The translations under genes were made by a program, and so were the position numbers. Positions 1 to 37,775 of a stretch of DNA of 37,775 bases are shown here, in pieces. A model generated the notes under the pieces. It saw only the letters and a list, made by a program, of their open reading frames with translations, was not told the origin of the DNA and did not search any database. Source of the stretch: a virus; the IMG/VR virus record IMGVR_UViG_3300030333_008186, positions 2,224-39,998 of that record; one strand, 5' to 3'. How positions within the stretch are numbered: the stretch's first letter is position 1; each line of letters opens with the position of its first letter.

Positions 1-1134
1 TATTTTCGTGCAGTTGCAAGTGATGCTGCGGCGATCGATGGATTTAATGTCCACATGGCGCTAGTGGATGAGTTGCACGCACACAAGACTCGCGATGTTT
101 ATGACGCTTTAGAGACTGGCCTGGGTAAGCGACCGCAAAGCATGATTTGGTCGATTACTACTGCTGGGACTAATTTATCGGGCATTTGTTATGAAGTCCA
201 CAGCTACGTTAAGCAAGTATTAGAACAAGTCCACGAAGATGACGCTTTTTTTGGGATCATTTACACGCTTGATGAAGGTGATGATTGGACAGACGAAAAG
301 AATTGGGTAAAAAGCAATCCCAATTGGGAAGTGTCAGTTGAACCGAACATGTTAAAAAGTTTGTGTCAGAAGGCCATGCAGACTCCCCAGGCGCAGAACA
401 ATTTTAAGACAAAACATTTGAATGTTTGGTGTAATGCTGATAATGCTTGGATGGATCTTGAAAAGTATGATCTTTGTATGCAGACAGAAAAAACCCTAGA
501 TGATTTTGAAGGTCAGCCATGTTTTATCGGTCTTGATTTATCGTCAAAAGTTGACGTGACTGCAAAAGTTTATCTTTTTCCAGTCGAAGAAGGTAATGAA
601 CTTGTCTATTACAGTTTTGAAAAATATTATTTGCCGGAAGCCGCTATTTTAGAAAGCAGAAACAGTCAATATTCTGGCTGGGAAATCGACGGTTGGATGG
701 AGAAGACTTTTGGAGATATGATTGATGCTTCGTACATTCGCGATAGCATTGTTGAAGATTGTGAAAAGTACGATGTACGTGACATCGCCTATGATCCGTG
801 GCAAGCTACGCAGATGGCCTTGGAGCTAGATGCGCGAGGTTTGCCGGTAATTGAGGTGCGTGCGACTGTTGCAAACTTTTCTGAGCCGATGAAAGACATC
901 GACGCAATGATTAGATCTCAAAAGTGGAGACATAACGGCAATCCAGTTACTAAGTGGATGTTCAGTAATGTCGTGTGCAAGTATGATGCAAAAGATAATA
1001 TATACCCTCGTAAATTAAAAAATGAGCAAAAAATCGATGGCCCAGTAGCCGCAATTATGGCTTTGGCCCGAGCAAATCATCACCGAGAAGAAGGTGCGGT
1101 GTACACAGCCGACCGTGGTTTTTTAATAATTTGA
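1..1134 (+). CDS. terL: Terminase large subunit, 5'-truncated by the window edge
   Basis: This is the DNA-packaging motor, with an ATPase that drives DNA into the prohead and a nuclease that cuts concatemers. The reading frame is open from base 1, so the N-terminus including Walker A lies outside the window; 377 residues remain. Residues 20-24 (ALVDE) are the Walker B with its catalytic glutamate, followed by the hydrophobic ATPase-core strand and an SITTAG coupling motif. The RNase H-like nuclease domain starts near residue 175 with GLDLS (aspartate about residue 179). It continues through IAYDP and ends with a conserved KIDGPVAA aspartate motif typical of the HK97-type (Terminase_1) family. 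The order terminase, protease, capsid confirms the call. The first visible ATG, at 55, is internal and is not the start. Confidence 0.93.
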   Translation, partial: YFRAVASDAAAIDGFNVHMALVDELHAHKTRDVYDALETGLGKRPQSMIWSITTAGTNLSGICYEVHSYVKQVLEQVHEDDAFFGIIYTLDEGDDWTDEKNWVKSNPNWEVSVEPNMLKSLCQKAMQTPQAQNNFKTKHLNVWCNADNAWMDLEKYDLCMQTEKTLDDFEGQPCFIGLDLSSKVDVTAKVYLFPVEEGNELVYYSFEKYYLPEAAILESRNSQYSGWEIDGWMEKTFGDMIDASYIRDSIVEDCEKYDVRDIAYDPWQATQMALELDARGLPVIEVRATVANFSEPMKDIDAMIRSQKWRHNGNPVTKWMFSNVVCKYDAKDNIYPRKLKNEQKIDGPVAAIMALARANHHREEGAVYTADRGFLII

Positions 1135-1154
1135 TCTTGTCTATCTAACGTTTG

Positions 1155-1163
1155 TGTTAAAAT
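1155..1163 (+). promoter_or_regulatory. Extended -10 promoter candidate before the protease gene
   Basis: The gap after the terminase stop carries TGTTAAAAT, a match to the extended -10 pattern TGnTATAAT with one mismatch. No convincing -35 is seen at 17 bp. The predicted start lies near 1170, leaving a leader of about 20 bases with an AGGTAGG ribosome-binding site before the ATG at 1191. The same sequence recurs at 3123-3131. The region is AT-rich, so chance is possible. Confidence 0.4.
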
Positions 1164-1190
1164 TAATGTTATTATATTTACAGGTAGGTC

Positions 1191-1757
1191 ATGGAACTAA
1201 AAAAGCACTATAAAGATGTTGCATTTGTCAAAGCCGATGGTGATTATGAAGATCGTCGCGTAAAAGTCGTTATTAGCACTGAAGCTGTTGATCGCGATGG
1301 TGATTCAATGAGCTTAAAAGGCATCGACACAAATTACTACAAAAAGAATCCAGTGGTTCTTTGGAATCATAATCATGCAATGCCTATAGCAAAAGCAGAA
1401 AACCTGACAATTCAAAAAGGTCAGATGATCGCCGATGCTGTTTTTCCAGAAGCCGGAGTCAGTAAAACTAGTGACGAAATCTACGGTCTAATAAAAGCTG
1501 GAGTTATTAACACAGCAAGTATTGGTTTCGTGCCAAAAGATTTTGATCGTCAGAATGATGGCGTCTGGAAGATTACAGAATCTGAATTAATGGAATTTTC
1601 GTTTGTATCTGTCCCTTCGAATCGTGAAGCTGTTGTGCTGCAACGTGCTGTCGATCAGAAAAATGCAGAGCAAAAGAATATACAAAAAGAAAAGGCTTCT
1701 CAAGAACAGAGAACCCGAGAAATCGAACTTTTTAATTTACAAGGAGACAAATCATGA
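1191..1757 (+). CDS. Prohead maturation protease (HK97 family, S78/U35)
   Basis: This serine protease cleaves the capsid scaffold (delta) region during prohead maturation. The 188 residues match the usual length. H60/H62 in WNHNH and S110 in TASIGF are the expected catalytic His and Ser, and MEFSFVSVPSN (about 134-144) is the conserved C-terminal strand carrying the third catalytic position. The last 35 residues are charged and Gln/Lys/Glu-rich, as expected for a self-cleaved tail. The gene overlaps the capsid gene by four bases (ATGA), so the two are translationally coupled. Confidence 0.93.
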   Translation: MELKKHYKDVAFVKADGDYEDRRVKVVISTEAVDRDGDSMSLKGIDTNYYKKNPVVLWNHNHAMPIAKAENLTIQKGQMIADAVFPEAGVSKTSDEIYGLIKAGVINTASIGFVPKDFDRQNDGVWKITESELMEFSFVSVPSNREAVVLQRAVDQKNAEQKNIQKEKASQEQRTREIELFNLQGDKS

Positions 1758-3076
1758 ATTTGGTGGAACTAAAGGCCAAACGTCATGCGCTTCTCGGTGA
1801 CATGAAAGCACTTAATGAGAAGTCTGGCGAAGAATTTGAAGCTGAAAAATATGAAGCTTTGAAAAAAGAAGTAGAAGCATTGGATGCTGAAATCGAAAGA
1901 AAAATCGAGTTTTTAGAGCTTGAGAAAAAATCAGCTAAATTAGTTGTTCCTGCGGTGACTGAAGACGATACTCCAGTCCCTCCTGCCGGAAAAGAAGACA
2001 CTGTAACTGTTGCGCACAAGCGCCTAGATGGCAAGGGCGAAAAGTTTGGTGCTTTGGTACTTGCAACTATGGCTGCTAACGGCGGTGGCATGAAAGGCGC
2101 TCATGATTTCTTAGTAAAGAAATACGGTCGTCGTCATGAAATCACCAAGACTTTGCAAGCTGGTAGTACTCCAGGTTCTGTTCTTGTTCCAGAAGACTTT
2201 GCCAATGAAGTGATAGAGTTACTTCGTGATCAAACTGTTGTTCGCAAATTAGCATTGAGAACTATTGGTTTACCACAGGGCCAGTTAACTCTACCGAGAC
2301 AAAACAGCAGTGCAACTGCCCAGTTCATCGGCGAGAACACTGCGATTAACGCTACTGACATGGGATTTGATAGCATTCAATTGTCAGCTAAGAAATTAAT
2401 GTCAGTGACATCATTAACTAGCGAATTGTTACAAGACAATGTATATGGTGCTGAAGCAATGGCTCGCGATGATCTTGTCCAGACAATGGCTCAGAAAGAA
2501 GATGAGCAGTTATTGCGCGGAACCGGATCTGCTATAGCTCCAACTTCAATCAAAGAAATCGCTGATGGCGGAACAAGAGTCAGAAACGCTGATGACTTGT
2601 CAGGCGCTGCTAATCAAGCTGCTAAAGTTGGGTTAGTACGCGGAGATCTAGGTTTTCTTGAGCAAAAGCTGATGGAAGACAATATCCCTGGTGACTGTGT
2701 ATGGCTAATGAGTCCAAGAAGTTACATCTTTTTGCGTGACATGCTTGATGGTAACGGTAATAAGGCTTTTCCAGAAATGAGCGGTGGAAGTCTTAACGGC
2801 TACAAATTCTACATCTCTAATAAAATTCCTAACAATTTAGGTACTGGAACGAACGAGTCCGAGATATACATGATGGCTCCAGGACAATTCTTGTTCGGAG
2901 ATTCGATGGGCATTGAGTTGAAGTCAACTGATACTGGCAGCTACCAGATTGGTGGAAACCTAGTCAGTACTTTTGCTACTGACAGCATCGCGATTCGCGC
3001 AATAAGTCGATTTGATTTTAACGCTCGACACGATGAAGCAGTGTACTATCTAGATCAAGTTAAGTGGATTTCATAA
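1754..3076 (+). CDS. Major capsid protein, HK97 fold with N-terminal delta domain
   Basis: This is the main shell protein of the icosahedral head. The 440 residues begin with a charged helical, probably coiled-coil segment (about 1-60) acting as an internal scaffold, then a Pro/Thr-rich linker. The HK97-type fold runs from about residue 130 and includes the GSTPGSVLVPEDF entry segment, the SVTSLTSELLQD spine-helix region, and a C-terminal FDFNARHDEAV strand typical of PF05065 proteins. The upstream protease presumably removes the N-terminal region. A strong terminator follows directly, isolating this abundant product from downstream genes. Confidence 0.94.
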   Translation: MNLVELKAKRHALLGDMKALNEKSGEEFEAEKYEALKKEVEALDAEIERKIEFLELEKKSAKLVVPAVTEDDTPVPPAGKEDTVTVAHKRLDGKGEKFGALVLATMAANGGGMKGAHDFLVKKYGRRHEITKTLQAGSTPGSVLVPEDFANEVIELLRDQTVVRKLALRTIGLPQGQLTLPRQNSSATAQFIGENTAINATDMGFDSIQLSAKKLMSVTSLTSELLQDNVYGAEAMARDDLVQTMAQKEDEQLLRGTGSAIAPTSIKEIADGGTRVRNADDLSGAANQAAKVGLVRGDLGFLEQKLMEDNIPGDCVWLMSPRSYIFLRDMLDGNGNKAFPEMSGGSLNGYKFYISNKIPNNLGTGTNESEIYMMAPGQFLFGDSMGIELKSTDTGSYQIGGNLVSTFATDSIAIRAISRFDFNARHDEAVYYLDQVKWIS

Positions 3077-3088
3077 TATAAATTTTTT

Positions 3089-3123
3089 AAGGCGGCTGGG
3101 GGGAACTTTAGCCGCCTTTTTTT
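3089..3123 (+). terminator. Rho-independent terminator after the capsid gene
   Basis: A perfect 9-bp stem (AAGGCGGCT at 3089-3097 with AGCCGCCTT at 3110-3118) and a 12-base loop are followed by an unbroken T run to 3123. It begins 12 bases after the capsid stop codon. Confidence 0.92.
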
Positions 3124-3131
3124 GTTAAAAT
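3123..3131 (+). promoter_or_regulatory. Extended -10 promoter candidate behind the capsid terminator
   Basis: TGTTAAAAT overlaps the last T of the terminator run and would restart transcription near 3138 for the portal, lysis and connector genes. A GGGGAGGAAG ribosome-binding region follows before the ATG at 3151. The same nonamer lies upstream of the protease gene. Confidence 0.45.
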
Positions 3132-3150
3132 AGCAGGGGAGGAAGACGTT

Positions 3151-3381
3151 ATGGCAACAGAAGAAATAAAAGCAGCAGTTACAAAGCTAAGTCACACACT
3201 AAAAGTTAATAGTGCTGGTTTAGTTCCAGTTAAATTTAAAGCAAATTATAGATCTTATAACATTGGCGAGATCGCAGGATTTAGCCCTTATAAGGCGGCT
3301 GGACTTATTTACAGCAACATAGCTGTAGAAATGGCCGAAAAAACAAAGCCAGTTAAAAAAGCTATAAAAGAAAAGGCGTAA
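3151..3381 (+). CDS. Small conserved head-module protein of unknown function
   Basis: A 76-residue protein between capsid and portal. Its middle (YNIGEIAGFSPYKAAGLI, about residues 33-50) resembles a short motif often found in small proteins beside capsid genes of HK97-like phages. The last 15 residues are Lys/Glu-rich. It has no membrane segment or signal peptide. The gene has a strong ribosome-binding site (GGGGAGGAAG) and is the first gene after the post-capsid terminator. A role in head assembly or decoration is inferred only from position. Confidence 0.75.
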   Translation: MATEEIKAAVTKLSHTLKVNSAGLVPVKFKANYRSYNIGEIAGFSPYKAAGLIYSNIAVEMAEKTKPVKKAIKEKA

Positions 3382-3382
3382 A

Positions 3383-4711
3383 ATGTTTAGGCTCCGAGAA
3401 CGCGAGACAAAGAGTGAGACTGTCGAGAAAACCGTCGGGCGTGGCGACACGGCTTGGCTTTTAGATAGTCTATCTCAAGGGGGGTTGACTTCAGATTCTG
3501 GCATATATGTTAGTGCTGGAACTGCAGTTAAAGATCCTCGCGTCCTTGGAGCTATAACAGCCTTATCACAAGATGTGGCAAAAGTTCCGGTTAATCTTTT
3601 CCAGAAAGATAGCCAAGGTAATCGCCGCATCGTCATGAAAAGTCCTTTGCAGATTCTTTTAAATCGTAAGCCGAATAGCTGGCAAAGCCCTTTTGAATTA
3701 AAAGAATATCAAATGTGGTCTATGCTTCTGGACGGTAACGCCTACGCGCTGAAAGTATATAACAGTGAAGGAGCGATCCAAGAATTAGTTCCGATCAATC
3801 CTGCGAGAGTTACGCTTTATGAATCTGCAAATGGTTTTTTGTTCTACCATATTAGTCGCGGCACAAATTTTGAACGTGCGCAAATGAACCTGCCGGAAGA
3901 GGATGAGAAATATTGGATGCCAGCAGAGTTTATGTGGCATTTACGATACTTGCCATATTCAAGCGGCATTGAGGGCAAAAGTCCAATAGCGTATGCTAGA
4001 GATACGATTGGTTTAAGTATGAGCCAAGAAAAACAAGCAAGCTCAAGTGCCAGGCAGGGCGCCAGAGTTGCAGGTGTACTAAAGCATCCAAAAGTGTTGT
4101 CAGCAGATGCAGCAAACAGGTTACGAAGCCAGTGGCAGAATAACTATGCTGGGCAATCAAATGCTGGTAAGACTGTGATTCTTGAAGATGGGATGGAGTT
4201 TCAGCAGGTGCAAATGTCTATGGCTGATGCCCAATTCGTTGAGCAACGCAAACTGACAGTATTAGATATCTGTCGAATCTTTAGGATCCCACCGACTAAG
4301 CTCATGGACATGAGTCGGTCAACATATAGTAATGTGGAAAACGAAAATTTAGCATATCTTACAGATACTTTAATGCCTATCTTTGAGAGATGGGAAAGCT
4401 CTATGAATGTAAATTTGTTGACGAGTCAACAACAGTCACAAGGTTACTTTTTTGAGTTTGATATAGAGCGATTAAATAGGGGAGATTTTAAATCTCGCGC
4501 AGAAGGTTTCACAAAGTACGTACAACACGGTGTGTTTAGTCCTAATGACGTTCGGCGAAAACTTGGCGAGAATCCGTTTGATGGTGGAGATGTTTACTTG
4601 GCGCAAGTTAATATGGCTCCAGTTGATCAATTAGGTCAACTACAAGAGCCAGAGCAAGTTGAAGAGCCAGTTGAGCAGCCACTTGAAGAGGAGATTACCG
4701 TTGAGGAGTAG
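3383..4711 (+). CDS. Portal protein
   Basis: This dodecameric ring at the capsid vertex is the DNA channel and docking site for terminase and connector. The 442 residues have HK97-type (PF04860) portal features: ALSQDVAKVPVNLF near residue 60, the YQMWSMLLDGNAYAL helix-strand region near 110-125, VPINPARV near 137, and an IFRIPPTKLMDM stem/crown segment near 300. The C-terminus is a run of Glu, Pro and Gln residues that is likely disordered. The gene ends in four consecutive in-frame stops (TAG TAG TAG TGA, 4709-4720). The ATG at 3383 follows an AAAGG motif. Confidence 0.93.
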   Translation: MFRLRERETKSETVEKTVGRGDTAWLLDSLSQGGLTSDSGIYVSAGTAVKDPRVLGAITALSQDVAKVPVNLFQKDSQGNRRIVMKSPLQILLNRKPNSWQSPFELKEYQMWSMLLDGNAYALKVYNSEGAIQELVPINPARVTLYESANGFLFYHISRGTNFERAQMNLPEEDEKYWMPAEFMWHLRYLPYSSGIEGKSPIAYARDTIGLSMSQEKQASSSARQGARVAGVLKHPKVLSADAANRLRSQWQNNYAGQSNAGKTVILEDGMEFQQVQMSMADAQFVEQRKLTVLDICRIFRIPPTKLMDMSRSTYSNVENENLAYLTDTLMPIFERWESSMNVNLLTSQQQSQGYFFEFDIERLNRGDFKSRAEGFTKYVQHGVFSPNDVRRKLGENPFDGGDVYLAQVNMAPVDQLGQLQEPEQVEEPVEQPLEEEITVEE

Positions 4712-4716
4712 TAGTA

Positions 4717-5319
4717 GTGAAACTAATTTGGTACGTGGACGACCATGCGGAGTTTAGAAACTCATTGCATTTAGATCTCGAAGCTAAACTGCCAGGCTGC
4801 GCAGTCAGAACTTTTGTGACAGGCGAGCAGATGCTTGCAACATTAGATTCTTGTGATGTACGTCCTTTTGTGATCATAGCTGATGAATTAATGGAAGGCA
4901 TTTCCGGCTTTGGCTTGTATAAGATGTTGTGTGAGCGCGGCATCGAAGTTCCTTTCATCATAGTGTCAACGGATGAAACTGCAATTCAACGCTTTGCAGC
5001 TACAGGCGTCACAGCATTGCCAAAACCCGACAATTTAAAATTTAATACATGTGATTTTGTTGCACGATTGGGATCAATTATGGATGTCATGGAAATTAGA
5101 AAAGAGATTAAAGAAACAATCACTCCTCTGCAACAAGATATGACTGAGATTAAAGAGTGGATAAGAGAAACTCGCAGCGTTGATGTGCTAAAACAAATAT
5201 CAAATTTTATGGACAATTGTTCAAAACAACCACTGTTAAAGTTTTTAGTTGTGCCATTACTTCTGATTTCTGTGAGCATCATTGCAGGTTTTTTCAAGGC
5301 AAAAGGTTGGTTGAAATGA
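4717..5319 (+). CDS. Receiver-domain (response-regulator-like) protein with a C-terminal membrane segment
   Basis: The N-terminal 120 residues form a CheY-like receiver domain: acidic pair D8-D9 after strand 1, phospho-acceptor D56 at the end of strand 3 (IIAD), S84/T85 after strand 4 (IIVST), and K103-P104 after strand 5. All catalytic positions are retained, so the domain should be phosphorylatable. No DNA-binding output domain follows. Residues 122-168 form a charged helical, possibly coiled-coil linker, and 173-193 are a single hydrophobic segment with the basic tail KAKGWLK. The receiver is expected in the cytoplasm, anchored by its C-terminus. The GTG start is 8 bases after a GAGGAG site. 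The stop overlaps the muramidase start (ATGA), placing it first in the lysis island. A role in lysis timing or signal sensing is inferred from context; no homologue with known function was recognised. Confidence 0.88.
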   Translation: MKLIWYVDDHAEFRNSLHLDLEAKLPGCAVRTFVTGEQMLATLDSCDVRPFVIIADELMEGISGFGLYKMLCERGIEVPFIIVSTDETAIQRFAATGVTALPKPDNLKFNTCDFVARLGSIMDVMEIRKEIKETITPLQQDMTEIKEWIRETRSVDVLKQISNFMDNCSKQPLLKFLVVPLLLISVSIIAGFFKAKGWLK

Positions 5320-5888
5320 TTAGCCAAAAGTTTTTGCGTTGCATGATGCAAGTGTGGATTAATGAAGGTGTTGTCAACGGCGAAACTGGAGCATACACCG
5401 ACGATGGCACAACTACTAAGTACGGCATTGCTTATGAGTATAATCGCAAGACTTTGCTTAAATATGAGATTAGCGAGCCGAAAGATATGCACAAACTGAC
5501 TGAAGAAATAGCTGCCCAAATATATTATAAAAAATACTGGCAAAAGTGTGGCGCAGAACAGCTACCGATCGGTTGCGATTATTTGCTGTTTGATGCTGCA
5601 GTTAATCAAGGTGTAGGCTACGCCAGTCGGATGATTCAAGAATGTTTAAACATTCTACAGGGATCTGAAGAATTAAAAGTTGATGGTCGAGTCGGCCCAA
5701 AAACAAAAGCTCATATGCGTAATGCACTTGGACGCAAGAATGAGTTACAATTGATTATGCGGTTACATCGTAAAATGGCGTATTACCAAACGCTTGTTAG
5801 TTACGCTAGAAAAAAGAGAAAATTATTTGACGCTAAAAGCCGAGACTTTGAGACATCTTGGCTGCGGCGATTGTGGCATGATGTATGA
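5316..5888 (+). CDS. Endolysin: GH108-type N-acetylmuramidase with peptidoglycan-binding C-terminus
   Basis: This enzyme degrades the host cell wall at lysis. The 190 residues start at the ATG at 5316, which overlaps the preceding stop (ATGA); an upstream in-frame extension was rejected because it lies within the previous gene. NEG near residue 16-18 carries the predicted catalytic glutamate E17 of GH108 enzymes, followed by DDGTTTKYGI and later by FDAAVNQG (about 93-100). The C-terminal part contains VDGRVGPKT (about 122-130), characteristic of PG_binding_3. No signal peptide or SAR segment is visible, so export should depend on the adjacent holin. No spanin gene was recognised nearby. Confidence 0.9.
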   Translation: MISQKFLRCMMQVWINEGVVNGETGAYTDDGTTTKYGIAYEYNRKTLLKYEISEPKDMHKLTEEIAAQIYYKKYWQKCGAEQLPIGCDYLLFDAAVNQGVGYASRMIQECLNILQGSEELKVDGRVGPKTKAHMRNALGRKNELQLIMRLHRKMAYYQTLVSYARKKRKLFDAKSRDFETSWLRRLWHDV

Positions 5889-6427
5889 AATTATTTAAGG
5901 AAATCGGTCGAGGGTTAAAGAAAGTCGCAAAGTTTGCAGGGCGCAATTCTGAGTTAATAGCGACTGTCGCTGGCGGCCCTGCCGCTGGTAAATTGGTTGG
6001 CATGATCACAAAAACTGTTGGCGCAGATAATTTCGAAGATGCTGTGCGCATGATAGAAGAACATCCTGACCCCGAATCTATTTTGGCGACAGTGCAAGCA
6101 GAAAATTATGTGAAATTACAAGAATTGGCATACGAGTCCACTGAAGGCGCACGAAAGATGTATGGCGAAACTGTCCGAAGCAATGACGTTTGGATCCGAA
6201 GAGCGCCAGTAATTTTTGCTTATTTAATTTTGGCATGTTGGGTAGCAAGTTTTGCCACAGTCTTATTTCTTTGTTTCGGTGAGACGGGTAATGTTCCCGA
6301 AGGTTTTAAAGCATTGATATTTACAGGTTTTGGCGCCATTACGAACGAATTAAAAGGTGTGACTCATTTTTTCTTTGGCAGTAGTGAAGGAAGTAAGCAG
6401 AAGTCAATTGATTTGAGGAGAATATAA
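5885..6427 (+). CDS. Holin of the three-TM, gene-transfer-release type
   Basis: This membrane protein is thought to permeabilise the inner membrane and release the endolysin. The 180 residues start with an amphipathic basic segment, then a Gly/Ala-rich moderately hydrophobic stretch (about 22-45). A strongly hydrophobic helix follows (about 107-131), then a third hydrophobic region (about 141-163) ending in FFFGSSEGSKQK, the C-terminal signature of the Holin_3TMs family (PF11351). It overlaps the endolysin stop by four bases and abuts the next connector gene. Some annotations call such proteins simply membrane proteins, so the holin role is family-based. Confidence 0.82.
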   Translation: MKLFKEIGRGLKKVAKFAGRNSELIATVAGGPAAGKLVGMITKTVGADNFEDAVRMIEEHPDPESILATVQAENYVKLQELAYESTEGARKMYGETVRSNDVWIRRAPVIFAYLILACWVASFATVLFLCFGETGNVPEGFKALIFTGFGAITNELKGVTHFFFGSSEGSKQKSIDLRRI

Positions 6428-7017
6428 TGACTTGGGTAACGCTATATGATCTTAAAGATGAGCTTTGTATCGATGATGACGATACGCAATTTGATGCATT
6501 TTTGACTCGCAAAAGAAACTCAATTATTGCTGCTATTGAATCGTATTGTCGAAGATCTTTTCTTGCAAGCGACGAAGATGAAACCATCGATTTTCCGAGA
6601 GGAGTAGTGTTGCTAAAAAAATATCCGATCATTGGTGTTAGTGCTTTCTTCATAAACGGAGATGCGAGTACAGAATTTTACTTAGAAAATGAGACTGGGC
6701 GTTTATATTACCAAGATGCAGATGGCAACCCGATGAAATATTGGTCGAACACAAATGCAGAAAAAAGTGTGCGCATACAGTATCGAGCAGGGTACGAAAG
6801 CAACGCTTTTCCAGATGATCTGAAAGATGTTGTTTTTGCCATGGTACAACAAGCATATCTAAATCGCGATCGAGACACCAGTCAGAGAATTAAATTTGAG
6901 GCGATTCCAAATGTGATTAGCACTGCATACTATGATTCTGCAAATTTACATCCTACCTTTGGCGCACACGTTGATGTGCTAAACAAATATGCTTGTGAGA
7001 GAGGGATGCTGCCATGA
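6427..7017 (+). CDS. Head-tail connector protein (gp6/gp15-like adaptor)
   Basis: A 196-residue adaptor predicted to bind below the portal. The N-terminal helices (LYDLKDELCIDDDDTQFDAFLTRKRNSI) match the helical bundle start of DNA-packaging/connector proteins of the HK97 gp6 family. The middle is beta-rich, and a PDDLKDVVFAMVQQAY helix lies near 137-152. The ATG at 6427 shares its A with the holin stop (TAATG). Order with the next three genes (adaptor, closure, tail completion, tail terminator) supports the call. Confidence 0.82.
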   Translation: MTWVTLYDLKDELCIDDDDTQFDAFLTRKRNSIIAAIESYCRRSFLASDEDETIDFPRGVVLLKKYPIIGVSAFFINGDASTEFYLENETGRLYYQDADGNPMKYWSNTNAEKSVRIQYRAGYESNAFPDDLKDVVFAMVQQAYLNRDRDTSQRIKFEAIPNVISTAYYDSANLHPTFGAHVDVLNKYACERGMLP

Positions 7018-7343
7018 GCAAGGCAAGTTTTAGGCGATTAATAAAGCTGCAAGGATATGAGATTACGATCAAACGTGTCGAAGGTGCGACGACAGAAGAA
7101 GTTACAGTTGTTGCTGCTCAATCTATGTGGGATCAAAAATCAGGCATTGATGAGGCAAATCAAGAAACTACTTGCTATCATATATGTTATGACGATTTGG
7201 CATTGGCGGAGTTTAGCTTACCGCTTAAAAGAGGTGACCGAGTTGTAGATAGTAAAGACAACAAAATACGAAACATTATGTCTGTACACCCACTGAAATA
7301 TCATGGCGAAGTTGTTGGTTATAAATTGGAGACTCGAGGCTAA
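7014..7343 (+). CDS. Head closure / head-tail joining protein
   Basis: A 109-residue beta-rich protein in the usual position of the head closure (stopper) protein, which seals the portal channel and joins the tail. The features LKRGDRVVDSKDN (about 71-83) and HPLKYHGEVVGYKLE (about 91-105) fit the small beta-barrel closure family (SPP1 gp16/HK97-like), but similarity is weak and the call rests mostly on gene order. It overlaps the adaptor stop by four bases. Confidence 0.65.
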   Translation: MSKASFRRLIKLQGYEITIKRVEGATTEEVTVVAAQSMWDQKSGIDEANQETTCYHICYDDLALAEFSLPLKRGDRVVDSKDNKIRNIMSVHPLKYHGEVVGYKLETRG

Positions 7344-8080
7344 TGGCAAAAAAGTCGTTTGAAACGTTTCGATTAGAGCCTTGGATGCAAGATCACGTCC
7401 AGGCGATAACGATTTCTGTTGCCAAACACGCGCTACGCGAAGAACAAGCTCGAGGCTTTGACAAACACCCTTTAACCATTGTTGATCGCAGACCCAACCT
7501 ACCGTTCGAAGCTGTCCGACCATTTGGTAGGATAGAAATAATTGAGCGTGTAGAGATGGGAGAAATAATAGAATTTATTTTCCGCAAACTTCACGAAAAA
7601 AGTCCAGTAGGCGACATTGATAGTCGTCCAGGGCATCCAGGCTTTTACCGCAACTCGCATTTTATCACTGTTAATGGTGACATGGTTACTGCACAAAATG
7701 TTCGTAACATAAATTACAACCCAGAGCGCGACACAGTGCGATTTGTTAACGCTGCTGTATACGCGCGTAAGATTGAAGGGATTTACACCCCCTCTCGTTT
7801 TAATAAAAGCACACGCAAGCGAGAGAATAAGGGTAAATGGCATACACTTGGCTGGAGTCCTCAAGCACCGAAAGGTGTTTACAGAGTTGTTGCACGCATG
7901 GCAAAACAAAAGTATGGAAAAAATGCCGCAATTAGATACACGGTTATGCGGCTTTCGGTTGGTGGCGCAAGAGTACGCCGCTGGTATAAAGGCGGCAAAA
8001 AGTTGAAGCGTTTTGAGATGACTGATCAAGTTTACCCAGTGATCGAATTAAGCCCAAGAAAAGGCGGCATAATAATATGA
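7343..8080 (+). CDS. Tail completion / neck protein (HK97 gp10-like position)
   Basis: A 245-residue basic protein between head closure and tail terminator. It contains FRKLHEKSPVGD (about 80-91), the start of a segment seen in gp10-like proteins, then a long Arg/Lys-rich C-terminal half including YKGGKKLKRFEM. It is longer than typical gp10 proteins of 120-150 residues, which suggests an inserted or appended basic domain. The ATG overlaps the preceding stop. Identification is mainly positional. Confidence 0.6.
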   Translation: MAKKSFETFRLEPWMQDHVQAITISVAKHALREEQARGFDKHPLTIVDRRPNLPFEAVRPFGRIEIIERVEMGEIIEFIFRKLHEKSPVGDIDSRPGHPGFYRNSHFITVNGDMVTAQNVRNINYNPERDTVRFVNAAVYARKIEGIYTPSRFNKSTRKRENKGKWHTLGWSPQAPKGVYRVVARMAKQKYGKNAAIRYTVMRLSVGGARVRRWYKGGKKLKRFEMTDQVYPVIELSPRKGGIII

Positions 8081-8532
8081 GTTCAACTACAGTTAGAAAC
8101 TTAGTTAAGGCTAGGTTACAAAATGATTGGACGCAGCGAGGCGATGCTGAAATTGTTGATGTGACAAACTTACACATTGATCGCGGAGTAGATGACTCCT
8201 TGTGGGTTGCTTTGGAGTTTCCTGGGGGAAGTGAGGAAATTATTTCTATGGGCGATCCTGGAAATAATTTATACAGAGAGTTTGGAGTGATAAACGTGCA
8301 TGTTTTAGTGCCTTCTGGATCTGGCTCAACCGAGGCTCTGACTGCGATTGAGTCTATCAGAGTACTGTTTCGCGGAGCGGAGTTTGGGACTGATCCTAAC
8401 TTCGTTCGATGTTACGGTGCTGATCCAGCAACCACATCAGATAGAATTAGTCCTGCCACAATTGAAGGACAATGGTATATAATGTCATGTAGCATCGATT
8501 ACACATTTGATGCCTTTGGAGGAACATCATGA
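8077..8532 (+). CDS. Tail terminator protein
   Basis: A 151-residue protein predicted to cap the tail tube at its head-proximal end. The N-terminal helix (TTVRNLVKARLQNDW), the beta strands with EFGVINVHVLVPSGSG (about 69-84) and the helix TEALTAIESIRVLF (about 85-98) match the alpha/beta fold of tail terminators. Position just before the tube gene supports this. The gene overlaps neighbours on both sides by four bases. Confidence 0.7.
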   Translation: MSSTTVRNLVKARLQNDWTQRGDAEIVDVTNLHIDRGVDDSLWVALEFPGGSEEIISMGDPGNNLYREFGVINVHVLVPSGSGSTEALTAIESIRVLFRGAEFGTDPNFVRCYGADPATTSDRISPATIEGQWYIMSCSIDYTFDAFGGTS

Positions 8533-9686
8533 GTCAAGCCGATAGCAATAGAGTTAGATATAGTATAGTTGAAGAGTCTTCGCCTCAAACTTTACCTGGA
8601 AGTCCAACAGGTATAATTTATCGAAATACCTCACCTGAGTTTTCCTTAAACAAGGATACAGTAAGTTCTGATGAAATTAGATCCGACACCAGGCAAGCTG
8701 ACGTCATTGAGGTTGGCGCAAAGTCTGAAGGGACTCTTGGTTTTGAGTTGTCTATGGCTTCTTTTAATCCTCTGATTGAAGCTGTCATGGGTGGAACTTT
8801 TTCCACTGCGGTAGATGAAGTTGACACGGTAACTGTTACAGCTTCAACAGGTGAGTACGTTGGGACTGCCAACCCATTCACTAACATAGTCGTTGGGCAG
8901 TGGGTGTACTTTTCTGGATTTTCCAATAGTGGAAACAATGGGTGGAAAAGAGTTTTGACAAAAACAGACAACAACACAATTACAACTGGCGTCACTGGGC
9001 TAATTGATGAAACTGGTACTGGCGATGAGAATGTCAAAGGTTCGATGCTACGTGATGGCACAAACGTTAAAACTTTTAGTGTAGAGAGAAGTTACCTAGA
9101 CGTAGGGTTTCATGAATTATTTAAGGGCCAGCGTGTTGGATCTTGGTCGGTTGATGCTAGTGCAGGAGCGATTGTTAGTGGTTCCTTTGGGTTTATGGGG
9201 CAAGACATGGCGACAGCTTCATCTAGTTTTATGACTGGAGGGCATACAGCAGCCAACAGTAATCCAGTAGTCAATGCTACATCAAACATTGGAGATATAA
9301 GCGTTGATGGATCTGCACTTACGACGGCTATTAAATCAATCAATTTCAACTACGATAGAAGTCTTGGAGAGAAACAAGCAGTGAGCAATCGAGTGCCGAT
9401 CGGCTATCGACTTGGAACTATGACAGGTAGTGGTAGTTTAGCGGCATATTTCGAAGATGGTACTTTATACAGCAAGTTTCTTAATCACGATTATTTTCAA
9501 TTAAGTTTTTCATTCGAAGATCCTAGTGGCCGACGGTTAAGAATAAGTTTTGATAAAGTAGTATTTAGCTCTGGCGGATCACCAAGTGTTCCTGGTAAAG
9601 ATCAAGACGTCATGCAAAACTTGGACTGGGAATCAATGCACAGTGACACTTACGACTGTCAAATACAAGTTGATTACATAGCTTAA
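8529..9686 (+). CDS. Major tail tube protein
   Basis: A 385-residue protein that should form the stacked hexameric rings of the tail tube. The N-terminal motif with SPEFSLNKDTVSSDEIRSD, followed by the EGTLGFELS strand (about residues 73-81), is characteristic of the long phage tail tube family (tail_tube_2/PF18906-like). Glycine- and serine-rich beta segments continue throughout. The order tail terminator, tube, G/GT chaperones, tape measure is conserved in siphoviruses. Confidence 0.85.
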   Translation: MSQADSNRVRYSIVEESSPQTLPGSPTGIIYRNTSPEFSLNKDTVSSDEIRSDTRQADVIEVGAKSEGTLGFELSMASFNPLIEAVMGGTFSTAVDEVDTVTVTASTGEYVGTANPFTNIVVGQWVYFSGFSNSGNNGWKRVLTKTDNNTITTGVTGLIDETGTGDENVKGSMLRDGTNVKTFSVERSYLDVGFHELFKGQRVGSWSVDASAGAIVSGSFGFMGQDMATASSSFMTGGHTAANSNPVVNATSNIGDISVDGSALTTAIKSINFNYDRSLGEKQAVSNRVPIGYRLGTMTGSGSLAAYFEDGTLYSKFLNHDYFQLSFSFEDPSGRRLRISFDKVVFSSGGSPSVPGKDQDVMQNLDWESMHSDTYDCQIQVDYIA

Positions 9687-9709
9687 AAGTCTGAGAGAAG
9701 GGGAAGCTC

Positions 9710-10123
9710 ATGGGCATTTACGATTTATTTTTAACGGACAGAAACCTGGAAACAGAAGGCATCTTCTTAGAATACGCTGGTGCTAGGTTTTTAGTAGCAC
9801 GCGCTGGTGGAAGTAATAAAAAGTTTACGACGATAGCGCAAAAAAGATTAGCTCCGTTTACCGAAGCAATGCGACGCGGAGTTGTGGATGAGGAAACGTC
9901 TGTTAAAGTCCTCGCAGAGATTTATGCCGATTCGGTTGTTTTGGATTGGGAAAACGTTACAGATAAAAAAGACAATCCGTTGCCCTACAATCGTGAGAAC
10001 GTTATTAAAGTATTGACGGAGTTGCCAGAATTATTCGACGTTATCAGAGTTGAGTCTGAGAATGTTAAAAATTTTAGGCCGCTCGTTGCTGAAGAGGACT
10101 TAGCAACCTTGGGAAACGACTAA
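9710..10123 (+). CDS. Tail assembly chaperone, short form (G-like)
   Basis: A 137-residue protein made without frameshifting. By position it corresponds to lambda gpG, which coats the tape measure protein during tail assembly. The sequence is mostly alpha-helical, with a KRLAPFTEAMRRGVVDEE segment (about 44-61). The start follows an AAGGGGAAG ribosome-binding site. Near its end the zero frame reads ttG GGA AAC, a canonical slippery site that leads into the longer form. Confidence 0.85.
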   Translation: MGIYDLFLTDRNLETEGIFLEYAGARFLVARAGGSNKKFTTIAQKRLAPFTEAMRRGVVDEETSVKVLAEIYADSVVLDWENVTDKKDNPLPYNRENVIKVLTELPELFDVIRVESENVKNFRPLVAEEDLATLGND

Positions 10124-10491
10124 AATGGGATCTCCGTTATGGGGATCGTGAAACTATTTTTATGTTGACCGGTCTGGCAGCAGACCGAATCAAAGAAGGT
10201 CTAGGTTACGATTCTATTCCTGCTGCGTTGAAAAATATCCCAAACATTACAGGCGATGAGTGGGTTATGGAATCCTTTTGGGAGTTGAACTCTTGTCGTG
10301 CTATTGGCATGGCCCCAGGCCCAATTCCCTGGACTGCTATAAAGATGTTTGCAGATGAGCTTGAATTACAATCAACTATCCGCGACTACTTCTTCCGTGC
10401 AATCAGGTATCTTGATATAATATACATGGAGCATTTAGCTAAGGATCAAGATAATGGCAGTAAAAACGGAAACTCGCGTCATAAAAATTGA
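9710..10491 (+). CDS. Tail assembly chaperone, long form by -1 frameshift (GT-like)
   Basis: The reading frame beginning about 10093 is in the -1 frame relative to the short form and has no good independent start. It reads GKRLKWDLRYGDRETIFM continuously into the segment at 10162-10491. Slippage on GGGAAAC at 10111-10117 gives a fusion of 136 plus 124 residues (260 in all). In lambda the GT extension binds the tube protein and recruits it to the tape measure; the same role is expected here. The C-terminus overlaps the tape measure start by 38 bases. Confidence 0.88.
10111..10147 (+). promoter_or_regulatory. Programmed -1 ribosomal frameshift site with downstream hairpin
   Basis: GGGAAAC (10111-10117) is an X XXY YYZ heptamer in the correct phase. 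Eleven bases further on, GATCTCC (10129-10135) can pair with GGGGATC (10141-10147), giving 7 bp including one G-U around a GTTAT loop. This is a suitable stimulatory hairpin. The zero-frame stop lies at 10121-10123, between heptamer and hairpin. Confidence 0.88.
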
Positions 10492-12742
10492 CGTCAATGC
10501 GACTCAAGCTGCCAAAGCAACTAAACGATTGAATGCGCATATGAAGCGCCTTAATAGATCCGCAACATCTGTAACTGAATCAATTTTTAGATTCCAAATG
10601 GGGATGCAAGCACTAGCTAGTTTTCTGGCGATACGAGAGATTGCAGATTTAGCAGACAAGTACACTATTCTACATGGTCGTTTAAAGCTAGTAATAAAAT
10701 CCCAAGAAGATATGATTATAGTGCAACGCGATCTTAACGCGTTAGCTAGTGATGTGTTTACAGATGTTGGCTCCGTTGCCAAAGCATATACCGATCTTCA
10801 GCTTAAAATAAAAGGTGTGCGGTTAAGCCATGAAGACACAATAAAAGTTGTTAGAACAATGGCACAATCTTTTAGAGTATCTGGATCTACAGCTAAAGAA
10901 GCTAGTAGTGCTACATTACAGCTTATGCAAGCATTAAGCAGTGGAAAGCTACAAGGTGACGAACTTAGAACTTTGCGCGAATCGAACATTTTACTTTTAG
11001 ATGCAATAGTCGAACAATATAGAAGAGTTAACAAGATTCAAAAAGACGCTAAATTAAACATTAAGGAATTAGGTGCGGAAGGTAAGATTACGCCAGAAAT
11101 TATTTTAGATGCGCTTAAAAAATCTGCTCCTAAGTTTGAGGCACAAGCTAAAAAACTATCAATTACGTTTGAAAATATTTTCGTTGTGGCACGCAATAAG
11201 TTAGCAGCGTTTCTTGGAGACTTAGAAGCTAAAGGTACACTTAAACCTTTAAAAGACGGATTGCTTGAAGTGGCTAAAGCCGCAGATTCAGCAGCAGTAG
11301 CGTTCGGCTCTTTTGTAGCACTTTTTGTAGCGGCTAAAGTTTTGACAGGCATAAAAGCAACGGCAGCAGCGCTTATGAGTTTAAGAGTAGCGCTTTCGAC
11401 TGGAGGTTTAGCAGCTATCACAGTGGCCATGGGCGCTTTAATTGGTTATGTATATGAGTTAGGAAAAGGCGTTACAGATATTAATGGTAAATTATATAAA
11501 AACATGGATTTGTGGCGAAATTTAGTAAAGATAATTGGCTTAGATGTTGTCAAAACTTTTGAAAATTTTACTGACACTATTATAACAAGTATCGAAAAAA
11601 CTGTAGGAATTACACCATCGGTTTCTGGATATTTTAGTTTTATTTTAGATGTTATTCCTAATATATTTTCTTCATTACTAGATGTTTTTAAATCGGCGTT
11701 TAGCCTTACAGAAAAATATTTTGATATGCTTTTTGGGTCTCTAAAAGATCTTTGGCAGATATTTCAACAAATAAAAAAAGGTGAGTTTTTTGATGCTGGA
11801 TTAGGCGCAATAATAACTACCTTTACAAATAGAAAAAGATATGACGATGCTATGGCAGAAACAGATAAATTTGCTAATGAACTGCCAAAAAGAATTAAAA
11901 AAAGATTTATGGAGGATAGATTTTTTACTGAGCTTTTTAAAGATGGTTATAAAGAAATATCAACAACATTTGAAAAACAGTTAGAAAAAGTGCGAGGTGC
12001 TTTAGGCAATTATTATAAAAAGGCGCACGCGCAAGCTGTTCAAAATACAAAAGCAATTTCAGAAGAAAATAAAAAAGTAACGACCAACATGCTCAATGAT
12101 GTTAAAGCTAAAGTTGAAAACACGAACAGTTTTATAAAAGATGGCCTTACCAATTATATAAATGACATCAAAGATTGGGGCAAGCAAGTCACTGATATGG
12201 CAAACAAAACTATGAAAAGTTTTGAAGACGCGATCGTCAAAGCTGTGACTACAGGCAAGCTTCAATTTAAAGATTTAGCAGATTCTATTTTGCAAGACTT
12301 AGCTCGCATAATGGTGCGACAACATATATCAGGGCCGATTGCACAAGCTTTGGCGTCGGCTCTTAGTCCGACACCGACTACTAATAAAACAGTTAGCGCA
12401 CCAATACCACAAGTAAAAGCTCCTAGCCCGACGATTGCATTAACGCCGCCAGTGTTCGATGGCCCGATGCCGCCTTTCATGAATAGTCCAGGAGTAAGCA
12501 CACTAACACCTAGACGTCCTTCGATATCGGCTCCGAGGATTATGGTTCCGCAACAAAAAACAAATGTCAGCATACAGAATTTTACTGGGCAGCAAGCACA
12601 GGTAAGTGAAACTGTTAGTGCCGATGGAAGTAAAAACATTAAAGTAACTATTGGACAAGTTGTAAAAGAAGGATTGGCTTCTGGACAATACGATCGGGTG
12701 TTAAGTGGCGCGTTTGGAATTAATCGTAAAGGATCAAGATAA
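10454..12742 (+). CDS. Tail tape measure protein
   Basis: A 762-residue protein that sets tail length and is ejected during infection. The N-terminal half (about 60-260) matches the conserved tape measure N-terminal domain: repeated helices with AYTDLQ, ATLQLMQALSSGKLQGDELRTLRES and a VARNKLAAFLGDLE segment. A strongly hydrophobic region lies at about 275-335 and may insert in the host membrane. The C-terminal 130 residues are Pro/Thr-rich and then beta-like. At about 1.5 angstrom per residue this predicts a tail near 110 nm (inference). The ATG at 10454 has an AAGGA site 8 bases upstream. Confidence 0.92.
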   Translation: MAVKTETRVIKIDVNATQAAKATKRLNAHMKRLNRSATSVTESIFRFQMGMQALASFLAIREIADLADKYTILHGRLKLVIKSQEDMIIVQRDLNALASDVFTDVGSVAKAYTDLQLKIKGVRLSHEDTIKVVRTMAQSFRVSGSTAKEASSATLQLMQALSSGKLQGDELRTLRESNILLLDAIVEQYRRVNKIQKDAKLNIKELGAEGKITPEIILDALKKSAPKFEAQAKKLSITFENIFVVARNKLAAFLGDLEAKGTLKPLKDGLLEVAKAADSAAVAFGSFVALFVAAKVLTGIKATAAALMSLRVALSTGGLAAITVAMGALIGYVYELGKGVTDINGKLYKNMDLWRNLVKIIGLDVVKTFENFTDTIITSIEKTVGITPSVSGYFSFILDVIPNIFSSLLDVFKSAFSLTEKYFDMLFGSLKDLWQIFQQIKKGEFFDAGLGAIITTFTNRKRYDDAMAETDKFANELPKRIKKRFMEDRFFTELFKDGYKEISTTFEKQLEKVRGALGNYYKKAHAQAVQNTKAISEENKKVTTNMLNDVKAKVENTNSFIKDGLTNYINDIKDWGKQVTDMANKTMKSFEDAIVKAVTTGKLQFKDLADSILQDLARIMVRQHISGPIAQALASALSPTPTTNKTVSAPIPQVKAPSPTIALTPPVFDGPMPPFMNSPGVSTLTPRRPSISAPRIMVPQQKTNVSIQNFTGQQAQVSETVSADGSKNIKVTIGQVVKEGLASGQYDRVLSGAFGINRKGSR

Positions 12743-13092
12743 TGGCACAAGCTTGGCCCACAGCATTACCGCAAAACATAAAAAGAGGCAGTTTTACTGA
12801 AACACCGATTGATCCTCGCATTCGCACACAAACTGAATATGGCCCACAAAAAATTCGCTTGCGAGAAACTAAGATGCGGTATATCGTGAGCGTGACCTTA
12901 GAACTTACAAGCAGTGAGTATGCGACTCTTAAAAATTATGTTCAAACGACTTTGGGCTTCGGCATCCAGACTTTCGAATTCTATCATCCGCAACGACAAA
13001 CGAATGTGGAATATCGCCTTGTTGAACTGCCCACATACGCTGATCTCGGCGGAGATCACTTCACAGCTTCTTGGACAATGGAGGAGATCTGA
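12742..13092 (+). CDS. Minor tail protein (distal tail, lambda M-like position)
   Basis: A 116-residue beta-rich protein directly after the tape measure, where lambda encodes gpM. It has a KMRYIVSVTLELTSSEYATL segment (about 44-63) and a C-terminal FTASWTMEEI strand, typical of small distal tail proteins that wrap the tube below the tape measure. There is no transmembrane segment. The stop overlaps the next ATG by one base (TGATG). Confidence 0.68.
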   Translation: MAQAWPTALPQNIKRGSFTETPIDPRIRTQTEYGPQKIRLRETKMRYIVSVTLELTSSEYATLKNYVQTTLGFGIQTFEFYHPQRQTNVEYRLVELPTYADLGGDHFTASWTMEEI

Positions 13093-13562
13093 TGAGTGAG
13101 TTAACCTCCGAAGGAATCAAGCAAGCCTACGCACAAGAATCTACAAGCGCCTATCTACTACTTTACACAATTACAGGAGCGGATCTTCCTGCTACCTTGT
13201 ATTTGGCATGTAATAATGAAGATGTAATAAGCAACAACAACACATTTATAGCGACGAGCATTGAAGGTGTTCTGCCAGAAGACAGTTTAGATGAGCAGCC
13301 GAAAGCTAAGATTCAAATTGGCAATGTGGATCGTGCGATCAGTGATGCGCTATTAACTGTCTCTCAGCCTGTCTTTGTTAAGATCCAAGTCGTTTTAAGC
13401 ACTGCACCAGACGACGTTCAGCTAGAGATCGACGAATTGCAACTTCGTAATTTTCAATATGATGCGTTATTTTTAAGTGCAGATCTACATCCACACGACA
13501 TCCTGTCGCAGCAAATACCGGCTGATCGATATGATGCAACTCAATTCCCTGGCATGGTATGA
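13092..13562 (+). CDS. Minor tail protein, DUF1833 / lambda L-like
   Basis: A 156-residue protein starting at the ATG at 13092 (TGATG overlap); seven codons of in-frame extension inside the previous gene were rejected. The sequence resembles DUF1833 tail proteins: strands with FIATSIEGVLPEDSLDE (about 50-66), the AKIQIGNVDRAI segment and a C-terminal AFLSADLHPHD-like strand. It precedes the peptidase and hub genes, matching the lambda L-K-I-J order. Confidence 0.72.
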   Translation: MSELTSEGIKQAYAQESTSAYLLLYTITGADLPATLYLACNNEDVISNNNTFIATSIEGVLPEDSLDEQPKAKIQIGNVDRAISDALLTVSQPVFVKIQVVLSTAPDDVQLEIDELQLRNFQYDALFLSADLHPHDILSQQIPADRYDATQFPGMV

Positions 13563-13954
13563 AAGATTATATCGGAATACCATATGTTAGCAAGGGTCGT
13601 AGTTGGGATGGTTGTGATTGTTATGGTCTGTTGTGCATTATTTACAAGCACGAAAAAGGCATTGTCCTTGAAGAGTTTGCTGAAACCTACCTTGATGCTA
13701 AAAATTTGGCCAGCGCAAGCGATGCGCTATTACAAAACCGCAGTAATTGGGTTAAAATAGAGGAAGCGCAAGTTCAACAGCATGATGCAGTGCTTTTAAA
13801 GGTTAAGGGCTACGCAGCGCACGTCGGAGTTGTGACAGACGCAGAGCGCGGTGATTTTATTCACACCTTGGCAGGGCATAATTCTGCGATCGACAATTAT
13901 AAGAGGCTCGTATGGCAGAAAAGAATAGACGGCTTTTATCGCCTAAAGGCTTAG
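13559..13954 (+). CDS. NlpC/P60 cysteine peptidase of the tail tip (lambda K-like)
   Basis: A 131-residue papain-like hydrolase expected to cut peptidoglycan peptides during DNA entry. The motif GCDCYGL (about 18-24) holds the predicted nucleophile, most likely the second cysteine. AAHVGVV (about 84-90) supplies the catalytic histidine and IHTLAGHNS (about 100-108) the third polar residue region. It ends 43 bases into the hub gene. The lambda-type second domain (Mov34/JAMM) of gpK is absent. Confidence 0.88.
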   Translation: MKDYIGIPYVSKGRSWDGCDCYGLLCIIYKHEKGIVLEEFAETYLDAKNLASASDALLQNRSNWVKIEEAQVQQHDAVLLKVKGYAAHVGVVTDAERGDFIHTLAGHNSAIDNYKRLVWQKRIDGFYRLKA

Positions 13955-16900
13955 TATATAAGCCACACATTTTTTCTCAGACATGTCAGACGCACGCCAT
14001 TGAACCAGGGGTGACTTTAAGTGAAGCAATTCAACAACTTGATTATCCTCGACAGTTCGAACACCAACTACAAGTGTACGTTGACAATAAAGTTGTGCCG
14101 CAAGCTTTGTGGAGCAAAACAGTCGTTCAAAAAAATCAACATATTTTCGTCGCGTTTCTCCCAGAAGGCGGAGATGACGAAAAAAACCCGTTTGCATTCA
14201 TTGCGAGCGTTGCTTTAATGGTGTACGCGCCCATAGCAGGTAAAAAACTTGCTGGGTTTTTGGGCGTGACAGGGTCAACAGGTGTCGCTCTTGTAACTGC
14301 AGGTTTTTCAATGGTTGGGCAAGCAGTGATTAATTCTGTTTTCCCTCCACCAGCAGTTGACTTTAATCAGCTTGGAGGCCGCAGCGCTCCCGAAAGTCAA
14401 AATTATCGAAGTGATGCAGCAAGAAACAAACTGGAATTAGAGGCGCCAGTAATTAGTCTTTATGGTAAACATAGAATTTTTCCAAACTATGCCGCTAGTC
14501 CTTTTACGGTGATGAGTGGAGATGTGCAGTACATCTATATGCTGTTCGATGCAGGGTATGGCAAGGTAGATGTATCAACTCAAAAGTTTGGCCAAAACAG
14601 ATTATTGTCAGCCTACCAAGAGTTAGAATTAAAAATACATCAAGAATTCACGGCAGGTGACACTTTAGATTTTTTCACTAAAGATGTTTTTACCGAAACA
14701 TTTGCTTTGACAGTTTCAAAAGACACTCCCAGAGTAGTCACAACGCAATTAGATTGTGATGAAGCACAAGTTGACTTAACGTTTGGTAGAGGGTTAACAG
14801 CATTTAATGACAGCGGCGCCAGATCAAACCGAAAAGTTAGAATTAAAATAAACTACCGAGCGGTAGGTTCTAGTAATTGGGCGCCAATTCAAAGTACTAA
14901 AAAAGTTACATATACCAATCCCGACGTCGTTAAAGCGGCTGGACGTTTTAATGCCGAAATGATTATAAACTCGTTTTCACAAAATGTGGATACTACATTT
15001 TTAATGACAGCATCTTTGCGATCATTGACCAATGGCAGAACGCGTGTGCAGGTCTATTACAATAGATATGACACACACATAACGCCGGATGATTATTTGG
15101 TAATCAACAATGTTAGATATTCCCTTATTAACAACAGCACTTGGCAAGGCTATGCCAATGGAAGTTATTGGTATCAAACTTTCGATGTCAATAAACCTTT
15201 GCCTAGAGGTTATCAAGCAGGTACTAAAGTTACGTTTGAACGAGCGCACAATTTAGTAGGAAATAAGACAACTACTTTTAGTGTTGTGTCTGAAAGCTAT
15301 GCACCTAAAAAAGGCGATGCAATTAGAGTAAATGGCAGTGATTATGAAATTGAATCAGTGGCTAATGCAGGAGCAAAAGTATACAACATAACCATTACAG
15401 CCCCTTTAAATTTTAATCTAGAAGCTGACCGATCTGCGCATAATAAAAATCACTCTGCTGCGTTTGGGTCGAACAGGACAGGCGCGTACGTCCATTATAA
15501 AGATGTAGAACTTTATGACCAAAACACATATCAAATAGCAGTCGATATTCAACGCGCAACAGCGCAGTCTTTCACGATCGGTTTTAATGTTCGATTTGAT
15601 TCCCCTGGACAATATGAACTCCAGGTTAATCGCATGACGGATGACACAACAAGTGATCGAGTGTTTGATGAATTTGCTGTAACGCAGTTGAGATCTTTGC
15701 AATATGTGAGTCCGATATCTCCAGAAAAACCTCGCACTCTGATTGAGATGAAAGTTAAGGTTAACGAACAAATTAATGGGTTGATCGAAGATTACAATTT
15801 TGTAGGTGAGCGGCATTTGCAAGTGGGCGATGGTTTGGGCAACTACACTTTACAAGCAACTCGCAACCCTGCTTGGATAGCTCTAGATATCCTGACTGGT
15901 GATATCGCACCTCGGCCTTTGCCTTTCTCCAGGATTAATCACCAATCTTTTAAAGACTTTGCGGATTGGTGCGCCCAAGAGAATGCCGATGGCGAGCCAA
16001 AGTTCATGTGTGATTTTGTTATGGATTTTTCGACAACAGTCAGACAACTTGTTAATCAAGTTGTTGCTGTCGGAAGAGGACTTTTAATCCAAGTCGATGG
16101 TGTTTATCAAATAGCAATTGATCAGCCAAAGACGACACCGAAGCAAATGTTTACGCCGCGTAATATTAACAATTTTAGCGGCACAAGAACATACCCAGAT
16201 AGAAAGCATTTTATTAAGGCTAGATTTGTAGATGGCGAGTCTGGATATCAACTGCGTAATTACAAAGTTTATGATGACAATTACGATGAGAGTAATTCGA
16301 CGACTTTTGAATCAATGGATGTTTTTGGTGTCACTCGATCAAGACAAGCATACGAACAAACACGTTGGACGATGGCCCAAGCTATATCGAGATCTGCTGA
16401 GTACACGTTCACGACTGATATGGAATACCTAACATGCAAGCGCGGTGATTTGGTCTATTTACAGCATGATGTTCCCAGAGCAGGAGGACTGCCAGCACGC
16501 ATAACAGATATAATTAATGTTCCTTCTACTATTAATAACACTCCTAATAACGCCACTCACATATATCGCAGAAAATTTTATTTTGATCGAAATATGATTC
16601 CGCAAAGTGACGGAACTCACAGTCTGTTTGTTCGCAACGACAGTGGGGATATTAAGCAAATAAATGTCACAACAGTTGAAGGTGAACCAAACGCTTTAGA
16701 AACTGCTAATTTTTGGATTGGACTTTTACCTAGTTCTATTGCTACATATACCGATGCGCAAATTGGCAACCTTGCGGTATATGGAGAGCCAGATTCTGTA
16801 GTCAAAGAATGTATTGTGAAAGAGATTATGCCGCAAAGTAATCTTGCCGCAGAGTTAGTTTTGTCAGATTACGCTCCAAGTGTGTTTACTGCCGACTCTG

Positions 16901-18888
16901 GCGAGTTGCCAGTTTACACTCCAAACTTTAGTGACACAGAAATTAATTCAGCAGCGCCAGGTGTCGTTGAATCGGTATCAGTGACTCAAAGCATTGACTA
17001 TAAAGATAGACACCCAAACATCAGCATCTCACTGACTTGGAATGCTCCACAAAATTCGAGTTATGCGGCTTCTTTTGAGATTTATGTGCTTAATGATGAA
17101 AATCAATATGAATTGGTAGATGTCGTTACAAAAGCGCCGTATCTTTACACGAATTCTACGAGACAAGACCAGGCGGATATTTTCAATAAAAAGATAACTT
17201 TTAAGATTTTACCAGTATCTAACACTGGTAATAAGCTAGACATCAAAAAAATTCAGCCAGTAGAGTTTACTCCGACAAAAGACTTGGCGCCTCCTGCCGC
17301 AGCAGCCAATTTAAAATATGAGGTTATACAAAACACTCTGCGTTTATCCTGGCAGAACCCATCCGATGTCGATTTTGATGGCGCAGAAATCAGAAGAAGC
17401 ACAAAGTTGCAATGGGAAAATGCACAAACAGTTGGTGCGACAAATCATCTACAGTCACAAATCGATGTAGAAGCTGTCGAAGCGTATTATTTAGTTAAAA
17501 CAAAAGACACTAGTGGAAATTACAGCGGCGCGGCTACGCTGTATTTTGAAAAGATAGCTCCGAAAATATCTGGTGTCGATATTTCCGCGCTTAACGGCAC
17601 TTTAAGATTTGACATATCTTACGTGCAAGGATCAGCAGAAATTGTTAAATTTAGAATTTTTGAAAAAGATGGCACTGATGTTTTAGCGCAAAGTGAAAGT
17701 TCAATTTTAGATTTGGTTTATCGGGCAGATGTGGCAGAAGATGGCGTTGATTTTGATGTGGAAATCGAAGACTACATTGGTCAAATTGCGCGAATAACCT
17801 CCGATAAAGTTTTTATTTTTGACGGCCAAGAATACTTTGATTTTGGCTATGTGTTAAATGACCTTGACACCGAATACTTAAGTAACACTGAAGATGCACC
17901 AACATATGCCCCAACAAACGGAACAGCAGTTAAATTTAAAATTAGTAGTGCGTCCGGCAACCACACTACAATCAACAGTGCTGCCGCAATAAGCGATTTA
18001 GAAATGCCATCAAATGTGCCGCATCTTTCATTAGCTTCTGTTGCAAATAGAATTGGCACTGATTCGATAAACGAATGGGCAAACTATGCCATCCCTCAAG
18101 GCGGCTCGATTTTAGATGCAGTAAAAAACTTCAATTTACATCATGTGATAAACACTGAAAACCACACCAGTGTCAGAAGCTTGGGGAACAGTGGGTACAC
18201 TTCCGCGAACAGTTTAGCAAAAAGATGTACTGTTCGTTTTCAATACCGTTTTGGTTTACAATATCCGTACAAACGAATAGCGGAGTTACTGTTAGACATT
18301 AAAGATCCTGTGATTGCGAACACTGGCGGCTTCCCTGCTGATGAAATGCCTTTAATTAAAAAGTACGTGCAGTCATACAGCCGAAGATTTTCTGTTTATG
18401 CGCATCCTATAGGCAACATGACAGTTTACACAGACATGACCAAACACTTAGTCATCAACAATCGTGCGCTAATAAAAGATGCTTTAGTGTTCGACATCGT
18501 CTATGAAGTTTGTAATCGTACACCTGGAGGTACAACAAATGATATAATTCTAGCGTTTGATGATGATTTTTTACGAGTTAGGGCTTTAGTAGGACAAAAC
18601 TCAGGTGAGGCCGATGTCACAGCTACTGGCACTAATGAGGTTGAGTGGTCGGATTATTTTTACGATCCGCTACCAAGCACAACTGGGACTTGGGACATTC
18701 GTCCACAAGTAACAGCTATTGATGTTAACAGGGGGTTTGCGCAAGTGACGACACGAACTGAAAAAAGGTTCCAGGTAGAACTTTATGACGCAACAGGGAC
18801 GCGAACAACCGGCAAAGTTCGTTGGACTAAAAGTGGCATTTTATTGTCAAGGGCTATAGATCCATCATTGGAGACACATCAAAGTTAG
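13912..18888 (+). CDS. Giant tail-tip/host-specificity protein (J-like) with I-like N-terminus
   Basis: A 1658-residue hub protein at the tail tip that likely contacts the host. The first 85 residues resemble the lambda I ubiquitin-like domain. A Gly/Ala-rich hydrophobic stretch (about 90-145) follows, as in gpI-type proteins, so I and J functions appear fused. The central part (about 600-900) carries hub features such as a WIALDILTGD motif and NADGEPKFMCDFVMD. About residues 1010-1230 show two fibronectin type III-like domains. The rest is beta-rich and likely variable. The start overlaps the peptidase by 43 bases after an AAGAGG site. Confidence 0.87.
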   Translation: MAEKNRRLLSPKGLVYKPHIFSQTCQTHAIEPGVTLSEAIQQLDYPRQFEHQLQVYVDNKVVPQALWSKTVVQKNQHIFVAFLPEGGDDEKNPFAFIASVALMVYAPIAGKKLAGFLGVTGSTGVALVTAGFSMVGQAVINSVFPPPAVDFNQLGGRSAPESQNYRSDAARNKLELEAPVISLYGKHRIFPNYAASPFTVMSGDVQYIYMLFDAGYGKVDVSTQKFGQNRLLSAYQELELKIHQEFTAGDTLDFFTKDVFTETFALTVSKDTPRVVTTQLDCDEAQVDLTFGRGLTAFNDSGARSNRKVRIKINYRAVGSSNWAPIQSTKKVTYTNPDVVKAAGRFNAEMIINSFSQNVDTTFLMTASLRSLTNGRTRVQVYYNRYDTHITPDDYLVINNVRYSLINNSTWQGYANGSYWYQTFDVNKPLPRGYQAGTKVTFERAHNLVGNKTTTFSVVSESYAPKKGDAIRVNGSDYEIESVANAGAKVYNITITAPLNFNLEADRSAHNKNHSAAFGSNRTGAYVHYKDVELYDQNTYQIAVDIQRATAQSFTIGFNVRFDSPGQYELQVNRMTDDTTSDRVFDEFAVTQLRSLQYVSPISPEKPRTLIEMKVKVNEQINGLIEDYNFVGERHLQVGDGLGNYTLQATRNPAWIALDILTGDIAPRPLPFSRINHQSFKDFADWCAQENADGEPKFMCDFVMDFSTTVRQLVNQVVAVGRGLLIQVDGVYQIAIDQPKTTPKQMFTPRNINNFSGTRTYPDRKHFIKARFVDGESGYQLRNYKVYDDNYDESNSTTFESMDVFGVTRSRQAYEQTRWTMAQAISRSAEYTFTTDMEYLTCKRGDLVYLQHDVPRAGGLPARITDIINVPSTINNTPNNATHIYRRKFYFDRNMIPQSDGTHSLFVRNDSGDIKQINVTTVEGEPNALETANFWIGLLPSSIATYTDAQIGNLAVYGEPDSVVKECIVKEIMPQSNLAAELVLSDYAPSVFTADSGELPVYTPNFSDTEINSAAPGVVESVSVTQSIDYKDRHPNISISLTWNAPQNSSYAASFEIYVLNDENQYELVDVVTKAPYLYTNSTRQDQADIFNKKITFKILPVSNTGNKLDIKKIQPVEFTPTKDLAPPAAAANLKYEVIQNTLRLSWQNPSDVDFDGAEIRRSTKLQWENAQTVGATNHLQSQIDVEAVEAYYLVKTKDTSGNYSGAATLYFEKIAPKISGVDISALNGTLRFDISYVQGSAEIVKFRIFEKDGTDVLAQSESSILDLVYRADVAEDGVDFDVEIEDYIGQIARITSDKVFIFDGQEYFDFGYVLNDLDTEYLSNTEDAPTYAPTNGTAVKFKISSASGNHTTINSAAAISDLEMPSNVPHLSLASVANRIGTDSINEWANYAIPQGGSILDAVKNFNLHHVINTENHTSVRSLGNSGYTSANSLAKRCTVRFQYRFGLQYPYKRIAELLLDIKDPVIANTGGFPADEMPLIKKYVQSYSRRFSVYAHPIGNMTVYTDMTKHLVINNRALIKDALVFDIVYEVCNRTPGGTTNDIILAFDDDFLRVRALVGQNSGEADVTATGTNEVEWSDYFYDPLPSTTGTWDIRPQVTAIDVNRGFAQVTTRTEKRFQVELYDATGTRTTGKVRWTKSGILLSRAIDPSLETHQS

Positions 18889-18898
18889 AGGAGCAACC

Positions 18899-21439
18899 AT
18901 GGCAGTAGATTTAACCGCACTAAATAATGACTATGATTTACTATTGGCGTTTCCGCTGATCGAAGAAAACATCGTTGCAACTGCAAAATGGTTTGAAGGG
19001 ATTAACCCCATCAACGGAGTCAGCGACGGAGTAAAACGTTGGTCAACATCAGGATATGTTGAGCGCTACCAAGGTAGTACCAGCAGTTTTATACCTTTGG
19101 AGTGGTCAAAAGTCGTTTTTGGCAACAGCTTTGGTATCGTTGATGATGCTGACATTGGGTTGACCATAAGCCTAGACGGCAGTAATCAGACTCTTCTTGA
19201 CGCCGCAAATGGACTGTTGTTAAAAGTGAACGGCACTGATGTAATTAAAGCTTATGCTTCTGGTTTTGCAGGTGTCAACACAGCCAATCCTGCGTACGCT
19301 TGGGACGTCACTGGAGATATTAATTTTACTGGAACATTATACAACAACGGCTCTGCTGTTTCTTTGGTCACTCAAACTTATGTTGACGCAGCAGACACAA
19401 ACTTGCAAAGTCAAATCACTACTCTTGGAACTACAGACACTAGCTTACAAAATCAGATTAATACTCTCGGAACGGCAGATGCTGGTCTGCAAACGCAGAT
19501 TAACACTTTAACCGATCTAACTATTAGGACGACTGCAAACTTTAAAGGTGTTTGGGATAGCGCTGTCACGTATCAAACTAACGAGCAAGTTATCTACAAT
19601 AGCATACGCTACTATAGTTTGAGCAACAGCAACACCAATAACAATCCTGCAACTGAAACAACATCATGGGCAGTTTTTGTTGAGAATGTTGGCGCTGCGC
19701 AATCTTGGGCTACTGCAAGAACAATTTCTCTTGGTGGAGATCTGACTGGGAATGTTTCTATCGACGGAACTCAAGACGTCACGCTTGAAGCGACGCTAGA
19801 CTCCAGCGGTATTAATTTAGGCACAAACACTTCTGGTAACTATGTCGAAAGCATAGCCACTACAACTCCGATTATCGGCAGCGCTTCCGGCGAAGGAGCG
19901 ACTGCGACAATAGAATTAGCAGATAATTATGGCGACACAAAAAATCCATACGGCAACAAAAATAAAAATTTAGTTTTAGCCACTCATGCAACGGACGATA
20001 ATAATCCTCCAGCTTTTCGAGCGTTAGTGGCGGCTGATATTCCAAACATTCCGGCCAGTAAAGTCACTGGATTGCCAGAGGTAGATCTCAGCAATTATTT
20101 ACCTTTGGCAGGAGGCAATATAACTGGTAGTTTAGGTATTGGAATTTCGACTCCGACGCCTAATAGGTTACTTCAAGTAGTAAGCGATAACGACACAGCA
20201 GGAGCGATCGCGGCTTTTGGTTACTCTGGACACAGTTCTGCTTTTGAAGTTATAAGCAACAATTCTGGATTGGAATGGGGCTTTGGCACATCAAATCACC
20301 GCGACTTAATTTTCGAGACAGATGGCACAAGACGTATGACTATCAGCGGCCAAAATAACACAACCCTTGGTAATGTTGGAATTGGCACGACCGCACCAGC
20401 TTACAAACTGCATGTAAACGGAACATCGTACTTTCAAAATGGATTCCATTTCGATGGTAATGAAGTTTCCCAGACAGAAAAACATTCTGGCGGCGACACT
20501 TGGTACGGTTTATTAAAAGACTCCGGTGGTGGTGCGGCTACCTTTTCCTACCCTACCATGACAACCAAAGCCGGAGCGCACACACTAACGTTCACTGCTC
20601 CAGATGTAACAGTTGACGGTCTGCGATATTATTTAAAATTCTTACATAGTGATTCTGAAGGTGGAATGAGATGGACGATAAATGATGCTGATCAAACACC
20701 TCTCCACTTCAACGACGTCCCAGGTAACCAAGATGATGCCAGTAAAACTTGGAGTACTTTCGACATAACTGAACATGTTGTCACTGGAACCAACACTTTA
20801 TATTTTTGGTCTACTACCACTGATGGAGGGTATCAATATCACACTTGCGTGTTTTCTGCAGTAGGATTAGCACTACCAAATGAGCCTGTTGAATTGCAGC
20901 AACATTTTTTCCAAGGTTTAACGACAGATGGAAATGTTGGCATTGGGACGACAGATCCGGCAGATGTTAATAAACTCGAAGTTCATGGGAATGTGCTGCT
21001 GAACGGTGTGACAGAAAAGTTCGGGGATTATACAACAAATATTGTTGTAGCCCCTGGAGTAGGAGATGCTGTTTCCACCAGAACTTTCAACGCAGGAGAT
21101 AATAAACTTTGGAGAATTTCAAGCAGCACAATTAGCTATAATTGGTATATTAATGTAACTAATTTAGCTTTGTTAATCGGCGAGGCTACAAATTTAACAT
21201 TTGTTGTCGAAACCGCACAAACAGTTACTGGCGGAGTTGGAACCACACATATGCCAACGGGTTTTAGAATTGACAACGTGAGTCAGACAGTAAAGTGGCA
21301 AAATGGGAATTCTCCTGTGCGGCTCTCGGAGTTTGGGACTGTAGGAACAGCGCCAGTAGATGTGTATAGTTATACAGTGTTTCGGACAGGGTCTAGCGAC
21401 TATACAGTTCTGGGGAATCACGTTAGCTTTGATGTCTAA
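18899..21439 (+). CDS. Tail fibre protein with coiled-coil repeats
   Basis: An 846-residue fibre-like protein. The region around 168-203 has three repeats of about 14 residues of the type LQSQITTLGTTDTS, a trimeric coiled-coil signature. DLSNYLPLAGGNITG near 398-412 and two copies of NVGIGTT (about 496 and 681) followed by a KLHVNG or KLEVHG strand are typical of trimeric tail fibre shafts. The C-terminal part is beta-rich; no intramolecular chaperone domain was seen. The GAGGAG site fits the ATG at 18899. It directly follows the hub gene. Confidence 0.85.
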   Translation: MAVDLTALNNDYDLLLAFPLIEENIVATAKWFEGINPINGVSDGVKRWSTSGYVERYQGSTSSFIPLEWSKVVFGNSFGIVDDADIGLTISLDGSNQTLLDAANGLLLKVNGTDVIKAYASGFAGVNTANPAYAWDVTGDINFTGTLYNNGSAVSLVTQTYVDAADTNLQSQITTLGTTDTSLQNQINTLGTADAGLQTQINTLTDLTIRTTANFKGVWDSAVTYQTNEQVIYNSIRYYSLSNSNTNNNPATETTSWAVFVENVGAAQSWATARTISLGGDLTGNVSIDGTQDVTLEATLDSSGINLGTNTSGNYVESIATTTPIIGSASGEGATATIELADNYGDTKNPYGNKNKNLVLATHATDDNNPPAFRALVAADIPNIPASKVTGLPEVDLSNYLPLAGGNITGSLGIGISTPTPNRLLQVVSDNDTAGAIAAFGYSGHSSAFEVISNNSGLEWGFGTSNHRDLIFETDGTRRMTISGQNNTTLGNVGIGTTAPAYKLHVNGTSYFQNGFHFDGNEVSQTEKHSGGDTWYGLLKDSGGGAATFSYPTMTTKAGAHTLTFTAPDVTVDGLRYYLKFLHSDSEGGMRWTINDADQTPLHFNDVPGNQDDASKTWSTFDITEHVVTGTNTLYFWSTTTDGGYQYHTCVFSAVGLALPNEPVELQQHFFQGLTTDGNVGIGTTDPADVNKLEVHGNVLLNGVTEKFGDYTTNIVVAPGVGDAVSTRTFNAGDNKLWRISSSTISYNWYINVTNLALLIGEATNLTFVVETAQTVTGGVGTTHMPTGFRIDNVSQTVKWQNGNSPVRLSEFGTVGTAPVDVYSYTVFRTGSSDYTVLGNHVSFDV

Positions 21440-21450
21440 GGAGCTTTAAT

Positions 21451-22701
21451 ATGCCGCCATTTATTACAGGAGTAAGCGCTCTTAACTTTATGACCCGATT
21501 TTCTGGGGGGTTAGATTTATCTAAATATGAAGACATAGGGGCAGGTATAAGGGCTTTAAATACATCGTCTGGTGGATATACCTATGGGGATTATATTAGA
21601 GCGATAGAGTATATGGGCAATGGCGTCATACTAGCTGGAAGTGCAGGGGCTAATGTCTGTAGAATTTATAAATCGACTGATGGTGGGGCTACTTGGTCGG
21701 TTGCTCACACATTTAATGCGATAAACCATGTGAGTTCGATAACGCGTCTTGGCACTTCAAATGATGTTGTAATCGCCACTACTGGAGGTCACGGCCACGA
21801 TGGTAATGTGTATCGGTCGGGAGATGCTGGCGATTCATGGGTACTTGAGAATAACTGGGGCGGCGGTAGGGCTTCTGGACATGATAACGTGTACAGTTCA
21901 GAATACATTCATAATAATGTATTTCTTCATGGTGGAGGGTATAATGAAGGTGACGGTTCTGTTTGGAGGTCTGCGGATGGCGGTCTAAACTGGACAGATT
22001 TAAGAGGTTCTAATAGCTCTGGAACAACAATGACCGGAAATGTTGGTTGGGACAACAATTCAGTTTTCGATGCGTCAATTTATGGAAGTCAATTTTATTC
22101 TTCCACCGATTCTTGGTGGGTTCTTAATTTAAAATACGTTGGAAATGGTGTAGTTTTAGCTAATAGAAGGCCTGTAAGGCTTGGCTCTACATCAGGTTCT
22201 GGTTCAAATACCGTCCCAGAATTAATAAGATCAACCGACTACGGAATTAATTGGACTAAAGTTACAACACAAACTACAAACTTTTTAAATAGTGGCCAAT
22301 TAGTAACTGAAAATCTGGGTAACGGTAAAGTCATTGGTGTCACTAATGCAGAAGGGTCTACTAATAGCGACAATGCTAATGTATATATATCAAATGATTA
22401 TGGTGAAACTTGGGACGAAACACCTAAATTTACTGTAAACAGAAACCGTGCATACGCTGTAACTCATTTAGGAAACGGCCATGTCGTGTTTTTAGCCTAT
22501 CACTGGACTGGAAGCGCGTATTTAGCTAACGGTGGAGAAGTATACGAATCTCTTAACTATGGTGAAACTTGGAATTCGACTCCAGTATTTGACCCAGGGG
22601 TGTTGTTTCTGCTATCTGCTAAATTTAATCCCGATGACAACGTTTTATATGTTGGAGGATCGCTTGATGACGTCGCACCTGTGTTGTATAAATTAGGATA
22701 A
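21451..22701 (+). CDS. Six-Asp-box beta-propeller protein (sialidase/BNR-like), likely receptor-binding
   Basis: A 416-residue protein with six Asp-box repeats of S-x-D-x-G-x-x-W type at residues 75-82, 123-130, 174-181, 261-268, 314-321 and 367-374, each beginning a propeller blade. Spacing is about 48-53 residues except one 87-residue gap that holds an inserted or degenerate blade. This is the layout of sialidase or glycan-binding propellers. The sialidase catalytic arginine triad could not be assigned, so enzymatic activity is unproven. Position after the tail fibre suggests a receptor-binding tip or a glycan depolymerase. Confidence 0.82.
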   Translation: MPPFITGVSALNFMTRFSGGLDLSKYEDIGAGIRALNTSSGGYTYGDYIRAIEYMGNGVILAGSAGANVCRIYKSTDGGATWSVAHTFNAINHVSSITRLGTSNDVVIATTGGHGHDGNVYRSGDAGDSWVLENNWGGGRASGHDNVYSSEYIHNNVFLHGGGYNEGDGSVWRSADGGLNWTDLRGSNSSGTTMTGNVGWDNNSVFDASIYGSQFYSSTDSWWVLNLKYVGNGVVLANRRPVRLGSTSGSGSNTVPELIRSTDYGINWTKVTTQTTNFLNSGQLVTENLGNGKVIGVTNAEGSTNSDNANVYISNDYGETWDETPKFTVNRNRAYAVTHLGNGHVVFLAYHWTGSAYLANGGEVYESLNYGETWNSTPVFDPGVLFLLSAKFNPDDNVLYVGGSLDDVAPVLYKLG

Positions 22702-22723
22702 TAAAATTTAATTTAAGGGGAAG

Positions 22724-22918
22724 ATGATGGAAAAGACTATTGATGTCGTGCTTACGACCAAAGATGTTGAAGTAATGAATCACATGTTTGATTCGTATTT
22801 GAGAAACAACGGCTTGCAAGCGTACGAAACGTGCAAGTTTTTGCGCGAAAAAGTTGTGGCTGCAGTAGTGGCTCAACTGCCGCCCGAAGCTGATGTTGAA
22901 AATGAAGCTGCAGACTAA
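22724..22918 (+). CDS. Small hypothetical protein (paralogue of the gene at 23321)
   Basis: A 64-residue protein with an AAGGGGAAG site; the second ATG, at 22727, has the better spacing, so the protein may be 63 residues. It has a short strand (IDVVLTT) followed by two helices and an acidic Ala/Glu/Pro tail. Its first 45 residues align loosely in pattern with the protein at 23321-23557: EK, strand, acidic helix, then a helix with a conserved cysteine. Function is unknown. It sits between the propeller gene and a terminator-like hairpin. Confidence 0.65.
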   Translation: MMEKTIDVVLTTKDVEVMNHMFDSYLRNNGLQAYETCKFLREKVVAAVVAQLPPEADVENEAAD

Positions 22919-22932
22919 ATAAAAATTCTCAC

Positions 22933-22973
22933 AAAGTCTGCTTTGGAGTTAACATGAAAAAAGCAGACTTTTT
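22933..22973 (+). terminator. 12-bp perfect hairpin with T run enclosing the GIY-YIG start
   Basis: AAAGTCTGCTTT (22933-22944) and AAAGCAGACTTT (22960-22971) pair perfectly, and the second arm runs into TTTTT (22969-22973). The 15-base loop holds both the GGAG ribosome-binding site and the ATG at 22954. It could be a terminator for the tail operon, a translational switch for the nuclease gene, or both. Confidence 0.7.
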
Positions 22974-23307
22974 AGAAAATTTTAAACTATTAAAACACCG
23001 ACAAGACTGTCGGTGTATTTACTTTCTCTTTAAGGATGAAGAGCTAGTTTATGTTGGGATCACAGACAACATAGATCTTAGAGTCAAGCGGCATAAGCAT
23101 TTAAAAAAAGGTAGCTGGGACAGTTGCTATTATATGTCTCTACCGTTTGACACAAATTCAGAAAGCGGCATATCTAACGCGATCGAAAAAGCGTTGATAA
23201 AACATTTTAAGCCAGTGTTAAATTCAGACTTCAAAGATTCTCGGCTTGATTATGCAGAAGTTTGGTTGCTGCGTCAGATCTTTGGTGACATAAAGATCGA
23301 GTATTAG
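22954..23307 (+). CDS. GIY-YIG family nuclease
   Basis: A 117-residue single-domain protein. CIYFLF followed 10 residues later by YVGIT (about 35-39) forms the GIY-YIG pair. RVKRHKHL then supplies the conserved arginine and histidine, and EKALIKHFKPVLN (about 75-87) the metal-binding glutamate and the final asparagine. It lacks a separate DNA-binding domain, unlike homing endonucleases, so it could be a small nicking nuclease or a reduced homing enzyme. The start codon sits in the loop of a strong hairpin, and a second hairpin lies 41 bases downstream, so translation or transcription is probably controlled. Confidence 0.85.
   Translation: MKKADFLENFKLLKHRQDCRCIYFLFKDEELVYVGITDNIDLRVKRHKHLKKGSWDSCYYMSLPFDTNSESGISNAIEKALIKHFKPVLNSDFKDSRLDYAEVWLLRQIFGDIKIEY
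22995..23016 (+). other. 9-bp hairpin inside the GIY-YIG 5' coding region
   Basis: ACACCGACA (22995-23003) pairs perfectly with TGTCGGTGT (23008-23016) around a four-base AGAC loop. It lies 24 bases after the preceding hairpin and is not followed by a proper T run, so it is more likely an mRNA structure than a terminator. Confidence 0.55.
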
Positions 23308-23314
23308 GTATAGT
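23285..23314 (+). promoter_or_regulatory. Promoter candidate for a leaderless transcript
   Basis: GTGACA (23285-23290, 5 of 6 to the -35 consensus), an 18-base spacer and TATAGT (23309-23314, 5 of 6 to the -10) place the start at about 23321, exactly on the ATG of the next gene. No usable ribosome-binding site precedes that ATG. Confidence 0.5.
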
Positions 23315-23320
23315 AGTGAC

Positions 23321-23557
23321 ATGGAAAAAGACGTATATATTTTACAATTAAATCAGGAAGAATTAGAAGGGCTGCAGTCTGCACTTGATGCGACGGTTAA
23401 AGCACATGGCATTGCAGTCGCAGCTAAGTGTGGGCATCTATTGACTGTCTTGCAGAAAGCAAAGCCAGTCCCTGTTCCCGAACCCGAACCTGAGTTTGAG
23501 ATTGAGCCAGAGTATCAAACGCCGACTCCAATTCACAAAAAGAAGAAGAGGCGCTGA
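23321..23557 (+). CDS. Small hypothetical protein with Pro/Glu-rich tail
   Basis: A 78-residue protein. The first 47 residues form a strand (VYILQLN) and two helices. A proline/glutamate repeat stretch (VPVPEPEPEFEIEPE, about 50-64) and a strongly basic end (KKKKRR) follow. The N-terminal part resembles the 64-residue protein at 22724 in layout. The ATG is preceded by a promoter-like sequence rather than a ribosome-binding site. It overlaps the next gene by one base (TGATG). Function is unknown. Confidence 0.62.
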   Translation: MEKDVYILQLNQEELEGLQSALDATVKAHGIAVAAKCGHLLTVLQKAKPVPVPEPEPEFEIEPEYQTPTPIHKKKKRR

Positions 23558-23949
23558 TGAGTGACAAACCCAACGTTAAGTTTAGCATTAATCTGCCACT
23601 AACCTTGGGTTTTCATTACTGCGAGGATGGATCTCACTACGCAACAATTGAGTGGGACAAACTAAAAGTGCAACAAAATATGCAACCTTATACGCTAAAA
23701 GATCAATCCGAGAAAAAGTTTTTTATTGCAGCAAGCGACGAGCTAGAACTTTTGGTAGGTGTCATAGAAGCACTGATGCAAGAAGACTTGCACACAGTAG
23801 CCGAGCTACTTGCACCTATGACAGATCGTGTGCTAAAAGAAGTGTACGGCACAACCTTGGATGATTACGAGTTGAAGCAGATTAAAGACGAAAAGAAAAA
23901 GTTTGCTGATGTTGACATCGCAGACATTGACGACCAGGACATCAATTGA
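23557..23949 (+). CDS. Hypothetical acidic protein
   Basis: A 130-residue protein. The N-terminal half is beta-like (KFSINLPLTLGFHYCEDGSHYATIEW). The C-terminal half is helical, with a strongly acidic end (DVDIADIDDQDIN). No motif was recognised and no membrane segment is present. It is coupled to both neighbours by TGATG overlaps, so it probably forms a three-gene operon with 23321-23557 and 23949-24131. Confidence 0.65.
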   Translation: MSDKPNVKFSINLPLTLGFHYCEDGSHYATIEWDKLKVQQNMQPYTLKDQSEKKFFIAASDELELLVGVIEALMQEDLHTVAELLAPMTDRVLKEVYGTTLDDYELKQIKDEKKKFADVDIADIDDQDIN

Positions 23950-24131
23950 TGATGATCCAGGTTCAAGAAATCCGCAAGATGCGTGATGAGATTGATCAGT
24001 TAAAAGCACATGTCGAGGTGCTGGCACAAGCATCCATGCAGCGCGAGCAATACGTAAAATATTTGAGCGCAGAATTGGCCGCTGTGAAATCACAAATGAC
24101 TCTCGATTACGATCAAGAATTGTGGAATTAA
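23949..24131 (+). CDS. Short coiled-coil hypothetical protein
   Basis: A 60-residue protein starting at the ATG overlapping the previous stop; a second ATG at 23952 is an alternative. It is almost wholly helical with heptad-like spacing (IRKMRDEIDQLKAHVEVLA), consistent with a small coiled coil. Function is unknown; it ends one base before the palindrome at 24132-24150. Confidence 0.6.
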   Translation: MMIQVQEIRKMRDEIDQLKAHVEVLAQASMQREQYVKYLSAELAAVKSQMTLDYDQELWN

Positions 24132-24150
24132 TGTAACACGTCGTGTTACA
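24132..24150. promoter_or_regulatory. 19-bp palindromic operator candidate
   Basis: TGTAACACG and CGTGTTACA form perfect 9-bp arms around a single central T. The right arm overlaps an extended -10 element (TGTTACAAT, 24144-24152). There is no T run, so a terminator is unlikely. Its place directly upstream of a ribbon-helix-helix gene suggests an autorepressor operator. Confidence 0.6.
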
Positions 24151-24152
24151 AT
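24144..24152 (+). promoter_or_regulatory. Extended -10 promoter for the ribbon-helix-helix gene
   Basis: TGTTACAAT matches TGnTATAAT with one mismatch. Start of transcription is predicted at about 24159-24161, at or next to the ATG at 24161, implying a leaderless mRNA. No ribosome-binding site is visible between promoter and start codon. Confidence 0.52.
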
Positions 24153-24160
24153 CTCGGGCT

Positions 24161-24313
24161 ATGAAACGAGAAAGCCCGAAGACATGTCATATCACACTAA
24201 GAGTGACTCCAGAAGAGAAAAAAATCATCCTCGCCTATTGCGAAAAACACGATTTGACTTATTCTGAACTGTTTGTAAAAAGGGTTTTGGAGGTGGTTCG
24301 TCGTGGGTGTTAA
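24161..24313 (+). CDS. Ribbon-helix-helix DNA-binding protein, probable autorepressor
   Basis: A 50-residue protein. The pattern is that of Arc/MetJ/CopG-type regulators: strand CHITLRVT (about 9-16), helix A PEEKKIILAYCEKH (17-30), turn DLTYSE and helix B LFVKRVLEVVRRG. Such proteins dimerise through the strand and bind palindromic operators. One lies just upstream, overlapping the promoter. An inverted repeat TCGGGCT/AGCCCGA (24154-24160 and 24173-24179) places the ATG in a 12-base loop. The stop overlaps the next gene's GTG start by 11 bases, where GGAGGT inside this gene serves as that gene's ribosome-binding site. Confidence 0.72.
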   Translation: MKRESPKTCHITLRVTPEEKKIILAYCEKHDLTYSELFVKRVLEVVRRGC

Positions 24314-25142
24314 AAACCAAAAATTTATTAAAGTCCCACAGCACACTGACTACATCTCTGAGTCAGGATCTTTGCGTTTCGAGGACGGCAGAATCATCGT
24401 TAAAGATTACGATGGCGGAGAAAAGACGGTCGCCTGGACGACTGATACTCTAGCAACGTCAGCATCTGGATCTGCAACATCTAGTCTAGAACACACTCAA
24501 ATATTTAAAGTGACTGCTGCACAAATAACTGCAGGAGAAATCAATTTGGCTTACAATGTGGCGTCTGCTGCAAACGTTAAGATCCAGCAACTTGGCAGCA
24601 TTAATTTAGTTAATGCTTCTGCTGATGAGACTTTTTTCAGCAACGGTAACTTTAGCCAGGACAAGCCAGATTTTAGGGCGGCTGACTCTAGTGACATAAT
24701 TACCATACGAGCTACAGATCTTTCGACTAACATTGCAGAAGATGATTTAATTGAGATTCGATATGACATCGACAGTGACACCAATGACAAATTACGTGAT
24801 GTCATTAATCAAACACCGCAAGTTGAAGTGATCACAGTCACTAATGCTCACGTCAACCAAGGGTATTTTAATCTATCTGGCTCACCTTTTGATGGGGGCG
24901 CGGTTGAGATTTTCCAAGTTGGAGGCATAGAACAGCTTAATCGTAATGCATTTTCAGTCGTTGAACTTGATCTTTTGTCTGATCTTCCTGATTACGCAGT
25001 GGCTTCAAGCACCTCGTATAATACTAGGGCGATTTATATTCGCGGCATGGATTTTAGCTCACAAAATGATTTAGACCTTCAGAACCTAATTTCTGGTAAA
25101 ATAATTAGTGGGGATCAACTAATCATTTACTACCGCAATTAA
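24303..25142 (+). CDS. Probable virion structural protein with two related beta domains
   Basis: A 279-residue protein, GTG start with GGAGGT 8 bases upstream. Residues 64-157 and 173-279 look like two copies of one beta-rich domain: each opens with a strand of type IxxVTxAxxxxG and closes with a [DG]xLIxxRYD-like strand. The same domain type appears to recur in the next two large proteins. There is no signal peptide or membrane segment. A capsid-decoration, tail appendage or fibre-base role is inferred from position and fold only. Confidence 0.68.
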   Translation: MGVKNQKFIKVPQHTDYISESGSLRFEDGRIIVKDYDGGEKTVAWTTDTLATSASGSATSSLEHTQIFKVTAAQITAGEINLAYNVASAANVKIQQLGSINLVNASADETFFSNGNFSQDKPDFRAADSSDIITIRATDLSTNIAEDDLIEIRYDIDSDTNDKLRDVINQTPQVEVITVTNAHVNQGYFNLSGSPFDGGAVEIFQVGGIEQLNRNAFSVVELDLLSDLPDYAVASSTSYNTRAIYIRGMDFSSQNDLDLQNLISGKIISGDQLIIYYRN

Positions 25143-25150
25143 AAGCGGTA
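25131..25150 (+). other. Short inverted repeat over a stop codon
   Basis: TACCGC (25131-25136) and GCGGTA (25145-25150) form a 6-bp hairpin across the end of the upstream gene. No T run follows, so it is at most a weak mRNA structure ahead of the GAGGAG site of the next gene. Confidence 0.35.
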
Positions 25151-25168
25151 TTGAGGAGCTAAATAATC

Positions 25169-26551
25169 ATGGCACGATTAATCAAAGGACATCACGTTGA
25201 AGATCTTGGGATCGCGACGGGGAATCTCGCGCAAGGCGCGGTTACGGCAGAAAAAATTACTGCCAATTCAATAATCACAACAAAGATTGCAAATGGTAAT
25301 GTAACTAAGGCAAAACTGGCTGCTGACTCTGTCGATGGCACGAAAATCGAAGATGAGTCAATAGACAGTGAACATTACGTCGATGGCAGCATCGATAATG
25401 CTCACCTAGCTGCTGATTCGGTGAGCGCTGATAAGTTAAAAATAGCCTACGGCGATTCAATAAGACTGGTTAACCAGGGGGGTTCTACTGTTGGTATTTC
25501 GATCGATTCTGATGGAGACTTGGTTGGGCCTGACACCAACAAAATTGCTTCTCAAAATTATGTTTCAACTGCTGTTGCAAATCTTGTGGACTCTGCGCCG
25601 GAAAGTTTAAATACACTTAATGAATTGTCGGCTGCTCTCGGCGACAATGCCAACTTTAGTACAACCATTAGTTCATTGATTGGGACAGGCTTTACAGGGG
25701 CTGGATTAGGCACTGACGGTCAGTATTCTGCTCCATCTGGCACAAACTATCTTGGTAGTTCAAGTTCACTGTTAAATGCTGCTGTAACTTTGGATTCCAG
25801 CATTAAATCAGTAGAAACGAGTTTAACTAGTTCTATCTCTACGAATGTATCTGCATTGGAGACTAAGATAAATACCGTCGAAGCTTCGAGCGGTCTTCAG
25901 GCTGATGGGTCATTTTCGATAAGCGGTACAAATTATGCAGATAGTGCAACTTCGTTACTTGGTGCAATAGAGGATGTTGACGGACAGGTTAAAACTAACG
26001 CGGATGCGATTGCTTCAAACGATACTGATATCGCTACAAACGCGGCGAGCATTACATCTCACGCATCTAGTCTTTCTAGTCTTTCTAGCCTTGCAGATGC
26101 CCACGAATCAGCGATTGGCTTGACTGCGGCAGGTGCATATTCCGCTCCATCTGGCACTAACTATCTTGGTAGCACTAGTTCTGTAATGAGTGCTGTTCAA
26201 GCACTTGATACTGCTTTGAATACAGTGGCTACTAACGCGACTCGCAGTTTGAATCAAACTAAAGAGCAAGAAATAGTTGTTATTACTGGAACTATGATCA
26301 CAAACAACACAGTTTCCTTTGAACTTGACGAGCTTTCTCGTCATGATGGATCTGTTTGTGTGCAGTATGGTAACTTAGTTTTAGTACCTGGCTCTAGCTA
26401 TGACTTTACTGTTTCTTCAGATGTTTCAAGTCAAAAAACGACTGTCACTTTGAGTGACGATTACAAGCAAACTGGTGATAAATCATTGGCGAGTGGCGAC
26501 GTATTGGTTTTCCGTTACGATCACGATCCATCGTTCACTTACAGCGAGTAA
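25169..26551 (+). CDS. Fibre-like structural protein with tandem repeats
   Basis: A 460-residue protein. The N-terminus (about 15-85) has a regular repeat of the type AVTAEKITANSI seen in trimeric phage fibres. The middle has three repeats of 70-80 residues. The first and third contain YSAPSGTNYLGS and the second FSISGTNYADS, each followed by helical coiled-coil segments rich in Ser, Ala and Asp. The C-terminus (about 367-458) is a beta domain ending in LVFRYDHD, like those in neighbouring proteins. A trimeric appendage or fibre is the best guess. A terminator follows 46 bases after the stop. Confidence 0.75.
   Translation: MARLIKGHHVEDLGIATGNLAQGAVTAEKITANSIITTKIANGNVTKAKLAADSVDGTKIEDESIDSEHYVDGSIDNAHLAADSVSADKLKIAYGDSIRLVNQGGSTVGISIDSDGDLVGPDTNKIASQNYVSTAVANLVDSAPESLNTLNELSAALGDNANFSTTISSLIGTGFTGAGLGTDGQYSAPSGTNYLGSSSSLLNAAVTLDSSIKSVETSLTSSISTNVSALETKINTVEASSGLQADGSFSISGTNYADSATSLLGAIEDVDGQVKTNADAIASNDTDIATNAASITSHASSLSSLSSLADAHESAIGLTAAGAYSAPSGTNYLGSTSSVMSAVQALDTALNTVATNATRSLNQTKEQEIVVITGTMITNNTVSFELDELSRHDGSVCVQYGNLVLVPGSSYDFTVSSDVSSQKTTVTLSDDYKQTGDKSLASGDVLVFRYDHDPSFTYSE
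25724..26181 (+). repeat. Pair of near-identical 44-base direct repeats within the fibre gene
   Basis: The segment 25724-25767 recurs at 26138-26181 with only a few changes, both encoding YSAPSGTNYLGS-type peptides. The copies are 414 bases apart and in the same frame (138 codons), so recombination between them would delete or duplicate a whole number of codons. Confidence 0.75.
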
Positions 26552-26597
26552 TACAGATAACATACCTTTTGGTTTACGTTCATTTTTTAATTCTATT

Positions 26598-26624
26598 AGG
26601 CAGTCTTCGGACTGCCTTTTTTTT
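26598..26624 (+). terminator. Rho-independent terminator with TTCG loop
   Basis: AGGCAGTC (26598-26605) and GACTGCCT (26610-26617) pair perfectly around a TTCG tetraloop, an especially stable RNA loop, followed by eight T residues (26617-26624). Confidence 0.95.
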
Positions 26625-26629
26625 ATTTC

Positions 26630-26638
26630 TGCTATAAT
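26630..26638 (+). promoter_or_regulatory. Perfect extended -10 promoter, leaderless start
   Basis: TGCTATAAT matches TGnTATAAT exactly, only six bases after the terminator T run. The predicted start of transcription, about 26645, is the A of the next ATG. No ribosome-binding site is present. Confidence 0.65.
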
Positions 26639-26644
26639 GGTTTT

Positions 26645-27445
26645 ATGACTGTTTTTGTCACGAAAATAGGGACTCGGTTTTATCAAACTACTGTGCAACA
26701 GTCGGTCGAAAACCACACAATGACAACCAGTCTAGCTCCAATCGCGCTAGACCATGATCCGATCGACCCTAAACAAGTCGAAGCAGTACTATACTCGCCA
26801 CAAGGCGATCGGTATCCAAAGCTGGAAAATTATAATCTCTACCCCAGAAATGGGGCGGATTTTGACATTGTGCAGCCGTACGCACCGACGAATACAACTT
26901 GGTATTTTCGATGGTGGGCAGGTCATCTGAGCAGCGAAAGGTTTCCGGCAGGAAGCACGCTTGTAATACGGTATGAATACCATGCAGTGGGGGCAGAAGT
27001 GATTAATGATCCAAATGCGGTTGCAGATGCAGTCTGGAACAGACAAAGAACAAGTCATAACACTAGCGGATCTATGGGCGAAGCAATGACTGCATTGATT
27101 GGTCTAGTCGATGATATTCCTGGAAGCGTCTGGAATTCTCTACTTGGCAGTCACGATGAACCAGGATCTTTTGGTGGATTACTTAACGATCTGGTGTCTA
27201 TATCTTCTCCAAGCACTATTGCCACAGCAGTTTGGAACGCTTCAATCAACGGCGTTGCTGCTAAAAATATGATCGAATTTATATATGATGTGCAAGGTGG
27301 ACGCTGGAATCTTGATACCGCAACGAACCAAATGGTTTTGTACAAAGAAAACAACCAAACAGAAGTGGCGCGATTTAATCTTCTTGCTGCTGACGGCAGT
27401 GGCACTGTTACATCAGTGTTCGAGCGCCGAAGGACAACATCGTGA
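26645..27445 (+). CDS. Hypothetical structural protein with beta domain
   Basis: A 266-residue protein. Residues about 20-110 form a beta domain ending in LVIRYEYH, similar in outline to domains in the two upstream proteins. Two AVWN motifs (about 127 and 196) with intervening segments recall linker helices in appendage proteins. The C-terminal 40 residues (QMVLYKENNQTEVARFNLL) resemble a strand-turn-strand often found at the end of fibre-associated proteins. It is probably translated from a leaderless mRNA, as the ATG coincides with the predicted transcription start. Function is unknown. Confidence 0.65.
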   Translation: MTVFVTKIGTRFYQTTVQQSVENHTMTTSLAPIALDHDPIDPKQVEAVLYSPQGDRYPKLENYNLYPRNGADFDIVQPYAPTNTTWYFRWWAGHLSSERFPAGSTLVIRYEYHAVGAEVINDPNAVADAVWNRQRTSHNTSGSMGEAMTALIGLVDDIPGSVWNSLLGSHDEPGSFGGLLNDLVSISSPSTIATAVWNASINGVAAKNMIEFIYDVQGGRWNLDTATNQMVLYKENNQTEVARFNLLAADGSGTVTSVFERRRTTS

Positions 27446-27648
27446 GCCTAATAGCGCAAGGTCTTGGCGGCGGATCAGCCCCAGGAGAAACAATTGAATT
27501 AAAGATTGAAGAAGACACAGTTGCGGCAACACTTGAAGTAGAAAAAACTGTTGTGACTGCGACAAGTGAGACGGTAGAATTAATAACGGAAAAAACGAAT
27601 CAAATGCCTGTTGACGCAGGTGAGCAGCTACTAAAAACGGAGTGTTGA
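27442..27648 (+). CDS. Small hypothetical acidic protein
   Basis: A 68-residue protein with a GTG start overlapping the upstream stop (GTGA). It has a Gly-rich start (LGGGSAPGE) and alternating Glu/Val strands (TIELKIEEDTVAATLEVEK). No motif was recognised. It is part of a three-gene set with its neighbours and is probably a small virion or assembly factor. Confidence 0.55.
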   Translation: MSLIAQGLGGGSAPGETIELKIEEDTVAATLEVEKTVVTATSETVELITEKTNQMPVDAGEQLLKTEC

Positions 27649-27649
27649 C

Positions 27650-27985
27650 ATGGCTAAACGAAGTGATTACACGATTATGAAAGGCGACAGCAGTCCGTTA
27701 ATTAAGGTGAAAGTAAGCGGTGTTAGTACTTTAACTGGTGATTGGACATGCAACCAATATCTTGTTTTGGCATCCGATCCAAGCACGCAAATCGCAGCTA
27801 AAACTTTATCTAAAGACAGCGGTAACCAATATTTTGAAGGTTATCTAACTGCGACAGAAACGAATGCATTGGTCGAAGAAACCGAGTACATTTGGGTCTG
27901 GCAGGTGCAGAATGCCGCCTACACTCCTTTTGCTTTTTCTCAAAAAGTAACAGCCACACTTAAGATCAAAAGAAAATTTGGCTAA
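27650..27985 (+). CDS. Beta-sandwich hypothetical protein, possibly tail-appendage base
   Basis: A 111-residue protein with a GGAG site. It starts MAKRSDYTIMKGDSSPLIKV and ends in regular beta strands (YIWVWQVQNAAY, VTATLKIKRKFG). The opening resembles that of baseplate-upper-protein-like (BppU) N-terminal domains, which attach appendages to tails, but similarity is weak. It is the last gene before the convergent terminator pair. Confidence 0.58.
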   Translation: MAKRSDYTIMKGDSSPLIKVKVSGVSTLTGDWTCNQYLVLASDPSTQIAAKTLSKDSGNQYFEGYLTATETNALVEETEYIWVWQVQNAAYTPFAFSQKVTATLKIKRKFG

Positions 27986-28023
27986 AAAAAGGGAGCGCAA
28001 TTAGTCTTCCCCGATGCGCCCCC
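27984..28023 (-). terminator. Terminator for the minus-strand replication operon
   Basis: On the minus strand GGGGGCGCA (28023-28015) pairs with TGCGCTCCC (27999-27991) with one mismatch, followed by seven T residues (27990-27984). It lies beyond the DNA polymerase stop, at the end of the minus-strand operon. Confidence 0.82.
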
Positions 28024-28026
28024 TCG

Positions 28027-28058
28027 CCCCATTAGCCGATGTGGTTGATGGGGTTTTT
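28027..28058 (+). terminator. Terminator for the plus-strand structural operon
   Basis: CCCCATTAGCC (28027-28037) can pair over 11 bp with GGTTGATGGGG (28043-28053), with two G-U pairs, around a GATGT loop, followed by TTTTT (28054-28058). The last bases overlap the stop codon of the convergent polymerase gene. Confidence 0.85.
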
Positions 28059-30018
28059 ATTTTCGATACCGCTCGGCTATGTAGCCTTCAGCGATTATCG
28101 GTATGTCTTCTGCCCAGTCAGGTCGTTCCACCATCAGGGCATCAAACTCTTCTATATTGCCTTCCCCCTTATTGACCTCTGCAAGAATTTCATCATGCAC
28201 ATGGCCGATTATCGTATACTTTTTAGATCTATACACATTTTCTAATGCACTGCCGAGTAGATCCCTGGCTATCGCTTGCACAACATTCTCCACCAACTTG
28301 CCGCCATAAGTCGTTTTCTCAACCCAACTGTTACTCATGGAATCTAGCGTTTTGTAATGCAACGCATTTCTTTTATCACCCCATGGGGTGTCAATCTCTT
28401 TAATGATTGGATCGCAATAGTGAAGACATCTTTTGCTTGGTAGCTCGATGCACAAAAACCTTCCTTTACGGAAGAATTTAAGACCATGGCTAGACACGTA
28501 GGTGTCCTTGTCCACACACTTGATAGCAGCACGATTTAAACTTCCCCATAGTTTAATAATAGCACTATTGGCCGTTCTATAGCCATTGAACGCTTCCTCT
28601 AATAAATCGTCTTTGATATCCATACCCCAAGCTTTTACTGTCGCTTGCAGTTTATCAAGTCCCATTTGATAGCCCAAGGCTAGGACACAAACTTTACCTA
28701 ATTGGCGTTGATCTGATGTAACATCTTCATACTCAACACCAAAGATCTCAGCGCTTTGAGCCTTATAAATATCTTGGCCATTATTAAATGCGTCCATATA
28801 GCTTTTCTGATCTGCAAGCCAACCCAGAACTCGAGCCTCGATTTGGCCAAAGTCACTAACAATTAGATCTTTCCCTGGCGACGCTACAAAAGCAGATCGA
28901 ATCAGACTACTGAACACTGCATTAGGTGCTTCATAATAAAGGCGCACGCTTTCAAGATCTCGACTTTTTACGATTTCAATGGCTGGTTCAATATCTTTAA
29001 TTGGCCTTGGTAAATTTTGCATCTGCACAATGCGTCCTGCCCATCGGCCAGTTGACGCTCCGTGATATAAAAACATACCGCGTACCTTGGCGTCTTGGTT
29101 ACAACTTCGGTTGATGGCGTTGTATTTAGCAATACTTGTTTTTGTCGCAACTCTTCGAAGCTTCAGCACTTTGCGCATTAGATCAGTCATCCACCACTTT
29201 GACACATCATTCTTTAGTGCATTGTCAATTGTTTCCGACCGAATATCATCGTAAGGCCAATGATGTCGTCGCAGCCAATGAAAAACTTTATCGCGCTGTG
29301 TAATCTTAAGATCCGTCATGGAGATAAACAACTGCTCCAGATTCTGTTTATGTTGCTCTGCTAGATCACGCACAGCTTCAACCAAATCATAATCAACACT
29401 AATACCTTGATCATTGATATGCTGATCGATCCAGTACAGTTTCGTTTCGCTTATCGGAAGCTCACCTAGAACAGAGTGAATGTCGCGCTCAACTTCAACG
29501 TCAGTCTTACAATATTCATATAGATTCTCAAAATCTTTTTGTGCTTTTTCATACGTCCATCTAGTTTCTTGGTTACGCATACTTGGACGTCTAGGCTTGC
29601 ACAATTTAAGCATTGATGCTGCACCTTGCATATCCTTTTGCGTAACTCCTAGGGTTTGGGCGCAGCGCTTGAGATCTCTTGGTAAACTATGGTAGGCAGC
29701 GATTGCGGCAGTGCAACGCCACTTAGTCACACTGGTCTTTGGAAAACCAATCCTTTGGCCAGCGTCACTGTTTAACAATGTGCGCTCAAACGCTGCGTTA
29801 TGCGCATAAAGAATTGTGTCCTTTTGGGATAAAAGTTTGATAAAAGATTCTGGGAGAAGCACATCCGTATGCTCCCTCCAAATCTCTACCGGCTTATCGT
29901 CGATTGCGTAAGCTAGACATAGAATCTCAGTGCTAGAATGATCAGCGTAGCGGTACATACCAACTTTCTTTAGATCCAACTCGCAGTAAGTTTCTATGTC
30001 TATGTGAATCTTGGTCAT
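28057..30018 (-). CDS. DNA polymerase, family A with 3'-5' exonuclease
   Basis: This is the phage replicative DNA polymerase (653 residues). The proofreading domain has DIE at 7-9 (Exo I), HNAAFE near 73-78 (Exo II) and a YCKTD motif near 169-173 (Exo III). The polymerase domain has motif A VSDFGQIEAR (D389), motif B RQLGKVCVLALGYQ (438-451) and motif C HVHDE (606-610, catalytic D609). No 5'-3' exonuclease domain is present. The start overlaps the upstream DUF2815 stop by four bases. The set polymerase, DUF2815, DUF2800 and SNF2 helicase forms one minus-strand operon. Confidence 0.95.
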   Translation of the reverse strand: MTKIHIDIETYCELDLKKVGMYRYADHSSTEILCLAYAIDDKPVEIWREHTDVLLPESFIKLLSQKDTILYAHNAAFERTLLNSDAGQRIGFPKTSVTKWRCTAAIAAYHSLPRDLKRCAQTLGVTQKDMQGAASMLKLCKPRRPSMRNQETRWTYEKAQKDFENLYEYCKTDVEVERDIHSVLGELPISETKLYWIDQHINDQGISVDYDLVEAVRDLAEQHKQNLEQLFISMTDLKITQRDKVFHWLRRHHWPYDDIRSETIDNALKNDVSKWWMTDLMRKVLKLRRVATKTSIAKYNAINRSCNQDAKVRGMFLYHGASTGRWAGRIVQMQNLPRPIKDIEPAIEIVKSRDLESVRLYYEAPNAVFSSLIRSAFVASPGKDLIVSDFGQIEARVLGWLADQKSYMDAFNNGQDIYKAQSAEIFGVEYEDVTSDQRQLGKVCVLALGYQMGLDKLQATVKAWGMDIKDDLLEEAFNGYRTANSAIIKLWGSLNRAAIKCVDKDTYVSSHGLKFFRKGRFLCIELPSKRCLHYCDPIIKEIDTPWGDKRNALHYKTLDSMSNSWVEKTTYGGKLVENVVQAIARDLLGSALENVYRSKKYTIIGHVHDEILAEVNKGEGNIEEFDALMVERPDWAEDIPIIAEGYIAERYRK

Positions 30019-30569
30019 GAAAAAATGTCTATTTCGTCTTGAGCCAACTTCTCTAAGTTTTCTTCCTCAATAACACCAAAGGCATTTTCTGCTTTAGCGC
30101 GTCCGTCCAATCTGTCATCTAATCTTACAAGCTGCAGATTCTGCAGTCCAACTCCTACTCCGCGATTCCCAGCTTTATCGTAAGCATAAAAGCTAATTTG
30201 CGCTCGCATCCAGCAGCCAGAGTAAACAGAGCCAGGGTCAATGATCGCCTGTAACTTTTGATCGACCAAACCAGGCTGCCTCTCTTCAGTCGCTGATGCA
30301 GACAAAAACCACATGCCCTCGTAAACTGACCCTGGTTCTTTTTCCACGTCTCCATCTCGCAGTGGCGTACGCAAAGGCTTTGGCGCTTTCTCTAAGCTTC
30401 CCCACTTAGCCTTAATTGCGTCTTCAATGCCTTTCTTTAATGGTGTTAAATCAGTGCTGTCTTTTGGAAAAAGCATCTGAACACTATACTTATGCCTACC
30501 TTGTGGGTCGGGCATAGGTTGAAAAATGTTAAGGTAACTTGCTCTAAATGTAGGTGTGATTATTTTCAT
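30015..30569 (-). CDS. DUF2815 family protein, probable single-stranded DNA-binding protein
   Basis: A 184-residue protein matching DUF2815. It opens ITPTFRASYLNIFQP and continues with YSVQMLFPKD, WGSLEKAPKPLRTPLRDGD (about 56-74) and the GCWMRAQISFYAYD strand (about 127-140) that forms an OB-like barrel. The C-terminus is acidic (EIDIFS), as in single-stranded DNA-binding proteins. Members sit beside DUF2800 and family A polymerase genes and are thought to coat single-stranded DNA in replication or recombination. It overlaps both neighbouring genes by four bases. Confidence 0.88.
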   Translation of the reverse strand: MKIITPTFRASYLNIFQPMPDPQGRHKYSVQMLFPKDSTDLTPLKKGIEDAIKAKWGSLEKAPKPLRTPLRDGDVEKEPGSVYEGMWFLSASATEERQPGLVDQKLQAIIDPGSVYSGCWMRAQISFYAYDKAGNRGVGVGLQNLQLVRLDDRLDGRAKAENAFGVIEEENLEKLAQDEIDIFS

Positions 30570-31699
30570 CTTGACTCCTTTATTTCCTCGAAAGCCAGTT
30601 CTGCTTCAGTAGCAGCCGGTTTTCGCGGATCTGTATAATGTACTAAACTAATATTCCCTGGCTTCGTTTCAACGAACTCTGCCACTTGATCTTTGCCCAC
30701 TATCTTTTCCAATTTGGCTGGTGTGATAATCTTGCGCGTCCATAAATCCTCTCCTAAATCTACTGAAAACTCTTCTATAACTGCTTTCTCATCGATCCAG
30801 ACTCTAGATCGCCTACCCTCGACTAATTTTCTATCTTTAGGTACTCGACCTTTTTTAGCGGCACGCAAAGCCGCTTCTTTAACTGATTTGCTCCACTTTT
30901 CCAACACTTCGATTATGTATAGAAACTCTCCAAACACTTCTGGTGTTGGGGCATCAGTACCAGCAGCGCATTTATATAGTGCTTTCTGCACTGAGGCCAA
31001 CAACTTTGGACATATGGGTTTTGCAGGACACCACTTGCAATGATCTCCGTGCGCGAACAATTCACTTCCACCCAACGCTGCTCTTGCTGCATTAGCCAGT
31101 AGCTTCATATGCTGTTGCAGATCATCTATCGTAGTTTCCCAAGTATCAATGTGATCTAACCTTGGTTGATACACAGTCAACATCACTTTATCAAACTGAT
31201 ATTCTTCGTTGTGGGCAAGAAACGCGCCGGCAGCGTAGCAAATCAATTGATAGTTTGTATCAGCATCAACTTTGACTCCCATGCCATACTTGTAATCAAT
31301 AACATGCAGCGCTCCGCCTTTGCTCATAACCAAACAATCTACTGTTCCCCAGCAGCCTGGTATCGCACTGCTCATGTCTAGCTTCTGCTCAATTAGAACT
31401 TTGTCAGCCAGAATGCTTTCATCGCTAATGTATTGCGCATAAGCTTTTCCATGAGCAATCATCTGCTCGTTTACTTTATCGCTGTATTCCGGCTGCACGC
31501 CATCTAGTAGCAGAGCAACTTCTTGCTCCGCCACTTCGTGTGCGAGCGTGCCTTCTTCGGCATGTGACGAGCTTTCGGGAGGCGCAATTTCATGCATTCG
31601 TTCCGATAGATTCACACTACCTGGGCAAGACATCCAACGACTTGCGCTGGACGGCGCCAGCACCGCGTGCGCTCTGCTTTTGTGATCAATCTTTTGCAT
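30566..31699 (-). CDS. DUF2800 family Cas4/RecB-like exonuclease
   Basis: A 377-residue PD-(D/E)XK nuclease. The motif EEGTLAHEVAE (about 48-58) supplies the conserved His, GTVDCLV (about 118-124) the GxxD aspartate, IDYKYG (about 134-139) the DxK pair, and YQLICYAAGA the QxxxY helix. Four Cys residues in a CKWCPAKPIC cluster and nearby positions suggest a Cas4-type iron-sulfur centre. It is likely an exonuclease that makes single-stranded DNA for recombination or replication, working with the downstream DUF2815 protein. It overlaps the helicase gene by 14 bases. Confidence 0.9.
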   Translation of the reverse strand: MQKIDHKSRAHAVLAPSSASRWMSCPGSVNLSERMHEIAPPESSSHAEEGTLAHEVAEQEVALLLDGVQPEYSDKVNEQMIAHGKAYAQYISDESILADKVLIEQKLDMSSAIPGCWGTVDCLVMSKGGALHVIDYKYGMGVKVDADTNYQLICYAAGAFLAHNEEYQFDKVMLTVYQPRLDHIDTWETTIDDLQQHMKLLANAARAALGGSELFAHGDHCKWCPAKPICPKLLASVQKALYKCAAGTDAPTPEVFGEFLYIIEVLEKWSKSVKEAALRAAKKGRVPKDRKLVEGRRSRVWIDEKAVIEEFSVDLGEDLWTRKIITPAKLEKIVGKDQVAEFVETKPGNISLVHYTDPRKPAATEAELAFEEIKESR

Positions 31700-33536
31700 C
31701 GATCTTCCCTTTGCAAAGTCCTACAAATTTTGTGTAGTTCTCTTCCTTCAATTGGCTTAAAGTACCTGCACCACACTCTTTCAGTTGTTCGTGGCACACA
31801 TCTTTGCCCTTTAAATCCAGAAGATTCTTTAAAGCCATTCTGCAGTCATCGAATGTAGCTTCTATTGCTTCGGCCACATTGTCTACAATTTGTTCAACAA
31901 GACTTTCTTCTTCTTCTCGCTCCAGCCTTTTACACTCTTCGTCTACCTGTTTCGCAAGAGCCTTGCGTGCCTCAGATTGTTCATTCTTCTTAGGCCGACC
32001 TCTCTTTTTCGTTTTTGGTTTTGGCTCTGCCTCCACCACTTCTTTCGATTGCTCCAAATAATCCGCGATGCGTTTTACATTCTTGCAGTTGTGGTGTAGT
32101 GCTAAAGATATTTCTTCCAATGCTAGTGCAATTCGCTCGCCTTGTTTCTTAACAATAACCTGCCATTCCGTCATGTCTTTACCCCTTTCATTACAACCAT
32201 CCATACTTGATGGTTTGATAATCTCATCTATCACTTGCAACTTTTCCAATGCTCGACGTAGCTGATACTCATCAATACTCTGATGCGTAGTCAAAAACTG
32301 CGCCAACACTGGCTTTGATTGCCCAATTCTATGCATTCGATCGACCATCTGATCAATATCTTTCGGTGACCAAGAACTTTCGACAAAAACTGCTCTATTG
32401 GCTGCAGTCAGAGTGAGGCCTGTTTTGCACGCTTCTGTATTTCCTAAAAAGATTCTAACCCCAGGATCTTTTTGGAATCTATCGACAGCTTCTTGTCGAG
32501 CCTTCATGTTTGTGGAGCCGACAAGCTCTACAACACCAAAATCTTTTAACTGTTCTTTCAGTTCCGCTACCACTGCTTTGTGATATGCAAACACTATTAA
32601 TTTTTGCTCATGCTCAAGCACATCTTTAATATGAGCAACTGCTGGCTTTACCTTTTTTAAGCCTTGTGCCTGTAGAATCTCACTTAGCCCAACTAGGCCA
32701 AGTGGAGTGCTTTTGCCTTTAAGATCTTGCAGCTTATATTCTTTTTCGCGTTTATCCAGTGGCAAATCTAAGCTTATAATTTGATAGCTCTTAGATGGCA
32801 ATTGTAGTTTGGCCATGTCCTTAGTTATGCGCAGCATCCGCTTGCTTACTAACTCACTAAGTTCTTCCAGGTTACTTGCGCCAGTAAAATCTTCAGTATT
32901 CCAGGGTGTCTTCCATCCGGCACAGTATTTATATCCAAAAGATCTATAATCATTCGGAATCATACCCATTGAGAACCCAAGTGGCCAGATCTCAATTGGC
33001 CGATTGGGTATCGGTGTGCCAGACAACGCCCAGACATCTTCTGCACTCTTTACTAATTTCATCGCAGCTTTAGTTCTTTTAGCTGTCCTTGATTTCATGT
33101 ACTGGCACTCATCTAAAATAATGTGAGAATTAAGATGTGATCCAAAGATCTTAGATAAAGAAGCCCAGGACACAATAGTACATTGTCCCGACTCAGGGTA
33201 TATTTGGGCGTCGATGTTGGCCCATTTCTTTAACTCACGTTTCCAAGGAATTCGCATACTCGCAGGACAAACCACTAGCACTTTACGTGCAGGAAGTTCG
33301 GCGAGCGCGGCTGCGCTAATCACAGTCTTCCCAAGCCCCTGGTCGAGGCCAAGGATTCCTTTACGGATATCTTTTAGCCATGCTACTGACATCCGTTGGA
33401 AGCCTTTAAGTTCCAATTTTTGTTCTGTTTTTAACTGATTTTCCTGTTTCACTTCTTTTACTTCTTTGCCTTTTTTTGTACTTAAAAGTACTTTGATGTA
33501 CATAACCGTACAAATATAGCTTGCATTTGTCAACAA
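31686..33536 (-). CDS. SNF2-family helicase with AT-hook-like C-terminal region
   Basis: A superfamily 2 ATPase expected to translocate on double-stranded DNA. Motif I is GLDQGLGKT (63-71), motif II DECQ (142-145), motif III ALSGTP (about 170-175), and motif VI DQMVDRMHRIGQ (395-406), diagnostic of the SNF2 family. The C-terminal 150 residues are extra: a Lys/Arg-rich segment with KKRGRPKK (510-517, an AT-hook motif), then acidic coiled-coil-like sequence. The start is uncertain: a TTG at 33536, the ATG at 33503 (no ribosome-binding site) or the GTG at 33452 are possible. The conserved part begins at about residue 44, so all options keep the fold. Confidence 0.9.
   Translation of the reverse strand: MLTNASYICTVMYIKVLLSTKKGKEVKEVKQENQLKTEQKLELKGFQRMSVAWLKDIRKGILGLDQGLGKTVISAAALAELPARKVLVVCPASMRIPWKRELKKWANIDAQIYPESGQCTIVSWASLSKIFGSHLNSHIILDECQYMKSRTAKRTKAAMKLVKSAEDVWALSGTPIPNRPIEIWPLGFSMGMIPNDYRSFGYKYCAGWKTPWNTEDFTGASNLEELSELVSKRMLRITKDMAKLQLPSKSYQIISLDLPLDKREKEYKLQDLKGKSTPLGLVGLSEILQAQGLKKVKPAVAHIKDVLEHEQKLIVFAYHKAVVAELKEQLKDFGVVELVGSTNMKARQEAVDRFQKDPGVRIFLGNTEACKTGLTLTAANRAVFVESSWSPKDIDQMVDRMHRIGQSKPVLAQFLTTHQSIDEYQLRRALEKLQVIDEIIKPSSMDGCNERGKDMTEWQVIVKKQGERIALALEEISLALHHNCKNVKRIADYLEQSKEVVEAEPKPKTKKRGRPKKNEQSEARKALAKQVDEECKRLEREEEESLVEQIVDNVAEAIEATFDDCRMALKNLLDLKGKDVCHEQLKECGAGTLSQLKEENYTKFVGLCKGKIDAKD
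33478..33511. repeat. Four GTAC cores spaced exactly 10 bp
   Basis: GTAC occurs at 33478, 33488, 33498 and 33508, one helical turn apart. Flanks vary (TTAAAA, TTTGAT, ATAACC), so it is not a simple tandem repeat. The array covers the 5' end or leader of the helicase gene, near the divergent promoter region. It is a candidate binding array for a regulator or replication initiator. Confidence 0.55.
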
Positions 33537-33582
33537 CTCATTTTAAATTTATTTGTGTTTATCTATAAAGAAAGAGTTAGCC
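33504..33582. promoter_or_regulatory. Divergent promoter region between replication operon and HTH/primase genes
   Basis: Minus strand: TTGACA (33533-33528) is a perfect -35, but the hexamer at 17 bases (TACGGT) is a weak -10, and TATATT (33518-33513) is too close. Plus strand: TATAAA (33564-33569) is a likely -10 with a poor -35. The region is AT-rich and the only place from which both arms can be driven. Confidence 0.4.
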
Positions 33583-33786
33583 ATGAGCGATGAAGGAAAA
33601 GTAAAAGTTACTTTCACTCTACCCGAAATAGCATTGTACTTTCGTGTGTGTGAAAGAACAATCATTAGATGGTGTAGGGCAGGAAAAATACCTCATTATA
33701 AAGTCGGCAAGGCGTATCGCTTTGACTTTGAGGAAGTAAAAAAACAACTATCGAATGATAGTGAACTAAAAAGATTGTTAGGTTAG
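33583..33786 (+). CDS. Excisionase/MerR-like helix-turn-helix protein
   Basis: A 67-residue DNA-binding protein from the ATG at 33583; an in-frame TTG at 33553 would add 10 residues but has no ribosome-binding site. It has a winged-helix HTH of the excisionase family (HTH_17-like): TLPEIALYFRVCERTIIRWCRAGKIPHYKVG in blocks, with the wing AYRFDFEEV. Such proteins act as excisionases, transcription factors or recruiters of replication proteins. No integrase occurs in the window. Being divergent from the replication operon and next to the GTAC array, it is a candidate regulator of that region. It ends 9 bases before the primase gene. Confidence 0.8.
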   Translation: MSDEGKVKVTFTLPEIALYFRVCERTIIRWCRAGKIPHYKVGKAYRFDFEEVKKQLSNDSELKRLLG

Positions 33787-33795
33787 GAAGTGTGT

Positions 33796-36021
33796 GTGAA
33801 CCAAAACCAAAAACTGTATCTTGACGCCAAAAAACGAACGATCCCTCTTGCAGGGAAGATACCGATCACTAAGGACTGGGTTAATAGTCCATACTCTGCC
33901 AAACCAATTGAGGGCAATTATGGCTGGGCCTTGGACTCTGGCGATTTAATCTTGGACATTGATCCGAGAAATGGCGGCAAAGAGTCTTTAATCAAGTTAT
34001 CGAAAGATCTGCAGTTAGATATCGAGAGCCTTGCAGCGCTTAAAGTAATCAGCGGTAGTGGTGGATTGCATCTTTATTTTAAGAAAGATCCAAAACAAGC
34101 TGTGCGTAAAAAACTGAGCGAATACCCTGGGATCGACTTTTTATCTTTCGGCAGCCAAGTTGTCTGTCCAGGGTCGATACATCCGGAGACAAAGCAAAGC
34201 TATAAATTAGATGATGCTTGTTTAGGCAAAGATTTCACTGCTGTCTCTTACGCGCCAAAAGTATTAATCGATAAGTTGGTGCGCAGTGAGGATTACGAGT
34301 GGTCAAGTGGCGAAGGGCTAGAAGATTATGACGATGGCGTCGGTAACGTCAAAAGATTTAATAAGTACTTAGTAGGCGTTGGGCCATGCGAGGATGTTGA
34401 CGATGTCTCTGCATTTCGTATCGCACTTAAAGCCAAAGACTTTGGCCTGTCTCCAGCTAAAGCGTTGCAGTGCATGATTAAGTGGGATGCGCAAAACACT
34501 CCACCCTGGGGCGAGGCTACTTTACGGTTCAAGATTGGTAATGCGTATCGCTACGGCAAGCGCGAGTTAGGCGAAGACAATGCCGCTGCAGTTTTTGATG
34601 TAATCGATCAAGCCGAAGAGCAGTATAAAGCTGATTTTGCAGAGCTTATGGGTGAAGTGACTGAAAAAACAGTGAGTCAGAGTCAGTATTCTGCACACTG
34701 CCCGACAAACGCTAGAGTTTTTCTGGCGCGTAAATATCCAAATCAAACATTGCGCTGCAGATTCGGTGACTTGTATGGCTATACTGGCCAAGTCTGGCAA
34801 CCAATAAATCGCGATGAGATAGCCGCAGAGATCCATTTGGACATGGAGTACACATCTTTTAACCAGTCGTGTATCAATCAAACAGCCAAAGCTTTATTTA
34901 ATAAAGTCTATAAAGAAGAGTTTGTAATTGATCCAGCCAAGATTGCATTTGAAAATGGCGTGCTAGATTTAAAGTCGCCAAAGTTTCCTGTGATGCTTGA
35001 GTTCGGTCAGGAGCATTTTGTTGTTGGTAAGCATGACTATGAATTCCTGCCACACGCTGAATGCCCTCGTTGGGAAAAATTCTTAATGGAAGTTTTCGAT
35101 AATGACAGAGAGCGCATTGATTTACTGCAAGAGTGGATGGGCTATAACCTAATATTTGATGCCAAGTACCAAAAGATTATGTTGATGATTGGGGTCAGCA
35201 GATCTGGTAAGGGAACTATCAGCAGAATTCTAAAGCGCCTGGTCGGGCAAGACATGTTTGCTGGTATTTCATTAACGACACTGACTGAAAGCTTTGGCCT
35301 ACAATCCCTACTCGGTAGAAAGACTGCTGTCATTGCTGATGCACACAACGCTCCAAAGGGATTACAGAATCGGGCCAAGGAACTTTTACTCAATATCTCC
35401 GGCTGCGACACTGTCATGGTCAATCGAAAATTCCTAGAGCCACTATCGATTCAGCTAAAGTCCAGGCTAACGATGATCGCCAACGAAGTGCCGAGCTTCT
35501 CTGATGGTAGCGATGCACTTTCCAATCGTTTTTTAGTCCTGCCCTTCAGACGCAGTTTTGCTGGCGCAGAAGATGTAAATTTAGATGCTGATCTTGATAG
35601 AGAGATTAGTGGCATATTTAACTGGGCATTACTTGGGCTGCAAAGACTGTGCAAGAATCAATCCTGGACACATTGCGAAGAAGGTGCGCAGGAACTTAGG
35701 TCAATACGAGCATTGACAAATCCTGTCGCCGATTTTGTGGAGCAGTGCGTTGTATGTAAAAAAGGCAGTAGCGTAGAGAGTGATGCACTATACAAATCCT
35801 TCTGCGAACACATGGATCTTTGCGGTAGACAACCTTACAGCAAGCAGCGATTCTTTTCCCTCTTCTCTCCCCTTTTGATGCGCAAAGGTGTGCGTAAAAT
35901 TCGGAAGCGCAACAAAGCTGGCGATCGCCAATACTTCTATGAAAACTGTCATCTTCTAGTAAACACTTTCGATGAAATAGTCCAAGAAATGAGTGAAGAA
36001 GAACTAAAATTGTTTGCATAA
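33796..36021 (+). CDS. Primase-polymerase fused to D5-type superfamily 3 helicase
   Basis: A replication initiator of about 741 residues. Numbering from an upstream in-frame GTG (33790): the AEP-type prim-pol domain has LDIDPR (D56 and D58, metal binding), SGSGGLHLYF (88-97, motif II with its histidine) and SFGSQVVCPGSIHP. The second half is a D5-like helicase with Walker A GVSRSGKGT (468-476). Next comes VIADAH-type Walker B, and then a C-terminal winged-helix-like region. The GTG at 33796 is preferred because an AGGAAG site lies 5 bases upstream; GTG at 33790 would overlap that site. It probably opens the origin and primes synthesis for the family A polymerase. Confidence 0.88.
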   Translation: MNQNQKLYLDAKKRTIPLAGKIPITKDWVNSPYSAKPIEGNYGWALDSGDLILDIDPRNGGKESLIKLSKDLQLDIESLAALKVISGSGGLHLYFKKDPKQAVRKKLSEYPGIDFLSFGSQVVCPGSIHPETKQSYKLDDACLGKDFTAVSYAPKVLIDKLVRSEDYEWSSGEGLEDYDDGVGNVKRFNKYLVGVGPCEDVDDVSAFRIALKAKDFGLSPAKALQCMIKWDAQNTPPWGEATLRFKIGNAYRYGKRELGEDNAAAVFDVIDQAEEQYKADFAELMGEVTEKTVSQSQYSAHCPTNARVFLARKYPNQTLRCRFGDLYGYTGQVWQPINRDEIAAEIHLDMEYTSFNQSCINQTAKALFNKVYKEEFVIDPAKIAFENGVLDLKSPKFPVMLEFGQEHFVVGKHDYEFLPHAECPRWEKFLMEVFDNDRERIDLLQEWMGYNLIFDAKYQKIMLMIGVSRSGKGTISRILKRLVGQDMFAGISLTTLTESFGLQSLLGRKTAVIADAHNAPKGLQNRAKELLLNISGCDTVMVNRKFLEPLSIQLKSRLTMIANEVPSFSDGSDALSNRFLVLPFRRSFAGAEDVNLDADLDREISGIFNWALLGLQRLCKNQSWTHCEEGAQELRSIRALTNPVADFVEQCVVCKKGSSVESDALYKSFCEHMDLCGRQPYSKQRFFSLFSPLLMRKGVRKIRKRNKAGDRQYFYENCHLLVNTFDEIVQEMSEEELKLFA

Positions 36022-36042
36022 TTATTCAAACAACTTTATATT
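36014..36042 (+). promoter_or_regulatory. Promoter candidate for the downstream HTH and radical SAM genes
   Basis: TTGCAT (36014-36019, 4 of 6 to the -35), a 17-base spacer and TATATT (36037-36042, 5 of 6 to the -10) predict a start near 36049, leaving a leader of about 30 bases with a GAGAGGAG ribosome-binding site before the ATG at 36079. The -35 overlaps the end of the primase gene. Confidence 0.42.
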
Positions 36043-36078
36043 TATATCAAACTATTTAAGAAAATGAGAGGAGCGTGT

Positions 36079-36312
36079 ATGTACACAATTGAAGTTATTG
36101 AACAAGCTCGCGAAAAGCTTGGATGGACTAAATCAAAGATGTGTTTGGAACTTGGAATCACAAGCCAATGTTATTGGCACTGGGAACACAGTAATGGTTT
36201 ACCAGTCAAAGAAATCTACGTAAAATATCTAGATCTGCTACTGCAGCAGAGAAACTTAGGGAGTTTTCGTGGAGCAATCAAAGAAAAAAACGAGGTTCGT
36301 AATGGTGGTTAA
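36079..36312 (+). CDS. XRE/lambda-repressor-like helix-turn-helix protein
   Basis: A 77-residue protein from the ATG at 36079, which has a strong GAGAGGAG site; an ATG at 36064 was rejected because the ribosome-binding site lies inside that extension. AREKLGWTKSKMCLELGI in blocks forms the first helices and the turn; TSQCYWHWEHSNGLP matches the recognition helix region of Cro/C1-type domains. The last 20 residues are basic. It could regulate the preceding or following genes. Its last 11 bases overlap the next small gene. Confidence 0.68.
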   Translation: MYTIEVIEQAREKLGWTKSKMCLELGITSQCYWHWEHSNGLPVKEIYVKYLDLLLQQRNLGSFRGAIKEKNEVRNGG

Positions 36313-36448
36313 CTATTACACCGGAGAGAGATGGTACTTGGTAACTAGAGACGGAAAGGAAATGTATGTCAGCGAAGACGAATACAATCAAACCAATACT
36401 GATTCACAACGACCAGAAGCCTCGGTGCAAGAAGTGCCGGAGGACTAG
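36302..36448 (+). CDS. Small hypothetical protein (48 residues)
   Basis: The ATG at 36302 lies 6 bases after a GAGG site and overlaps the previous gene by 11 bases. The N-terminal half has a Tyr/Trp-rich strand pair (MVVNYYTGERWYLVTRDGKE) that resembles small single-sheet proteins; the C-terminal half is acidic and Gln/Pro-rich and likely unstructured. Its last 83 bases overlap another short frame (36366-36542) in a different phase. Function is unknown. Confidence 0.5.
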   Translation: MVVNYYTGERWYLVTRDGKEMYVSEDEYNQTNTDSQRPEASVQEVPED

Positions 36449-36542
36449 ATTGCGCTGCACCTGCCCACTTGGTTTTACCGCTTGGGCAGTCAAAGCCAAA
36501 ACTGTCGTGAGTTTTATTACCAAAAGAGCGAGGGGAAGATGA
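36366..36542 (+). CDS. Cysteine-rich mini-protein, zinc-ribbon-like
   Basis: A 58-residue basic protein in the +1 frame relative to the 48-residue gene it overlaps. RCKKCRRTRLRCTCP (20-34) gives a CxxC-x6-CxC pattern that could bind one zinc ion. An AAAGGA site lies about 5 bases before its ATG, and its TGA overlaps the radical SAM ATG (ATGA), the same coupling used by clear genes elsewhere in the window. Both points support real expression. Function is unknown. Confidence 0.55.
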   Translation: MSAKTNTIKPILIHNDQKPRCKKCRRTRLRCTCPLGFTAWAVKAKTVVSFITKRARGR

Positions 36543-37516
36543 GGATTGCTGTCAACCAACAAGACGGAAAATTCCCAAATCTTGCTTTATTGCAGATAGC
36601 GCAATATCACATTTTGCAAGGGCATAGTGTGGAGTGGTTTACCCCTTTTAACACTAGTTATTATGACAAAATATATTCAAGTCGTATTTTTAATACGACT
36701 AAACGCCCTTTGTATCTCCCTATGGACACCATAGAGGGCGGAACTGGCATTGATCCATCTTTAAAATTACCTAGCGAAATTGAAAAAATTCGTCCACGGT
36801 TTGAAGCCTGGAAAGCTTTGTATCCAAACTTTGAAAGAAATCTTGGGTTTAGCCAAAAAGGGTGTAGGTTGGCATGTAAGTTTTGTGTCGTGCCCAAAAA
36901 AGAGGGAAAGAATGTTCGCTATTCTGGGATCAAAGATCTGATGGTCAAACCATCGAAAGATCTTGTTTTGATGGACAACGATTTTTTTGGCGGCCCAGAC
37001 TGGGAAGATAACATGCAATATATGATTGAGCATAGTATTAGACCTTCTTTTGTCCAAGGGTTGAATATAAGGCTTTTGACGGAAGAACAAGCTCAATATT
37101 TAGCCAAAGTAGATTTTAGAAATGCAAGTCACAAGAAGAAGCAATTGACTTTTGCTTGGGACAGACCTAAAGACGAAAAGCTAATAATGCGCGGTTTTAA
37201 GCGATGTGTTGACGCAGGGATAAAGCCTTATAAACTCCAGTTTTTTATTTTAATCGGTTTTGATACTACGTTCGATCAAGATATGCATCGGGTGCAGAAA
37301 ATAAAAGATATGGGTTGTGATCCTTTTGTGATGCGGATGCTTGAACGAAAATATTATGCTTCGGAATTTGAGCTAAAACGTGCGCGTCATTTCCAACGCT
37401 GGGTGAATGGGCGTTTAATAAAAAAAATTAGTTTTAAAGATTATGAACCATGGAAGAAAATGATTAAAGGGGAAGATAATGGCAGCAAATTTATTTCTAG
37501 TCATGCTTGCGAGTGA
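36539..37516 (+). CDS. Radical SAM enzyme of unknown substrate
   Basis: A 325-residue protein from the ATG at 36539, chosen because AGGGGAAG precedes it and the upstream stop overlaps it; a TTG at 36482 was rejected. C109, C113 and C116 in GCRLACKFC form the CxxxCxxC site for the 4Fe-4S cluster that cleaves S-adenosylmethionine. Residues 1-70 resemble a Rossmann-like, cobalamin-binding-type domain (IEGGTGID at 65-72) but lack the B12-ligand His motif. FFGGPDWEDN and PYKLQFFILIGFD strands complete the partial TIM barrel. Related phage and bacterial proteins have no assigned reaction; RNA or protein modification is possible. Its last 38 bases overlap the next gene. Confidence 0.87.
   Translation: MRIAVNQQDGKFPNLALLQIAQYHILQGHSVEWFTPFNTSYYDKIYSSRIFNTTKRPLYLPMDTIEGGTGIDPSLKLPSEIEKIRPRFEAWKALYPNFERNLGFSQKGCRLACKFCVVPKKEGKNVRYSGIKDLMVKPSKDLVLMDNDFFGGPDWEDNMQYMIEHSIRPSFVQGLNIRLLTEEQAQYLAKVDFRNASHKKKQLTFAWDRPKDEKLIMRGFKRCVDAGIKPYKLQFFILIGFDTTFDQDMHRVQKIKDMGCDPFVMRMLERKYYASEFELKRARHFQRWVNGRLIKKISFKDYEPWKKMIKGEDNGSKFISSHACE
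36680..36738 (+). other. Two adjacent hairpins inside the radical SAM gene
   Basis: AGTCGTATT (36680-36688) and AATACGACT (36692-36700) form perfect 9-bp arms with a 3-base loop. Sixteen bases on, CTCCCTATGG (36716-36725) pairs with CCATAGAGGG (36729-36738) with one mismatch and one G-U. Neither is followed by a T run, so they are candidate mRNA structures, not terminators. Confidence 0.5.
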
Positions 37517-37775
37517 GCGTGACATACGAGAGTACGTAGCCGCAGAAAACTTTGCACTCTGGCCAGCAGTGATGCAAGGCTACGACCAACCAGAAAATCT
37601 TGGTGTCGCTAGTAAAAAGATCAGGACAATGATAGCTGATGCGCGAATGTACGTTCACCTACAACAGGGCGTTGCGTTTTGCAGCCCATTATTTCCATAT
37701 CTTTGCGAGATAAAATACAGTAGGACGCAAGAAGAATGGGAGATGTTGATGGAATTGTATAAGAGAGCGATTACG
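37479..37775 (+). CDS. Hypothetical protein, 3'-truncated by the window edge
   Basis: The ATG at 37479 follows an AAGGGGAAG site, and 99 codons are open to the end of the window. The visible part is mostly helical, with FALWPAVMQGYDQPE (about 25-39) and a cysteine-containing FCSPLFPYLCEIK segment. No motif was recognised. The first 38 bases overlap the radical SAM gene in another frame. Confidence 0.68.
   Translation, partial: MAANLFLVMLASERDIREYVAAENFALWPAVMQGYDQPENLGVASKKIRTMIADARMYVHLQQGVAFCSPLFPYLCEIKYSRTQEEWEMLMELYKRAIT

Follow-up and report, generated by a model that had tools for sequence, protein, structure and literature searches.

What might a two-component receiver domain be doing among the lysis genes of a phage? 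The question is raised by an open reading frame at positions 4717–5319 (+ strand) of the window, by which we mean the whole 37,775-nucleotide stretch analyzed here, bases 2224–39998 of a 39,998-base phage record. The record encodes the terminase, portal, S78 protease, capsid and tape measure of a tailed phage with an HK97-like head, along with a family A polymerase, a SNF2 helicase and a primase. The lineage is uncultivated and known only from metagenomic contigs. Elsewhere in the window we noted a Radical SAM domain protein (36482–37516; phrog_9298, 4.6e-66), a BNR/Sortilin-like repeat protein (21451–22701) after a putative tail fiber gene, and a small excisionase-like helix-turn-helix protein (33553–33786; phrog_66, 6e-9) adjoining the primase gene; we noticed no integrase.

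Domain architecture and active site

The predicted coordinates, reading frame and GTG start of the gene were all borne out; a GAGGAG sequence lies eight bases upstream, and the product is 200 amino acids long. Residues 6–104 matched Pfam Response_reg (PF00072) with 36.1 bits against a gathering cut-off of 30.2 (E = 7.9e-9), and the match was above the cut-off independently in all four full-length relatives. AlphaFold, supplied with a five-sequence alignment, predicted a (βα)5 receiver fold for residues 1–110 (4717–5046; block pLDDT 71–91), comprising β1 (residues 2–7), α1 (11–24), β2 (28–33), α2 (36–43), β3 (51–55), α3 (64–73), β4 (80–84), α4 (87–95) and β5 (99–102). A Foldseek search with this model returned receivers, DctD with its linker among them, and structure prediction thus bore out the expected fold. 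The nearest solved sequences to the domain were NtrC, FixJ and Mycobacterium tuberculosis PhoP.

The original prediction held that every residue needed for phospho-transfer had been kept. For catalysis this was correct: D8, D9, D56, S84 and K103 were invariant across the five sequences. T85, which adjoins S84, is replaced by Ser in two of the five, and S84 is therefore taken as the relevant hydroxyl. For signaling it was incomplete, as the aromatic switch position on β5 (Y106 in CheY, Y101 in NtrC) is A100 in all five sequences. Relative to NtrC and FixJ, the β4–α4 segment also lacks three residues. Judged by sequence, then, the residues for catalysis are all present, but the classical Thr–Tyr switch is absent because the β5 aromatic is Ala and α4 is short. 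An aromatic residue at this position is typical of receivers, although not universal. No HATPase_c or HisKA domain was found in the phage record, and since the phage encodes no histidine kinase, any phosphate would have to come from the host or from a small phosphodonor.

Beyond the receiver, the predicted α5 helix runs on uninterrupted into an extension spanning residues 111–152 (5047–5172; AlphaFold helix 111–151), with a heptad pattern over residues 114–149 in which 75% of the a/d positions are hydrophobic in both lineages. AlphaFold placed two more helices at residues 155–169 and 174–195, the block pLDDT being 43–63 from about residue 131 onward. Hydropathy gave a single strong C-terminal hydrophobic segment at about residues 170–197, with a peak of 2.42; together with the low-confidence AlphaFold helix at 174–195, this defines a candidate membrane helix at residues 173–195 (5233–5301), in line with the anchor originally proposed. 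Apart from Response_reg, no Pfam or NCBIfam domain was matched, and a classical C-terminal output domain (DNA-binding, RNA-binding or enzymatic) is absent, agreeing with the proposal that a helical linker and one membrane segment stand in place of a DNA-binding output. The predicted architecture therefore holds: a receiver domain whose α5 extends into a coiled coil, followed by a single membrane helix at the C terminus. Support is good both for this architecture and for its conservation. As to topology, we infer that the receiver lies in the cytoplasm.

Conservation and distribution

Four full-length relatives of the protein were found, two of them close (L002, 96% identity; L003, 94%) and two more distant (L004 and L005, both 68%), and two more contigs start within the 3′ end of the gene. 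The sample thus comprises two lineages and five full-length sequences. Loss of D56 or K103 in relatives, set beforehand as an outcome that would count against the original prediction, was not found: both residues were invariant in the query and its four full-length relatives. Codon analysis gave a dN/dS of about 0.03–0.04 among the three closest copies, on which the estimate rests, synonymous sites being saturated against L004 and L005. This supports strong purifying selection on the gene.

Between the lineages, the receiver protein is better kept (68% identity) than the endolysin (59–60%) or the phrog_1544 protein (60%) encoded downstream. Its well-conserved elements include the β3–α3 loop (7 of 7 residues identical), the α4 region (11/13) and residues 126–151 of the extended helix (21/26), and its more variable ones include α1 (8/15), the α2 region (4/16), the β5–α5 loop (2/8) and the membrane helix (11/23). 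The last figure does not speak for a conserved helix–helix contact in the membrane, though helix packing can tolerate change. In known response regulators, α1 and the β5–α5 loop are the kinase-contacting surfaces. Their variation would fit changing kinase partners, and would equally fit an absence of kinase docking.

The main rival to a role that depends on phosphorylation is that the protein is a lysis accessory or antiholin whose receiver serves as a phosphorylation-independent dimerization or docking module, with the membrane helix modulating the phrog_1544 protein. It counts against this explanation that all five catalytic residues stay unchanged at 68% identity and that the β3–α3 loop is fully conserved, as receivers serving as pure scaffolds often lose some catalytic residues. 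The missing switch aromatic and the shortened α4 argue for it, as does the finding, described below, that receiver-less one-TM coiled-coil proteins hold the same place in other phages. On balance we consider it unlikely, if worth keeping in mind.

An intact phospho-acceptor lacking an output domain could also act as a membrane-bound phosphate sink or decoy, which would drain phosphate from a host envelope-stress kinase, or block it, late in infection and so prevent the cell from reacting before lysis. The membrane location, near sensor kinases, would suit such a role, as would kinase-facing surfaces that vary by lineage in a phage with no kinase of its own, and there is precedent for phage proteins directed at host two-component systems, as with PIT4 (PMC10714779). 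However, a sink would have no need of the conserved coiled coil and anchor, and the position of the gene between portal and endolysin, with a stop–start overlap, points to synthesis in step with the lysis proteins. Because the gene is coupled so closely to that of the endolysin and the signaling helix is conserved, a lysis role is more likely than a sink, which we regard as improbable.

No relatives were found in cultured phages (tblastn against INPHARED) or in GTDB genomes (pattern scan), and searches for deeper relatives with the portal, the endolysin, the phrog_1544 protein and the L005 receiver returned the same contigs only. A DELMEGI-x-G DNA motif added three matches, none of them receivers. 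We set aside 267 INPHARED records matching an NtrC receiver; among the matches listed, most were fragments lacking annotation or bacterial contigs deposited under phage or prophage names. Confinement to one small lineage with no cultured phage relative is what one might expect of a passenger gene, inserted between portal and endolysin and serving a non-lysis role such as superinfection exclusion or host signaling. Such a gene would hardly be expected to keep its start/stop overlaps while the lysis proteins diverged to 60% between lineages, and we give this explanation very little weight.

The lysis cassette and the phrog_1544 protein

Every contig covering the region has the same five-gene order, which in the window runs on the + strand from the portal protein (3383–4711; Pfam Phage_portal, 1e-100) through the receiver-TM gene, a 190-residue GH108 endolysin with PG_binding_3 (5316–5888; Pfam GH108, 6.6e-16) and a 180-residue, holin-like phrog_1544 membrane protein (5885–6427; phrog_1544, 2.3e-13) to the head–tail connector (6427–7017; phrog_442, 8.7e-22). 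Conservation of the lysis module across two divergent lineages is thereby supported. The proposed ATGA couplings of the receiver gene to the endolysin (5316–5319) and of the endolysin to the downstream gene (5885–5888) are both present in the window; in some relatives the first overlap is GTGA. In both lineages the lysis genes sit inside the morphogenesis operon, between portal and head–tail connector (3383–7017), where lysis modules are not usually located.

The endolysin also matched the NCBIfam holin-associated N-acetylmuramidase model at 1.7e-14, below that model's curated cut-off, and its E17 aligns with the EGG-motif Glu of Vibrio phage VP882 by the conserved INE/EREGG context. Hydropathy revealed no membrane, export or SAR-like segment. 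For this reason, the endolysin would need a membrane protein for its release, the timing of which should be under the control of a membrane partner.

The downstream protein had been called a holin. It is indeed a membrane protein encoded with an endolysin, with two low-confidence predicted helices (residues 107–131 and 139–164), but it matched no named holin family in Pfam or NCBIfam. Its matches were to phrog_1544 and, with less strength, to phrog_9990, two families listed as of "unknown function". A scan for phrog_1544 relatives yielded 80 loci, and many of 107 neighboring proteins were peptidoglycan hydrolases (GH108, Amidase_2, Amidase_3, M15, GH19, phage lysozyme and Cell Wall Hydrolase). 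Since these belong to unrelated families, a lysis function for phrog_1544 is supported by association, and its putative identification as a holin gains support in the same way. The family, listed in PHROGs as of unknown function, merits re-annotation as a lysis membrane protein that often has one-TM coiled-coil partners. Small one-TM charged or coiled-coil proteins made up 20 of 149 within two genes of phrog_1544, compared to 4 of 205 farther away (odds ratio 7.8, p = 2e-5), an effect whose size is approximate, as the control used mechanically listed ORFs and a hydropathy threshold.

In VP882, the order is a 90-residue one-TM coiled-coil protein, GH108 and phrog_1544. At two of the loci (L029 and L032), the partner preceding the hydrolase is C-terminally anchored, like the receiver-TM protein. 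These partners are 76-residue proteins encoded directly 5′ of the hydrolase and phrog_1544 genes, at 3165–3395 in L029 (MDALEIKEAVKEAIIESRGEF..) and 567–797 in L032 (MTPDDIKDAVKEAIIESRGDF..). The receiver-TM protein takes the position of the one-TM accessory. The likeness is one of place and topology rather than family membership, and no homology between the C-terminal half of the receiver protein and the one-TM partners was detected by sequence.

The same arrangement raises the possibility that the receiver-TM protein is itself the main permeabilizing protein, a holin or pinholin, with the phrog_1544 protein as accessory. VP882 and comparable phages encode a one-TM protein ahead of the endolysin, and a similar 80-residue one-TM protein in Marinomonas was proposed as a holin (PMC10870725). 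A soluble part of 170 residues with a lone tail-anchor helix is nonetheless unlike most described holins, and across phages it is the phrog_1544 protein that accompanies the hydrolases more constantly, which makes this explanation very unlikely in our estimation.

The original prediction knew of no receiver in a lysis operon. The search for receivers next to such genes in other phages agreed with it: Response_reg was absent from the families listed for the 107 phrog_1544 neighbors, and 50 whole phrog_1544-bearing virus records yielded a single receiver, which stands alone at the end of a contig. This canonical receiver (L040, 6435–6833; Pfam 3.8e-25), which lies about 1.9 kb from the phrog_1544 gene and has no anchor, was set aside; it may be a host gene or a moron. 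We found no described case of a phage receiver in a lysis cassette in the open-access literature, an absence that is weak evidence. The parts are thus of known kinds, and a membrane-anchored receiver within a lysis cassette is a combination not found elsewhere in the records and literature searched.

Proposed function and comparison with known systems

We tentatively prefer to see the protein as a tail-anchored accessory to lysis, with a receiver that would tie the timing of lysis to host phosphorylation. Its phosphorylation, its partner, its effect on lysis and its membrane topology are what we infer from the arrangement just described. The receiver-TM protein would be made in tight translational coupling with the GH108 endolysin and the phrog_1544 protein, and its cytoplasm-facing receiver would be phosphorylated by a histidine kinase of the host or by a small phosphodonor, for example acetyl phosphate. 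Phosphorylation would alter receiver dimerization, and the coiled coil would relay this change to the membrane helix, which might promote or delay pore formation by the phrog_1544 protein, acting with either sign, as an accelerator or a brake. The timing of pore formation would in turn set when the cytoplasmic endolysin escapes.

In favor of control by phosphorylation we counted receiver chemistry that is invariant between lineages only 68% identical, the better preservation of this protein than of its two lysis partners, and the combination of low dN/dS, constant five-gene order and a conserved heptad helix continuous with α5. Variable kinase-facing surfaces beside a conserved active site and α4, in a phage without a kinase, would point the same way, as would, by analogy, the company that phrog_1544 keeps with hydrolases and one-TM proteins, including the VP882 gene order. 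Against it we counted the Ala at the β5 switch position and the short α4, the C-terminal half without detectable homology to one-TM accessories, and support limited to two lineages and five full-length sequences.

The timing of holin action is known to respond to inputs that act through antiholins, membrane potential or transcription. The wider proposition that the phosphorylation state of a membrane-anchored phage receiver, with phosphate supplied by host histidine kinases or by acetyl phosphate, sets lysis timing post-translationally is possible but doubtful. If true, it would mean that host two-component signaling or energy status is wired directly into the holin step, and a receiver–anchor fusion encoded among the lysis genes would give such signals a direct route to lysis that can be tested.

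Among known systems, PF00072 receivers such as NtrC, FixJ and PhoP share the fold, the acidic pair, the phospho-Asp, the Ser and the Lys with the present protein, which differs in having a membrane helix instead of a DNA-binding or enzymatic output, Ala at the β5 switch and a shorter β4–α4 segment. Its α5-linked coiled coil is shared with DctD/NtrC-type linkers. Receivers annotated in Alteromonas phage PT11-V22 and Myoviridae sp. ctrnx29 share the receiver fold, the comparison being by fold match alone. XhlA of prophage PBSX (PF10779) offers a precedent for a small membrane accessory needed beside holin and endolysin (PMC5589764). XhlA lacks a receiver, and its model gave no match at E ≤ 10 to residues 111–200, the 90-residue C-terminal part taken alone, of the two lineages. 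The one-TM protein of VP882 (90 residues) differs in its N-terminal anchor, its lack of a receiver and its lack of sequence homology to the C-terminal half of ours, whereas the VP882-type cassette as a whole shares the gene order, the GH108 endolysin, the phrog_1544 protein and a one-TM helical protein before the endolysin.
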